The notes beneath the pieces were generated by a model, which worked only from the letters and a program-made list of their open reading frames with translations, was not told where the DNA came from and did no database searches. DNA of 64,000 bases from Gammaproteobacteria bacterium. GTDB lineage: Bacteria; Pseudomonadota; Gammaproteobacteria; GCA-001735895. The stretch covers positions 1 to 64,000 of the forward strand of contig JAUVCH010000010.1 of the NCBI GenBank assembly GCA_030595795.1, written 5' to 3'. Positions 1 through 64,000 of this stretch are shown here, piece after piece. Position numbers and translations under genes: made by a program. The stretch's first letter is position 1. Every line of letters starts with the position of its first letter.

Positions 1-477
1 CAGGCCGCGCCAACTGTCTTCTGACTGCTCTAGCGAACTCACCTCAGACCAGAATATAGCTACGATTCCACTGATACCAATTAGCGCACCGATCACCACT
101 CGCGGATGAACCGACTGACGCAGGAAAATCGCAGCATTAACGATATTCATCAAAATGACAGTGGAAAACAATAATGCGACTATGCCTGAAGTGAGCAATT
201 CGGTAGCCCAGTAAAATATCAGATAGTTGGTAGAAAATAGAAATAATCCCTGCGAGGCAATAAAGACATGCTGGCTGAAACTGAATCGCAGTGTTCGTTT
301 TGTTAACAGGCAAAACAATAACAATATCGCCGATGCTAAAGCAAAGCGATAAACCAGCGAAACTTCGGGATCAACGATACCGAGCTGAAATTTAATCGCA
401 AACCAGGTTGAACCCCAGATTAAAACGGTCGCCAGATAAAGACTGGCGGAATGCATGATCACCGGCGGGTAACTCAT
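1..477 (-). CDS. DMT/EamA-family transporter, N-terminal part (runs off the window)
   Basis: The reading frame starts at an ATG at 477 and stays open to the window edge, giving about 159 residues of a very hydrophobic protein. The N-terminus begins MSYPPVIMHSASLYLATVLI and continues WGSTWFAIKFQLG, a pattern typical of the first helix of EamA/RhaT drug/metabolite transporters. About five hydrophobic helices are visible (near residues 11-28, 39-55, 66-84, 88-108 and 115-133). These proteins are inner-membrane permeases of ten helices exporting small metabolites; the substrate cannot be read from the sequence. It is divergent from the acyltransferase fusion starting at 564. No clear ribosome binding site precedes the ATG, so the start is only probable. 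Confidence 0.75.
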   Translation of the reverse strand, partial: MSYPPVIMHSASLYLATVLIWGSTWFAIKFQLGIVDPEVSLVYRFALASAILLLFCLLTKRTLRFSFSQHVFIASQGLFLFSTNYLIFYWATELLTSGIVALLFSTVILMNIVNAAIFLRQSVHPRVVIGALIGISGIVAIFWSEVSSLEQSEDSWRGL

Positions 478-563
478 AGAAAAGACGCCGCAGTGTATCG
501 TTAAATGTTCGGTAGGGGGAGACTGTAGTAAACTTAGTACAGATAATTAAAAGGAACCCACGA

Positions 564-2435
564 ATGTCAGACTCCATCAAGCTCCTCGGCAGTCGCCGTT
601 TCCTACCATTTTTTCTAACCCAGTTACTCGGCGCCTTTAACGACAACCTTTTTAAAAATGGCCTTACCATACTCATCGCCTTCCAGGCGGCCAGCATTAG
701 CCAGGAGTCGAGTAATACACTGGTGAATATCGCAGCGGGTTTATTTATTTTACCTTTCTTTCTTTTTTCGCCTATCGCTGGTCAACTAGCGGATAAGTTT
801 GAAAAGGCGATGTTGATTAGAAATATAAAAATACTCGAAATTCTAATCATGCTATTGGGTGCTTTTGCTTTCGTATTTGAGAGCACGACACTGCTAGTCG
901 GTATTTTGTTTTTAATGGGTACCCAATCTGCCTTATTCGGCCCAGTTAAATATAGCTTGCTACCACAGGCCTTAAAAGACGAGGAACTGGTCGGCGGTAA
1001 TGCACTGGTAGAATTCGGCACCTTCCTCGCTATTTTGCTCGGCTTGATTGCCAGTGTTTTTATCATCGGATTAGGCGTCGGCAGCATGGCCGTCGCTGTC
1101 GTGCTCTTTGCCTGTATTGGTTACTGGGCCAGTCGCTCTATCCCGACTCTACCTGCTGCCGCACCCGAATTAAAAATCAGTTTCAACCTGTTTACGCAAA
1201 CCGCTAGTATCATTCGTGACGCGCATAAAAATACCACGGTATTCTATTCGGTGATGGGTATCTCCTGGTTCTGGTTTATTGGCATAACCTATGTCACGCA
1301 ATTACCCAATTTTGTGCGTTACGATCTCGGTGGTAACGAACAGGTCTATATTTTATTACTGGCAATGTTTTCTATTGGTATTGGCATCGGCTCGTTTCTC
1401 TGTGAAAGGCTTTCCGGTCGCATGGTAGAAATAGGCCTGGTACCGATCGGTGCATTAGGACTAACTTTGTTCGGCGTCGACATTTATTTCAATCAGTCTC
1501 CTGGTGCTGGCGAAGCTTTAATCGGGCCTTTGGTTTTCATTGCCGATTCGGCTAACTATAGAGTCATGCTCGACATAGTCATGCTTGGTGTATCCGGTGG
1601 TATTTACATCGTGCCCCTTTACGCGCTCGTGCAACAACGTAGCGATGAGAAGAGACGCTCCCGAATTATTGCGGCGAATAATGTGCTCAACGCGCTATTT
1701 ATGGTAGTCGCTTCGCTATATGGTTTACTCGCATTGAAATCCGGCATTAGCATTCCGACCCTGTTTTTGATCATGGCGTTGATGAATGCGGCCGTGGCTT
1801 TGTTTATTTTTATGCTGGTGCCAGAATTCATCATGCGTTTATTGGTATGGCTACTGATTCATACCATATATCGAGTCAACAAAATTGATCTTGAGAAAAT
1901 CCCTGACAGTGGCCCTTTAGTGCTGGTTTGTAATCATGTCAGCTTTGTCGATGCACTAGTTCTCATCGGCAGCATCCGACGGCCCATTCGGTTCATCATG
2001 TATTATAAAATATTTCAGATTCCAGTCTTGTCGTTTATTTTTAAAACAGCCAATGCCATTCCAATCGCAGGCGCGAAGGAAGACCCGAAATTAATGAAAC
2101 TAGCTTTCGATAAAGTCAGCATCGCGCTAAACAACGATGAAATCGTGTGTATATTCCCCGAAGGAAAAATTACCGATGACGGCGAAATGAATGAATTTAA
2201 GGCCGGTGTTAGTCGTATCATTAAACGTGATCCGGTGCCCGTAGTGCCTCTGGCATTACGGGGGTTATGGGGTAGTTTCTTCAGCCGCAAATATGGTAAC
2301 GCAATGACGCGTTTCTTCCCACGGGGCTTGTTTAGCCGCATCGATTTAATTGCAGATGATGCAATTGCGGCGAGTGATGTTAGTTTGGATGTCCTAACCG
2401 ACAGCGTGTTGAAATTGCGTGGGGATAATAAATAA
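564..2435 (+). CDS. Fusion of LplT-like MFS lysophospholipid transporter and PlsC-type acyltransferase
   Basis: 623 residues. Residues 1 to about 420 form an MFS transporter of the lysophospholipid-transporter type, opening with LLGAFNDNLFKNGLTILI. The rest is a glycerophospholipid acyltransferase domain with the catalytic HX4D motif (NHVSFVD, His458 and Asp463) and the FPEGKIT motif around Glu533. In E. coli LplT flips lysophosphatidylethanolamine inward and Aas re-acylates it. Here the flippase and acyltransferase are one chain, but the acyl-ACP synthetase domain found in Aas and in longer fusions is absent, so an acyl donor must come from elsewhere. AAGGA at 551-555 lies 8 nt before the ATG and fixes the start. 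The role in membrane phospholipid repair is inferred from the domains. Confidence 0.85.
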   Translation: MSDSIKLLGSRRFLPFFLTQLLGAFNDNLFKNGLTILIAFQAASISQESSNTLVNIAAGLFILPFFLFSPIAGQLADKFEKAMLIRNIKILEILIMLLGAFAFVFESTTLLVGILFLMGTQSALFGPVKYSLLPQALKDEELVGGNALVEFGTFLAILLGLIASVFIIGLGVGSMAVAVVLFACIGYWASRSIPTLPAAAPELKISFNLFTQTASIIRDAHKNTTVFYSVMGISWFWFIGITYVTQLPNFVRYDLGGNEQVYILLLAMFSIGIGIGSFLCERLSGRMVEIGLVPIGALGLTLFGVDIYFNQSPGAGEALIGPLVFIADSANYRVMLDIVMLGVSGGIYIVPLYALVQQRSDEKRRSRIIAANNVLNALFMVVASLYGLLALKSGISIPTLFLIMALMNAAVALFIFMLVPEFIMRLLVWLLIHTIYRVNKIDLEKIPDSGPLVLVCNHVSFVDALVLIGSIRRPIRFIMYYKIFQIPVLSFIFKTANAIPIAGAKEDPKLMKLAFDKVSIALNNDEIVCIFPEGKITDDGEMNEFKAGVSRIIKRDPVPVVPLALRGLWGSFFSRKYGNAMTRFFPRGLFSRIDLIADDAIAASDVSLDVLTDSVLKLRGDNK

Positions 2436-2442
2436 CACTAAT

Positions 2443-2805
2443 TTATTTTTTCTCTTTAAGCATCGAAGCAAGATCGGCAAACGGATTATACGTATCGTCT
2501 TTTACTTCTGTTTTTTGTTCCATATCCCCATAACCGGCATCGGTCAATCGTGAGTGTTCATTATCGTGGCAATAAACACAGAGTAATTCCCAGTTACTGC
2601 CGTCCTGTGGATTATTGTCGTGGTTATGGTCGCGGTGGTGAACCGTTAACTCCTGCAAGTTTGCTCGATTAAATTCTCGCGCGCACCGCCCGCATACCCA
2701 GGGGTACATTTTTAATGATATAGCGCGATAGCCTTTTTCTCGTTCAGTCGCAGCCTGCTGAGCCCTGGCTACAATTTGATCTAGTTTTTCATTTGAAGAT
2801 GTCAT
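2443..2805 (-). CDS. yajD: YajD-family HNH nuclease
   Basis: 120 residues closely resembling E. coli YajD along its length, including the YPWVCGRC, LTVHHRDH, DGSNWELLC and NPFADL blocks. Cys38/Cys41 and Cys76/Cys79 form a zinc-binding pair of knuckles around the HNH core His56-His57. The family is a small stand-alone HNH nuclease of unknown physiological role, present in many Gammaproteobacteria. An AGGAA ribosome binding site precedes the ATG. The gene starts only 15 nt after the stop of the LysR gene on the same strand, so the two may be cotranscribed. It is convergent with the acyltransferase fusion, 7 nt apart. Nothing around it suggests a homing or mobile nuclease. Confidence 0.93.
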   Translation of the reverse strand: MTSSNEKLDQIVARAQQAATEREKGYRAISLKMYPWVCGRCAREFNRANLQELTVHHRDHNHDNNPQDGSNWELLCVYCHDNEHSRLTDAGYGDMEQKTEVKDDTYNPFADLASMLKEKK

Positions 2806-2820
2806 TATTTATTTCCTGTT

Positions 2821-3714
2821 CTATTCACCCATCATTAAGCCACGCTCGTCCCGTAAAACCCGCGTGACAAAATCACATACCGCGTCCACTCGTGCGACGT
2901 GCCGCAAGTCTTCATGCACCGACAGCCAATAACTACGATCAACCGAAATTTCGTTGGTCAGGACAATCTGTAAGCTTTGTTGATTTTGTGCCATAAAGCA
3001 ATGCACCAGCCCAAGACCGGTACCATTTAGAATAGCATTAAATTGGGCAGTGACATTGCTGCTACGAAACACCACATGGGCATTCTTGATGGTTGATTCA
3101 AAAAATCGAAGTTCCGGCATTTCGATCAAATCGTCGATGTAGCTAACAAATGAATGCGGAGCAAGATCATCCAGGTTGTTAATCGGCGGATGCTGGCTCA
3201 GATATTCACGCTGCCCGTACAGCTTTAATCGGTAGTCGCATAGTTTCCAGGCGATTAATCGGCCGCTTTCCGGGCGAGCGAGATTAATAGCGATATCGGC
3301 TTCGCGTTTCGACAGGCTCATGCGCCGGGTTTCGGCGACCAGCTCGATTTCGATATCAGGGTGAACTTTACGGAAATCTACGATTCTTGGTGCAATGATC
3401 AGCGAGCCTAGCGCTTCGGGCATAGAAATCCGAACCGTGCCACTTAAGCGCGCATCTTTACCAGCGATGTCCTGATACAGGCGCGTGGAGCGTGTTTCGA
3501 TTTCCTCCGCCATCGGTAACAGGCGCAAGCCAGCGTCGGTTAACTGGTAACCGCGCGGAGACTTATCGAACAACCGTACATCTAACTGCTTCTCCAGAGC
3601 GGTAATGCGTCGGCTTACCGTAGTATGATCGACGTGCAGACGGGTCGCAGTGCGCACTAGCTTACCCTGCCGGGATAATTCGAGGAAAAAGCGGAGATCG
3701 TTCCAGTTGTACAT
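2821..3714 (-). CDS. LysR-family transcriptional regulator, divergent from mmsA
   Basis: About 297 residues from the ATG at 3714 (MYNWNDLRFFLELSRQG), the usual LysR N-terminus. A GTG at 3750 would add 12 residues, but neither start has a Shine-Dalgarno sequence. The first 60 residues are a winged helix-turn-helix (RTATRLHVDHTTVSRRITAL) and the rest is a periplasmic-binding-like effector domain. The conserved RLFDKSPRGYQLTDAG segment is present. It is divergently transcribed from the methylmalonate-semialdehyde dehydrogenase gene, the classical arrangement for a LysR activator and its target. A T-N11-A element (ATAC-N7-GTAT) lies between them. The effector is unknown; a product of valine or propionate-type catabolism is a guess from the neighbour. 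Confidence 0.9.
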   Translation of the reverse strand: MYNWNDLRFFLELSRQGKLVRTATRLHVDHTTVSRRITALEKQLDVRLFDKSPRGYQLTDAGLRLLPMAEEIETRSTRLYQDIAGKDARLSGTVRISMPEALGSLIIAPRIVDFRKVHPDIEIELVAETRRMSLSKREADIAINLARPESGRLIAWKLCDYRLKLYGQREYLSQHPPINNLDDLAPHSFVSYIDDLIEMPELRFFESTIKNAHVVFRSSNVTAQFNAILNGTGLGLVHCFMAQNQQSLQIVLTNEISVDRSYWLSVHEDLRHVARVDAVCDFVTRVLRDERGLMMGE

Positions 3715-3776
3715 TTGTGTATTTTTGCAGAATGATTGTGAATATTCCACTATAGAAATGCATAAATATGTTTCTT

Positions 3777-3791
3777 ATACTACTTTCGTAT
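3777..3791. promoter_or_regulatory. Candidate LysR-type binding site between the LysR gene and mmsA
   Basis: The sequence ATAC-TACTTTC-GTAT is a 4-bp inverted repeat with 7-nt spacing and contains a T-N11-A element, the generic LysR recognition pattern. It sits 25 bp before the mmsA start codon and about 60 bp before the regulator's start. One short element of this type can occur by chance in an A+T-rich gap, so confidence is low. Confidence 0.35.
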
Positions 3792-3816
3792 CCTAAAAAC
3801 TCATAAGGAGTCCGTC

Positions 3817-5322
3817 ATGAATTCAGAATTTACCCAACTCAAGCATTTTGTTAATGGTGAGCGTATCGCCGGTACCAGCGGCCGATTTGGCGATATCTAT
3901 AATCCGAGCAAAGGCGCTAAGGCCAGCGAAGTACCGCTAGCTTCTAAATCAGAAGTAGAAGCGGCTATCGCTGTCGCACAGGAAGCCTTCCCCGCCTGGG
4001 CTGCGACCTCGGTACTCGCACGTTCACGCATCATGACCAAATACGTCCATTTGTTATACGAGCATCAGCACGAAATCGCGACTTTAGTCTGTAACGAACA
4101 CGGCAAGGTGATCGAGGATGCCATGGGGTCGGTTTTGCGCGGCATCGAAGTCGCCGAATTCGCCTGCGGTGCACCGCATCAGCAAAAGGGTGAGTTCTCC
4201 GATGGTGTCTCCAGCGGTATCGATATCTACTCGATGCGTAAACCGCTTGGCGTAGTCGCAGGTATTACTCCGTTCAACTTTCCAGCGATGATTCCATTAT
4301 GGATGGCTGGCATGGCTCTGGTCACAGGTAATACGGTGGTGATGAAGCCATCTGAGAAAGATCCATCCTGCCCATTACGCCTGGCCGAACTCTTCGTCGA
4401 AGCAGGTGGTCCTCCGGGCGTTTTCAATGTCATCAATGGTGACAAAGAAGCCGTCGACACACTGCTCAATGACGAGCGCGTCAAGGCTGTTAGTTTCGTT
4501 GGCTCTACACCAATCGCGCAATATGTTTACGCTACTGCAACTGCCAATGGCAAGCGATGTCAGGCCATGGGTGGAGCCAAAAATCACATGTTGATTTTGC
4601 CCGATGCCGATCTTAACGACGTCGCCAACGCTCTAATGGGTGCGGCATACGGCTCGGCTGGCGAGCGTTGCATGGCAATCTCGGTTGGTGTTTGCGTGGG
4701 TGACGAAGTCGCCGATAAGCTGATCGAGATTCTCAAGCCGCGTGTGGAAGCATTACGTATCGGCAGCAGTACGGATACCGGTCTCGAGATGGGCCCACTG
4801 GTCACCAAAGAACACCGCGAAAAAGTTATGGGCTATATTCAAATGGCCAAAGACGAGGGTTCCGAGCTGGTCGTCGATGGTCGAGGCTTTGTTTGCGAAG
4901 GTCACGAGGATGGTTACTTCCTCGGCGGCTCGCTAATCGACCAGGTGAAGCCCGAAATGACTTCTTATCAGGAAGAAATTTTTGGCCCGGTTCTGCAAAT
5001 TATGCGCGTCGGTTCATTCGACGAGGGAATGGCGCTGGCCACCGACCACCCCTACGGTAACGGTACTTCGATCTTCACGAAAAATGGCGCTGCGGCACGC
5101 ACTTTCGCCGACAAGGTTGAAGTGGGTATGGTGGGTATTAACGTACCGATTCCTGTGCCACTGGCTTTCCACAGTTTTGGTGGCTGGAAATCGTCATCAT
5201 TCGGCGATCACAATCAATACGGCATGGAAGGTTTGCGTTTTTACACCAAGGTAAAAACCGTCACCGCGCGCTGGCAGGAATCAGGCCTTGCTGCTGAGTT
5301 TTCAATGCCGGTATTAAAGTAA
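3817..5322 (+). CDS. mmsA: CoA-acylating methylmalonate-semialdehyde dehydrogenase
   Basis: 501 residues of the aldehyde dehydrogenase superfamily, matching MmsA/IolA in length and in blocks such as GVVAGITPFNFPAMIPLWM and AMGGAKNHMLILPDAD. The catalytic cysteine is Cys285 in GERCMAIS. The family oxidises methylmalonate semialdehyde or malonate semialdehyde with NAD+ and CoA to propionyl-CoA or acetyl-CoA, as a cytoplasmic tetramer. AAGGAG lies just before the ATG. No other valine-degradation gene is adjacent. Close relatives called DddC act on malonate semialdehyde in acrylate and DMSP breakdown. A dddP homologue lies 48 kb away, so that use is possible but not shown. The divergent LysR gene is the likely regulator. 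Confidence 0.9.
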   Translation: MNSEFTQLKHFVNGERIAGTSGRFGDIYNPSKGAKASEVPLASKSEVEAAIAVAQEAFPAWAATSVLARSRIMTKYVHLLYEHQHEIATLVCNEHGKVIEDAMGSVLRGIEVAEFACGAPHQQKGEFSDGVSSGIDIYSMRKPLGVVAGITPFNFPAMIPLWMAGMALVTGNTVVMKPSEKDPSCPLRLAELFVEAGGPPGVFNVINGDKEAVDTLLNDERVKAVSFVGSTPIAQYVYATATANGKRCQAMGGAKNHMLILPDADLNDVANALMGAAYGSAGERCMAISVGVCVGDEVADKLIEILKPRVEALRIGSSTDTGLEMGPLVTKEHREKVMGYIQMAKDEGSELVVDGRGFVCEGHEDGYFLGGSLIDQVKPEMTSYQEEIFGPVLQIMRVGSFDEGMALATDHPYGNGTSIFTKNGAAARTFADKVEVGMVGINVPIPVPLAFHSFGGWKSSSFGDHNQYGMEGLRFYTKVKTVTARWQESGLAAEFSMPVLK

Positions 5323-5351
5323 TCCCACTTAATCTTTTTAACAGTACAGAG

Positions 5352-5373
5352 GACGTTACAGGGAAGTAACGTC
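5352..5373. terminator. Stem-loop between convergent genes
   Basis: A perfect 8-bp inverted repeat, GACGTTAC and GTAACGTC with a 6-nt loop, lies between the convergent mmsA and oxygenase genes and overlaps the latter's stop codon at 5372-5374. No T-run follows on either strand, so it is a transcript-end stem-loop rather than a textbook intrinsic terminator. Confidence 0.4.
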
Positions 5374-6073
5374 AGTTACCGAAACTATAGTTGTACTTTA
5401 ACCCCTTGGCATTGTGTACTTGCGCGTGGAAAGAGACAATAACACGGTCTTTTTCGCCGTTATAGGGGTAGACCATATGTTTCAGATGCGAAGGGAAAAT
5501 GCATAGCTTGCCATCCTGGGGGTAAGAATCCCAGCTACTGTCCTGTACGTAATAATTACCGTAGTCGCCATGACCACCGGCCATATATTCCATATGCGGA
5601 CCATAAAACCGGGTTATACCGTTGGGTCTGCCATCACCAAGCGAATCGGCTGAAGTAGATGAATCCCCTGCCTGTACATAGTAAACACCAGACCAGGAAC
5701 AATTGCCGTGAACGTGGGTTTCGTGAAAAGCATAGCCGTTCGATATTTGAAACCACAGCCCGGTTAAATAGATATTGATTTCGGCTTTATCTTCCCAGTA
5801 TTGCGCATTCGTCTCCTTTGCAATTTCAAAGATACCATCGCGGATAAAAGTAGCAAGATCCTGAAGATCGTGGTTGACCGGATATTGGTCGAGTAAGTCA
5901 TCCCGACTGGCGTAGGCCTGTTGCGGCGCACGCTGCTCTCGATCGCGGTGTTCGTAAAATAATTTTAGCAACGCCGGGTTAACTTGCTGATAGTGTGAAA
6001 AGCGTCGGCTTAAAATAGATACCGGCCACAACTTCTGGATATTGGGATTGCCCTGTGTCTTATTTTTCGCCAT
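5372..6073 (-). CDS. Putative 2OG-Fe(II) oxygenase (TIGR02466-like family)
   Basis: 233 residues. The C-terminal half has the jelly-roll signature of the uncharacterised TIGR02466 family of 2-oxoglutarate/iron oxygenases: HETHVHGNCSWSGVYYV (His120, His122), then IFPSHLKHMVYPY (His199), followed by KDRVIVSFH (Arg210). By family analogy the histidines bind iron and Arg210 binds the 2-oxoglutarate carboxylate. Related proteins occur widely in marine bacteria and phages, usually with unknown substrates. The first 80 residues are charged and less typical. A purine-rich ribosome site (ACGGAAA) precedes the ATG. Upstream on the same strand is an unknown gene 86 bp away, and I see no pathway context. 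The family call is good; the substrate is unknown. Confidence 0.7.
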   Translation of the reverse strand: MAKNKTQGNPNIQKLWPVSILSRRFSHYQQVNPALLKLFYEHRDREQRAPQQAYASRDDLLDQYPVNHDLQDLATFIRDGIFEIAKETNAQYWEDKAEINIYLTGLWFQISNGYAFHETHVHGNCSWSGVYYVQAGDSSTSADSLGDGRPNGITRFYGPHMEYMAGGHGDYGNYYVQDSSWDSYPQDGKLCIFPSHLKHMVYPYNGEKDRVIVSFHAQVHNAKGLKYNYSFGN

Positions 6074-6159
6074 GAGAATTTCCGTTGGAGTAAATACGTT
6101 TCAGCTGTCCATTTTGAATCAGCCTGCGCTATTTTTCTATAGCCCAGAGCAGCTAATCT

Positions 6160-7065
6160 TTAGTTATCGGTGAAAGCTGCCTGGTAAGCCTGGCATTTTT
6201 TGATATAGGCCTGACTGCTTAGCGGCATCGGCACACGGGCACCAGCGATATAACCGATAAGCCTTTTGCCTTCGAGCAAAAGATTTCGTCCCTGCGCGAC
6301 ACGTAGTTGTAGCACCTGTTCAGCGGCTTCGTCGAGCTGGGGGTTAAATTCATCTAACGCTTCAGCCAGAGCCACGTAGTTTGGCCAGATACTAAATATA
6401 ACCGAATCTTTTTTCATGGTTTCCGATACCTGTTTAGCGGCTATAGCGAATTCAGAAATCTTCGACTGCAAACCGGCGAATATTCGACTGCCACAAAAAG
6501 TAGTCATCATAGTCTCTGAAATTAAATCGATATCGCGTTTACTTTGTGCAATTTTGATAAAGCGTGATTGATAGAAGTGGGCGGGGGTCATGGTAAAGGC
6601 CTTGAAAGGCTCACCCCAGATTTCGTCTATACCTTCACAACCACTGTAATGTTTAACTCGCTGACCTAGTGACAATGCTTCCTGAAAACTGTCGCTACAT
6701 TCACGCATGAGTTCATTGTTACGGCTAACCTGTACACCCAGTTCACCAAGGTCAACAATCGAGGTGAATAAATCAGTTGCCCGATTAAACAAAGCACCCG
6801 CTAGCATCGCAGCATTTACTCTTTTCCGTTGGGGATCCGTTTGTGCCTCATAAGCAGCCCTGGCCTGGTCGAGACTTTGGCCCGGCGTGTTAATACCTGC
6901 TTCGGTATGGTGGAAAGCCCGGCGAGTCAGGCTATCGATTAGTCGCTTACGGTTGCTGAGAGAGTCTTCGAGTGGCGGGTAATAACGTATCCAGTAGCCA
7001 TCGTAATAAATATACTCAACTTCGTTGAAAACTTGTCGTGTGCCATTTTGCGGTTGAGTTGCCAT
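6160..7065 (-). CDS. Hypothetical protein, about 300 residues
   Basis: 301 residues that I do not recognise. No signal peptide or membrane helix is visible. The N-terminus is rich in aromatic residues (EVEYIYYDGYWIRYYPP) and the remainder looks largely alpha-helical with regularly spaced hydrophobics. One stretch (residues about 230-275, AEALDEFNPQLDEAAEQVLQ) could form helical hairpins. Cysteines are few and not arranged as a metal site. It lies between the oxygenase-like gene on the same strand and recC, divergent from the latter across a gap of about 200 bp. Codon use looks like that of its neighbours, so nothing points to recent transfer. No function is proposed. Confidence 0.7.
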   Translation of the reverse strand: MATQPQNGTRQVFNEVEYIYYDGYWIRYYPPLEDSLSNRKRLIDSLTRRAFHHTEAGINTPGQSLDQARAAYEAQTDPQRKRVNAAMLAGALFNRATDLFTSIVDLGELGVQVSRNNELMRECSDSFQEALSLGQRVKHYSGCEGIDEIWGEPFKAFTMTPAHFYQSRFIKIAQSKRDIDLISETMMTTFCGSRIFAGLQSKISEFAIAAKQVSETMKKDSVIFSIWPNYVALAEALDEFNPQLDEAAEQVLQLRVAQGRNLLLEGKRLIGYIAGARVPMPLSSQAYIKKCQAYQAAFTDN

Positions 7066-7202
7066 ATGCTACGAAAAAAAACCTGGTTATTTCTGCTTAG
7101 CTTACGTCGAATTATGGCGCGAATAATAGAGCAATTTCACAGTTTCGGCCACTGGTTGTTTAAAGCATTAGAAATACTATTTTAGATAACCGGGCATTAT
7201 CA

Positions 7203-7235
7203 GGCTCACGTCCTGAGCCCATAAGCGCTTATAAT
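7203..7235 (+). promoter_or_regulatory. Palindromic leader and candidate -10 box upstream of recC
   Basis: GGCTCA-CGTCC-TGAGCC (7203-7219) is a 6-bp stem-loop. It is followed at once by the perfect 12-bp palindrome ATAAGCGCTTAT (7221-7232), whose right end overlaps a perfect TATAAT at 7230-7235. No good -35 box sits at the right distance. This could be the recCBD promoter with an overlapping operator, or the hairpin may belong to the transcript end of an unseen RNA. Confidence 0.35.
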
Positions 7236-7274
7236 AAACCACCTCTATCGCTAAGCGGCACATTGACGGTAACA

Positions 7275-10200
7275 ATGGCTTTATCCATCCATAGCTCTAA
7301 TCGTGTTGAAACACTACAACAGAACCTCAGCCATCAACTGACTGAGTATCCGTTAAGCAATCCGTTCGCAGCCGAAATTATCGTCGTACCTACCTTCGCT
7401 ATGGGTCGATGGTTGAACCTTCGATTCGCCCAGCAGCAGGGCATAGCTGCGAATATTCAATATCCTTTACCAGCTGGCTGGCTGTGGAATACAGCTGTTT
7501 CGATTATCGAAGGCGTCCCCGAACTCGACCCGCTTAGACAGGAATCCCTGATCTGGAAGATTTATTCGGCCTTACCCGGTCTACTCAGTGATGGTGCTTT
7601 CAAGTCGCTAAGAGATTACCTAATACACGACGCCTCGGGCGTAAAACGATGGCAACTGTCGGTAAAAATTGCCGAGCTATTTGATCGCTACCAGCTGTAC
7701 CGACCACAGATGATTCGCGATTGGTCGTCAAAACCTGCCGATAACTGGCAAGCCCTGTTGTGGCAACAATTACAAGCCGATACTATCGAGCATCATCGAG
7801 TGGCGATCCTTTCCCGAATGATTTCGGTGCTCAGACGGGAGCAGAGCGTTGCTAGTCTGCCACAGCGAATCAGTTTGTTCGCAATTTCCAGCCTGCCGCC
7901 ATTATTTATCGAAGTGATGCACGCTCTCGCTGAGCATACCGAAATCACGCTATACCAGCATAACCCTACCGATCAATACTGGGCCGATCTCAAAAATCGA
8001 AAATCGTTGAATCGATTACAATTATCCGAGCCGCAAAAGGCCGGATATTACGAAACCGGCAATGAATTGCTGGTGTCCTGGGGGCGGCAAAGTCAGGCCA
8101 TGCAGGACAGTTTGCTGGAATACGGAAGCCTCGCATCCAGCGATTCAGAATTTAACTTTCCACCCGGCGATACTTCGCTACTACGGAGTATTCAGCAAAG
8201 TATATTCGAGCTCGAAGCAAGCCCAAAAAACCTCCAGCCCGATGAGTCTCTGGCAATACATGTTTGCCATAGCCCGTTACGCGAGTGCCAGGTTTTGCAC
8301 GACCATTTATTGAATCTGCTCGACAATAATACCGAACTGGCTAGTGAGGATATCCTGGTCATGGTGCCCGAAATAAGTCTGTACGCCCCCTATATCGAGG
8401 CAGTATTTGCACACGACGAGTGTGGTGGCCGTCCCTACCTGCCGTGGAACCTGTCCGACATCAACATCGTTGACGAGCACCCGTTAATCCAGACTTTCCT
8501 GCAATTATTGAAGCTACCCAATAGTCGATTCGCTTTTTCAGAGATAACTTCTCTGCTGGAGATCGCAGAAATTCGTCAGCGTTTCGATATAGACGAACAG
8601 GGGCTGAGCGAATTACGCGATTTGTTCGATACATCAAATATTCGGTGGGCCATCGATGGAGCGCATAAAGAGTCACTGGGTTTACCAGCAATGGAAGAAA
8701 ATACCTGGCATCAGGCCAGTGATCGAATTTTTGCAGGTTATGCCTTCGGCGATACCGAGTACTGGAATGGAATCGCGCCCTTAGCGCAAGTCGATGCAAA
8801 TCGGGCAGTAAACGCGGGTCGCTTCTGGAAGCTATTCGAGCGATTACAATACTGGCGTTTAACACTAAGTCAGTCAGCAACTGCGGTCGAATGGCAGACT
8901 CGTTTAAATGCCTTAGTTGACGACTTATTCGTGAGTATCGATTTCAAAGACGATCGTCTACAACAGGTTCGCGACTGTACCGACCAGTTAAATCTGGCAG
9001 AAAATAGTTTAATCTCGCCGTCATTGCTACGCCACTGGTTCGAACAACAGCTGAGTGTTCAAAGCAGGCAGGGGCGCCTGTTTTCAGGTGGCGTTACATT
9101 TTGTGGTATGCACCCAATGCGTAACTTACCGTTTCCGGTGATTTGTTTAATGGGTATGAACGATGCTGCTTTTCCTCGTCGTGAATCGAGAAATGATTTT
9201 GACCTGATGGCGCAAAATCGTCAAACAGGGGATCCGCACAAAGGCGAAGAAGATCGCTACCTGATGTTGGAAACCCTGCTTTGCGCACGAGAGGCGCTAT
9301 ATATAAGTTATATCGGGCGCAGCCTGAAGGATAACAGTCCCTGCCAGCCATCGGTACTAGTACAGGAGTTGCTTGATTTTCTGAATTTTGAATTCGAATC
9401 TGACCCCGTTAATTATACTAGAATTAGTACCCAGATATGTACTGTGCATCCGATGCAGGCATTCGCAGAAGCCAACTATATAAATCAACCGGGTAGTTAT
9501 GACAACTACTGGTGCGATGTTGCTAATCACCTGCAAACACCCAAACCTGTTGCCCCTGAAACCAGCTGGCCTTTACAGCTTAAAATTTCGGATTCCAATA
9601 ATTTAGAAAGCATTGACCTCAGGCAGTTTCATCGATTCTTCCGACACCCGATTAAATATTATTTTAATTCACAGTTTAAAATTTATTTAGAAGAGAATCG
9701 TGCGAGTGACGATGAGGAAAGTTTTTCGCTAGATAGCCTCGAATCATGGGGAATAAAAACACAACTAGCTGATGATTTAATTCGAGGGGAAGCCAGTCAG
9801 AGAGAACTATTACGCGCGGAAGGGAGGTTGCCACATGGCGGTGCAGCTGAAATTCAACTGGAAAATATTTATCGCCAGAATCAGGCATGGCTCGATCAAT
9901 TAAAAGCTTTTGCCAACGTGGGGACAGAATCGATTGTCATACGATGTCCGCTTAAGGACAACCAGATACTTTTTGGTGAAGTGTCTCATTATTATTCAGA
10001 CATCGGATTAATGCACTACACCGCAAGTAAATTTAAGCCGGCTAACTTGTTCAGTCTGTGGCTCGATCATCTCGCTTTGTGCGCCTGTAACTTATTACCA
10101 TTCGAAGAAACTAGCAAACTCATTAGCCTTGATAAGATAGTCGAGATAAAGCCTCAGGATTCATCGTCGGCTATTTTACAATTACGCGATTACGCAGAAA

Positions 10201-10445
10201 TATTTCAACTAGGACAACATGCCATTTTACCTGTCTTTCCAAATACCAGTTATGAATTTGCCGATGATGGCAACGCCGATAAAGCCTGGCAAAGTGATGA
10301 GAGATTTAGCGGTGGTGGCGATAGCCGGGATGACTACATCATGCTGGCATTACGGAACACCAATAACAATCCGCTGCTCGACCCTGCTTTTGGCGCCTAT
10401 GCTCAACGTATTTATTCGCCACTTATTGCGCAGCTAGCCGACTAA
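7275..10445 (+). CDS. recC: Exodeoxyribonuclease V subunit gamma (RecC)
   Basis: About 1,056 residues from the ATG at 7275 (MALSIHSSNRVETL), which aligns with the E. coli RecC start better than the in-frame TTG at 7263. RecC blocks are seen near the start (IVVPTFAMGRWLNL, GIAANIQYPLPAGWLW) and in the middle (VTFCGMHPMRNLPFPVICL, GMNDAAFPRRESRNDFDLM). It is the subunit that splits the duplex and recognises Chi through an inactive helicase fold, holding RecB and RecD together in double-strand break repair. It is slightly shorter than the 1,122-residue E. coli protein. It is the first gene of a recC-recB-recD operon; its TAA overlaps the recB ATG by one base, so the genes are translationally coupled. 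Confidence 0.95.
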   Translation: MALSIHSSNRVETLQQNLSHQLTEYPLSNPFAAEIIVVPTFAMGRWLNLRFAQQQGIAANIQYPLPAGWLWNTAVSIIEGVPELDPLRQESLIWKIYSALPGLLSDGAFKSLRDYLIHDASGVKRWQLSVKIAELFDRYQLYRPQMIRDWSSKPADNWQALLWQQLQADTIEHHRVAILSRMISVLRREQSVASLPQRISLFAISSLPPLFIEVMHALAEHTEITLYQHNPTDQYWADLKNRKSLNRLQLSEPQKAGYYETGNELLVSWGRQSQAMQDSLLEYGSLASSDSEFNFPPGDTSLLRSIQQSIFELEASPKNLQPDESLAIHVCHSPLRECQVLHDHLLNLLDNNTELASEDILVMVPEISLYAPYIEAVFAHDECGGRPYLPWNLSDINIVDEHPLIQTFLQLLKLPNSRFAFSEITSLLEIAEIRQRFDIDEQGLSELRDLFDTSNIRWAIDGAHKESLGLPAMEENTWHQASDRIFAGYAFGDTEYWNGIAPLAQVDANRAVNAGRFWKLFERLQYWRLTLSQSATAVEWQTRLNALVDDLFVSIDFKDDRLQQVRDCTDQLNLAENSLISPSLLRHWFEQQLSVQSRQGRLFSGGVTFCGMHPMRNLPFPVICLMGMNDAAFPRRESRNDFDLMAQNRQTGDPHKGEEDRYLMLETLLCAREALYISYIGRSLKDNSPCQPSVLVQELLDFLNFEFESDPVNYTRISTQICTVHPMQAFAEANYINQPGSYDNYWCDVANHLQTPKPVAPETSWPLQLKISDSNNLESIDLRQFHRFFRHPIKYYFNSQFKIYLEENRASDDEESFSLDSLESWGIKTQLADDLIRGEASQRELLRAEGRLPHGGAAEIQLENIYRQNQAWLDQLKAFANVGTESIVIRCPLKDNQILFGEVSHYYSDIGLMHYTASKFKPANLFSLWLDHLALCACNLLPFEETSKLISLDKIVEIKPQDSSSAILQLRDYAEIFQLGQHAILPVFPNTSYEFADDGNADKAWQSDERFSGGGDSRDDYIMLALRNTNNNPLLDPAFGAYAQRIYSPLIAQLAD

Positions 10446-13400
10446 TGACTATGATACCCCGAGAGCTTAACGTCGACGAAATGCTGGGATTAAAGCTTGA
10501 TGGTATCAAGCTGATAGAGGCCAGTGCCGGTACCGGTAAGACCTATACGATCGCCAATCTATATCTTCGCTATATTCTCGATGGCAGGCTCAGCTCGGAG
10601 ATATTGGTTGTTACCTTTACCAAAGCCGCTACCGAAGAGTTGCGCGGGCGTATCCGCTCAAGGCTTTATGAAGCACTAAATCTTTTTCAGAACCTCAAAG
10701 ATAGCAAAGATCAGTTTCTCGAAAAATTATTAATTCAGTTTCAATCGCTTGACAGTGAGTTAAAAAAAGAATCGATTCTTCGGTTACAACTCGCGTTACG
10801 AAGTATGGACGAGGCGGCAATATCGACTATCCATAGTTTCTGTCAGCGCGCTTTGCGCGAGCATGCATTGGCGGGTAAGTATTATTTCGATAGTGAGGTC
10901 CTGGTGGACGACGACGAGCTTTGGCAAAGCGCAGCACGGGACTGGTGGCGAAGGCAGACCTATTTGCTTGATACGAGTGAACTCAGTTTATTGCTCGAAT
11001 CTGTACAGAACTTTCCGACTTTCAATGGTTGGCTTAGTGAGATTCGTAAGAAACCAGCCGTGCACTTCATTCCAGCCGCCGTCAGTACTTTAGAAAAATG
11101 TTTCATTGAATTTAGAAGTCTCGATAAAAATCTACTCGATCTAGCAGCGCAGTGGCGAGTAGAGTCAGCTGAATTAAAAAACATTATCCGGCATAGCAAG
11201 GTATTGAGTCGTGCGAAAAAAATTCCCTACCACGCCGATAACCTGGATGTTTTTTTCCAGGATTGCGATACTTATTTCAACGCAAAGCTAGCTTTCCCTT
11301 TACCACATGATTTTAAATTCCTGGCCAGTGCAATCTTGCATGAGAATTCGATGGCATCGAAACGAGGACAAGATGCGGAGCTGGATAGAAGTTTTTTTGC
11401 CACTGCGGGAAAAATCAACGAGATCATTTCCCAACTTCAATGCCAAATAAAAACCAGTGCTCTGTTAGAGGCGTTGGATTATGTCTCGACACAGGTTAAA
11501 GGGGTCAAAGAAGAAAGTAGATTACTCGCTTATCAGGATCAGCTCGAATTATTGTTGCAAGCCTTAAACAGTAATTCTGGAAGTGAGTTAGCTCAGGTTT
11601 TAAGAGATCAATTTCCAGCAGCTATGATAGACGAGTTTCAGGATACTGATTCGATTCAATATGAAATATTCAAAACTTTGTACTATCAGCAACCGAATGT
11701 TGGCTTGACTCTAATAGGAGATCCCAAACAGTCTATTTACAGCTTTCGAGGCGGAGATATTTTCACCTACATGAAAGCTAAGAATCTGGAGAATATACAA
11801 CAATATTCCCTGCAAACTAACTGGCGCTCTCAGTCTGATCTGGTCGATGCAGTTAATCGTTTTTTTAGTTACCGCGAACAAAGCTTTATTTTTTCCGATT
11901 CTATTGCCTTTACGGCCGTAGAAGCATCGCCACAAAATGCGGCTAACACCTTGGCGGTTGACGATGTGACCGAACCCGCTATGTCCCTGTGGCATATTCC
12001 GCTACAAGCAGATAACAGGCCATTAAGCAAAGCCGGGGCCAGTCAAAGTTTAAACCAGACGACCGCCTCTGAAATTGCAAGACTGCTTAAGGGCGGTCGC
12101 GAAGGTCGGACTAAAATCAATGGTCAACCGTTACGCAGTGGTGACATTGCTATTTTAGTGCGAACGGCCTATCAGGGTGAAGACCTACGCCAGGTTCTCG
12201 AATCCAGAGGAATAAATTCAGTAACAATCGGTAGAGATAAAGTTTTTGAGAGCGAAGAAGCTACCGGCATGTACTATCTGCTCGAAGCAGTTGCTCATCC
12301 TGATGACCGCCAGTTGGTTCGTCGGGCTTTGGCAAGTTCGGTGCTCTACCTGTCAGTTTCAGAAATCTCTGATCTCGCTGGTCAAAATTCAAACTGCCAG
12401 GACTGGTCAAATCAGTTCCAAAATCTCCATCATTTATGGCTGGTACGAGGATTCATTCCTATGTTTCAGCAGTTGTTGCAAATCTTTAAATTGGGTCAGA
12501 AGCTTTCGAAGCGCGAACAGGCCGAGCGTCGTCTAACCAATTTACTGCATCTCGCCGAACTATTACAGCAACAGTCCAGTAGAAGTGCCGGCATTGACGA
12601 TTTACTCAACTGGTTTCTTCGCCAAATGAACGAATCTAACTCCGAGGAAGCTGAGTTACGCCTCGAGAGCGATCAGGCGCTGGTTAAGATCGTCACCATA
12701 CACAAGAGCAAAGGGCTGGAATATCCCGTGGTGTTTATACCCTACCTGTGGAGTTGCAATTCAGTAGCGGGATTGAAGAACGGTATATTACATTTTCACG
12801 ATGACGGTTTTATTTCGGTTTGTGATTTAGGTTCCGAAGATTTTTCGAGACACTGTCTACTTGCTGATAAAGAACGTCTGGCGGAGGACGTCCGGCTATT
12901 GTACGTCGCACTCACACGCGCGCGCAGCAAGGTTTATCTAGCCTGGGGAGTGGCTGGCTCGACAGGTCGAAGTGGCAATAGTAGTCAGACCGCTCTAGCT
13001 TATTTGTTGCATTCAAAGCAGTCAGCCGACGATTTGGATAGCGAGGCCGCTAAAGGTTTTTCGAATCCCGAGGCGTTATTCGAGGAACTGCAGTCCTTTG
13101 TTAAAACGGCTGGTAGCTCTATTGAATTAATAACACTGCCGAGCGTCGATCAGGAAATTATCTTGTCGCCTGATAAGTCCCTGGTAACCCCTTTACAGGC
13201 CCGGGATTTTCACGCCATGAAAAGTAGTGCATGGCGCATCAACAGTTTTTCCAATCTTACACGCGACGTTCACCAACAACCACATACGGGTTCGATGGCT
13301 AAAACAACAGACGCTATTCTGAACTTCCCGGCTGGTAGTCATGTCGGTTTATTATTGCATACAATTTTTGAACACCTGGATTTTAAATCGGATATCGACA

Positions 13401-14050
13401 CTCAATGCGACAATTTAATCCCGCGTTTTGCGCCGCGATTCGGGCTCGAAGGCGGTGCCTGTCAGAGCGTATTATCCGACTGGCTTAAACAGGTGCTACA
13501 AACTGAGCTGATTCAACCGGGTCTGAGTTTATCGGTATTGTCCAGCCAGCAACGATTAAACGAAATCGCTTTCGATTTTGCGCTCGACTATGCCGACATA
13601 AACCGGCTTAATGAATTGCTCACCGAAATTAGTGGCGCTCAACTCGAAGACTTAAGCGCCCATAATTTTCGAGGGCTAATCACTGGTGTGATAGATCTAG
13701 TTTTTGAGTATCGCGGCAAATACTACCTTGCAGATTATAAAAGCAACCTGCTCGGTACTCGTCTCGAAGATTATTCCCCGGATCATTTGCGGCAGGCCAT
13801 GCTTGATCGGCGTTACGATTTGCAGCTGTTAATCTACACGATCGCGTTACACCGATATCTACGCAAACGCATTCCTGGCTACGATTACGAAACACATTTT
13901 GGCGGAGCGTATTATCTATTTATACGCGCGATGCGCCCCCAAAATGGCACAAAATACGGGGTTCATTTCGAACGCCCGGTAGCGACCGAGATAGAGGCTC
14001 TCGATCAAATATTTGCCAGTACCGCTAGTATGAACGGGGAGAGGCTATGA
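10445..14050 (+). CDS. recB: Exodeoxyribonuclease V subunit beta (RecB)
   Basis: 1,201 residues. The N-terminal UvrD-like helicase has Walker A ASAGTGKT at 26-33, and motif II IDEFQDTD near residue 395. Further on are GDPKQSIYSFRGGD and, near the end of the helicase, TIHKSKGLEYPVVFIP and LLYVALTRARSKVYLAW. The C-terminal nuclease has GVIDLVF and LADYKSN, giving Asp1084, Asp1097 and Lys1099, the same spacing as the E. coli triad, so the nuclease should be active. RecB is the 3'-5' helicase, the single nuclease of RecBCD and the RecA loader. Start and stop overlap recC and recD by 1 and 4 nt. No gene for the alternative AddAB system appears in the window. Confidence 0.97.
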   Translation: MTMIPRELNVDEMLGLKLDGIKLIEASAGTGKTYTIANLYLRYILDGRLSSEILVVTFTKAATEELRGRIRSRLYEALNLFQNLKDSKDQFLEKLLIQFQSLDSELKKESILRLQLALRSMDEAAISTIHSFCQRALREHALAGKYYFDSEVLVDDDELWQSAARDWWRRQTYLLDTSELSLLLESVQNFPTFNGWLSEIRKKPAVHFIPAAVSTLEKCFIEFRSLDKNLLDLAAQWRVESAELKNIIRHSKVLSRAKKIPYHADNLDVFFQDCDTYFNAKLAFPLPHDFKFLASAILHENSMASKRGQDAELDRSFFATAGKINEIISQLQCQIKTSALLEALDYVSTQVKGVKEESRLLAYQDQLELLLQALNSNSGSELAQVLRDQFPAAMIDEFQDTDSIQYEIFKTLYYQQPNVGLTLIGDPKQSIYSFRGGDIFTYMKAKNLENIQQYSLQTNWRSQSDLVDAVNRFFSYREQSFIFSDSIAFTAVEASPQNAANTLAVDDVTEPAMSLWHIPLQADNRPLSKAGASQSLNQTTASEIARLLKGGREGRTKINGQPLRSGDIAILVRTAYQGEDLRQVLESRGINSVTIGRDKVFESEEATGMYYLLEAVAHPDDRQLVRRALASSVLYLSVSEISDLAGQNSNCQDWSNQFQNLHHLWLVRGFIPMFQQLLQIFKLGQKLSKREQAERRLTNLLHLAELLQQQSSRSAGIDDLLNWFLRQMNESNSEEAELRLESDQALVKIVTIHKSKGLEYPVVFIPYLWSCNSVAGLKNGILHFHDDGFISVCDLGSEDFSRHCLLADKERLAEDVRLLYVALTRARSKVYLAWGVAGSTGRSGNSSQTALAYLLHSKQSADDLDSEAAKGFSNPEALFEELQSFVKTAGSSIELITLPSVDQEIILSPDKSLVTPLQARDFHAMKSSAWRINSFSNLTRDVHQQPHTGSMAKTTDAILNFPAGSHVGLLLHTIFEHLDFKSDIDTQCDNLIPRFAPRFGLEGGACQSVLSDWLKQVLQTELIQPGLSLSVLSSQQRLNEIAFDFALDYADINRLNELLTEISGAQLEDLSAHNFRGLITGVIDLVFEYRGKYYLADYKSNLLGTRLEDYSPDHLRQAMLDRRYDLQLLIYTIALHRYLRKRIPGYDYETHFGGAYYLFIRAMRPQNGTKYGVHFERPVATEIEALDQIFASTASMNGERL

Positions 14051-15885
14051 CTTCAATATTGGAGAACCTGTTAGGCCAAAATGCGATTTCCTCACTGAGC
14101 TATTATTTTGCCAGGTTTATCGCTGGACAAAGCCAGGAAAATATCGATAGCCTGACTGCGCTCAGTGCTGCGCTGGTGAGCGAGGCGAATCAGCAGGGTC
14201 ATGTCTGTGTCGAACTGGAGCATTTGCAGGGCAGACCGCTATTTGACTGCGAAGGCTTAACGAGTTCGGATCAGTTAACTGGTATTGATGTTGATCAATG
14301 GTGTAAGGGTCTGCTTGAAAGTCCCTGCGTCGGTTTAGCCGGAGAAACATCACCGCTGATACTGGAAGGAAATCGACTGTATTTATTCCGGTACTGGTTT
14401 TATGAGACTCAGATTGCTGAAGCCATAAAATCACGTCTGCAAACCCTGGAAACGCTCGATGTTGATGGGCTTTCAAAGCATCTCGATAAGTTCTATCCAG
14501 CCACGATCGACCACCCGGTAAACGAACAAAAACTAGCGGTAGCACTTTCCGTAATTCGGCGGTTTGCAGTAATTTCGGGTGGACCAGGCACTGGAAAAAC
14601 AACCACCGTAATCAATATTCTAGCGGTATTATTGTCGCAACAGGGCGATACGCGAATCGCGCTCGCTGCTCCCACCGGTAAGGCCGCAGCACGCATGATT
14701 GAGTCGATTAGGAGCGGCCTTGAAAATAGCTTAATCGACGACAGCATCCGCGAGCTAATCCCGACCGAAGCCAGTACCATCCACCGTCTGCTTGGTTTCG
14801 GACCAACAGGTTTTCGCTACTCGCAGCAACATTTGTTACCGCTTGATTGTGTTGTCATCGATGAAGCTTCTATGGTTGATCTCACGCTTATGTATCGTCT
14901 GCTAGACGCGCTACCCAGTCACGCGCGGATCATTTTGCTTGGGGACCGGGATCAACTCGCCGCCGTGGCCGCGGGTAACGTATTAAGTGATATCACCGGT
15001 CGGGGTCGAGCAATCCAGTATTCAACTAGTTTAACCGATAAACTCTGCGATATTCTCTCAGAGCCTCTAACCGATATTCAAAGGGCCGATATTCAAACTT
15101 CAGAGACCCCGACAGCAATCGCTGACTCGATCGCTCTGCTCAAACGAAGCTATCGTTTCTCTAACGAAAGTGACATTGGGATACTCGCTGCTATGGTCAA
15201 TCAGGGTGACGAGACTCGTGTCATTAAACTATTAGAAACCGATTCTGCGCAAATAGCCTGGTTTTCGGGCCCAGTTGATCGACCTGAGCAATCGACTCTC
15301 GATCATATTTTGGATCATTATCAGGCGGTAGTTTCGAGTGATGATATCGATACTGCTTTCGATTCTTTCGACTGCTGCCGGGTATTATGCGCGGTGCATT
15401 CAGGTCCTTTTGGCGATAAAGAGATGAATCAAAGAATCGAAACGGCGATGCGTCTAAAACACTGGATTAGCAGCGAAGTGAACTTTCATGGCAGGCCTGT
15501 TCTAATTCTTTCCAATGATTACGAAATGGACCTTTTCAACGGTGATATCGGTTTAATCTGGCCCGATAAGGATGGTCTATTACAGGCAGTTTTCCGTGAC
15601 TCGCGCCAGGGATTACGTCATTTCCCAATTAATAGTTTGCCCGAATACGAAAGCGCCTGGGCGATGACTGTTCATAAATCGCAGGGCTCTGAATTCAACT
15701 CTGTGGTATTAATTCTTCCTCCAAATAGCCCACCGGAAGCAGTATCTCGAGAGTTACTATATACCGGAGTAACACGCGCAAAACAAAAGCTTACCATTCA
15801 CGCCACCACCACAACTATGGAAACCGCATGTAGAACAACCCGACAACGCTATTCAGGTCTCGCATCAAAGCTCGGATGGGTGTAA
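14047..15885 (+). CDS. recD: Exodeoxyribonuclease V subunit alpha (RecD)
   Basis: 612 residues, the 5'-3' superfamily 1B helicase of RecBCD. Walker A GGPGTGKTTT is near residues 178-187, the DEAD-like motif II is VIDEASMVDLTLM, and late motifs are LLGDRDQLAAVAAGNVLSDI and WAMTVHKSQGSEFNSVVLIL. The length matches the E. coli protein (608). An ATGA overlap joins it to recB. It is the last gene of the operon: a gap of 154 bp with no strong structure follows before the signalling gene at 16040. Confidence 0.96.
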   Translation: MTSILENLLGQNAISSLSYYFARFIAGQSQENIDSLTALSAALVSEANQQGHVCVELEHLQGRPLFDCEGLTSSDQLTGIDVDQWCKGLLESPCVGLAGETSPLILEGNRLYLFRYWFYETQIAEAIKSRLQTLETLDVDGLSKHLDKFYPATIDHPVNEQKLAVALSVIRRFAVISGGPGTGKTTTVINILAVLLSQQGDTRIALAAPTGKAAARMIESIRSGLENSLIDDSIRELIPTEASTIHRLLGFGPTGFRYSQQHLLPLDCVVIDEASMVDLTLMYRLLDALPSHARIILLGDRDQLAAVAAGNVLSDITGRGRAIQYSTSLTDKLCDILSEPLTDIQRADIQTSETPTAIADSIALLKRSYRFSNESDIGILAAMVNQGDETRVIKLLETDSAQIAWFSGPVDRPEQSTLDHILDHYQAVVSSDDIDTAFDSFDCCRVLCAVHSGPFGDKEMNQRIETAMRLKHWISSEVNFHGRPVLILSNDYEMDLFNGDIGLIWPDKDGLLQAVFRDSRQGLRHFPINSLPEYESAWAMTVHKSQGSEFNSVVLILPPNSPPEAVSRELLYTGVTRAKQKLTIHATTTTMETACRTTRQRYSGLASKLGWV

Positions 15886-16039
15886 TTTTAATCCATAAAA
15901 TACCTCCGAGAATTCGGTTCAAACGCCCTCAGCTTCTTGCTTTTTCGATAATTTGTACTAAACAGAAAGGACGAATTTGGAATGTAGCCAAGAATAATAA
16001 TGATAACGTTAATTTTCACTCCATCTGCACTAGCCTTTT

Positions 16040-17734
16040 ATGAATAAAATTAGCCCGGGCAAAGCCCTGATCGTAGACGACGAAAAAACAAATCGTCTGA
16101 TATTAATATCCCTACTGAAAAAACAAGGCTACGATTGTATTGAGGCAGTTAACGGCCAGGAAGCCATTGACCTGTTTAGTAGTGAAAGTCCAGGCATCAT
16201 TTTTATGGATGTGATGATGCCCGAAGTAGATGGTTACGAAGCGACTCGCCAGATCAAGGCTGCCTCGGGTAGCCGTTTCGTACCAATCATATTTCTCACA
16301 GCTATAACCGACGAGGAAGCTTTGAGCCGCTGCATAGACGCTGGTGGTGACGACGTGCTGGTCAAACCCTTCGATAGTTTTATCCTGAGTACAAAAATAC
16401 GTGCCATGCAACGTATATCCTTGCTGCATAGCGAAGTCCAGGGTATGTACAGCATGATTCACCGAGAGCAGGAGATCGCTGAATCAGTATTAATAAATGC
16501 GGTTCAGGGTAACAATATTAAGAGCCCGTATTTAAAGGATAAAATTCGCCCCGCGAGCACGTTTAGCGGCGATATGGTGCTCTCGGCTTATTCCCCTTCG
16601 CAGGACCTGTTTTTGTTGATTGGTGATTTTACTGGACACGGACTTTCTGCGGCCCTGGGCGCGCTGCCCGTCTCGGAAATATTTCACACCATGGTCTCCA
16701 AGGGTTACAGCGCAGACAATGTGCTTAATGCCATTAATAAAAAACTGACCTCGTTACTGCCGGTCGGAATGTTTTTAGGCGTACAACTGGTAGTCATCGA
16801 CCAGGAGCTCAAGCACGCTAACATTTTCAACGCCGGTATGCCTGATTTACTGGTAATCGATGGCGCTACCAATGAAATCACTCATCGAATCAAATCGAAC
16901 AGTTTACCACTCGGCATAGTCGAGGATATTAACACCAGGGAGATTTGCAAATTCGTCACGTTTCAGCGAAACGATAAGATTCTGATGTATAGCGATGGGC
17001 TCACTGAGGCAAGAAATCTTGAGGATGAAAAGTTTGGCGAATTTCGACTAGAAGATGCCATTAGTCAGGCGCCATTAAACGGGGTGTATGGCAATATTTT
17101 TCATGGGCTGGATCTTTTTTGTGAGGATAGGGCTCAGGTCGACGATGTTACCCTGGTCGAGCTTACCTGTGTCCAGGAGCTGGTGTCGAAGGAAAATATT
17201 ATCGAACATCAGCACGCTATTAAAAAACCGCTGGCTAACCAGGGCGAGTGGGAACTGGTACTTAATTTCACTGGTCTGCGCCTACGCGAAACTAACCCTG
17301 TGCCCATTCTGGTTAACCACATATTAGAAATGGAAGACCTCGCGGAAGAGAGCCAATCCCTTTTTACCGTCATTACCGAACTTTATGTCAATGCCCTCGA
17401 CCACGGCGTCCTTGGCCTGGACTCGAAAATGAAGTCGGATCCAGCCGGGTTTGCCAATTATTTTAAGGAGCGTGAAACACGACTAATGGCACTTGAATCT
17501 GGCTATGTGAATTTCGAACTGGTCGTGGAACAAATAGCTAACCAAAGGCACATTCACTTACGCGTAGAAGACAGCGGTCAAGGATTCGATTATGAAAATT
17601 ACCGCCCTCCGAAAGAAGATTCCAACGCACTAAATGGTCGCGGATTAATGCTGATCGAAAATTTATGCGACTCCCTCTGTTTCGAGGGTAAAGGTAACAT
17701 TGCTAAAGCATCGATTACCTGGGTTACCCAATAA
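16040..17734 (+). CDS. Response regulator with PP2C (SpoIIE/RsbU-type) phosphatase and HATPase domains
   Basis: 564 residues with three modules. A receiver occupies 1 to about 125, with acidic pair Asp13-Asp14, phosphoacceptor Asp57 in FMDVMMPEVDG and LVKPF further on. A PP2C-like phosphatase follows, about 165-385, with FSGDMVL, GDFTGHGLSAALGALP and DKILMYSDGLTEARN. A GHKL ATPase of the anti-sigma kinase kind lies at about 430-560, with ELYVNALDHGVLGL and VEDSGQGFDYENY. This layout matches the HsbR/CrsR type of partner-switching regulators, which phosphorylate and dephosphorylate an STAS anti-sigma antagonist. No STAS gene is adjacent; an HPt gene follows after 68 bp. The phosphorelay output is therefore unknown. 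Confidence 0.88.
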   Translation: MNKISPGKALIVDDEKTNRLILISLLKKQGYDCIEAVNGQEAIDLFSSESPGIIFMDVMMPEVDGYEATRQIKAASGSRFVPIIFLTAITDEEALSRCIDAGGDDVLVKPFDSFILSTKIRAMQRISLLHSEVQGMYSMIHREQEIAESVLINAVQGNNIKSPYLKDKIRPASTFSGDMVLSAYSPSQDLFLLIGDFTGHGLSAALGALPVSEIFHTMVSKGYSADNVLNAINKKLTSLLPVGMFLGVQLVVIDQELKHANIFNAGMPDLLVIDGATNEITHRIKSNSLPLGIVEDINTREICKFVTFQRNDKILMYSDGLTEARNLEDEKFGEFRLEDAISQAPLNGVYGNIFHGLDLFCEDRAQVDDVTLVELTCVQELVSKENIIEHQHAIKKPLANQGEWELVLNFTGLRLRETNPVPILVNHILEMEDLAEESQSLFTVITELYVNALDHGVLGLDSKMKSDPAGFANYFKERETRLMALESGYVNFELVVEQIANQRHIHLRVEDSGQGFDYENYRPPKEDSNALNGRGLMLIENLCDSLCFEGKGNIAKASITWVTQ

Positions 17735-17802
17735 TGCTATGGCATTTGCCGATAATCCCCATAATCGGTTAATATCACTCAGGATTTAAATGTGAGGAAA
17801 AC

Positions 17803-18153
17803 ATGCCCGAGAATTATTCTACCGCCATCGATCATGTCGCATTCAATCGATTAAAGGAAGATATGGGTGAAGATTTTAACGATTTGATACCTATATTTAT
17901 CGAGTCCGGAGAGGAAATTCTATCGGCTTTAGCGCGGTCTTTCAGCGAGGGCGACATAGAAGCATTCTCTCGCCATGCGCATAGTCTGAAATCATGTAGC
18001 GCCAATCTTGGCGGTCACCGACTCTCGGCGCAGGCAGCCAATCTTGAAACGCAGGCCAACGCAGGAGATATGCCAGATTCATCGGAATTCATACAACCAC
18101 TACGATCTGAATTCGTGCAAATCGAGAGCGAACTATCTCATCTAATCGTCTGA
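17803..18153 (+). CDS. HPt-domain phosphotransfer protein
   Basis: 116 residues, a single histidine phosphotransfer four-helix bundle. The conserved motif is HAHSLKSCSANLGG, with His60 as the likely phospho-accepting residue. A GAGG-like ribosome site precedes the ATG. It follows the receiver-PP2C-HATPase gene in the same direction, and the pairing suggests that it passes phosphoryl groups to or from that receiver's Asp57, perhaps from a hybrid kinase coded elsewhere. No histidine kinase gene is in the window. The domain assignment is firm; the partner is inferred from adjacency only. Confidence 0.88.
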   Translation: MPENYSTAIDHVAFNRLKEDMGEDFNDLIPIFIESGEEILSALARSFSEGDIEAFSRHAHSLKSCSANLGGHRLSAQAANLETQANAGDMPDSSEFIQPLRSEFVQIESELSHLIV

Positions 18154-18181
18154 ATTCAAAATCCCAGACGCCCTGGTTCGC

Positions 18182-18808
18182 CTATTGGTTAAGTTCTTTA
18201 TTAGCCAAAAAGTTGATCACCTGTATCAAACGCTGATTGCTTCCTGTCATCCCGCCAGAGGTTAGATATTTCCCATTTACAATGACCGAGGGCACGCCAC
18301 GGTGGCCATATTTTTGTTCTATCTTTAAATTCTTCCGAAAAAGAGAATCTACCGGAAATGAATTATACGTTTCTCGAAACTTAGCTTCATCGACGCCCTG
18401 TGTTGCAACAAACCTTGCAATATCCTCGAAATGGTTTAATCGCTGACGTTCGACATGGATAGCATCGAACAATTTTCGGTGAACTTTCCCCAGCTCACCC
18501 ATCTGCTTCAGGGTGTAATAAGTTCGTGCGTGATCTCCCCAGCGCGGATTTAAAACAGAAGGCGTCTGTTCGAATACGATACCATTCGGTAAATTAGCTG
18601 ACCACTTTTCGACATAAGATTCAAAGGTAAAACAATGCGGGCAGCCGTACCAGAACATTTCGGTTACGACAACCTTATCCGGATTAGACGTTTTTACTGG
18701 TGGGTTAATCAGCTGATAGTCGGCACCTTCGATAAAAGCCTGTTGGGCCAACAGATGCGTACTGAAAAGTAGACTAATGAGTAAGCCGGATATACATTTT
18801 TTAATCAT
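18182..18808 (-). CDS. dsbA: Thiol:disulfide interchange protein DsbA
   Basis: 208 residues with a cleavable signal peptide (about residues 1-21, ending LLAQQ). The thioredoxin-fold active site is CPHC (Cys56, Cys59) within MFWYGCPHC, and the cis-proline loop is GVPSVIVNGKY. It introduces disulfides into secreted proteins in the periplasm and is re-oxidised by DsbB, which is not in the window. An AGAGGAA ribosome site lies before the ATG. The order dsbA - cytochrome c4 - engB - polA is as in Pseudomonas. It is convergent with the HPt gene. Confidence 0.95.
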   Translation of the reverse strand: MIKKCISGLLISLLFSTHLLAQQAFIEGADYQLINPPVKTSNPDKVVVTEMFWYGCPHCFTFESYVEKWSANLPNGIVFEQTPSVLNPRWGDHARTYYTLKQMGELGKVHRKLFDAIHVERQRLNHFEDIARFVATQGVDEAKFRETYNSFPVDSLFRKNLKIEQKYGHRGVPSVIVNGKYLTSGGMTGSNQRLIQVINFLANKELNQ

Positions 18809-18919
18809 GAAAATTCCTCTTTAATAAAGTACTGTCTTCACTTCGACGTGGAGAGTTTAAAACGCTTAGGCGAACGCAGGCTGAATAAGTTCGAAATAGG
18901 TATCAAAGGTTCGAGAGGT

Positions 18920-18942
18920 AAGCCCTAGTTTTTCGAGGGCTT
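18920..18942. terminator. Stem-loop downstream of the cytochrome c4 gene
   Basis: AAGCCCT and AGGGCTT form a 7-bp stem with a 9-nt loop, 10 nt beyond the stop codon of the cytochrome gene. On the plus strand a T-rich stretch follows, while the cytochrome gene is on the minus strand, so as its terminator it lacks the U-run. It probably marks or protects the 3' end of the cytochrome transcript. Confidence 0.4.
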
Positions 18943-18951
18943 TTATCTTTA

Positions 18952-19560
18952 TTACTGTAAACCCGCGATGTAAGCAGCGACGGCCTGCATTTCACTATCT
19001 AGCATTCGTTTTGAAACATTTTGCATCATTTTACCCGGGTCATTAGTACGCAAACCATCCTTGAATTTAGTCAATTGCATTACCAGGTATTCAGGATGTT
19101 GGCCCTTCAGCGAGGGGAATGAAGCTGGGCCATTACCATCACCAGATGGACCATGGCAGCCAATACAGGCGGGTATCGAAGATTCGGTAATACCACCACG
19201 GAAAATGCTTTCTCCCTTTGCCACCAAATCGGCGTCGAAGGCACCCGTTTTAATTTTCTGACTTTCGAAATACGCCGCAATATCGGCAATATCATCGTCC
19301 GTCAACGCTGCTACCATCCCTTTCATGACGGGGTCAACTCGGGTGCCGTCTTTGAACTCACGAATTTGCTTGGTGAGGTAAGATGCGTGTTGACCGGCCA
19401 GTTTCGGCCAGATCGCATTAACACTATTGCCATCCTGGCCATGACAACCTGCACATAATGCGCTTTTTGTTTTTCCAGCCTCAATGCTCGCTGCATACAG
19501 ATTGAACGATATCAAACTGCAAAACCCGATGATGATAGCTCCAAGATGACTCGGTTTCAT
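18952..19560 (-). CDS. Cytochrome c4, dihaem periplasmic
   Basis: 202 residues with a signal peptide (ending about LYAAS) and two CXXCH haem-binding sites, CAGCH at 36-40 and CIGCH about 100 residues later. Each is followed by a class I cytochrome c domain with a distal methionine (MKGM, MMQNVSKRM). Cytochrome c4 is a two-domain periplasmic electron carrier serving terminal oxidases such as cbb3. AGGAGAA precedes the ATG. The position between dsbA and engB is the same as in Pseudomonas. Confidence 0.93.
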   Translation of the reverse strand: MKPSHLGAIIIGFCSLISFNLYAASIEAGKTKSALCAGCHGQDGNSVNAIWPKLAGQHASYLTKQIREFKDGTRVDPVMKGMVAALTDDDIADIAAYFESQKIKTGAFDADLVAKGESIFRGGITESSIPACIGCHGPSGDGNGPASFPSLKGQHPEYLVMQLTKFKDGLRTNDPGKMMQNVSKRMLDSEMQAVAAYIAGLQ

Positions 19561-19652
19561 GTTTTCTCCTAATTGATTCTAGTACGGAAATTTTCGGCGA
19601 GAATGTATATCATACACCAACGCCTCGTTCAACAAGAGCTTAACAAACTGTA

Positions 19653-20243
19653 ATGACTAATTCCTTCCGACAGGCCAGTTTCCTTACTAGTGCCTATGAG
19701 ATTTCTCAACTCATACCCGATCATGGCCATGAAATTGCCTTCGCCGGCCGCTCTAACTCGGGGAAATCTAGCGCCATAAACTGCCTCACCGACCAGAAAG
19801 GGTTGTGTAAGACCAGTAAAACACCGGGGCGCACGCAGTTGATTAATTTTTTCACCCTGGGAAACGATAAACACCTGGTTGATTTGCCAGGTTACGGCTT
19901 CGCCAAGGTCTCGAAAAAAATGCGTAGCCACTGGGATCTGGTGTTGACGACTTATTTGCTTCACCGTAAGGCTTTAAAAGGCCTGGTTATCGTGGTTGAT
20001 ATTCGCCGCGGTATTGGCGACCTTGACCAGGGGCTGATCGACATGCTTGGTGATGACCTGCCGCTACATATTCTACTCACTAAATCAGACAAGCTCTCGA
20101 AAAGTGCCGTTCAGGATGCGTTTTTAAAGATACAGAAGAATATTGGCGGCGATAATCTCTCGGTTTCGAGTTTATCGGTGTTGAACAAGCAGGGACTGGA
20201 GCAGCTTGAGGCCAGGTGTGGCAGTTGGCTAGAGGCCGGCTAA
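19653..20243 (+). CDS. engB: Ribosome biogenesis GTP-binding protein EngB (YihA/YsxC)
   Basis: 196 residues, a small TRAFAC GTPase. G1 is GRSNSGKSSAIN, the G3 region is LVDLPGYGFAKVSK, and G4 is TKSDKL. EngB is needed for late 50S subunit assembly. It is divergent from the cytochrome c4 gene and convergent with polA, with the small-RNA candidate in the 252-bp gap between. The ATG at 19653 gives the usual short N-terminal extension (MTNSFRQASFLTSAY). Confidence 0.95.
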   Translation: MTNSFRQASFLTSAYEISQLIPDHGHEIAFAGRSNSGKSSAINCLTDQKGLCKTSKTPGRTQLINFFTLGNDKHLVDLPGYGFAKVSKKMRSHWDLVLTTYLLHRKALKGLVIVVDIRRGIGDLDQGLIDMLGDDLPLHILLTKSDKLSKSAVQDAFLKIQKNIGGDNLSVSSLSVLNKQGLEQLEARCGSWLEAG

Positions 20244-20256
20244 ATAGAAACAGCGC

Positions 20257-20286
20257 AAAAAAAACCCTGGCAGTAAACTACCAGGG
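20257..20286 (-). terminator. Intrinsic terminator of the small-RNA candidate
   Basis: Read on the minus strand, CCCTGG and CCAGGG form a 6-bp GC-rich stem with a 10-nt loop, followed directly by eight T residues (20264-20257). It is a strong Rho-independent terminator pointing away from polA. It ends the small-RNA candidate and probably also polA read-through. Confidence 0.85.
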
Positions 20287-20372
20287 GAAAATAGTTTGAA
20301 CCGGATGGGGTTTCCGGAACAATGTCCGCTCATAGGAGGGAGAACGGACTTTTGCGCTGGGCTATAGCGCAA
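20257..20372 (-). ncRNA. Candidate small RNA at the ErsA/Spot 42 locus (polA-engB)
   Basis: A stretch of about 115 nt downstream of polA on the same strand folds into four consecutive stem-loops. They are TTTTGCGC/GCGCAAAA at the 5' end (20374-20350), GTCCG/CGGAC (20349-20324), CCGGA/TCCGG (20317-20301) and the T-tailed terminator (20286-20257). The loop of the second (20344-20329) contains CTCCCTCC, an anti-Shine-Dalgarno-like seed. In E. coli Spot 42, and in Pseudomonas the sigma-22-dependent ErsA, lie in this same polA-engB position. A sigma-E-like promoter sits at the right distance. No open reading frame fits. Structure and location are seen directly; expression and family membership are inferred. 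Confidence 0.72.
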
Positions 20373-20377
20373 AATCT

Positions 20378-20404
20378 TTTGACAGTGACTAACTAGCAAA
20401 GTTC
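20378..20404 (-). promoter_or_regulatory. Sigma-E/AlgU-type promoter of the small-RNA candidate
   Basis: On the minus strand GAACTT (20404-20399) is followed after 16 nt by TCAAA (20382-20378). This fits the extracytoplasmic stress sigma-factor pattern (GAACTT, 16-17 nt, TCTGA/TCAAA). Transcription would begin near 20372, at the base of the first hairpin. Pseudomonas ErsA at the same locus is known to depend on AlgU/sigma-22. Confidence 0.6.
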
Positions 20405-20495
20405 TGTCTGCCTCTACTTTATAGCCCAGATTTGCAAAATTACCGGATAAATTACAGTTTAATTAATATGCAGGCTTGGTATTCAATTGAATAGT

Positions 20496-23192
20496 TTAAT
20501 GCGCCTCGTGCCAATTGACGCCAACACCCGCATCGACCTCGAGCTTGATCGATAGTTGAGCGGCTGAAGTCATCAAACTGGAGAGTGTTTCCTGGCTGCG
20601 CTCTATATCATCCTGTTTCACTTCGAATACCAGTTCATCGTGTACCTGCATAATCATCGTGGTGTTATTGCCGTCTTCGATCAGCCAATGATGCACATCA
20701 ATCATGGCGCGTTTGATTATGTCGGCGGCGGTACCCTGCATCGGTGCATTGATCGCGGTTCGCTCGGCATATTGGCGTTGCATGGCGTTGCGCGCATTAA
20801 TATCAGGCAAATACAGGCGGCGTCCGAATACGGTTTCTACATAACCCTGATCGCGTGCTAACTGCTTGGTATCTTCCATATACTTTTTCACGCCTGGATA
20901 GCGTTCGAAATAAGTGTCGACGTACTTTTGAGCCTCATTTCGACCAATATTCAGCTGTTTCCCCAACCCAAACGCCGACATACCGTAAATCAGGCCGAAA
21001 TTAATGGCCTTTGCTGCTCTACGCTGATCGGATTCTACCGCATCGAGTTCACAGGCAAATACCTCGGCGGCTGTGGCTCGGTGGACATCCAGACCCTGCT
21101 CAAACGCTTTAATCAAATTTTCATCGGCTGACAAATGCGCCATGATGCGCAATTCGATTTGTGAATAGTCTAGCGCCAGAATACGTTTACCTTCGGCGGC
21201 AACAAATGCCTCGCGAATTCGGCGTCCTTCGGCGGTTCGAATTGGGATATTCTGTAAATTCGGGCTGGTCGAAGAAAGTCGTCCCGTAGAAGCTACCGCC
21301 TGCTGGTAAGAAGTATGGACGCGGCCGGTACGGGGATTGATCTCTTTCGGCAGCTTATCGATATAAGTCGTTTTCAGTTTGTTCAAACTACGGTGTTCGA
21401 GTATCAGAGCAGGAATCTCGTAATTTTGAGCCAGTTCTTCAAGCACATCTTCGGCGGTGGATGGCTGGCCTTTAGGGGTTTTGCGTAGCACGGGCAATTC
21501 GAGTTTATCGTATAAAATTGCCTGAATTTGTTTCGGCGAACTCAGATTAAAGGCTTCACCGGCTAATTCGTATACCGATGCTTCGATATTCGTTAATTTT
21601 TCATCGACTTCGATCCCTTGTTGGTGCAGCAACTTCTCATCGATTAATACACCGTTTTGCTCGATTTTCAATAACACTTCGACCAGGGGTAATTCGATTT
21701 TCTGATATACCTCGTTAAGGCTTTTATCTCCCTGTAGGCGTTCGTGCAAACAGTGATGCAATTGCAGGGTAATGTCGGCGTCTTCGGCCGCATAATCGCT
21801 GGCTTTGTCGAGTTCGATCTGGTCGAAGGTTAGCTGCTTCACGCCTTTGCCGGCGATATCTTCGAAATGAATAGTTTCACGGCCCAGATAAAAGTGTGCC
21901 AACGCATCCATATTATGCCGACTGGCAGTCGAGTTAAGCACATAGGATTGCAACATGGTGTCGTGCGCAATGCCTTTTAAGTGGATACCTTCGCTGATAA
22001 ATATATGGGCGTCGTATTTTAAATTCTGGCCGATCTTACCAACCGCAGGATCCTCTAAAATAGGCTTTAGCGTACTTAGCACCTGTTCACGATCAAGCTG
22101 CTCGGGTGCACCGAGATAACTATGCCCAAGCGGTATGTAGCAGGCCTTACCCGGCGTAACGCAGAGTGAGATGCCGACCAGCCTGGCCTGCATATAGTCG
22201 AGACTGGTAGTTTCGGTGTCGATAGCAAAACTATCTGCCTTTTTAATTAGATCTAGCCAATAATCGAAGCCTTGCTGGGTAAGAACGCATTCGTATTCAG
22301 CGGGAATTTCTTCGGGGACTTCAACCTCGACCGACTGATCATCTAGTTCATCGTTCCAGCGAGAAAAACCAAACCGTTGGTAATAAGCCGCGAGAGCCGC
22401 GCTATCGGCATCAGCCTGAATCAAATCGTCGATTTCGACACCCGTGTCACAATCGAGCTTTATGGTCGCCAGTTGATAAGACATCGGCAGGAAGTCGATT
22501 GACTCTCGCAGGTTCTCACCGACCTTGCCTTTTATCTCTTCGGCATTATCCATTACTGCCTGTAAGCTTCCATACTGGGCAATCCATTTACTCGCTGTCT
22601 TAGGTCCCACTTTGGGTACGCCTGGGATATTATCGGAGGTATCACCCATTAACGCCAAATAGTCAATAATCTGATCCGGCCTGACCTGGAATTTTTCTAC
22701 TACGGCTTCCTCGGTCATGAGGTGATTGTTCATCGTATTGATAAGACGAACTTCTGGATTTACCAACTGCGCCATATCTTTATCGCCTGTCGAAATTAAT
22801 ACCTGATAGCCGCGTTGGGTAGCTTCGACGCTTAAGGTACCGATAACGTCATCGGCTTCTACGCCTTCGATGCTAATCAGGGGAAAGCCCTGGGCCTGAA
22901 TAATATCGTGTAGCGGCTGAATCTGTTCACGCAGGTCATCCGGCATCGGTGGTCTATTCGCTTTATACTCCGCGTAGATATCATTGCGGAAGGTTTTACC
23001 CTTGGCATCGAAAACCATGGCGATATTATCTGGCTGCTCGTCTTTCACCAGCTTACGCAACATGTTTAGTACGCCATACATCGCGCCTGTTGGATGGCCG
23101 TTATGGGTAAGCGGGGGTAAACCGTGATAGGCTCGGAACAGGTACGAACTGCCATCGACCAGAACCAGCTTTTTTTGTTTCTCTTGACTCAT
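20496..23192 (-). CDS. polA: DNA polymerase I
   Basis: 898 residues with all three domains. The 5'-3' exonuclease is about 1-290 (LVDGSSYLFRAYH, GVEADDVIGTL). The 3'-5' proofreading exonuclease is about 305-490, with the intact metal-binding FAIDTETTSLD. The family A polymerase is about 520-898, with motif A LDYSQIELR, motif B RRAAKAINFGLIYGMSAFG and motif C MQVHDELVFE. It fills gaps in excision repair and removes RNA primers. It is divergent from thrB. The stop is followed by the small-RNA locus on the same strand. Confidence 0.97.
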   Translation of the reverse strand: MSQEKQKKLVLVDGSSYLFRAYHGLPPLTHNGHPTGAMYGVLNMLRKLVKDEQPDNIAMVFDAKGKTFRNDIYAEYKANRPPMPDDLREQIQPLHDIIQAQGFPLISIEGVEADDVIGTLSVEATQRGYQVLISTGDKDMAQLVNPEVRLINTMNNHLMTEEAVVEKFQVRPDQIIDYLALMGDTSDNIPGVPKVGPKTASKWIAQYGSLQAVMDNAEEIKGKVGENLRESIDFLPMSYQLATIKLDCDTGVEIDDLIQADADSAALAAYYQRFGFSRWNDELDDQSVEVEVPEEIPAEYECVLTQQGFDYWLDLIKKADSFAIDTETTSLDYMQARLVGISLCVTPGKACYIPLGHSYLGAPEQLDREQVLSTLKPILEDPAVGKIGQNLKYDAHIFISEGIHLKGIAHDTMLQSYVLNSTASRHNMDALAHFYLGRETIHFEDIAGKGVKQLTFDQIELDKASDYAAEDADITLQLHHCLHERLQGDKSLNEVYQKIELPLVEVLLKIEQNGVLIDEKLLHQQGIEVDEKLTNIEASVYELAGEAFNLSSPKQIQAILYDKLELPVLRKTPKGQPSTAEDVLEELAQNYEIPALILEHRSLNKLKTTYIDKLPKEINPRTGRVHTSYQQAVASTGRLSSTSPNLQNIPIRTAEGRRIREAFVAAEGKRILALDYSQIELRIMAHLSADENLIKAFEQGLDVHRATAAEVFACELDAVESDQRRAAKAINFGLIYGMSAFGLGKQLNIGRNEAQKYVDTYFERYPGVKKYMEDTKQLARDQGYVETVFGRRLYLPDINARNAMQRQYAERTAINAPMQGTAADIIKRAMIDVHHWLIEDGNNTTMIMQVHDELVFEVKQDDIERSQETLSSLMTSAAQLSIKLEVDAGVGVNWHEAH

Positions 23193-23298
23193 ATTGTTGC
23201 GCTACAATGCCCGCCGCTTACGGCCTGAGGCGAGATAATATCACAGGCTATTACACATCCGATGTGGATGTTTTTATTATTACCCTGCGGCCAATTTT

Positions 23299-24234
23299 AT
23301 GTCGGTTTATACCCCTGTATCGCATGAACAGCTCGAATTATTTATCGAACAGTATTTCGTCGGTAAACTGATTTCTCATCAGGGTATCGCTGCGGGTATT
23401 ACCAATAGTAATTACTGGTTGGAAACCGATTCCGGCTTATATGTCCTAACGTTATTCGAACACCAGGATAAGCGTAACCTCGATTATATACTCAGCCTGC
23501 AACATCATTTAGCTCAGGAAAAGATCGCCTGCGCAGCACCGATTGTAAATAATCAGGGCAATTTTTATGCCTCTCTAAATCATAAGCCAGCCGCTATCAT
23601 CGAACGACTGCGCGGTGAAGTATGCCCACACCCTGGTAATCAACATTGCGCCCTTGTTGGAGCTGAGCTGGCTCGGCTACACCTGGTGGGCAAAAAATTT
23701 CCTGACCAGCACGACAACCCCTGCGGTGGCGAATGGCGCCAGTCGATGCAAAAGCAACTTTCTCCGAAATTAGCGACGTCCGGTCTCAAGCTACTCGATG
23801 AAGAAATCAAGGCCTATAAGGTATTAAAACAGCTAGAGATGCCCAAAGGGGCCGTACATGCCGATTTATTTCACGATAACGCGTTATTTCATGACCAGGA
23901 GCTAGTCGGTATTATTGATTTTGAATACGCCTGCCACGATTTCTGGCTCTACGATCTGGCGATAGCAATAAACGACTGGTGTATTGTTGAAAGCGGTGAA
24001 TTCGAGCCAAACAGGCTGCATCACTTTATCGATGCTTATAACCAGGTCAGGCCCTTGCTCGATATAGAACGCGAAACTTTACCTTTAATGCTGCGCGTGG
24101 CCGCGATGCGCTTCTGGCTTTCTCGCCTTTACGATCAGATTAATCCACTGGCAGGGGAATTGACCTATGTAAAAGATCCGAACATCTATCGCGATATTCT
24201 ATTGTTACGCCGGGAATCGAATTCGATATTGTGA
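23299..24234 (+). CDS. thrB: Homoserine kinase, APH-fold type (ThrB)
   Basis: 311 residues of the homoserine kinase type built on the aminoglycoside/choline kinase fold (common in Pseudomonas and Neisseria), not the GHMP-type E. coli ThrB. The N-terminus MSVYTPVSHEQLELFIEQY and AAGITNSNYWLET are characteristic. The catalytic loop is HADLFHDNALF and the metal-binding segment is GIIDFEYACHDFWLYDLA. It phosphorylates homoserine for threonine synthesis. Divergent from polA; convergent with mnmE, whose end is 2 nt away. No other threonine gene is adjacent. Confidence 0.92.
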   Translation: MSVYTPVSHEQLELFIEQYFVGKLISHQGIAAGITNSNYWLETDSGLYVLTLFEHQDKRNLDYILSLQHHLAQEKIACAAPIVNNQGNFYASLNHKPAAIIERLRGEVCPHPGNQHCALVGAELARLHLVGKKFPDQHDNPCGGEWRQSMQKQLSPKLATSGLKLLDEEIKAYKVLKQLEMPKGAVHADLFHDNALFHDQELVGIIDFEYACHDFWLYDLAIAINDWCIVESGEFEPNRLHHFIDAYNQVRPLLDIERETLPLMLRVAAMRFWLSRLYDQINPLAGELTYVKDPNIYRDILLLRRESNSIL

Positions 24235-24236
24235 AT

Positions 24237-25571
24237 TTATTTGCCAATACAAAATCGGGAAAATATCTGGCCTAGTAAGTCCTCGGTATTGAACTCACCG
24301 GTAATTTCATTTAGATCTTGCTGCACTTGCCGTAAATCCTCGGCCATGAGTTCACCCGAACCGGTATCATCAAACACTTGCCGAGCCTGTATTAGCCCCT
24401 GCCGTGCGCGTTGTAATGCATCGATATGACGACGGCGCGCCAGGATGGTTTGATTGTCCTGATTAAAATCCTTTACCTCGCCGGTAATCTGGTTGATTAA
24501 GGCTTCCATTCCCTCACCGCTGTGAACTGAAATATAACTCGTTTTCTTATTTCTTTGCCCTTCATTTGTAAGCAAATCACATTTACTGTAAACCAGCTGG
24601 TAATTTATCGATTCCATCTGCTTGATGATTATTTCATCGTCAGGCGTAATTCCCAAACTGGCATCGACTAGCAGTATTACAGAATCGGCTTTATTTATTT
24701 CTTGCCAGGCGCGTTTTATGCCTTCCTGCTCGACCGGGTTATCCGATTCCCGCAGTCCAGCAGTATCGCGCACTCGAATGGGTATGCCTTTGAGGGAAAT
24801 ATGCTCGTGGATAACATCTCGGGTAGTACCGGGGATATCGGTAACAATCGCGGCTTCATAACCGGCGAGATGATTCAGCAAACTGGACTTGCCAGCGTTT
24901 GGCAACCCTGCCAAAACCAGGCTCAAGCCATCTTTTAAGATTCTACCCTGTTCAGCCCGTTGCAAAACCCGCTCAATCGCTTGCTGACACACTAACAGCT
25001 TGTCGCTGATATTCGCATCAGCCAGAAAATCTATTTCTTCTTCGGCGAAATCTAGCGCCGACTCGACATAGACCCTAAGACTGATTACGTCCTCAACCAA
25101 CACCCGAATATGGCTGGAAAACTCGCCCTCTAAAGACCGCATCGCAGCTTTTGCCGCCGCGCGGCTGCCGGATTCGATTAGGTCCGCGATAGCTTCGGCC
25201 TGAGCCAGGTCGAGTTTTCCGTTCAAAAATGCGCGTTCGGAAAACTCTCCGGCTCGCGCTAGCCGGGCGCCGAGTTCGCAGACTCGCTCGAGCAGCATGT
25301 CGAGTAGAACAGGGCCGCCGTGCGCCTGGATCTCGACCACATCTTCACCACTAAACGAGTGCGGTTGCGGGTAGTAAAAGCAGATGCCATGATCCAGGAT
25401 TTGTTTGGCAGAATCGTAAAAACGTCGAAAGCGAACCTGTTTGGCAGGAAGCTCATCATGGATTAAAGATTCTCCGATGGATAATGCCAGGGGGCCGGAT
25501 AATCGTATAATACCAATGCCGCCGACACCCGCAGGAGTGGCAATTGCGGCAATGGTATCCCTGTCAGCCAT
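24237..25571 (-). CDS. mnmE: tRNA modification GTPase MnmE (TrmE)
   Basis: 444 residues. The N-terminal tetrahydrofolate-binding domain (DTIAAIATPAGVGGIGIIRL) precedes a helical domain. An inserted G domain has G1 GLPNAGKSSLLNHL, G2-G3 IPGTTRDVI and RDTAGLRES, and the chain ends with the conserved FCIGK motif, whose cysteine is required. With MnmG it forms the cmnm5/nm5 side chain at U34 of tRNAs. It is the last gene of the outward block rpmH-rnpA-yidD-yidC-mnmE. mnmG, often next to it, is not in the window. Confidence 0.97.
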   Translation of the reverse strand: MADRDTIAAIATPAGVGGIGIIRLSGPLALSIGESLIHDELPAKQVRFRRFYDSAKQILDHGICFYYPQPHSFSGEDVVEIQAHGGPVLLDMLLERVCELGARLARAGEFSERAFLNGKLDLAQAEAIADLIESGSRAAAKAAMRSLEGEFSSHIRVLVEDVISLRVYVESALDFAEEEIDFLADANISDKLLVCQQAIERVLQRAEQGRILKDGLSLVLAGLPNAGKSSLLNHLAGYEAAIVTDIPGTTRDVIHEHISLKGIPIRVRDTAGLRESDNPVEQEGIKRAWQEINKADSVILLVDASLGITPDDEIIIKQMESINYQLVYSKCDLLTNEGQRNKKTSYISVHSGEGMEALINQITGEVKDFNQDNQTILARRRHIDALQRARQGLIQARQVFDDTGSGELMAEDLRQVQQDLNEITGEFNTEDLLGQIFSRFCIGK

Positions 25572-25603
25572 GCGATGATTGCCGGGCCGAATACTCGAGC
25601 CGG

Positions 25604-27274
25604 TTACTTACCCCCAGCTTCGATACGTTTGGTAATTATATACTGTTGCGCAATCGACAACGTATTATTGACTACCCAATACAAAACCAGTCCGGAAGGG
25701 AAGAAGGCGAAAAATATGGTGAAGATAAACGGTAACGCCATCATCACTTTGGCCTGAATAGGATCCGGTGGCGCCGGATTCAATCTTTGCTGAATCAACA
25801 TGCTAATACCCATGATGACGGGTAATACATAAAACGGATCCATGACCGATAAATCCTGGATCCAGAAGATAAAGGGCGCCTGGCGTAAATCGACACTTTC
25901 CAGTAACGCCCAATAGAGCGCAATAAATACCGGAATCTGCACCAGGATAGGCAAACAACCACCCATTGGATTGATTTTCTCGGTCTTATATAGCTCCATC
26001 ATCGCCTGGTTCATTTTCTGGCGGTCATCGCCATAACGTTCCTTCAAGGTTTTTAACCTCGGCCCAACCTTTCGCATCCTCGCCATTGAGCGATAGCTGG
26101 TTTCTGACAACTTGTAGAACACTGCCTTGATAGTGAGTGTTAACAATATTATTGCTAATCCCCAGTTACCAACATAACTGTGATAAAACGACAGTAACCA
26201 GTACAACGGCTTGGAGATGAAGGTTAATACGCCATAATCGACTGTTAGTTCGAGACCAGGCGATATTTCTTCCAGTCGTGACACTATTTTCGGGCCGACA
26301 AACATCTGGCTATTGAATTCAACGCTTCCGCCTGGACCAGCCTGTTGATTTTCGGACCTGAGCCCTATGGTATAGGTTGCGGGGTTTCGTTTAGTATTGG
26401 CAATCGAATAAACCAGGTTCTTATCATCCTGAGCGGGTACCCAGGCGGATAGAAAATAATGCTGTAGCATGGCAATCCAGCCACCAGTGGAGCCTACTTT
26501 CAGCGCGCTATCTTCCATGTCATCGAAATCGACTTTTTCGTACTTAACTTCCTCGTTGTAATAAACCGAACCTGTATAGGTATATAACAGGCGAGATGTT
26601 TCCAGTGGTCTAGATCGTTGAATTTGGCGGTATTGGCTACCGGTCCAGTCGTCGCTAGTGTTATTAACAATACGATGGCTTACATCGACTAAATAATCAC
26701 CGCGCCGGAAACGATAGCTTTTGGTGACCTCGATACCATTTTCACGCCAGTAGAAGGGCACGATTAACTCGTCCTCGCCGTCTTCGAGCTGATATTTAGT
26801 CTTCGCCGTCTGATAAATACTGTAATGTGTCGGTGCCGTATTCGCTTTATTGCGCAAACCGCTTTGCATCAAATAGACAGAGTCACTCTGACTGTGGACT
26901 ATCTCCAAAAAAACATCCGGCTGTTCGAGTGAAACTGGAAATTTTTTCAATTTCAAAGAACGGACTACGCCTCCAAGCCTATCTATCTCGGCGCGGATAA
27001 CATCGGTTTCGACAATAATCAGTTGTTGATTCGACTGCTGTGTTTCAATGGTAGAGCTGCTGCTGAAAGAACTGCTTGAACCAACCTGATTTTCAGCCAG
27101 TTCGGGTAAATCATCTATATCCGATTTAGCACCATAGCCATTGGTAGAGACAACTTCACTACCGGGTTGCTCGATTGCTATCGGCTGCGGACCATAGTCC
27201 GCCTGCCATTGTTGCCAGAGCAACATGCCAACAAAAGCGAGGGCTGCGAATAAAAATAAGCGGGAGTTATCCAT
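25604..27274 (-). CDS. yidC: Membrane protein insertase YidC
   Basis: About 556 residues from the ATG at 27274 ([20 protein letters not shown]), the usual Gram-negative YidC N-terminus; longer reading through yidD is a frame artefact. One N-terminal helix is followed by a large periplasmic beta domain (about residues 60-340) and a five-helix core with the hallmark [21 protein letters not shown]. Lys/Arg-rich segments lie before and after. It inserts and folds inner-membrane proteins with or without SecYEG. It overlaps yidD by 8 nt. Confidence 0.96.
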
Positions 27275-27518
27275 GGAATTTGCTCTGTTCTTGGTTTGAC
27301 TTGCACGTGTCTGGAACTGGGTCGTAGCCGCCGACATGCCAGGGATGACAGCTAGCCAGGCGCTTCAGAGTCAGGAATAAACCTTTGATGGAACCATGCT
27401 CATCGATTGCTTCGATCGCGTAATGCGAACAACTTGGTGTGAAACGACAGTGATGGCCTACCCAGGGGCTAAGCAAATACTGATAGAATCGAATCGGTAT
27501 GATCAGGATTTTTCGCAT
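27267..27518 (-). CDS. yidD: Membrane protein insertion efficiency factor YidD
   Basis: 83 residues matching YidD along the length: [30 protein letters not shown] and further on GGYDPVP, including the invariant cysteines. It is a small amphipathic membrane-associated protein that assists YidC-dependent insertion. It overlaps rnpA by 16 nt and yidC by 8 nt, the usual gene arrangement, which implies coupled translation. Confidence 0.95.
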
Positions 27519-27871
27519 TGTTTGATAACGCTATTCCAATGTTTTTCCAGACTGGCATTTAATAATGTTACTTCGATATTCAAAATAGAGCGCCGTACCA
27601 TGATTACCACATCTCGATCTGGCAGCCGATCCTGATTTTTTCGAAAACTCTCTCGGAATATTCTTTTTAGCCTGTTTCTCTGAACCGCTTTTGGTATTTG
27701 CTTTTTCGCTATAGCAAAGCCTAAGCGGGGATTTAACCCTGCCTGAATTCCGACCAGTATAGTAATACTGGCATCACTCTGGCGAAAGTTATTTTGAAAT
27801 ACCTGCCTAAATTCGTTAGCGCGCGTTAATCTCAATTGCCTGGGAAAAGTTTCCCCGACCGGATTCGACAT
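27503..27871 (-). CDS. rnpA: Ribonuclease P protein component
   Basis: 122 residues. The RNA-binding signature is present ([20 protein letters not shown] and then KRIFRESFR), and the N-terminus contains [13 protein letters not shown]. It is the protein cofactor of RNase P, which matures the 5' ends of tRNAs. Its ATG lies 3 nt after the rpmH stop codon, and its 3' end overlaps yidD, so expression is tied to L34. The RNase P RNA gene is not in the window. Confidence 0.95.
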
Positions 27872-27874
27872 TTT

Positions 27875-28009
27875 TTAAGGTGTCAGGCGAGCTCTACCTT
27901 TAGATCGGCGTGCTTTTATAACGCTTTGCCCACCTTTAGTTTGCATGCGAGCACGAAATCCGTGCGTTCTAGCACGCTTCAGATTACTAGGTTGGAATGT
28001 ACGTTTCAT
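27875..28009 (-). CDS. rpmH: Ribosomal protein L34 (bL34)
   Basis: 44 residues, starting [18 protein letters not shown] and ending KGRARLTP, an unmistakable bL34. It has the standard length and basic composition. It is the first gene of the minus-strand origin block and is preceded by a good sigma-70 promoter at 28086-28059. The rnpA start follows after 3 nt. Confidence 0.97.
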
Positions 28010-28058
28010 GTGTGGAGCCTCGGCTTAAAACAGCCTGTCGATTTCAACAAGGCGCGAT

Positions 28059-28086
28059 ATTTTACTGTACAACCCCCACACGTCAA
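28059..28086 (-). promoter_or_regulatory. Sigma-70 promoter of rpmH-rnpA-yidD-yidC-mnmE
   Basis: On the minus strand TTGACG (28086-28081) and TAAAAT (28064-28059) are separated by 16 nt, each five of six to the consensus. The -10 box lies 49 bp before the rpmH start codon. No other candidate in the gap is as good. Confidence 0.6.
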
Positions 28087-28212
28087 TAGTTAAATCGCAT
28101 ATTCCGAAGTATTTTAATGCTATCTGCGCATTTTCTATCGCTATCGGGTAGCCAGGCTAAATTTAACTTCTCGATTATGAAAATTATTTCCGCGCACGGA
28201 CTATGCTCTGGC

Positions 28213-28228
28213 TGTGGATAAGTATAAT
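28213..28228 (+). promoter_or_regulatory. DnaA box abutting a TATAAT box upstream of dnaA
   Basis: A perfect DnaA box, TTATCCACA on the minus strand (28213-28221), ends one base before a perfect TATAAT at 28223-28228, 55 nt upstream of the dnaA start codon. No good -35 hexamer is seen. DnaA bound here would cover the promoter, which fits autorepression of dnaA. The remainder of the 273-bp rpmH-dnaA gap shows no second perfect box. Confidence 0.55.
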
Positions 28229-28282
28229 ATGGGTGCGCGTTCTAGCAGGCAAACAAACTCTAAAATCAATTTGGCGTAAACC

Positions 28283-29605
28283 TTGAATTCTATCTGGCAA
28301 CAATGCATTTCCTGTCTGGAAGGCGAAATAAGCGAACAACAGCTCAACACCTGGATATTACCCTTACAGGTCGAGCAGGAGATGAACACCCTTCAGTTGC
28401 TGGCACCCAATCGCTTCGTCATGGACTGGGTTCGCAAGCACTTCCTCGATCGAATCCGCGAACTGGTTACAAGCCTGGACGATACCAAGTCGCTAACGGT
28501 AAGCCTCGCCATAGGCTCCCAAGCCCGGCTAGCGACTCAACCCAGACCCCGGCCTGTCGAGCAGAACCAACGCCAAAATAGCCAGATCAGTGGTCTCAGT
28601 AGCAACCAGGTGTTCGGCAACTTCGTCGAGGGTAAATCAAACCAGCTGGCGCGAGCCGCATCAATACAGATTAGTAACAACCCCGGCGCTGAATATAATC
28701 CAATGTATATTTATGGCGGTGTTGGGCTTGGTAAAACGCATTTAATGCACGCTATCGGGAACCAGATCAAACAAAACAATCCTCAGGCAAACGTCTTGTA
28801 CGTAAACTGTGAGCGATTTGTTTCAGATATGGTCAAGGCCTTACAACACAGCAAAATGAATGAGTTCAAAAACTCCTACCGTAGTCTGGATGCCTTACTC
28901 GTCGATGATATTCAGTTTCTCGCTGACAAAAGCCGATCTCAGGAAGAATTTTTTCATACTTTTAATTCGCTGTACGAAGCCAGTGCGCAAATGGTCATCA
29001 CCTGTGACCGATACCCTAAGGAAATTGAAGGGCTGGAAGACCGCATTCGTTCTCGGCTAGGTTGGGGTCTTGCCGTCGATATTAAGCCCGCCGACCTCGA
29101 AACGCGGGTCGCAATCTTAAAAAGTAAAGCCGAACAGGCCAAAGTCTCAGTACCGAACGATGTTGCCTTTTTCGTGGCCGAGCGTTTTAAATCGAATATC
29201 CGTGACCTTGAGGGCGCCTTAAAGCGGGTAATCGCTCATTCTAGATTTACCGGACAGGAGATTACCCTGGAGTTCACTAGACAGGCATTGAAGGAGTTAC
29301 TCGCTGTTCAGAATAAACCCGTTACCATCGATATGATACAAAAACTGGTCGCTGAGTTTTACAAAATACGTATCGCAGACTTGTTGTCGAGTCGGCGCAA
29401 CCGCTCAATCACGCGTCCCAGGCAATTAGCTATGGCACTAGCTAAAGATTTAACCCGACATAGTTTGCCAGAAATAGGCAACGCCTTTGGTGGTAGAGAT
29501 CATACGACAGTATTACACGCCTGTAGAAAAATCGTTGAATTACGCCGCGAAGATCAACGTATAGATGAAGATTACGTGAACTTACACCACATTCTGAGTA
29601 ATTAA
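28283..29605 (+). CDS. dnaA: Chromosomal replication initiator DnaA
   Basis: 440 residues. Domain I begins [16 protein letters not shown]. The AAA+ domain has Walker [16 protein letters not shown] near residues 145-160 and Walker [13 protein letters not shown]. Domain IV carries the DnaA signature [16 protein letters not shown] and [15 protein letters not shown]. The start must be TTG at 28283: an in-frame TAA lies one codon upstream at 28277, and the next ATG is 34 codons in, inside domain I. It opens and loads the origin. It heads the plus-strand block dnaA-dnaN-recF-gyrB and is divergent from rpmH. Confidence 0.97.
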
Positions 29606-29690
29606 GCCACAATAATGTTTGAGACTAACCCAAACTGGCTATTTCTCTTAGACTATTCATGGTATTTTACTAGCGATATTGTGCACAGCT

Positions 29691-29699
29691 TGTGGATAA
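29691..29699 (-). other. DnaA box
   Basis: TTATCCACA on the minus strand, a perfect consensus 9-mer, in the dnaA-dnaN gap. Confidence 0.75.
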
Positions 29700-29736
29700 A
29701 AAAGTAATTAATTTAAGGAGCTATTTTATTCTACTT

Positions 29737-29745
29737 TTATTCACA
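29737..29745 (+). other. DnaA box
   Basis: TTATTCACA on the plus strand matches TTWTNCACA. It lies 38 bp from the first box and just left of the A+T-rich tract. Confidence 0.6.
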
Positions 29746-29871
29746 GCTTACCAAATGGCTACGGACAGTATTAATTCGCTAAAATATCAACTAAGATATT
29801 GATATATAAAGAAAAAAAGCATTTTTAAACAAATTTAGCATATGCTAATAACAACAGTTATTTATATATAA

Positions 29872-30972
29872 ATGAAAACTATTATTAACAGAGAGCACAT
29901 ACTAACACCCCTCCAGCACGTCATAGGGGCGGTTGAACGTAGACAGACATTACCAATACTAGGAAATGTTTTGCTTAAATCTATTTCTGGGTCTTTAACA
30001 CTTACCGCGACGGATCTTGAAATAGAAATGGTATCAACAGTAGAATCGCCATCTGCGGAAGATTTCCAGACGACATTGCCTGCACGGAAATTGCTAGATA
30101 TCTGTAAAGCCTTGCCCGATGGTTCCGAGATAGAATTTAATATCGAAGAAAACAAAGTTACGCTTATTTCTGGACGAAGTCGATTTTCACTCGCCTCGTT
30201 ACCGGCGAGTGATTTTCCCGGGCTCGATGAAATAGATGCCCAGCAGTCTTTTACCTTACCTCAAAAACAGTTTAAGGCGCTTTTTGATAACACTGGGTTC
30301 GCAATGGCTCAGCAAGATGTACGTTACTATCTAAATGGGATTCTGGTAGAAATATCATCTGATAAACTGAAACTGGTCGCCACCGATGGACACCGGCTGG
30401 CTTTAAGTGAATTCAAAACAAATATAGATTTAAATGTCGATAAGCAGATTATTATCCCGCGAAAAGGTGTGCTTGAACTATCCCGTTTGCTCGAAAATAC
30501 GGATAGTGAAGCAAAGATAACTCTGTCACAGAATCATATTCGAGTAGAGACTGATACTCTGACATTCACTTCAAAGCTAATCGATGGGAAATTTCCCGAC
30601 TACAAACGAGTCATCCCGGTTGATGGAAACAAAGTTCTCCAGGTGAACAGAGAAGCATTGAAAAATTCTATGAATCGTATTGCCATATTGTCGAATGAAA
30701 AATACCGAGGAATTCGCTTAACACTTTCATCTGGAAATTTGTCGATTCAGGCAAATAACCCCGATCAGGAAGAAGCCGAAGAAGAAATTTCGGTGATTTA
30801 TGATGATACCGAAATGGAAATTGGATTTAACGTAACCTATTTAATCGATGTGCTTAATGTGCTCGACTCAGAGAATGTTTTTATCAAACTCAAAGATGCG
30901 AATAGTAGTTGTATCATGAGTGAAAGTGAAGATTCATTGAACGTGTATGTTGTTATGCCCATGCGTTTATAA
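29872..30972 (+). CDS. dnaN: DNA polymerase III beta clamp
   Basis: 366 residues, the sliding clamp, with three repeats of the clamp fold. Recognisable blocks include MKTIINREHILTPLQHVIGA, LPILGNVLLK, VATDGHRLA and the C-terminal YVVMPMRL, which builds the partner-binding pocket. It tethers DNA polymerase III to the template. No Shine-Dalgarno sequence is visible in the A+T-rich leader. It is 18 bp upstream of recF. Confidence 0.97.
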   Translation: MKTIINREHILTPLQHVIGAVERRQTLPILGNVLLKSISGSLTLTATDLEIEMVSTVESPSAEDFQTTLPARKLLDICKALPDGSEIEFNIEENKVTLISGRSRFSLASLPASDFPGLDEIDAQQSFTLPQKQFKALFDNTGFAMAQQDVRYYLNGILVEISSDKLKLVATDGHRLALSEFKTNIDLNVDKQIIIPRKGVLELSRLLENTDSEAKITLSQNHIRVETDTLTFTSKLIDGKFPDYKRVIPVDGNKVLQVNREALKNSMNRIAILSNEKYRGIRLTLSSGNLSIQANNPDQEEAEEEISVIYDDTEMEIGFNVTYLIDVLNVLDSENVFIKLKDANSSCIMSESEDSLNVYVVMPMRL

Positions 30973-30990
30973 ACGCCATATATCAATGAT

Positions 30991-34475
<3,485 letters not shown>

Positions 34476-34526
34476 ATCATTAAGCAATGCTGATTCGTGC
34501 TTACTAAACTCGCTTGAGACAATGCC

Positions 34527-36566
34527 TTGGATAATCCGTTATTAGAGACAGCTAGCCTGCCGGCATTTAGACAAATCAAGCCGGAACATATAAAGGCTGC
34601 TGTTGAACAGATTATTGCTGATAACAATACTGCAATCGGCGAGCTTATCGACCAGTCTGAACCAGACTGGAATAATCTGGTAAACCCACTATCTTTACTT
34701 GAAGACCGTCTGAATAAAGCCTGGTCACCGATTAGACATTTAAACTCGGTTAAGGCTAGCGACGACTTGCGTAGCGCATATAACGAATGCTTACCCCTGC
34801 TTAGCGAATATGCCACAAATATAAGCCAGAATCGCGATCTGTTTGACAGGTTTAATAGCATCGCTCAATCGGCGGGCTATGCTGAACTCGATATTCCACA
34901 GAAGAAAGCTCTGGATGACACGCTGAAACACTTTCGCCTGGGTGGGGTAGATCTGACAGGGGAGGCACGCACACGGTATCAGCAGTTGCAAAAAGAACTC
35001 TCGGAGCTGGAATCCAGTTTTGAAAATAATCTGCTCGATGCCAGTCAATCCTGGGAAAAAAGTGTTCAGCATGAAGAACAGCTAAAGGGCATGCCATCCT
35101 ACGCAATTTCGATGTTAAGGCAGCTTGCTGAACAAAAGGATAATACGGGATATCGGTTAACATTGGATATGCCCTGTTACATCGCGGTGATTACCTATGC
35201 GGATGCCCGTGAATTGCGAAAAGAAATATATCAGGCCTACACTACACGAGCTTCTGATCAGGGAATTACCGATAAAAAGTGGGATAATGCATCGAACATG
35301 ATGCATATTGTCGCTAAAAGACAGGAAAAGGCCAAAATTTTAGGATTTAGGAATTATGCCGATTATTCCCTGGAAACCAAAATGGCGGGATCGGTAGACG
35401 AGGTAATTGAGTTTTTGCTAGATCTCGCGCGGCAATCAAAGTCAGCGGCCATGAAAGAAGTAGCGGAGCGGCAAACTTACGCCGAATCATTAGGGTTCGA
35501 AGGCGAACTGCAAGCCTGGGATTATTCCTACTATAGTGAAAAACTAAAACAACATCGCTACCAGATATCCGACGAAGACCTTAAACCTTATTTTTCTGAT
35601 GAGCGAGTTATTAGCGGTTTGTTTGAAATCGTGAAAACCCTGTATCGGATCGATATTAGACAAATCGAAAATTCGATCGAGACATGGAATAACAGCGTAC
35701 GTTTTTATCAAATTCACGACGCTAGTGGCGATATTATCGGCCAGTTCTACCTCGATCTGTATGCGCGCGAAAACAAGCGAGGTGGCGCATGGATGGACGA
35801 GTGTATCAATCGATATCGAATCGATGAGAAACTACAGCTACCCGTCGCTTACCTAACCTGTAATTTAACGCCACCGATCGGTGATAGCCCTGCGCTATTC
35901 ACCCACGACGAAGTTATCACGCTGTTTCACGAATTCGGTCATGGCCTGCATCATATGCTGACTAAAATTGATGTACCCGATGTCGCTGGCATCAATGGTG
36001 TGGAATGGGATGCGGTGGAGTTACCTAGCCAGTTCATGGAAAATTTTTGTTGGCAGAAGCCAGCCTTACATTTATTTGCCAAACACCATCAAACTGGGGA
36101 AATTTTGCCCGATGAGCTATTCGATAAAATGACGGCAGCGAAAAACTTCCAGTCGGCGTTGCAAATGCTGCGCCAAATTGAATTTTCTCTATTTGATATT
36201 AAATTACACCAGGATACTGAGCTTAGTTCGGCGCAACAAATTCAGGATATTCTGAACCAGGTTCGTGAACAGGTTTCTGTGGTAGATACACCTGAAACCA
36301 ATCGATTTCAGAATGGCTTCTCGCATATTTTTGCAGGCGGCTATGCCGCAGGTTATTATAGTTATAAATGGGCCGAGGTTTTATCTGCCGATGCTTTTTC
36401 TGCATTTGAAGAAGAGGGGATTTTCAATGTGGAAACGGGACGCAGGTTCCTCGACTGTATACTAGAAAAAGGAGGTTCACGACCAGCGATAGAGTCATTT
36501 TGTTGTTTCCGTGGTCGGGAACCCGATATTGAAGCGCTGCTACGTCATAGCGGCATAACCAGTTAG
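34527..36566 (+). CDS. prlC: Oligopeptidase A (M3 metallopeptidase)
   Basis: 679 residues aligning with E. coli PrlC from its first residues (MDNPLLETASLPAF). The zinc motif HEFGH is at 468-472 in LFHEFGHGLHHML, with the downstream Glu ligand in GVEWDAVELPSQFMENF. It is a cytoplasmic peptidase that degrades signal peptides and short peptides. The start is a TTG: an in-frame TGA sits four codons upstream (34515) and the nearby ATG at 34522 is out of frame. Confidence 0.95.
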   Translation: MDNPLLETASLPAFRQIKPEHIKAAVEQIIADNNTAIGELIDQSEPDWNNLVNPLSLLEDRLNKAWSPIRHLNSVKASDDLRSAYNECLPLLSEYATNISQNRDLFDRFNSIAQSAGYAELDIPQKKALDDTLKHFRLGGVDLTGEARTRYQQLQKELSELESSFENNLLDASQSWEKSVQHEEQLKGMPSYAISMLRQLAEQKDNTGYRLTLDMPCYIAVITYADARELRKEIYQAYTTRASDQGITDKKWDNASNMMHIVAKRQEKAKILGFRNYADYSLETKMAGSVDEVIEFLLDLARQSKSAAMKEVAERQTYAESLGFEGELQAWDYSYYSEKLKQHRYQISDEDLKPYFSDERVISGLFEIVKTLYRIDIRQIENSIETWNNSVRFYQIHDASGDIIGQFYLDLYARENKRGGAWMDECINRYRIDEKLQLPVAYLTCNLTPPIGDSPALFTHDEVITLFHEFGHGLHHMLTKIDVPDVAGINGVEWDAVELPSQFMENFCWQKPALHLFAKHHQTGEILPDELFDKMTAAKNFQSALQMLRQIEFSLFDIKLHQDTELSSAQQIQDILNQVREQVSVVDTPETNRFQNGFSHIFAGGYAAGYYSYKWAEVLSADAFSAFEEEGIFNVETGRRFLDCILEKGGSRPAIESFCCFRGREPDIEALLRHSGITS

Positions 36567-36572
36567 AAAATT

Positions 36573-37220
36573 ATGAGCAGAAAATTAATTGGAAGCATCT
36601 TAATAGCATTGATGGTCGGTAACGCGCAGGCGCAGACGAACGATAACCTACAGGAGCGATACGTCACCGATCAGTTACGCCTGTCTTTATACGAGCAGGC
36701 CGATCAGCGGAGCAAGGTCATCCAGCTACTTAGCTCGGGCGACAAACTCGTGGTTGATGAAATTGCGGGCCCCTACGCTAGCGTTTTAACTTCTCAGGGA
36801 AATCGTGGTTGGGTGAAACGAGGTTTCCTGGTTTCCGACCCGACAGCGGGATTGTTACTGGCAGAAATGGATAAGAAAAATAAGAAACTCGAGCAGGAGC
36901 TAGAAAGACTGGCCAATAGCAAAACAGTAATCGAACAATACGAAAGTGACATGAATGCGATGAACGAGAAACTCCAGTCGCTAGAAGCCGAGGCGGAAAA
37001 TGCCCAACAGACCGTTATCGATCTGAGAAAACGGGCCGAAGAGAAAATTCAACAGGAAAAAGCCAAACCTGCATTAGCTATGTTTGTCAATATGGGCACG
37101 ATTTATTGGCAATATATCGCGCTAGTCTGCGCAATTATCGTATTACTCGGCTTTTACGTTGGTAAATCTGTGACGCAATCGTCGATTAGAAGGAAGTTTC
37201 ATGGCATTAAAGTCTGGTAA
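36573..37220 (+). CDS. SH3-domain envelope protein (TIGR04211/YgiM-like)
   Basis: 215 residues. A signal peptide (about 1-20, ending AQA) is followed by a bacterial SH3 domain (about 28-90, RYVTDQLRLSLYEQADQRSK through GNRGWVKRGFLV). Next comes a long coiled coil (about 97-165, rich in E, K, Q and L), then one transmembrane helix (about 178-197, YIALVCAIIVLLGFYVG) and a short basic tail. This is the layout of the YgiM/TIGR04211 family, thought to sit in the periplasm anchored to the inner membrane. Its role is unknown. It lies 6 bp after prlC, so it is probably cotranscribed. Confidence 0.85.
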   Translation: MSRKLIGSILIALMVGNAQAQTNDNLQERYVTDQLRLSLYEQADQRSKVIQLLSSGDKLVVDEIAGPYASVLTSQGNRGWVKRGFLVSDPTAGLLLAEMDKKNKKLEQELERLANSKTVIEQYESDMNAMNEKLQSLEAEAENAQQTVIDLRKRAEEKIQQEKAKPALAMFVNMGTIYWQYIALVCAIIVLLGFYVGKSVTQSSIRRKFHGIKVW

Positions 37221-37258
37221 GACCTTTTTAAAGATACGACTGAATTGCCTAGAGTATT

Positions 37259-38734
37259 ATGGCTTATCGTGACCTCCGGGAATTTATCGAGCAACTGGAA
37301 AAAGTCGGCGACTTAAAACGCATCCCGCAAAAAGTTGATCCAAATCTTGAGATTACCGAAGTCAGTGATCGAACCCTTCGAGCGAAGGGCCCGGCGTTGC
37401 TATTCGAGCAGGCTGGCGAAAGTGATATCCCCCTGCTGGCAAATCTTTTTGGTACCGAGCAACGAGTTGCCCAGGCCATGGGCAAAAGCCAGGCTGAATC
37501 TCTGCGAGAAATAGGGCGCCTGCTGGCATTTTTGAAAGAGCCAGAACCACCCAGGGGATTTAGAGAAGCGCTGAAAACCCTGCCTATATATAAAAAAGTA
37601 CTGGATATGTCGCCCAGGCAGGTGAAAAATCCAAAATGCCAACAAATAATCTTCAAAGGAGGTGAAGTCGACCTGGGGATTTTGCCGATACAAACCTGTT
37701 GGCCGGGAGACGCGGGGGCGTTGATTACCTGGGGGTTGGTGGCAACGCGAGGCCCACTTAAAACCCGCGATAATCTCGGTATATATCGCCAACAGGTTAT
37801 CGCTAAAAATAAGGTTATTATGCGCTGGCTTTCGCAAAGAGGAGGTGCTCTCGATTATAAAGAATGGCGACAGCAGAACGGCGATCAACCCTTCCCGATT
37901 TCGGTGGTATTGGGTTGCGATCCGGCAACGATTCTGGCTGCGGTCACACCGATACCCGATACCCTGTCAGAATATGCTTTTGCCGGACTCCTGCGTGGCG
38001 GTAAAACCGAGGTAGCCAAGTCGCTACTCTCCGATTTACTGGTTCCAGCCAGGGCAGAGATAATTCTAGAAGGGCTTATCTATGCGGGAGATGAAGCGGT
38101 GGAAGGGCCATTCGGCGATCACACGGGTTATTACAACGAAACCGAAAAATTTCCAGTGTTCACCATTGAAGCAATGACGATGCGGGAAAAGCCGATTTAC
38201 CACAGCACTTATACCGGCAGACCACCAGATGAACCGTCAGTGTTAGGGTTGGCGCTTAACGAAGTTTTTATCCCAATATTGCAAAAGCAATTTCCGGAAA
38301 TCACTGACTTTTATCTACCCGCCGAAGGTTGCTCTTATCGCGTCGCGGTCGTCAGCATGAAGAAACAGTATCCTGGACATGCCAAACGCGTGATGATGGG
38401 TGTCTGGTCTTTTCTTCGACAGTTTATGTATACCAAGTTCGTGATTGTTGTCGATGACGATATCGATGCGCGGTGTTGGGAGGATGTGATCTGGGCAATC
38501 GCTACCCGCGTTGACCCGGCACGAGATACTACTATCATCGAAAATACACCCATCGACTACCTGGATTTTGCCTCACCCGTTTCGGGCCTTGGTTCAAAAA
38601 TGGGTCTCGATGCTACCAATAAACTGCCTGGTGAAACCTCACGCGAATGGGGGACGCCTATCGAAATGGACCCTGCTGTGGTTAAAAGAATCGACGAAAT
38701 ATGGGATGAACTGGGTATAGACAGAGACGAATAA
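37259..38734 (+). CDS. ubiD: 4-hydroxy-3-polyprenylbenzoate decarboxylase UbiD
   Basis: 491 residues of the UbiD family at the usual length, starting [20 protein letters not shown]. It contains the prenylated-FMN/metal-binding segments ([35 protein letters not shown]) and the conserved Glu in PEITDFYLP. It decarboxylates the prenylated ring in ubiquinone synthesis using prenyl-FMN made by UbiX, which is not in the window. It follows the SH3 gene in the same direction. Confidence 0.95.
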
Positions 38735-38836
38735 CAGGTTTTAATCATCATTTGTTCGGGTTCTGGGTCAGCTACTTTGCACCGGCGCCCAAATTCAGGG
38801 ATAATTTGAGAAAGAATTAGACAGGGGAGTGAATTA

Positions 38837-39487
38837 ATGCGATCAATTATGGTGCTAAATTCAAAAGGTGGCTCGGGCAAAAGCACGCTTTCGACTAATT
38901 TGGCAAGTTACTATGCCTCGCAGGGTAATAGAGTGCTCCTGGTCGATTTTGATCCCCAATTGTCCAGCCTCGACTGGCTTGCCGCCAGGAGTAGTGGCCG
39001 AAAATCGATTACAGGAGTCGATGCATCGAAAGGCAATTATCGCGCGCCTAGAAATGTAGATTATATTATATATGACACCCCTGCCGCAGTTCACGGCAAC
39101 GAGCTGAACGCTTATCTGAGACGCGCACAAAGCATTATTATTCCCGTATTACCTTCCCCTATCGATATGCGCGCTGCAACACCGTTTATTCAGAAAGTCC
39201 TGGCCAATGGTCGTGTCGCCCGTAAAGAATGCCGAATCGCACTGGTCGCTAACCGCTGCCGCGAAAACACCAATGTTTACCATCAACTCGACGGCTATCT
39301 TAAAAAGGTTCGCAAAGCGCCTTTTATCAGCGTCTTACGTGAAACCCAAAACTACAATAAGGCCGCAGAGCGAGGTTTGGGCATATTTGAACTCGCACCC
39401 TATCTGGCTACACGGGATCGGGACCAGTGGGAACCGATCATCAAGTGGTTGAATAGCAAACGCAGCATGCCAGCTAATTTGCGGTAG
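38837..39487 (+). CDS. Orphan ParA-family ATPase
   Basis: 216 residues. A deviant Walker A, NSKGGSGKSTLSTNLA (signature Lys at residue 10, core GGSGKST at 11-17), is followed by LLVDFDPQ and the Walker B-like YIIYDTPAA. It is shorter than chromosomal ParA (about 260) and no parB follows. It therefore resembles the single ParA/MinD-like proteins that position cellular structures. AGGGGAG precedes the ATG. The racemase gene is convergent 3 bp away. The cargo is unknown; two parS-type sites lie 7 kb to the left, but a link to them is not shown. Confidence 0.82.
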   Translation: MRSIMVLNSKGGSGKSTLSTNLASYYASQGNRVLLVDFDPQLSSLDWLAARSSGRKSITGVDASKGNYRAPRNVDYIIYDTPAAVHGNELNAYLRRAQSIIIPVLPSPIDMRAATPFIQKVLANGRVARKECRIALVANRCRENTNVYHQLDGYLKKVRKAPFISVLRETQNYNKAAERGLGIFELAPYLATRDRDQWEPIIKWLNSKRSMPANLR

Positions 39488-39490
39488 TGA

Positions 39491-40183
39491 TTAATCCAGG
39501 GCTCTATTGACAGCCAGTTGCGCATGAATCGAAGTCGTGTCGTAGAGTTTGATTTTGGTATCCTTTTGACCCACCAGCATACAGATTTCGGTACAACCCA
39601 GGATAATGGCCTGACAGCCGCGCTGTTCCAGCCGATCGATAACATCGAGGTAAATTTTCTTAGATTCTGAACGAACATCACCTAAAATAAGTTGATGGTA
39701 AATTATATCGTGAACATACTTGCGGTCATCGGAGTCCGGGACCAGGACCTCAATGCCATAATGTTCATTAATTCGAGCCTTGTAAAAGTTCTGCTCCATA
39801 GTAAAAGCCGTACCGAGTAATCCAACCCGTCTGATACTGTCTGCCCGCATAACTTCACCGGTGGCATCGGCAATATGCAATAAAGGGATTTCGACAGCGG
39901 CCGTTACCGAACTGGCAACCCTATGCATTGTATTAGTACAAATTAGAAAAAAGTCTGCACCACCAGCTTCTAGTGATTGCGCAGCAGAGGCGAGTATTTT
40001 CCCGGTAGCATCCCAGTCTCCGGCGTGTTGTAATTCTTCAATTGGTGAAAAGTCGACGCTATAAAGTAGGATTTTGGCTGAATGTAAACCACCTAATCGA
40101 TCCCTGATGCCCTCGTTAATCTGACGATAATAAAATTCGGTGCTTTCCCAGCTCATACCACCGATTAAGCCTATTGTTTTCAT
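39491..40183 (-). CDS. Aspartate/glutamate racemase family protein (YgeA/RacX type)
   Basis: 230 residues starting MKTIGLIGGMSWESTEFYYR, typical of the YgeA/RacX branch. Both catalytic cysteines of the cofactor-independent racemases are present: Cys82 in CTNTMH and Cys197 in LGCTEI. The reaction is probably racemisation of an amino acid; broad substrate range is known for YgeA. It makes a D-amino acid in the cytoplasm. It is convergent with the orphan ParA gene and divergent from the DUF2835 gene. Confidence 0.88.
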   Translation of the reverse strand: MKTIGLIGGMSWESTEFYYRQINEGIRDRLGGLHSAKILLYSVDFSPIEELQHAGDWDATGKILASAAQSLEAGGADFFLICTNTMHRVASSVTAAVEIPLLHIADATGEVMRADSIRRVGLLGTAFTMEQNFYKARINEHYGIEVLVPDSDDRKYVHDIIYHQLILGDVRSESKKIYLDVIDRLEQRGCQAIILGCTEICMLVGQKDTKIKLYDTTSIHAQLAVNRALD

Positions 40184-40227
40184 TTTCTCAGTCTCCGAGC
40201 TGTTTCCGGCATGTTAGCATCTAAGAC

Positions 40228-40452
40228 ATGAGTCGAACTTACGAATTTACCATGCAGTTATCCGCGGAAAAAACGCGGAGTATCTATCAGGGCCAGGCAA
40301 GATTCTTGCTGGTCTATACCGACGATGGCACCAAGTTACAACTACCCGCACAAAACTTTAGATCTTATGTGAGCAGTGACGGAATCAATGGACGTTTTAG
40401 CGTAGAAACAGATAACAACAATAAGATTTTACAACTGTATAAACTAAGCTAA
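40228..40452 (+). CDS. DUF2835 family protein
   Basis: 74 residues matching the DUF2835 pattern. Each block is recognisable: YEFTMQLSAEKTRSIYQGQA, then DDGTKLQLPAQNFRSYVSSD, then GINGRFSVETDNNNKILQL. It is a small soluble protein of unknown function, found mostly in Gammaproteobacteria. It is convergent with trhO, one base apart. Confidence 0.85.
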   Translation: MSRTYEFTMQLSAEKTRSIYQGQARFLLVYTDDGTKLQLPAQNFRSYVSSDGINGRFSVETDNNNKILQLYKLS

Positions 40453-40453
40453 A

Positions 40454-41434
40454 TTACCCGTGTTGACGTTGTGATTGCTTGTAGGCGATTTTGTCATTTT
40501 TACGAACCTTTGCCTGGACTCTGGCATCATTGCCGATATGTTCTTCGCCCCTCTGGCGGGCCAGTTGTACCTGTTTTTCGCGTTCAAGAAAACGCGACTT
40601 TTCATCATCAGACTTAATATCGTGACAGGCTGGACAGCTAACACCTTGCTGATATTTGGGACTTGCTTTATCTATTTCGGTTATTGGTAGTCGGCAAGCG
40701 TGACATTGATCGTAACTACCTTTTTTCAATGTGTGAGTAACGCTAACTCGACTATCGAAAACAAAACATTCTCCCTGCCACAACGACTCGGCTTCGGGAA
40801 CCTCTTCCAGGTACTTTAAGATCCCACCCTGGAGGTGGTAAACCTCGTCAAATCCGAGCTCCTTAAGATAAGCTGTAGACTTTTCGCAGCGTATACCGCC
40901 AGTACAGAACATAGCGACGCGACCCTGATTTTTATGATCCAGGTTCTTTTTGGCGTAATTCGGAAAATCCCGAAAGCATTTGGTATTCGGTAATACGGCG
41001 TTCTTGAAACTTCCAATAGCTGATTCGTAATCATTACGGGTATCAATCACGGTTACATCGGGATCGGAAATCAGGGCATTCCACTCGCCTGGTTTAACAT
41101 AAGTGCCGACTACACGGTTGGGGTCGATTCCTTCGACACCCATGGTGACGATTTCTTTTTTTAGCTTAACTCGAGATCGATAAAAGGGCATTTCTTCATC
41201 ATAGGAAAACTTGCAATCTATAGAAGCGAGTCGGGAATCCTGTTGGAGCCAGACGATTACATTATCGATGGCTTTCTGTGAGCCGGCGACGGTTCCGTTG
41301 ATACCTTCGGGGGCGAGTAATAGTGTTCCGCGAACATGATTTCTAAGCATCATGTTTAGGAGTGGCTGGCGTAATTCCTGATAGTTATCGAGTTCAACGA
41401 AACGATATAGTGCAGCGACAACGATGTCTGACAT
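40454..41434 (-). CDS. trhO: tRNA uridine(34) hydroxylase TrhO (rhodanese-like, YceA)
   Basis: 326 residues. The N-terminal domain has [18 protein letters not shown], and the rhodanese domain (about 120-215) has the catalytic Cys177 in [13 protein letters not shown] and [14 protein letters not shown]-terminal extension has two CXXC knuckles (CHAC, CPAC) as in the longer TrhO proteins. TrhO hydroxylates U34 in tRNA with oxygen, on the way to the cmo5U-type modification. It is followed on the same strand by no close gene. Confidence 0.93.
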
Positions 41435-41516
41435 TGGTTTACCTGGCAGCTAGCCGAAGCGTAAATTCGGTGCTGAAAATGAAAAGAGGAGCATTTTAGC
41501 TTAACTGCGGCGTAGT

Positions 41517-41762
41517 CTAAAGATCTAGCTCTCCATTTTTTTCCACTACGTCGATAGTTTGCCCTGATACCATGATTTGGTCCCCAGGGCTTATTTTTTT
41601 GCGTTTACGAGTCTCCACTTCGCCGTTAACACTAACAAGCCCAGCAGCTATGGCCTGTTTGGCGGCACCACCACTGTCAGCGATACCCTCGAATTTTAGA
41701 ATTTTATAAAGCTCGACAAACTCTGATTCGAGTTCGGAAATTATTTTTGAGGTGTCGGTCAT
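41517..41762 (-). CDS. S4-domain RNA-binding protein (YbcJ type)
   Basis: 81 residues, nearly all an S4 RNA-binding fold: ELYKILKFEGIADSGGAAKQ followed by GLVSVNGEVETRKRKKISPGDQI. This is the short YbcJ-type protein, which binds RNA with an unknown role; distant relatives act in ribosome quality control. The gene is divergent from the YlqF-type GTPase gene, and the two are the likely users of the 91-bp gap between them. Confidence 0.88.
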   Translation of the reverse strand: MTDTSKIISELESEFVELYKILKFEGIADSGGAAKQAIAAGLVSVNGEVETRKRKKISPGDQIMVSGQTIDVVEKNGELDL

Positions 41763-41853
41763 ATTTCTTATTTTAGTATAAGCGCCGAAAATTTCATTAC
41801 AAATTATTTAGGGATAGGAGAGAATAGCTAGATTAATTCGCAAAAGGTTTCTC

Positions 41854-42750
41854 ATGATTCAGTGGTACCCCGGGCATATGCATAAGGCCAGCAAGGAATT
41901 TAAGAAAATTCTTCCGCAGATTGGCCTGGTAGTCGAAGTGCTCGATGCGCGTCTACCCTATTCCAGCGAAAATCCCATGTTGGTGAAATTGCGAAGGGGC
42001 AAACCTTGTATCAAAATATTGAATAAGAGTGATTTGGCAGATCAGGATCGGTTGCGCGTCTGGCAAAATTTCCTCGAACTAGATAGTCAGGTGAAAACCC
42101 TGACCTGCAGCCTCGAGGACAATGTAATATCGGGACTAATGGATTTAGCGCGAAGTTTAATTCCCCGGAGAAATAATCGGTCATCGATGATATACGCAAT
42201 GATTGCTGGAATACCGAATGTCGGTAAGTCGACACTGATTAACAGAATAGCCGGGCGTGCAATTGCTAAAACAGGTAACGAAGCAGCCATGACCCGCATG
42301 CAACAACGTATAGAAATTTCCTCTGAACTTACACTTATCGATACTCCGGGAATGTTATGGCCTAATATAGAAAACGAAAATAGTGGATATCGCCTCGCAG
42401 CTACCGGTGCAATACGCGACACAGCACTAGATTTACAGGCAGTTGCCTGCTTTATAGCTGAGTTTTTTCTCAACGATTATCCACATCAGATACAGCAGAG
42501 ATATTCGTTGGAAAACTTACCACAGACCGAAATAGAGTTACTCGAATTAATCGCACGGCGCCGTGGATGCATCGTTTCTGGTGGTAAGGTAGACTTTGAG
42601 AAAGTAGCTCGTTTACTCATAGCTGAATTGCGCAGCGGAGAACTCGGCCCCGTGTGTTTTGAAACGCCGGAGGTAATATCACAGGAGATGATCCAGGTAG
42701 ATATAATCCGCCAACAAAAAGCGGATATGAAAGCTTCGCGCAAGAACTAA
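41854..42750 (+). CDS. ylqF: Circularly permuted ribosome biogenesis GTPase, YlqF/RbgA type
   Basis: 298 residues, starting MIQWYPGHMHKASKEFKKIL, the characteristic YlqF start. The GTPase motifs are permuted: G4 NKSD comes first (LNKSDLAD), then G1 GIPNVGKSTLINRIAG, and G3 DTPGMLWP. The family takes part in late assembly of the large ribosomal subunit. Its last codons and stop lie inside a short heptamer repeat (42742-42765). The GNAT gene follows after 38 bp. Confidence 0.92.
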   Translation: MIQWYPGHMHKASKEFKKILPQIGLVVEVLDARLPYSSENPMLVKLRRGKPCIKILNKSDLADQDRLRVWQNFLELDSQVKTLTCSLEDNVISGLMDLARSLIPRRNNRSSMIYAMIAGIPNVGKSTLINRIAGRAIAKTGNEAAMTRMQQRIEISSELTLIDTPGMLWPNIENENSGYRLAATGAIRDTALDLQAVACFIAEFFLNDYPHQIQQRYSLENLPQTEIELLELIARRRGCIVSGGKVDFEKVARLLIAELRSGELGPVCFETPEVISQEMIQVDIIRQQKADMKASRKN

Positions 42751-42765
42751 GAACTAAGAATTAAG
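42742..42765. repeat. Short tandem heptamer repeat across the GTPase stop codon
   Basis: Three tandem copies of AAGAACT/AAGAATT (42742-42762) and a partial fourth AAG cover the end of the GTPase gene. The unit length is not a multiple of three, so slippage would shift the reading frame only of the final two codons. Confidence 0.6.
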
Positions 42766-42788
42766 CATTAAAAAAAGAGAGATTAAAA

Positions 42789-43259
42789 ATGACCATACGT
42801 CGCGCTATAATAGAAGACGCTTTATCCCTTTCCGAGTTTAACCAAAAGATGGCCTTCGAAACCGAGGCAATTACTTTAATTCCAGAAGTTATCGACGCGG
42901 GCGTGATGGCAATGATTTCTAATCCGCAGATGGGTTTTTACCTGGTTGCGGAAGAGGACGATGAAATTCAGGCCTCTCTGATGGTGACAACCGAATGGAG
43001 CGACTGGCGTAATGGACTGTTCTGGTGGATTCAAAGCGTCTACGTAAAGCCGGATTTTCGTCGCAAGGGCCTTTATCGGCAACTCTATCTACGAGTTAAA
43101 TCCCTGGCAGAAACAGAAACCGGCGTTTGTGGTTTTCGCTTGTACGTCGAGCACGATAACAAAGCTGCGCAAAACACCTATCGTTCACTCGGTATGCAGG
43201 AAACGGAATATAAATTATTCGAAGAATTAAAAACCGATATCCGATTTTGTCAGGATTAA
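42789..43259 (+). CDS. GNAT-family N-acetyltransferase
   Basis: 156 residues of the GNAT fold. The acetyl-CoA-binding motif A is seen as VYVKPDFRRKGLYRQLYLRV (R-R-K-G-L/Y-G/R type), and the last strand region has LYVEHDNKAAQNTYRSLGMQ. The N-terminus MTIRRAIIEDALSLSEFNQK is typical. The acceptor cannot be predicted. It sits after the YlqF-type GTPase and before the TPP riboswitch. AGAGAG precedes the ATG. Confidence 0.88.
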   Translation: MTIRRAIIEDALSLSEFNQKMAFETEAITLIPEVIDAGVMAMISNPQMGFYLVAEEDDEIQASLMVTTEWSDWRNGLFWWIQSVYVKPDFRRKGLYRQLYLRVKSLAETETGVCGFRLYVEHDNKAAQNTYRSLGMQETEYKLFEELKTDIRFCQD

Positions 43260-43304
43260 AAGCACTGCTTGCACAGTCAGGCGACAGTCACTATAGTTAA
43301 CTTT

Positions 43305-43394
43305 CCTCAACGGGGTGCGCTAAGCGCTGAGAGCTGTGAACAACAGCAACCCGATGAACCTGATCCAGTTAGTACTGGCGTAGGGATGTGAGTG
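43305..43394 (+). promoter_or_regulatory. TPP (THI-box) riboswitch
   Basis: The conserved THI elements appear in order: ACGGGGTGC, CTGAGAG, ACCCGATGAACCTGATC, then CCAGTTAGTACTGGCGTAGG and GGATG. P1 is formed by CTCA (43306-43309) and TGAG (43389-43392). It binds thiamine pyrophosphate and here lies 52 nt before thiB, so the whole thiBPQ-kinase operon is expected to fall when thiamine is plentiful. The following region has TCCCC (43414-43418) complementary to the GGGGA before the thiB ATG (43438-43442), which suggests control of translation by hiding the ribosome site. That mechanism is inference. Confidence 0.95.
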
Positions 43395-43446
43395 AATTTC
43401 TAACCGAAACCCCTCCCCGCGCCGTTTATTTTTTTATGGGGAAATT

Positions 43447-44451
43447 ATGTCCAGAATTACACAAGCTTTAATCGCCGTTTCTTGTCTGCTGCAGTTTGTG
43501 AACGCTTATGCCGGAAAGCAGACGTTAACAATATACACTTATGACTCATTTACCAGCGACTGGGGCCCGGGGCCTCTGGTAAAGAAAGCATTTGAAGAGC
43601 AATGCAATTGCACGCTTGAGTTTGTTGGCCTTGAAGATGGTGTTGCTTTATTGAGCCGTCTTAAACTCGAAGCCGCCAATACCAAAGCCGATATAGTTTT
43701 GGGTATAGATACTAACTTAACCGCTGAAGCACGTGCCACCGGGCTATTCGAAGCTCACCTGATTTCAGCGAACAACACCACGCTTCCGACTGTTTGGAAT
43801 GACCAGTATTTTCTACCTTACGATTATGGTTATTTTGCCTTCGTCTATAACAAAGAATTACTGTCTAACCCACCAACCAGTTTAAAGGAACTAGTGGAAA
43901 ATGCTGACGCGCCGAATATCCTGATACAGGACCCTCGAACCAGCACGCCGGGGTTGGGAATGTTGCTGTGGATGAAGAAAGTTTACGGCGACGATGTCAG
44001 CATAGCCTGGAAAAAACTGTCTAAAAAGATTGTCACCGTCAGCAAGGGCTGGAGCGAAGCCTATGGTTTATTCCTTAAGGGAGAAGCGCCAATGGTGTTG
44101 AGCTATACGACCTCGCCGGCGTATCACATCATTGCTGAAGATGATCAGCGATTTGCTGCTGCCAGTTTTGTGGAAGGACACTATCAGCAAATCGAAGTGG
44201 CCGGTTTAGTTGCTTCGAGTAAACAGAAAAAATTGGGTCGAGAGTTTCTGCAATTCATGATGAGTGAGAAATTTCAGTCCATCATACCGACTACAAACTG
44301 GATGTATCCTGCTGCTTTAGCTCCAACTAAAATGCCGCCAGCATTTAAAGGACTAATTAAACCTTCTCGTTCGTTGCTATTCGATGATAGTGAAATTGCC
44401 GCCAATCGGAAGCTGTGGGTTAACGAATGGTTAGAAGCCATGGCAGAATAA
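43447..44451 (+). CDS. thiB: Thiamine ABC transporter substrate-binding protein
   Basis: 334 residues with a signal peptide (about 1-22, ending NAYA). The mature part begins GKQTLTIYTYDSF, typical of ThiB, and contains conserved DYGYFAFVYNKE, ILIQDPRTSTPGLGMLLW and LSYTTSPAYH segments of this family. It captures thiamine, thiamine phosphate or TPP in the periplasm. The ribosome site GGGGA is 4 nt before the ATG. First gene after the TPP riboswitch. Confidence 0.94.
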   Translation: MSRITQALIAVSCLLQFVNAYAGKQTLTIYTYDSFTSDWGPGPLVKKAFEEQCNCTLEFVGLEDGVALLSRLKLEAANTKADIVLGIDTNLTAEARATGLFEAHLISANNTTLPTVWNDQYFLPYDYGYFAFVYNKELLSNPPTSLKELVENADAPNILIQDPRTSTPGLGMLLWMKKVYGDDVSIAWKKLSKKIVTVSKGWSEAYGLFLKGEAPMVLSYTTSPAYHIIAEDDQRFAAASFVEGHYQQIEVAGLVASSKQKKLGREFLQFMMSEKFQSIIPTTNWMYPAALAPTKMPPAFKGLIKPSRSLLFDDSEIAANRKLWVNEWLEAMAE

Positions 44452-44470
44452 ACACCGCCAAACTATAACT

Positions 44471-46036
44471 ATGCACAAGCCAGGCAAAAGCGCCTACCCT
44501 GTTCTTGCGATCCTGGCGTTTATGGTGCTGGCGCCGATGATAGCTTTGCTCACTGTTCCCGGTACTTCGTTTATAGAGTCCGAAAGCCTGGCTTTCTGGA
44601 AGAGCGCCTATCTGCGACGAGTATTGATATTTAGCTTATGGCAGGCATTTCTGTCTACGGTTTTGAGTATCAGTCTGGCTCTTATAGTGGCGAGAGCATT
44701 TGCTCGTCATGGTAAATTTCCATATAGGAGTTTTATTCTTAAACTTTTCGGATTGCCGTTAGTAGTACCAGCCGTTGTAGCGGTATTTGGAATAGTTTCT
44801 GTTTTCGGTAGTGGCGGCTGGATTCCACTGGGCCGTAGTCTATATGGATTGAATGGCATTTTACTCGCGCATATATTTTTCAACCTACCTCTGGCGGTAC
44901 GGTTGCTTTTACCCGCCTGGCAATCGATACCGAAACAACATTGGAAGCTGGCCCAGCAACTCGGATTGAATAGTTGGCAACAATGGAAATATCTTGAATG
45001 GCCTGCTCTGAGGGAAAATCTGCCAGGTGTTGGCGTTCTGGTATTTATGCTGTGCCTAACCAGCTTCGCTGTGGTTCTTACTTTGGGAGGTGGTCCGAAA
45101 AGTACGACTCTTGAGGTTGCCATTTACCAGTCGCTGCGATTCGACTTTGAACCTTCTCAGGCGGTGGTGTTGGCAGTATTGCAATTTAGTTTGTGTGCGA
45201 TAGTTGCGATGTTTAGCTTTCGCTTACAGAAATTACCCGAAGTTGAAATTACTTCAAGCTCATTGCAATGCCCGGTTGATTTAAAAACTTTAGCACTTAA
45301 TTCGATAATTTTACTAGTAGCGGTGACATATGTTGCTATGCCGATACTGGCTATGTTGGTGGATGCTCTCAATGGACCTATTTTACAGGTGTTAATGAAT
45401 CCGAAATTATGGCGTTCGGCTGCGTTTAGTTTAATAATAGGCCTGTCTGCCGCCATGCTTTCGGTGTTGGCAGCATGGTTGATATTGCAAAGTTCCAGCG
45501 ATCTGTATTATATAAAACAAAAGCGCAAGGCTGGTTATCTGGAAATGGTCGGCTCTATAGTTTATGTGGTACCTCCGCTAGTAATTGGTACGGGGTTATT
45601 CGTATTAATAGCGCCACGGTTTAATGTGTTTGACTGGGCAATTCCTATTGTCATATTAGTTAATGCCATGATGGGTCTGCCTTTCGCAATAAGATCTCTC
45701 GGACCAACAATGCGCCAGAATAAAATGCGTTATCAACGCTTATGCGAAAGCTTGAATTTAAAGGGCTGGGATCGGTTTAAGACGATTGACTGGCCCCCGC
45801 TGCGTAAGCCTATTGGGCTAGCGATGGCGCTTGTGACGGCATTGGCAATGGGCGATCTCGGAGTAATTGCTTTGTTTGGAACGCCAGAAACGACGACGTT
45901 ACCTTTATTACTTTATCATCAACTCAGCGCTTATCTAATGTCAGAAGCCGCCGTTACTGCGGCGTTTCTATTAGGGTTTTGTTTATTAGTTTTCTGGCTT
46001 CTCGAAGGACTTATCGGTGGTGGTGGAGATGCTTAG
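44471..46036 (+). CDS. thiP: Thiamine ABC transporter permease
   Basis: 521 residues, a double-length permease with two binding-protein-dependent transport domains in one chain, as in E. coli ThiP (536). About 12 hydrophobic helices are seen. The coupling (EAA-like) segments are LGLNSWQQWKYLEWPALREN and LNLKGWDRFKTIDWPPLRKP, which contact ThiQ. It follows thiB after 19 bp and overlaps thiQ. Confidence 0.93.
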   Translation: MHKPGKSAYPVLAILAFMVLAPMIALLTVPGTSFIESESLAFWKSAYLRRVLIFSLWQAFLSTVLSISLALIVARAFARHGKFPYRSFILKLFGLPLVVPAVVAVFGIVSVFGSGGWIPLGRSLYGLNGILLAHIFFNLPLAVRLLLPAWQSIPKQHWKLAQQLGLNSWQQWKYLEWPALRENLPGVGVLVFMLCLTSFAVVLTLGGGPKSTTLEVAIYQSLRFDFEPSQAVVLAVLQFSLCAIVAMFSFRLQKLPEVEITSSSLQCPVDLKTLALNSIILLVAVTYVAMPILAMLVDALNGPILQVLMNPKLWRSAAFSLIIGLSAAMLSVLAAWLILQSSSDLYYIKQKRKAGYLEMVGSIVYVVPPLVIGTGLFVLIAPRFNVFDWAIPIVILVNAMMGLPFAIRSLGPTMRQNKMRYQRLCESLNLKGWDRFKTIDWPPLRKPIGLAMALVTALAMGDLGVIALFGTPETTTLPLLLYHQLSAYLMSEAAVTAAFLLGFCLLVFWLLEGLIGGGGDA

Positions 46037-46748
46037 CATCAGCCAGTTAAGTTTTTCTTATACGGATACGGAAAATAACAGCGTAATGCCCATGAGTTTT
46101 GATCTTCAGGCCGAGCGCGGGGAGATACTAAGTCTGATCGGCCCCAGTGGTTCCGGCAAAACAAGCCTGCTAAATTTAATTGCTGGGTTTAACCAGGCAA
46201 GTGATGGGAAAATTCTGCTCGATGACAAAGAGATTCAACAATTTGCACCCGCGCAACGACCTGTGAGTATGTTGTTTCAGTCGCATAACCTTTTTCCACA
46301 TCTAGATGTATTTACTAATATTGCGCTAGGTATCAGGCCATCGTTAAAATTAAGTAATGAAGAGCAGCAGGCAGTAGGAGAAGCCCTGGTAACTTTGGGA
46401 TTAGAGGGTTTCAATAAAAGAAAACCAGGGCAGCTTTCGGGTGGACAGCAACAGCGAGTAGCGATTGCGCGAGCTTTAGTACGCCAACACGAAATCTTAT
46501 TACTCGATGAACCTTTCGCTGCGCTGGGCCCGGCGATGCGAACCGAGTTAATCGAAGTATTAAAGGAACTGGTCTCGCGCCGAAAAATGATTGCTTTAAT
46601 GGTCAGCCATCAACCGACAGATGCATTACTCGCTTCGAAACGTACGGCCTTTATTGACAATGGTGGGGTAACTTCGATTCAGGAAACAGCCGATCTTTTG
46701 AATAACAGGCAACGAAAGGAAATATTAAATTATTTGGGGCCAAAGTGA
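46029..46748 (+). CDS. thiQ: Thiamine ABC transporter ATP-binding protein
   Basis: About 239 residues from the ATG at 46029 (MLSISQLSFSYTDTEN), which matches the family start better than the GTG codons at 46017-46023. It overlaps the end of thiP. Walker A is GPSGSGKTSLL, the signature is LSGGQQQRVAIARAL, Walker B is LLLDEPFAALGP, and the switch His is in MVSHQPTDAL. It powers the transporter. The kinase-like gene overlaps by 4 nt. Confidence 0.93.
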   Translation: MLSISQLSFSYTDTENNSVMPMSFDLQAERGEILSLIGPSGSGKTSLLNLIAGFNQASDGKILLDDKEIQQFAPAQRPVSMLFQSHNLFPHLDVFTNIALGIRPSLKLSNEEQQAVGEALVTLGLEGFNKRKPGQLSGGQQQRVAIARALVRQHEILLLDEPFAALGPAMRTELIEVLKELVSRRKMIALMVSHQPTDALLASKRTAFIDNGGVTSIQETADLLNNRQRKEILNYLGPK

Positions 46749-47590
46749 AAACGAACGACCCCGACTTTGCGGAAATATTTCAGTTAATTCCTCAGCTGAA
46801 ATTTTTTCATCCGCAAGATTTTAGAATAGATAGAATTTCCGGATTTACCAATAACAACTATCGACTTAGGTACCAGCAATATGACTGGATTTTGAGAGTG
46901 CCGAAACCCGAGACTAACGAATGTATAAATCGAGACAACGAATCTTTCAATATTCAACTTGCTATCGAACTTGAACTCGCACCGGAGAGCCTCTGGCGAA
47001 GCCCGACGGGCTTAAGCTTAACCCCAACATGTCGTCAGACTCGAAACTTTCAGGTCCAGGATATGCTCGAGCCTCAGCTGCGCCAGTCATTAATGCTCAA
47101 TATTTGTCGACTGCATTCTAATGCTATAGATTTCCACGGTAGAGTGGATATAGGCAAATTATTGCCAGGATATTTTCAACGGCTACCCGATGGGTGTAAG
47201 CAGAAACTAAAGCCATTTGTACAAAAAGCTTTAACAAGATATTCGCTTATTGAAAGGCACGACAATAAGCTGGTCCCGTCGCATAATGACCTGGTTCTGC
47301 AAAACATCCTCGTTGGAAACTCTCAAAAGATGTGGATTATAGATTGGGAATATTCGGCAATGGCTTCGCCCTACTGGGATCTTGCTACGCTATGTAATGC
47401 AACCAAATTGAATCAACAGCAAATCCAGCAACTACTGGCGTTATATCGCGAGGACTGTGATGGACTGGAACTCGATATTCTTTTAATTTATCGATTTTTA
47501 CTACAGGCTCTTTCAATCTGCTGGATGGCTTTATTTACCGAGCAGGATTTGCAGCCTGAACTAGACTACCTTAATAGTCTTGAGTTTTAA
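46745..47590 (+). CDS. Choline/aminoglycoside kinase-fold protein, probable thiamine kinase
   Basis: 281 residues with a GTG start in a GTGA overlap with thiQ. The fold shows GFTNNNYRLRYQQYDWILRVP near the N-terminus, the catalytic loop HNDLVLQNILVG, and the magnesium segment IIDWEYSAMASPYWDLA. This is the family of choline, homoserine and ThiK kinases. The position as last gene of a TPP-riboswitch operon makes phosphorylation of imported thiamine to thiamine phosphate the likely job. The role is inferred from context, not from a diagnostic residue. A short GCCGC/GCGGC stem-loop follows the stop at 47591-47605. Confidence 0.8.
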   Translation: MKTNDPDFAEIFQLIPQLKFFHPQDFRIDRISGFTNNNYRLRYQQYDWILRVPKPETNECINRDNESFNIQLAIELELAPESLWRSPTGLSLTPTCRQTRNFQVQDMLEPQLRQSLMLNICRLHSNAIDFHGRVDIGKLLPGYFQRLPDGCKQKLKPFVQKALTRYSLIERHDNKLVPSHNDLVLQNILVGNSQKMWIIDWEYSAMASPYWDLATLCNATKLNQQQIQQLLALYREDCDGLELDILLIYRFLLQALSICWMALFTEQDLQPELDYLNSLEF

Positions 47591-47648
47591 GCCGCTGGTG
47601 GCGGCCCGAAGCATTTACCTATAAAATTGATTTAAATGTATTGAGCCT

Positions 47649-47691
47649 GCCCGATGGATAATTGTGGAAATCGTCGCGCCTGCTATCGGGC
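47649..47691. other. Long inverted repeat in the gap before the kinase gene
   Basis: GCCCGAT (47649-47655) and ATCGGGC (47685-47691) are perfect 7-bp arms separated by 29 nt in the 192-bp gap between the thiamine kinase and CHASE2 kinase genes. No T-run follows. It may be a transcript-end structure or an operator; I see no further gene in the gap. Confidence 0.4.
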
Positions 47692-47782
47692 TAAATTTGC
47701 TGGATATCTCTCAAATACTTGCCTATATCTCCTGTATGGTCAAGACCCGATAATTATTGCCTACGAGGTCGTTTGAAAAGGC

Positions 47783-50299
47783 GTGAAGAAGTCCTATTGG
47801 AAGGCAGACTGGATGATAGGTCTGCTGGTTATGCTAATATTTTTAATGTTGACTGAAACGTCGCTGATGCGGCCGCTAGACGGCTATGCCTATGATTTGG
47901 GTATGGGATATCTATCCGACAAACAGCCCAACAAGGAAGTTGTTATCGTTGCGATCGATAATAAATCCTTAGACGAGCTGGGCGCTTGGCCATGGTCCAG
48001 GGATTTAATTTCGGAGGCTACCTGGCAGCTGGCAAAATCTCGACCAAAAGTAATCGGTTATCAATTACCTTTTGATGCGCCCCAGGGACAGAAGGCGCTA
48101 GAGTCAGTCAAAAAATTACGCGGTGTTTTAAAGAAGCAGAAGGTTTTAAAAAGGCAGGTCAGGAAGGCTCTAAAAATTACTACTGAAGAAATTAATACAG
48201 ATTTTAAACTCGCCTCAGCATTGCGCTCGGCGGGCAGGACCGTTCTCGCAATGCCTTATCTCGCGGGTGGTGCTAGTCCAGCAGATGAGGCCGATTTACC
48301 AACATACCTGCAAAAATTCAGCCTGAAAAAATCGGCCAGAAATAACGAAGGGCTGGATTCGCAATTAGCCGAGGCTAGCAATATTTCTCCTCCCATCGAG
48401 ATATTAAGTAAACAGGTTGGAGGCGTTGGCGTCATCGAATCGTTAGTAGGCAGAAATGAGCCCGCACGCCAGTTACCACTAATTGTTCGATACGGCGATT
48501 ACTATCTGCCCTCTTTCTCGTTGGTACTATACGCTCGCTACCGAGGACTGACAGCCGAGCACATAACGGCAGATCCGGCTGGTGGTTTACAACTGAAAAA
48601 TGAAGTTTTGGCCGACTCTCAGAACCCGTATTTATATCCACGTTTTTATCAGAAAATTGATGACCAGTCCGCATTTCAGGTTTTTTCGTTTGTGGATGTG
48701 CTCAATGGCGACATTCAGGCTTCGGAGTTTCGCGGCAAAAGCATAATTATCGGTATTACGGCTGAACGGAAGTCAAAACTGTTAATGACACCAACCGGAG
48801 AACTTATGGCTCCGCCGATGATAACCGCCCATACTTTGTCGAGCCTGCTAAATAAAGAATCATTCCGTATACCAGTTTGGGCGGATCAGGCGCAAAAAAT
48901 AGCCATTGTAGTCATAGGACTTTTCCTGATGTTTGGTTTGCTACGACTGGGTAGAATGAGTGGGTTTATCACCAGTGTATTTATATTATTGCTCATGATT
49001 GGTGCTCACTTTATGTTAATGCGTTCTGAGTCGAGCTGGGTGCCTTCGATGGCAGCGGTAATGACATTAGTGACCGGATACTTAATTCTTGGTGGCAGGA
49101 AGATGGTCGACGGTCGTGTCGGGGCCATTTATCAGGCCTTGTCAGCTGCGAATCGGCAGCTTGGGGAATCATTTCAGTCTCAGGGGCAACTGGATCAGGC
49201 TTTCGAAAAACTTAGCCGCTGTGAGGTCGATGATTCTCTATTAGGGCAAATTTATAATCTGGGTCTGGCCTACGAGCGAAAACGGCAGTTCAATAAAGCC
49301 GTATCGGTATTCAAATTTATCCAGGACGAGAATAAAAACTATAGTGATGTGGCAGATCGCATCGAGCAAAACACGCAGATATCTGGCGCGGTAGTACTTG
49401 GGGGTGCTGCAACTACCGCTACCAATGCGACACTGATTCTCGGCAAGGACGGGATGCAAAAGCCCAAGCTGGGAAGATATCAAATCGATAAAGAAATTGG
49501 CCGTGGAGCGATGGGGATGGTGTATCTCGGCCTTGATGAAAAAATTGGCCGTACGGTAGCTGTGAAAACGATGATGTTGTCTGAAGAAATCGAGGCCGAT
49601 AAACGTGAAGCGGTGAAGAGCCGTTTCTTCCGCGAAGCCGAAGCCGCAGGACGATTAAACCACCCTAATATTGTCACTGTTTACGATGTTGGTGATGAGG
49701 AAGATCTTGCCTATATCGCGATGGATTATCTTAAAGGCAAAGATTTAACCGCCTACTGTAAAAAGAAGAGTTTATTACCTATGTCCGAAGTATTTGAAAT
49801 CGGTATGAGTATCGCTGAGGCTCTTGATTACGCACACCAGCAACATGTCGTGCATCGCGATATATAACCAGCCAATATTATTTACGATAAAAAATCTCGC
49901 TCAGCCCAGATTACCGATTTTGGGGTGGCCTGCTTAACTGATGCTAGTAAAACCAAAACTGGTACCGTACTCGGCAGTCCGTACTATATGTCTCCTGAAC
50001 AACTAGCAGGCAAAAAGGTCGATGGTCGCTCGGATTTATTCTCTCTGGGGGTGACGCTGTACCAGATGCTCGCGGGAAAACTGCCGTTCGCCAGTGATTC
50101 CCTGGCAAACTTAATGTACAAGATTACCAACGAGAAGCACCCGGATATTCGAACTTACCGACCTGATGTACCCAATTGCGTGAGCACACTGATAAATAAG
50201 ATCCTGAATAAAGATATCGAGAAACGCTTTCAAACAGGCAAACAGATGGCCGCTGCGATGGAACGTTGCTACGAGAAAATACTCGAAGAAGGAAGCTAA
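47783..50299 (+). pseudogene. CHASE2-domain Ser/Thr protein kinase interrupted by an in-frame TAA
   Basis: One reading frame of 839 codons broken by a single TAA at 49865-49867 (codon 695). It starts at GTG 47783; ATG 47813, with GGAAGG 8 nt upstream, is a good alternative. An N-terminal helix is followed by a CHASE2 sensor (about 40-365), three helices (about 372-437), a short repeat-like linker and a Hanks kinase from about 562. The kinase has EIGRGAMGMVYLG and Lys595 in VAVKTM. The stop replaces the lysine of the catalytic loop HRDIKPAN (seen as HRDI-stop-PANI). Beyond it the frame continues with Asp712 of DFG, SPYYMSPEQLAG and the rest of the C-lobe. One A-to-T change would restore AAA. 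The 694-residue product would lack an active kinase; CHASE2 could remain. Confidence 0.85.
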
Positions 50300-50336
50300 G
50301 GAATGAATAGTTGGCATTAATAAATTAAGATAGCCT

Positions 50337-50756
50337 GTGATTCAAATTACACAAAATATTGTTATTGCCGATGACGAAATCGAATTAACGGCAATTCGTG
50401 CCCAGGGCGCTGGCGGGCAAAACGTCAACAAGGTTTCATCGGCGATTCATCTTCGTTTCGATATTAGCGCTTCGTCTTTGCCAGTAAGTTTTAAACAACG
50501 GATGCTAGCACAGCCTGACCATCGTATTAGCAAAGATGGAATCCTGGTTATCAAAGCACAGAAGTATCGAACTCAGGAGAAAAACCGGCAGGATGCACTT
50601 GAACGATTAATAGAAATAATTCAATCAGCGGGGGTTGTGCCAAAGGCCAGACGAGCCACCAGGGCGACAAAGGCATCGCAGCGAAAACGAGTAGAGAATA
50701 AAGTCCAAAGGGGTAGGACTAAAGTATTAAGGGGCAAAATTTCGGACCGAGATTGA
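50337..50756 (+). CDS. arfB: Alternative ribosome-rescue factor ArfB (YaeJ)
   Basis: 139 residues with a GTG start; an in-frame TAG two codons upstream rules out a longer start. The N-terminus IQITQNIVIADDEIELTAIR aligns with E. coli ArfB. The catalytic GGQ lies in AQGAGGQNVNKVSSAIHLRF, and a basic C-terminal tail (KARRATRATKASQRKR) inserts into the mRNA channel of stalled ribosomes. It hydrolyses peptidyl-tRNA on non-stop complexes. Confidence 0.95.
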   Translation: MIQITQNIVIADDEIELTAIRAQGAGGQNVNKVSSAIHLRFDISASSLPVSFKQRMLAQPDHRISKDGILVIKAQKYRTQEKNRQDALERLIEIIQSAGVVPKARRATRATKASQRKRVENKVQRGRTKVLRGKISDRD

Positions 50757-50780
50757 TTACTCTGGGCCATAATAAAATCG

Positions 50781-51542
50781 ATGATATCTTTGCTACAAAT
50801 GGACTGGCCATTAATATTTATGGTGGTCTTAATCATGCTATTCGCGGGACTAGTACACGGCACTTTGGGGCTTGGTTTCCCCATGGTAGCTACCCCGATG
50901 CTGGCAGTTTCATTTGATGTGCGAACGGCGATTTTAATCACCTTACTACCAACCGTAGCGGTTAACCTGGTAAGTATCTGGCATAGCCGTGACTCATTCA
51001 ACGAGACGCGACAGTTTTTACCGTTAGCAGGCTTTACTCTGATTGGATCGGTTTTTGGCGCTTATTTATTGGCTACATCTGACCCGGATCCTTTCCGTCT
51101 CGTACTAGCGAGCCTGATACTACTGTATCTCTGGACTAGTCATGCCAGTCGAATATCGCTTCGATGGGTTAATAAACACCTGTTAGTCGCGATGTTAGTA
51201 TTTGGTCTACTCGCAGGTATATCCGGTGGCGTAACCAATGTCATGGTCGCAGTGCTTATTATCTTTTTCCTGTCCTTAGACGTACCACGAAAAACCATGG
51301 TGCCAGCCCTTAATAGTTGTTTCCTGGCGGGTAAGGTTTCGCAAATAGTAGTTCTATCTATGGCCGGCTTGCTAAGCCTGGGTTTGATATTAGAAACCAT
51401 TCCGCTTGCTGTTTCCGCTGTGTTGGCGCTGATGGTTGGACAATCGTTACGTGAAAAGATCGAGTTCGATATTTATCGGCGAGTGTTACAGGGTTTGCTG
51501 GCAGTTTTGGCTATGGTTTTGATCGCGCAGTATTTTTACTAG
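50781..51542 (+). CDS. TSUP (TauE/SafE) family membrane permease
   Basis: 253 residues with about seven or eight hydrophobic helices. It matches the TauE/SafE family: LFAGLVHGTLGLGFPMVATPML near the N-terminus and the repeat LLAGISGGVTNVMVAVLIIF in the second half. Members move sulfite, sulfonates or other organic anions. It lies 24 bp after arfB and is convergent with dddP, 12 bp apart. Whether it acts on a DMSP-derived sulfur compound cannot be told. Confidence 0.85.
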   Translation: MISLLQMDWPLIFMVVLIMLFAGLVHGTLGLGFPMVATPMLAVSFDVRTAILITLLPTVAVNLVSIWHSRDSFNETRQFLPLAGFTLIGSVFGAYLLATSDPDPFRLVLASLILLYLWTSHASRISLRWVNKHLLVAMLVFGLLAGISGGVTNVMVAVLIIFFLSLDVPRKTMVPALNSCFLAGKVSQIVVLSMAGLLSLGLILETIPLAVSAVLALMVGQSLREKIEFDIYRRVLQGLLAVLAMVLIAQYFY

Positions 51543-51554
51543 CGAGCGATTACT

Positions 51555-52889
51555 TCAGCGTAAAAAAGCTTCCTCAAACGGGTACTTCGTCATATTGTCG
51601 TAACCATCATCGGTAATCAAAACCTGGTCTTCTAGTTTCACGCCGTTCTTTCCGCCGACTTCACCGACATAGGCTTCGACACATAACACCATGCCAGCTT
51701 CGACGACACCGTGATAGCCATGACCCTCGAAGTCTTCGGGATAACGTATTGAGGGGTATTCATCGCAGAGACCGACCCCGTGCATGATGACACCATAGCG
51801 GTTAGGCCGGCAGTTTTCCGGCAGGCGATGGGATTTCTCGGTGAGTTCCTGAAAGCTAACGCCGGGGTTGAGCATTGCCATATTAGTCATGATATGTTCG
51901 TATGCGATCTGGTAGACGCGTTTTTGCTCCTCGTCTGGCTCGACATCGCCGCAGATCCAGGTTCGCGATATGTCGCAGCACATCCCATAAGTGCCGATCA
52001 TGTCGGTATCGAGTGCGAGTAATTCGCCATCACTAATGATCCGTGGGCCCGACTCCTGAAACCAGGGATTGGTACGTGGACCTGAACTACAAATTCGGGT
52101 TTCGATCCACTCGCCGCCGCGACGAATATTTTCGGCGTGTAAAACGGACCAGACATCGTTTTCACTCTGCCCGGCATACAGTGCTTTTTGCATTTCTACC
52201 ATGGAAGCTTCACAGGCCGCCGTTGAGCAGCGTAGGGCTTTAATTTCGTCTGGGCCTTTGATAACGCGGGCGAGTTCGGTGACCGCCTGGCCTTCGAATA
52301 CTTCGAGCCCAATTTTCTCGAGGGCGCGTAAACCAGCGATTTCTATCTTATCGACAGCCAGGTGCCGATTATTGCCGGCGTGTTCGCGCATTAATTCATC
52401 GACTGACTGGGCGAATAAACCGGCGTGCTCATCGGCGCGATAAGCCGATTCAAAATAAAAGAACGAGGCCCCACTGCGTAATTCTTTAACCAGCGGTAAA
52501 TGTGTGGAAAGATGGTCGCAGCTATGGAAGTCCCATAACACCATATAGCCATCTGCTGAAACAAAACAGGCACGGCCCGGGTTATGCGTAATCCAGAGTT
52601 GCATATTGGTAGTGTCGGTCGCATAGCGGATATTCAAAGGATCGAATAACAGGATACCGCCATAATCATTTTTTTGTAGCTCAGCGCAAAGTCTTTGCAG
52701 GCGAAATTCGCGCATGGTATCGAGTTGCGGAACCTCAAGCCCAAGTGCCTCCCATTCCTTGAACGCTAACGCGGTAGGGCCGATTTCGACGCGGTCATTA
52801 TCGTCAGGCGAACCATCGGGTTTTACGGGCCGACGTGAAGGATCAATTTTACGATTTGAGCTATCGATGGAATAAGGCGATTTTGACAT
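51555..52889 (-). CDS. dddP: DMSP lyase DddP (M24-family metalloenzyme)
   Basis: 444 residues. The N-terminal stretch RKIDPSRRPV, NDRVEIGPTALAFKEWEALG, then FDPLNIRYATDTTNMQLW and SENDVWSVLHAENIRRGGEW are hallmarks of DddP rather than of ordinary Xaa-Pro peptidases. Six metal ligands are in place: Asp294, Asp296, Asp306, His370, Glu405 and Glu420. Tyr365 and Asp376 also fall where DddP has catalytic residues; all are offset by exactly one from the Ruegeria enzyme numbering as I remember it. DddP cleaves dimethylsulfoniopropionate to dimethyl sulfide and acrylate. An AAAGG ribosome site precedes the ATG. No DMSP transporter or acrylate gene is adjacent. Activity is inferred; non-cleaving paralogues exist. 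Confidence 0.85.
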   Translation of the reverse strand: MSKSPYSIDSSNRKIDPSRRPVKPDGSPDDNDRVEIGPTALAFKEWEALGLEVPQLDTMREFRLQRLCAELQKNDYGGILLFDPLNIRYATDTTNMQLWITHNPGRACFVSADGYMVLWDFHSCDHLSTHLPLVKELRSGASFFYFESAYRADEHAGLFAQSVDELMREHAGNNRHLAVDKIEIAGLRALEKIGLEVFEGQAVTELARVIKGPDEIKALRCSTAACEASMVEMQKALYAGQSENDVWSVLHAENIRRGGEWIETRICSSGPRTNPWFQESGPRIISDGELLALDTDMIGTYGMCCDISRTWICGDVEPDEEQKRVYQIAYEHIMTNMAMLNPGVSFQELTEKSHRLPENCRPNRYGVIMHGVGLCDEYPSIRYPEDFEGHGYHGVVEAGMVLCVEAYVGEVGGKNGVKLEDQVLITDDGYDNMTKYPFEEAFLR

Positions 52890-52974
52890 TACGCTAACCT
52901 TTACAACAGATAATGGATGGCTCGAGAATAATCCAATATGGGCTTAAACATAAGCCTTTTTTTGGTGACAGTTG

Positions 52975-53631
52975 TCAACGAATTCGGGTGATGAATTTTT
53001 GCGCACTACCATCTTCGATAATGTCAAAAACATGTGACTTGGCTGCATCCAGAGTATCGAATCCGATTTGCCCTGGGTAAAGGTCTAGCTGTATGTAATA
53101 TTGATCATCGGATTTTGCAATTTCTATACGGATTCCTTTTTGCCTCAAAATGGCCCTACCCGAAATCTCCACCCATCGTTTCGAACGAGTAAATCGACGT
53201 TTACGCTCGTCGTACTTATTTTGCTGATCGAGCTGTTTAGAAGCTATCTCTGTGCTGGTAAGCGCATTACAACAAAAAGTGCCGACCTGCATGCTGCCCC
53301 AGTTTTTATGATAGACATAGAACTGATAGCGAAAGTTGCTGCCGCATAATTCGCAGTTTCCAGCCACTTCGCCGAGGTCTTCATAACCCAGGTATTGCCA
53401 GCCGGTTTTTGGTGGAATTTTGCCGTGCTCTGCGGCGTGACAGCCTTTGCACAGAGTTTCGCAGTCTTTATAGTCGTATTGCCAGGGAGCGTTGCCGGGG
53501 ATATATTTTTTGTGATGAACCTGAAGCACGACTTCAGGTTCGGAACGTCCACAATCCCGACAGCTTCCACCGTCGAGTTCGATGACTTCATCTCGAAACT
53601 GTCGCCATTGGTTGGTTTGATATCCTTTCAT
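52975..53631 (-). CDS. HNH nuclease with an extra zinc-binding module
   Basis: 218 residues. The N-terminal HNH domain has CRDC (Cys24, Cys27), then LQVHHKKYIPGN and ETLCKGCHAAEHG, with the HNH core and a second zinc knuckle. A middle segment has a second cysteine cluster (NCELCGSNFRY, TFCCNAL) that may be another zinc module, followed by a charged helical region. GGAAGGG precedes the ATG. The biological role is unknown. It lies 85 bp upstream of dddP and 31 bp downstream of acnB on the same strand, and no intron or intein element is seen. Confidence 0.78.
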   Translation of the reverse strand: MKGYQTNQWRQFRDEVIELDGGSCRDCGRSEPEVVLQVHHKKYIPGNAPWQYDYKDCETLCKGCHAAEHGKIPPKTGWQYLGYEDLGEVAGNCELCGSNFRYQFYVYHKNWGSMQVGTFCCNALTSTEIASKQLDQQNKYDERKRRFTRSKRWVEISGRAILRQKGIRIEIAKSDDQYYIQLDLYPGQIGFDTLDAAKSHVFDIIEDGSAQKFITRIR

Positions 53632-53662
53632 CCTGTCCCTTCCATGGGATGTCTTTAGAGCG

Positions 53663-56236
53663 CTACGCCACTTTTACCGGGAATGCATTCTCAGCAGCCG
53701 ACATATAGCTTTCCATTTCATTAAAATTCAAATACCGATACACGTCGTCTGCCATGGTATTAATGTCCTCGGCATATTGCATATATTCTTCCATGGTTGG
53801 AATTTTACCGAGAATAGCCCCAACGGCTGCGAGTTCTGCTGAAGCCAGATAGACATTCGCACCTTTACCCAGGCGATTCGGAAAGTTACGAGTCGATGTC
53901 GAGATGACCGTACTGTTTTCGGCAACCCGGGCCTGATTACCCATACATAGCGAGCAACCCGGCATTTCGGTTCTGGCGCCGGTACGGCCGAATATATTGT
54001 AATAACCTTCTGCGGTTAGTTGCGCTTCGTCCATCTTGGTCGGTGGAGCTATCCACAAACGTGTGGCAACCGGACCCTCGAGTTTTTCGAGGAGTTTACC
54101 TGCGGCACGGAAGTGTCCAATGTTGGTCATACAGGAGCCGATGAAGACTTCGTCTACCTTATCACCAGCGACATCTGATAATGTTTTAATATCATCCGGG
54201 TCGTTCGGGCAGGCTAGCAGCGGTTCTTTGATTTCATTCAAATTGATTTCGATGATTTCAGTGTATTCGGCATCGGCTTCCATCAGTACCGGATCCGCGA
54301 GCCAGGCTTCCATTTCTTCGATCCGTCGGGTGATGGTGCGGACATCGCCGTAGCCCTCATTAATCATCCACTTGAACATGATGATATTCGAGTTCATGTA
54401 TTCGATGATCGGTTCCTTGTCGAGCTTGACGGTACAGCCCGAAGCCGAGCGCTCTGCCGAGGCATCGGAAAGCTCGAACGCCTGTTCGACCTTAAGTTGC
54501 GGCAAGCCTTCGATCTCGAGGACACGACCAGAGAAGATATTCTTCTTACCTTTCTTTTCGACCGTGAGCAAACCACTCTGAATGGCCGCATAGGGAATCG
54601 CATTAACCAGATCGCGTAAGGTAATTCCGGGTTGCATTTCACCTTTAAAACGTACTAGTACTGATTCCGGCATATCGAGTGGCATGACGCCAGTCGCCGC
54701 AGCGAAAGCCACCAGGCCAGAACCCGCTGGAAAAGAAATACCGATTGGGAAACGGGTATGCGAGTCGCCACCGGTGCCAACCGTATCGGGTAACAACATA
54801 CGATTCATCCACGAGTGGATAACACCATCACCCGGTCGTAGCGAAACGCCACCGCGATTTTGCATGAAGTCTGGTAGCGTATGGTGTGTTTCCACGTCGA
54901 CCGGTTTTGGGTAAGGCGCGGTATGACAAAAAGACTGCATTACCAGGTCAGCCGAAAATCCGAGACAGGCGAGGTCCTTGAGTTCATCGCGTGTCATTGG
55001 TCCGGTAGTATCCTGAGAACCAACCGTGGTCATTTTCGGCTCGCAGTAGGTGCCTACGCGCACACCAGGAACACCGCAGGCCTTACCAACCATCTTTTGC
55101 GCCAGAGTAAAACCTTTATCGCTGTCTTCCTGTACTTCCGGCAATTCGAAAACGTCAGACGTCGGCAAGTCGAGGCATTTACGCGCGCTTTCGGTCAAAC
55201 CACGACCAATAATCAGCGGAATTCGACCATCGGCCTGTACCTCATCTTTTAGTACATTGGTGGCGAGTTGAAAAGTGGCTAGCACTTCGTCGCTATCGTG
55301 TTTGGTGGCTTTGCCTGCCAATGGATACAAATCGATGATGTCGCCTGTTTCCATTTTCGATACGTCCATTTCGATAGGCAGCGCACCTGCGTCTTCCATG
55401 GTATTGAAAAATATTGGTGCAATCTTGCTGCCAAAACAGAATCCGCCATTTCGCTTGTTTGGAATATAGGGGATGTCCTGACCCATGTGCCACAATACCG
55501 AGTTAGTCGCTGATTTACGCGAAGAGCCTGTTCCGACCACATCACCGACATAGGCAACCGGAAATCCTTTCTCTTTGAGTTGACGAATCGTTTCAATCGG
55601 GTTTTCTGCAACACCCTCGCGAGGCATCTTCAGCAAGGCGTTGGCGTGTAAGGGGATATCCGGACGCGACCAGGCATCCTGTGCCGGTGACAAATCATCG
55701 GTATTAGTCTCACCGGGTACCTTAAATACAGTAACGATGATTTTTTCGGCTAACGCTGGCTTACTGGTAAACCACTCGGCATTCGCCCAGGATTCGACGA
55801 CGGCTTTGGCAGAAGCATTGCCCGCATCGGCCTTATCGGTGACATCGTGAAAGGCATCGAATACCAGTAGAGTGTGCGACAGTGCCTCGACTGCAGCTGT
55901 TGCAGTTTCGTCATCGTCCAGACAAGCAATTAAAGGCTGGATATTGTATCCACCTAGCATGGTGCCAAGAATCTCAACCGCTTTAACCTTGTCGATTAGC
56001 GGGGAGCTATCCTCACCCCGCGTTATTGCGGCCAGAAATCCGGCTTTCACATAAGCCGCCTCGTCAACACCGGCTGGGACATGCTGGGTTAGCAATTCGA
56101 GTAGATAATCTTCTTCACCCGCTGGAGGGGACTTGATTAGGGCGACCAGGTCAGCTACTTGCTGTGCATCTAGTGGCTTCGGCGGAATACCTTCTAATTC
56201 TCGCTCCGCGATATGCTCTCGATAGGCCTTTAACAT
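53663..56236 (-). CDS. acnB: Aconitate hydratase B / 2-methylisocitrate dehydratase
   Basis: 857 residues of the AcnB type, with the HEAT-like N-terminal domain ([20 protein letters not shown]) that AcnA lacks. The [4Fe-4S] cluster cysteines are in SCMTNIG and [11 protein letters not shown]. It interconverts citrate and isocitrate, and AcnB also hydrates 2-methylaconitate, which matters beside the methylcitrate operon. It is downstream of gltA on the same strand, 51 bp away, so TCA entry and the next step are likely cotranscribed. Confidence 0.96.
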
Positions 56237-56287
56237 TTTTCTTCGACTCTCAATTTAATTTGAGGAACCCTATAGGTAGGGGCTTAA

Positions 56288-57592
56288 TTATCTTTTATCA
56301 ACTGGAATATATTCCAGATCGATCGGGCCTGTGTATAACTGTCGTGGCCTGCCGATCTTATAGCCTGGCTCGGAGACCATTTCGTTCCACTGTGTGATCC
56401 AGCCAATTGTCCGTGCCATGGCGAAAATTACGGTAAACATATTCATCGGTATGCCCATTGCCAGGAAGATGATGCCTGAATAGAAGTCAACGTTAGGATA
56501 AAGTTTACGCTGTACAAAATAATCGTCTTCGAGCGCTACTTTTTCCAGTGCCATCGCGGTTTCAAGCAGCTTCTTCTGTTCACCCGTCGATTCCATATCG
56601 TTGAGTAACTGGTGGCAAATCTCTCGAATTAATGTAGCCCGGGGGTCAAAGTTTTTGTATACACGATGCCCGAAGCCCATTAGACGGAAATTATCACTTT
56701 TGTCTTTTGCGCGATCAATAAACGATTGCAATGGCTTACCCGAATTATTAATTTCCATCAGCATTCGAATAACTGCTTCGTTGGCGCCACCGTGAGCGGG
56801 GCCCCAAAGTGCTGCAATACCGGCGGCCACGGCAGCAAACGGGTTCGCATCTGAGCTACCCGCCAGTCGCACGGTTGAAGTCGAAGCATTCTGCTCGTGA
56901 TCAGCATGCAAAATCAAAATTAAATCGAGTGCCTTGGAGAGTAGAGGGCTGGCCGTGTATTCTTCCGAAGGCATAGCGAACATCATATGCAGGAAGTTTT
57001 CGGTATAGCCAAGGTTATTATCTGGATAGATGAAAGGCTTGCCAGTGGCGTAACGGTAGCTCCAGGCAGCGATAGTCGGCATCTTAGCGATCAGGCGCTG
57101 TGCAGTAATCATGCGGTGCTCTGGATTACGGATATCCATGTGATCGTGATAGAAAGCTGCTAGCGCACCAACCACACCCACCATGATGGCCATCGGATGC
57201 GCGTCTCGACGGAAGCCGCTAAAGAAACGCTTAAGTGCTTCGTGCAGCATGGTGTGGTTGGTAATTGTATTTTCGAACTCGGCTAGCTCGGTTTTACTAG
57301 GCAGCTTGTCATTCATTAACAGGTAACAAACTTCGAGGTAGGAGCTATGCTCTGCCAGTTGTTCGATTGGGTAACCTCGGTACTGTAGTACACCTTTATC
57401 GCCGTCCAGGAAAGTGATTTTACTGGAGCAGCTGGCGGTCGACATAAAACCAGGATCGTAAGTGAAATAACCGAGCTCCTTATAAAGGGCGCTGATATCG
57501 ATGGTTTTGGGTCCGCTGGTGGGTGTTAACAACGGTAACTGAACTTTCTTTCCTGTCGTATCGTCGATAATTGTCACTGTATCGGTGGTCAT
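56288..57592 (-). CDS. gltA: Citrate synthase, type II
   Basis: 434 residues, the hexameric type of Gram-negative bacteria. The catalytic residues are in [26 protein letters not shown] and [12 protein letters not shown], with the N-terminal domain ([16 protein letters not shown]) that is absent in the shorter PrpC. It makes citrate from acetyl-CoA and oxaloacetate. AGAGGAA precedes the ATG. It is divergent from the prp regulator gene across a 353-bp gap. Confidence 0.97.
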
Positions 57593-57868
57593 TTGATATT
57601 CCTCTTGAGTTCCAGAGCTAGTATAACTATAGATTCACTCAGGGCTTCGAATTAATGAAAATCTACAGGGTGATTTATGATTAAACCCCAGCTAGTTGTC
57701 TAGCGAGTTTAACTGGACTGCATCAATATATCCCATTCGAGGGGTAGTTAACCAACCGGCACGAGCACTATTAAATTATATTATCGTCACAATTAATAAA
57801 CGTTAATGACGCTAGAGCTTCGTTTGAGTGCGTTCTCGTTGCTAAAGTTCTCTGCCGAGCCTCGTTGT

Positions 57869-57901
57869 ATTGTTGACAATAATCATTAAATTAGGCATAT
57901 T
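57869..57901 (+). promoter_or_regulatory. Promoter and operator-like palindrome of the prp operon
   Basis: ATTGTTGACAAT (57869-57880) is a near-perfect 12-bp palindrome and contains the -35 hexamer TTGACA (57873-57878). CATATT lies 17 nt downstream as a possible -10. The same 12-mer, as perfect ATTGTTAACAAT, recurs 62 bp further on. Overlap of the -35 box with the palindrome suggests repression, most simply by the GntR protein coded just downstream. Confidence 0.55.
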
Positions 57902-57905
57902 TCTA

Positions 57906-57915
57906 CCAATATTGG
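57906..57915. promoter_or_regulatory. Perfect 10-bp palindrome in the prp leader
   Basis: CCAATATTGG lies between the two ATTGTTRACAAT elements. It may be a further protein-binding site; ten-base palindromes can also arise by chance. Confidence 0.3.
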
Positions 57916-57930
57916 CAAATTATATCAGTT

Positions 57931-57942
57931 ATTGTTAACAAT
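57931..57942. promoter_or_regulatory. Second operator-like palindrome before the GntR start
   Basis: ATTGTTAACAAT is a perfect 12-bp palindrome ending 3 bp before the GntR start codon, repeating the element at 57869-57880. A regulator bound to both could loop or block transcription and initiation. Confidence 0.5.
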
Positions 57943-57945
57943 CCT

Positions 57946-58644
57946 ATGACAAAACCACAGCCGCTCAATCAGCCTGATCAGTTGTCCGAGTCGAGTACTC
58001 TGGCCAGTCGAACCTACGAGAGTATTAAGGCCGATATCATCGATGGCACGCTGGCGCAGGGTTCAAAAATCGTCGAATCCGATCTTGCGCTTAAATACGG
58101 AACTAGTCGAGGTCCTTTACGCGAGGCGATTCATCGGCTCGAACAAATCAAGCTGGTTATTCGGGTTCCACATGCCGGGTCACGGGTGGTAGCGCTTAAT
58201 ATCAAAATGATGGAAGACATTTACACCGCGCGCGAGTCGCTGGAAGGCATGGCAGCCAGGCTAGCGGCGCGGTTGATGCCCGATGACGATATTAAATCGC
58301 TGCATCGGTTACTCGATCAGCACGAGCAAAATATCAATGATGCTGAAGGAAAAGTTTACTTCCAGCGCGAAGGTGATATCGATTTCCATTTCCGTATAGC
58401 TGCCGCTAGTCAAAATGAGTGGATACTGGAAAATCTAAATGGCGAGTTATACCAGCTCATCCGCATGGGCCGCCATCAGTCGGGACGAATGCCGTCTCGC
58501 CCTGCCGCCGCGCTTGCCCAGCACCGCCAGATAACGTCAGCTATCGAACAACGCGATGAAGAACTGGCCGAATTGCTCATGCGCCGCCATATTAGCGGTG
58601 CGTGGAAAACTGTTAAATCTATTCTCGAGGAAAACCATGAGTAA
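57946..58644 (+). CDS. GntR-family (FCD) regulator of the methylcitrate operon
   Basis: 232 residues. An N-terminal winged helix ([20 protein letters not shown], then [20 protein letters not shown]) is followed by an all-helical FCD effector domain (about 95-225) with metal/effector-type His and Asp residues ([17 protein letters not shown]). It is the first gene of gntR-prpB-prpC-acnD-prpF, and its stop overlaps the prpB start. By analogy with the GntR protein in the same place in Pseudomonas it should be a repressor relieved by a methylcitrate-pathway intermediate. This is inferred. Confidence 0.88.
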
Positions 58645-59515
58645 TCAACTTTCACCCGGACAAAAATTTCGGCAGGCTGTCGAAGATAACAATCCGCTAC
58701 AGGTCGTCGGTGCAGTCAATGCATACAACGCTATCATGGCCGAGAAATGTGGTCATAAAGCACTTTATTTATCGGGTGGTGGTGTGGCGGCCTGTTCGCT
58801 GGGTACACCCGATCTGGGTATCTCGACTTTGCACGATGTACTCGAAGACGTGCGGCGCATTACCGATGCTAGCTCATTACCATTGCTGGTCGATATCGAT
58901 ACCGGCTGGGGCGGAGCTTTTAATATCAGCCGCTGTATTCGCGAAATGATCCGTAGCAATGTCGCCGGCATACATATCGAAGACCAGGTCATGCAAAAAC
59001 GTTGCGGCCATCGTCCCAACAAGGCCATCGTCAGTCAGGGCGAAATGGTGGACCGAGTTAAGGCAGCAGTCGACGGCCGCAGCGACGACAGTTTTGTCAT
59101 CATGGCGCGTACCGACGCACTAGCAGTCGAAGGCATGCAATCGGCCATCGACCGCGGCCAGGCCTGTGTCGAAGCGGGCGCTGATATGATCTTTCCCGAA
59201 GCCATGGTTGAACTCGACCAGTACCAGCAGTTTGTCGATGCGGTTGGTGTGCCGGTACTGGCGAATATCACCGAATTTGGCGCAACACCATTATTTACCA
59301 ACGAGCAACTGGCCTCAGTCGGCGTCAAACTGTCGCTTTATCCGCTGAGCGCATTTCGTGCGGCGAGCCAGGCGGCCCTGAATGTTTATCAACATATTCT
59401 CGCCGATGGTACCCAAAAAAACGTCGTCGATACCATGCAAACGCGCATGGAGCTGTACGACTTTCTCGATTATCACCAATACGAACAGACTTTAGATCAA
59501 CTTTTTTTAGATTAA
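58637..59515 (+). CDS. prpB: 2-methylisocitrate lyase
   Basis: 292 residues from ATG 58637 ([20 protein letters not shown]), the usual PrpB start, with GAGG 6 nt upstream. The active-site loop KRCGHRPNK has Cys123; the metal-binding [12 protein letters not shown] and [11 protein letters not shown] follow the PEP-mutase/isocitrate-lyase pattern. It cleaves 2-methylisocitrate to pyruvate and succinate. It overlaps the GntR gene by 8 nt and precedes prpC by 19 bp. Confidence 0.96.
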
Positions 59516-59534
59516 TTATGTGTGAGGAAAAATC

Positions 59535-60680
59535 ATGAGCGAAGCAAAAGCGTTCAAACCAAAGAAGTCCGTCGCCCTGTCGGGTACTGCTGCGGGTAAT
59601 ACCGCCATCTGCACCGTCGGTCGTACCGGCAACGACCTGCATTATCGTGGCTACGATATTCTCGATATCGCCGAAACCTGCGAATTCGAAGAAGTTGCCT
59701 ATTTAATCGTGCACGAGAAATTGCCCAATCAGGCTGAACTCGATGCTTATAAGGCCAAATTGAAAGCTATGCGTGATTTACCGCAGGCGGTTAAAACCGT
59801 ACTCGAGCAATTACCGGCGAGCACGCATCCGATGGACGTGATGCGTACCGGCTGTTCAGCGTTCGGCTGCCAGTCGCCGGAAGATGCCGATCATAATGTC
59901 GAAGGCGCCCGCGATATTATTGATCGCTTAATGGCCTGTTTCGGATCCATGCTGGTTTACTGGTATCACTTCAGCCAGAGCGGTAAGCGTATTGAGCTGG
60001 TTACCGATGACGATTCAATCGGCGGACACTTCCTGCATTTGTTACACGGCAAACCGGCGCCCGAATCCTGGGTCAAGGCCATGCATGTCTCGTTAATTTT
60101 ATACGCCGAGCACGAATTCAATGCGTCTACCTTTGCTGGCCGCGTTATTGCCGGTACCGGTGCTGACATGTACTCCGCCCTAACTGGAGCGATTGGTGCG
60201 CTGCGCGGACCCAAGCACGGTGGTGCCAACGAAGTCGCGTTTGAAATCCAGTCGCGTTATAGCTCGGCTGACGAAGCAGAAGCCGACATACGTGAGCGGG
60301 TTGCCAACAAGGAAATCGTGATCGGTTTCGGCCATCCGGTATACACCGTCAGCGATCCGCGCAACGAAGTCATCAAGCGTGTCGCCAAAAGCCTGTCAGA
60401 CGAAAATAGCGATTCATTAATGTACGATGTTGCCGATCGTCTCGAAAGCGTGATGTGGGATTTGAAAAATATGTTCCCGAACCTGGACTGGTTTTCTGCG
60501 GTTTCCTATAACCAGATGGGCGTACCCACCGATATGTTTACTCCGTTATTTGTTATAGCACGAACATCCGGCTGGGGTGCTCATGTCGTCGAACAACGTC
60601 AGGATGGCAAGATTATTCGGCCTTCGGCCAATTACACCGGGCCTGAGAATCTGGAATTTGTACCGATTAGCGAACGTTAA
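59535..60680 (+). CDS. prpC: 2-methylcitrate synthase
   Basis: 381 residues, the shorter citrate-synthase fold. It starts [20 protein letters not shown] and shows the PrpC block [20 protein letters not shown]. The catalytic regions are [15 protein letters not shown] and [15 protein letters not shown], with the Asp in the loop [17 protein letters not shown]. It condenses propionyl-CoA and oxaloacetate to 2-methylcitrate. GTGAGG lies before the ATG. It is 7 bp from acnD. Confidence 0.96.
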
Positions 60681-60687
60681 TATTCAT

Positions 60688-63282
60688 ATGAATACCACAT
60701 ATCGCAAGCCTCTGTCGGGCACCGAACTCGAATACTTCGACGCTCGGGCAGCTGTCGAGGCCATCCAGAAGGGTGCTTATGACAAATTGCCCTACACCTC
60801 GCGCGTACACGCCGAAAACCTGGTGCGCCGGTGCGACCCGGCAATGCTGACGGACTCGCTCAAGCAAATTATCGAGCGCAAACAGGAACTGGACTTTCCC
60901 TGGTATCCGGCGCGCGTGGTTTGTCATGACATCCTCGGCCAAACTGCGCTAGTGGATCTCGCTGGTCTGCGAGATGCGATTGCCGAACAGGGTGGTGATC
61001 CTTCGCAAGTTAACCCGGTGGTGCCGACGCAGTTGATTGTCGATCACTCGCTAGCAGTTGAGCACGCTGGTTTTGACAAAGATGCGTTTGCAAAGAACCG
61101 TGCCATCGAAGACCGTCGTAACGAAGATCGTTTCCATTTCATTAACTGGACAAAAAAGGCCTTCAAGAATGTTGACGTGATCCAACCCGGCAACGGCATC
61201 ATGCACCAGATCAATCTGGAGAAAATGTCACCCGTGGTACACGCACTCGATGGCGTAGCTTTCCCCGATACGCTGGTTGGTACCGATAGCCATACCCCGC
61301 ATGTCGATGCACTGGGTGTCATTGCCATCGGCGTGGGTGGTCTGGAAGCCGAAAATGTGATGCTCGGTCGGGCTTCTTATATGCGTTTGCCCGATATTAT
61401 CGGCGTGGAACTCACTGGCAAGCGCCAGCCTGGTATTACTGCGACCGACATCGTGTTGGCTATTACGGAATTTCTGCGTAATGAAAAAGTAGTATCGGCT
61501 TACCTCGAATTTTTTGGCGAAGGTGCGGCTAACCTGACTATCGGTGATCGCGCTACCATTTCTAACATGACGCCCGAATTCGGTGCCTCGGCCGGACTAT
61601 TCTATATCGATGAGCAAACCATCGATTATCTCAAGTTAACCGGACGAGATGCCGAACAGGTCAAACTGGTCGAAACTTACGCACGAGAAACTGGTCTTTG
61701 GGCGGATAGTCTCAAAGACACCGAGTACGAGCGAGTTCTTACATTTGATCTCTCAAGCGTGGTGCGTAATATTGCCGGTCCTTCCAACCCGCATCGTCGC
61801 GTGCCGACATCGGAACTGGCGGAACACGGTATCTCCGGTACGGTCGAAAACGAAAACGGCTTGATGCCGGATGGCGCGGTGATTATTGCTGCGATCACTA
61901 GCTGCACTAATACCAGTAACCCGCGTAATGTCATTGCTGCCGCACTGGTAGCCCGTAAGGCCAACGAACTGGGTTTAAAACGTAAACCCTGGGTGAAAAC
62001 ATCCTTCGCCCCCGGCTCCAAAGTAGCCCAACTGTATCTAGAAGAATCTAATCTGCTCGCCGAACTCGAACAACTCGGCTTCGGCATCGTCGGTTTCGCC
62101 TGCACTACCTGTAACGGCATGAGTGGCGCGCTCGACCCTGTGATCCAGAAAGAAGTGATCGACCGCGACCTCTATGCCACAGCGGTATTATCTGGCAATC
62201 GTAATTTTGACGGCCGCATTCACCCTTACGCGAAGCAGGCTTTTCTGGCATCACCACCGCTAGTGGTCGCCTACGCCATCGCCGGTACCATCCGTTTCGA
62301 TATCGAGAAAGACGTACTCGGAACCGACCAGGATGGCAACCTGGTAAGACTGAAAGATATCTGGCCGAGCGACGAAGAGATCGATGCCATCGTTAGCGAA
62401 TTTGTCAAACCTGAGCAGTTTCGACAGATTTATAACCCGATGTTCGAAGTTTCGGTCGATGATGGCGAACAGGTGGGCCCGCTGTATGACTGGCGTCCGC
62501 AAACTACCTATATTCGTCGCCCGCCTTATTGGGAGGGCGCATTAGCAGGCGAACGCACACTCAAGGGCATGCGTCCGCTCGCGGTACTCGGTGATAACAT
62601 CACTACCGACCATCTATCGCCCTCTAACGCGATCCTGGCCTCGAGTGCAGCAGGGGAATACCTCGCCAAAATGGGTTTGCCCGAAGTCGATTTTAATTCC
62701 TACGCTACGCATCGGGGTGATCACTTAACCGCACAACGAGCCACCTTTGCCAATCCGAAGTTAATGAACGAAATGGTGCAGGAAAACGGCGAGGTTAAGC
62801 AGGGTTCGCTGGCCCGTATCGAACCCGAAGGCAAGGTCACACGCATGTGGGAAGCTATCGAGGCTTACATGGATCGTAAGCAACCATTAATCATCATCGC
62901 CGGTACCGACTACGGGCAGGGCTCGTCACGCGACTGGGCCGCAAAAGGAGTTCGACTCGCTGGAGTTGAAGCCATCGTCGCCGAAGGCTTCGAGCGTATC
63001 CACCGCACCAATCTAGTCGGTATGGGCGTGCTGCCGCTGGAATTTAAGGTGGGTGAGAATCGCTATACCTATGCGATTGATGGAACAGAAACCTACGAGG
63101 TGATCGGCGAACTTAAGCCAGGTGCCGAGTTGACGGTGGTCATTCATCGTAAAAACGGCGTGTCTGTCGAAGTACCGGTAACCTGTCGACTCGACACCGC
63201 CGAAGAAGTGCATGTCTACAAAGCTGGTGGCGTGTTACAACGCTTTGCTCAGGATTTCCTTGAGTCGGCAGCGGTGAGTTAA
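60688..63282 (+). CDS. acnD: Fe/S-dependent 2-methylisocitrate dehydratase AcnD
   Basis: About 864 residues from ATG 60688 (MNTTYRKPLSGTELEYFDAR), which fits the family start; an upstream extension would run into prpC. It is an aconitase-A-type enzyme of the methylcitrate pathway with the cluster motif ITSCTNTSNPRNVI and the downstream GFACTTCNGMSG. It makes 2-methyl-trans-aconitate from 2-methylcitrate, needing PrpF to complete the conversion. prpF starts 6 bp after its stop. Confidence 0.95.
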   Translation: MNTTYRKPLSGTELEYFDARAAVEAIQKGAYDKLPYTSRVHAENLVRRCDPAMLTDSLKQIIERKQELDFPWYPARVVCHDILGQTALVDLAGLRDAIAEQGGDPSQVNPVVPTQLIVDHSLAVEHAGFDKDAFAKNRAIEDRRNEDRFHFINWTKKAFKNVDVIQPGNGIMHQINLEKMSPVVHALDGVAFPDTLVGTDSHTPHVDALGVIAIGVGGLEAENVMLGRASYMRLPDIIGVELTGKRQPGITATDIVLAITEFLRNEKVVSAYLEFFGEGAANLTIGDRATISNMTPEFGASAGLFYIDEQTIDYLKLTGRDAEQVKLVETYARETGLWADSLKDTEYERVLTFDLSSVVRNIAGPSNPHRRVPTSELAEHGISGTVENENGLMPDGAVIIAAITSCTNTSNPRNVIAAALVARKANELGLKRKPWVKTSFAPGSKVAQLYLEESNLLAELEQLGFGIVGFACTTCNGMSGALDPVIQKEVIDRDLYATAVLSGNRNFDGRIHPYAKQAFLASPPLVVAYAIAGTIRFDIEKDVLGTDQDGNLVRLKDIWPSDEEIDAIVSEFVKPEQFRQIYNPMFEVSVDDGEQVGPLYDWRPQTTYIRRPPYWEGALAGERTLKGMRPLAVLGDNITTDHLSPSNAILASSAAGEYLAKMGLPEVDFNSYATHRGDHLTAQRATFANPKLMNEMVQENGEVKQGSLARIEPEGKVTRMWEAIEAYMDRKQPLIIIAGTDYGQGSSRDWAAKGVRLAGVEAIVAEGFERIHRTNLVGMGVLPLEFKVGENRYTYAIDGTETYEVIGELKPGAELTVVIHRKNGVSVEVPVTCRLDTAEEVHVYKAGGVLQRFAQDFLESAAVS

Positions 63283-63287
63283 CTGAC

Positions 63288-64000
63288 ATGATCCATCAAC
63301 CTCAAATAAAAATTCCTGCTACTTATATCCGTGGCGGCACCAGCAAGGGCGTATTTTTTAAGCTGGAGGATTTACCCGAATCGGCGCAAATATCAGGTGC
63401 TTCACGCGACGCATTATTATTACGCGTAATTGGAAGCCCCGACCCATACGGCAAACAAACCGACGGCATGGGTGGCGCTACTTCAAGCACTAGCAAGACC
63501 GTGATTCTGTCGAAGAGCAGCCAACCGGATCACGATGTCGACTATTTGTTCGGGCAGGTATCAATCGATAAACCCTTCGTTGACTGGAGCGGTAACTGTG
63601 GCAATTTGACAGCAGCAGTCGGCTCGTTTGCGATCAGTAATGGTTTGGTAGATACCTCTAGGGTTCCAGACAATGGGGTTGCTATAGTCCGTATCTGGCA
63701 GGCCAATATTCAGAAAACCATCATCGCGAATGTTCCGATGACAGACGGCCAGGTGCAGGAAACGGGAAACTTCGAACTCGACGGCGTCACTTTCCCTGCT
63801 GCTGAGGTGCAAATCGAATTTATCGATCCAGCAGATGGCGAAGGTTCGATGTTCCCAACCGGTGACCTGGTAGATAACCTTGAAGTACCCGGTGTCGGCA
63901 CTTTCAAAGCGACGATGATTAATGCCGGTATCCCTACCATTTTTCTCAATGCTGAAGACATCGGTTATACCGGAACCGAACTACAGGAAGCGATTAACGG
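63288..64000 (+). CDS. prpF: 2-methylaconitate isomerase PrpF, N-terminal part
   Basis: The ATG at 63288 opens a frame of about 237 codons to the window edge. It starts MIHQPQIKIPATYIRGGTSK and has the PrpF blocks PDPYGKQTDGMGGATSSTSK and WSGNCGNLTAAVGSFAI, the latter around the active-site region. PrpF is the isomerase that lets AcnD make 2-methyl-cis-aconitate. The full protein is about 390-400 residues, so the 3' part lies beyond the window; prpD may follow, as in Pseudomonas. Confidence 0.93.
   Translation, partial: MIHQPQIKIPATYIRGGTSKGVFFKLEDLPESAQISGASRDALLLRVIGSPDPYGKQTDGMGGATSSTSKTVILSKSSQPDHDVDYLFGQVSIDKPFVDWSGNCGNLTAAVGSFAISNGLVDTSRVPDNGVAIVRIWQANIQKTIIANVPMTDGQVQETGNFELDGVTFPAAEVQIEFIDPADGEGSMFPTGDLVDNLEVPGVGTFKATMINAGIPTIFLNAEDIGYTGTELQEAIN

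Follow-up and report, generated by a model that had tools for sequence, protein, structure and literature searches.

A predicted sigma-E-type small RNA with C-rich loops at the polA-engB locus of a gammaproteobacterium

A candidate small RNA gene between polA and engB

Does the gap between polA and engB in this gammaproteobacterial genome encode a small RNA, and if so, to which of the RNAs known from the same chromosomal position is it related? We analyzed a window of 64,000 nucleotides, in which the gene for DNA polymerase I (polA; 20496..23192, minus strand; identified by an NCBIfam equivalog model) converges on engB/yihA/ysxC (19653..20243, plus strand; TIGR03598, 210.9 bits). An initial annotation of the gap, made from the sequence alone, had described a sigma-E-type promoter driving a four-hairpin RNA and proposed an envelope-stress RNA, perhaps related to ErsA of Pseudomonas. 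Our results support this interpretation, with the corrections given below.

Direct reading of the minus strand confirmed the promoter motif. GAACTT (20404-20399) is followed by a 16-nt spacer and TCAAA (20382-20378), which lies inside a -10 element GTCAAA (20383-20378), and together these form a candidate sigma-E/AlgU-type promoter at 20378..20404. The -35 element lies 91 nt downstream of the end of the polA stop codon. The pattern GAACTT-N15..17-TCAAA was found twice in the 64 kb, versus 0.09 occurrences expected. At the other copy (57823-57850), a search with the RNA models found no such RNA alongside.

The sequence downstream of the promoter is predicted to encode a small RNA about 118 nt long (20257..20374, minus strand), with a probable start near 20375-20371 and matches in 37 of 41 genomes of the order. 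Its minimum free energy is -49.3 kcal/mol, versus -23.7 +/- 3.3 kcal/mol for dinucleotide shuffles (z = -7.8; none of 200 shuffles was as low). The RNA is predicted to fold into four adjacent hairpins, all on the minus strand. Hairpin 1 (20350..20374; 9 bp) has AGCCC in its loop and is backed by the fold and by compensatory changes. Hairpin 2 (20324..20349; 8 bp), placed by the fold, has the loop UCCCUCCUAU at 20341-20332, which contains the anti-Shine-Dalgarno-like CCUCC. Hairpin 3 (20296..20322), with a 5-bp core and the CCCC-containing loop AACCCCA, is again indicated by both fold and compensatory changes. The last element (20257..20286), conserved in the family described below, is a 9-bp terminator hairpin (20286-20265) with a T8 tail (20264-20257); 13 nt separate this tail from the stop codon of engB. 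The four stem-loops and the T8 tract listed in the initial annotation are thus all present, with the refinement that the fourth stem-loop is the terminator itself.

Conservation, distribution, and covariation

A DNA search of relatives found this stretch in almost all genomes of the same genus and in several of the same family, always between polA and engB where the sequence piece holds both genes. Within the genus, all loops are kept, as are the GGAACTW and GTC-TA elements of the promoter, and the surrounding gap is otherwise variable. A MAFFT alignment of 21 same-genus sequences paired in 99% of cells, with both partners altered in seven pairs (17 cells versus 3.9 in shuffled alignments).

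We built covariance model R1 from the same-genus sequences with the promoter columns left out. It matched the 37 of 41 genomes of the order noted above and 38 of 369 sampled genomes of the class. Model R2, built from 43 sequences found with R1, matched 180 of the 369 genomes, or 134 of 273 genera, at an E value of 0.001 or lower, the E values of these models coming from a short calibration. Only four weak matches (E values from 9e-5 to 3e-4) were found outside the class, and we do not claim these as members.

In a model-fitted alignment of 101 copies, a kind of alignment that is biased towards its own structure, all 32 pairs showed compensatory change (795 cells, versus 194 in shuffled and at most 135 in slid alignments). 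When 14 divergent members were aligned by sequence alone, compensatory change was seen only in hairpin 1 and the terminator, and RNAalifold on this alignment was correct for those two elements only. Loop sequences are also retained across the 101 copies: CCUCC, the anti-Shine-Dalgarno core, occurs in the hairpin 2 loop of 71 (versus 13 expected from shuffled loops), CCCC in the hairpin 3 loop of 90, and AGCCC in the hairpin 1 loop of 43. The C-rich loop that the initial annotation had considered capable of pairing with Shine-Dalgarno sequences is a conserved feature of the family.

Locus and promoter provide independent checks on this family, because neither was part of the covariance models. 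At 75 of 83 inspected loci, a set that takes in the first-found ones, polA, engB, or a cytochrome c4 gene adjoins the match. The convergent order of RNA and engB is kept in most loci, and the distance between polA and the RNA ranges from about 30 to 1200 nt. Of 97 copies found with the models, 71 are preceded by the motif GAACY-N16/17-RTC, versus 1.1 in shuffled upstream regions (largest count, 4); these copies include tandem ones and are not phylogenetically independent. The spacer is 16 nt in 66 of the 71 promoter-bearing copies, and the motif mostly starts 30 nt before the model start. At the -10 position the window has GTCAAA, and GTCTTA is the commoner form in the family. The initial annotation had staked its reading on conservation of stems and promoter in relatives; we found that the stems covary and that the promoter is kept with fixed spacing.

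The window RNA thus has every feature by which we define a polA-locus C-loop family (models R1 to R3): four hairpins, CCUCC and CCCC loops, a terminator, GAACY-N16-RTC, and the polA/engB locus. Since the window is the founding member, its own score with the family models follows by construction.

Copy number and control vary among the loci. Tandem arrays occur at the polA locus in L127 (2559-3300, five copies), L136 (2551-3304, four copies), and L141 (2560-3496, four copies), where most copies have their own GAACTT-type promoter, and pairs of RNAs occur in L054, L055, L057, L059, L095, and L128. In L042, L060, L103, L107, L115, and L130, copies lie away from polA, engB, and the c4 gene with a GAACTT-N16-TC promoter still in place; neighbors of the displaced copies that we checked are M3 peptidase, radical SAM, and phospholipase D-like genes. 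The strict promoter is missing from 26 of the 97 copies, including several near L035-L039. L035, L036, L039, and L041 keep the RNA and have no recognizable sigma-E-type promoter, which suggests changed control in some lineages.

The sigma-E system of the same genome

The genome that contains the window encodes RpoE (TIGR02939, 315 bits), followed by RseA, RseB, RseC, a DegP/MucD-type protease, and LepA. Its rpoE gene is itself preceded by a promoter of the same type, GAACTTTTGCTACGAATAGTGGTC; the -35 element, spacing, and GTC of the upstream sequence GTGAACTTTTGCTACGAATAGTGGTCTTTA are identical to those at the RNA. The rpoE-rseA-rseB-rseC operon is complete, and we infer that the RNA would be under sigma-E (RpoE/AlgU) control.

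Relationship to known RNAs

We ran the Rfam covariance search that the initial annotation had recommended. In an Rfam search at gathering thresholds, the window RNA passed no cutoff. The best match below threshold was anti-hemB (RF02837; 27.4 bits, E = 1.8e-4, cutoff 49.5). Anti-hemB also matched (E < 0.01) 31 of 33 scanned family loci and exceeded its cutoff in three, all adjoining polA (L035, 51.5 bits; L038, 50.7 bits; L111, 57.9 bits). Like the window RNA, anti-hemB/ncS04 of Burkholderia has a hairpin with a CCUCC loop, then UGAGCGG, and after these another hairpin and a terminator, whereas the Rfam model begins at hairpin 2 and lacks hairpin 1. This likeness is one of RNA form. No hemB neighbor was seen among the ten ORFs beside engB-only or displaced copies.

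The second candidate relative, sX13 of the Xanthomonadaceae (RF02232), lies downstream of polA, is about 115 nt long, and has C-rich apical loops on its stem-loops (PMC3771888), as does the window RNA; the comparison covers locus, length, and loops. The window RNA had no match to RF02232 up to an E value of 10 (cutoff 50 bits). Among the family loci, sX13 matched L050 (37.9 bits), L060 (35.2 bits), and, within the L136 array, one copy (48.3 bits); another copy of that array matched both anti-hemB (41.8 bits) and Pseudomon-1/ErsA (37.1 bits).

The third candidate relative is ErsA (Pseudomon-1, RF01719), which is under AlgU control and acts with Hfq to repress oprD (PMC7264166). The ErsA gene of P. 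aeruginosa PA7 (137.8 bits to RF01719) lies between polA and engB behind GAACTTTCCCGTTTTGCCGACAGTC, with its GAACTTT..GTC promoter in the same place as that of the window RNA, and the polA-engB position was read in the Pseudomonas loci L187 and L190. Judged by sequence and conservation, the window RNA appears to have the same AlgU/sigma-E-type promoter as ErsA. Model R3, our widest and built without Pseudomonas loci, had ErsA as its best match in 11 of 12 Pseudomonadaceae loci (23.3-31.8 bits), versus 13.4 bits for the best other match there. R3 had no match in L160 (Stutzerimonas stutzeri), the source of the query (L148) whose engB is not beside polA. In another genome, G192, which PrrF had led us to choose as Pseudomonas-like, engB is not next to polA and the RNA is absent there; named Pseudomonas loci took its place in the comparison.

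The two RNAs nevertheless differ in form. In ErsA, the first two stem-loops are separated by a U-rich unstructured domain (PMC8575079); in the window RNA this place is taken by hairpin 2, directly adjacent to hairpin 1. The C-rich CCCCCUCCCC of ErsA sits in the terminator loop. RF01719 had no match up to an E value of 10 in 20100-20500 (cutoff 50 bits), and ErsA, sX13, and the window RNA each score below the others' Rfam cutoffs. The window RNA is thus not an ErsA by the Rfam model. The looser proposal of a relative of ErsA holds for position, for promoter type, and for an ErsA signal above noise with the family model, but in form the RNA is nearer to anti-hemB.

Spot 42 is controlled by CRP. 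Its gene (RF00021) lies between polA and yihA in E. coli, so the shared position pointed out in the initial annotation stands, with hardly anything beyond it: the window RNA scores 17.0 bits against a cutoff of 80, and although Spot 42 is the best match of its own locus with the family model, it reaches only 18-19 bits (19.3 bits for the E. coli RNA). We do not claim homology. We also rejected Bordetella CT_532 as a relative, as it is located at pyrD (PMC12235514).

Could these likenesses have arisen by convergence? If C-rich-loop terminator RNAs arose repeatedly, anti-hemB, sX13, ErsA, and the window RNA would not be homologous. Short GC-rich hairpins with terminators score with many models, the ErsA and Spot 42 scores are low, and hairpins 2 and 3 align poorly from sequence alone. 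However, the matches run end to end, single arrays bridge Rfam families, and the shared locus (75/83) and promoter (71/97) played no part in the models. We consider repeated origin unlikely, though it is the strongest of the alternatives.

Our best reading is that the polA-locus family includes or resembles anti-hemB, sX13, and, distantly, ErsA. Somewhat favored, by a small measure, is the broader proposal of one ancient sigma-E-driven small RNA at polA-engB in about half of gammaproteobacterial genera, with anti-hemB, sX13, and Pseudomon-1/ErsA (possibly also Spot 42) as branches and, in some lineages, with arrays that hold two to five copies, most of them under promoters of their own. The position and promoter of ErsA and the location of sX13 at polA are already published. 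The window RNA is an undescribed relative of these known RNAs, and the new part is the family-level link, a computational result; our literature search found no paper joining sX13 and ErsA or linking these RNAs. If true, the link would unite studied RNAs that have been treated as unrelated (ErsA, sX13) with ones known only from databases, and anti-hemB- and sX13-like RNAs would be predicted to come under envelope-stress control. The authors of the sX13 study asked if RNAs of this kind are also encoded at polA in other bacteria, a question that would become a testable statement about a whole family (PMC3771888).

Proposed function

We consider it probable that the window encodes a trans-acting RNA that is expressed from a sigma-E promoter and blocks Shine-Dalgarno sites with its C-rich loops, and that this RNA is a member of a broad polA-engB family of Gammaproteobacteria that covers anti-hemB-like RNAs, probably sX13, and distantly ErsA. 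The computed parts of this explanation are the conservation of the RNA gene, its covariation, the promoter, the locus, and the rpoE operon. For transcription, induction, targets, mode of action, and Hfq use, we infer the following course. In envelope stress, RNA polymerase with sigma-E (RpoE/AlgU) would transcribe the RNA of about 118 nt, ending at the RNA's own terminator. Hairpins 1 to 3 would then offer their C-rich loops (AGCCC, CCCUCCU, and ACCCC) as seeds to G-rich Shine-Dalgarno or enhancer sites of mRNAs in trans, and the outcome would be mainly translational repression, whether or not Hfq is needed. Against this explanation count the window's GTCAAA in place of the commoner GTCTTA, the 26 copies with no strict promoter, and the mutual Rfam scores below cutoff of ErsA, sX13, and the window RNA.

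The C-rich loops of sX13 repress mRNAs with G-rich motifs near their start codons, and Hfq is not needed (PMC3771888). Since sX13-like loops and an ErsA-like promoter come together in the window RNA, its most likely role, by analogy, would be to repress mRNAs that have strong Shine-Dalgarno sequences when envelope stress induces it. We did not find an hfq gene in the genome itself (G000), a MAG that is 92% complete. Most other genomes of the genus have the gene, so its absence here is probably due to incomplete assembly, and both Hfq-dependent and Hfq-independent modes are possible. For the same reason we rejected loss of Hfq in this lineage.

The hairpins might instead be the terminator region of polA, with a short RNA released from the polA 3'-UTR by processing. 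The RNA does lie downstream of polA in the sense orientation, and we found no other polA terminator between the two. This origin is improbable, however, given a promoter motif at near-fixed distance and spacing, a distance to polA that varies so widely (~30 to 1200 nt), promoters on distant and tandem copies as well, and conserved loop sequences, for which a terminator has no need. More improbable still is an RNA that is driven by sigma-E but works chiefly in cis, on the convergent engB, by antisense pairing or transcription interference: its terminator ends only 13 nt from the engB stop codon and the order is convergent in most loci, but RNA and engB do not overlap, conservation lies in the loops rather than at the engB-facing end, some copies have no engB, and sX13, which shares the locus, is a trans-acting RNA (PMC3771888).

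Additional features

Two GAACTT-like sites with sigma-E-like spacing lie elsewhere in the window, both lacking a match to the RNA models. One, at 57541 (plus strand), is within a citrate synthase-like ORF of the opposite strand, and the other, the 57823-57850 copy (minus strand), is between that ORF and a GntR-like regulator. In a related genome, a c-di-GMP-I riboswitch (L038, 2036-2120, minus strand; 77.9 bits) lies between the RNA and polA. The window also contains a TPP riboswitch (RF00059, 75.4 bits; 43301-43404, plus strand) upstream of an ORF that starts near 43448 and resembles a thiamine-type periplasmic binding protein.
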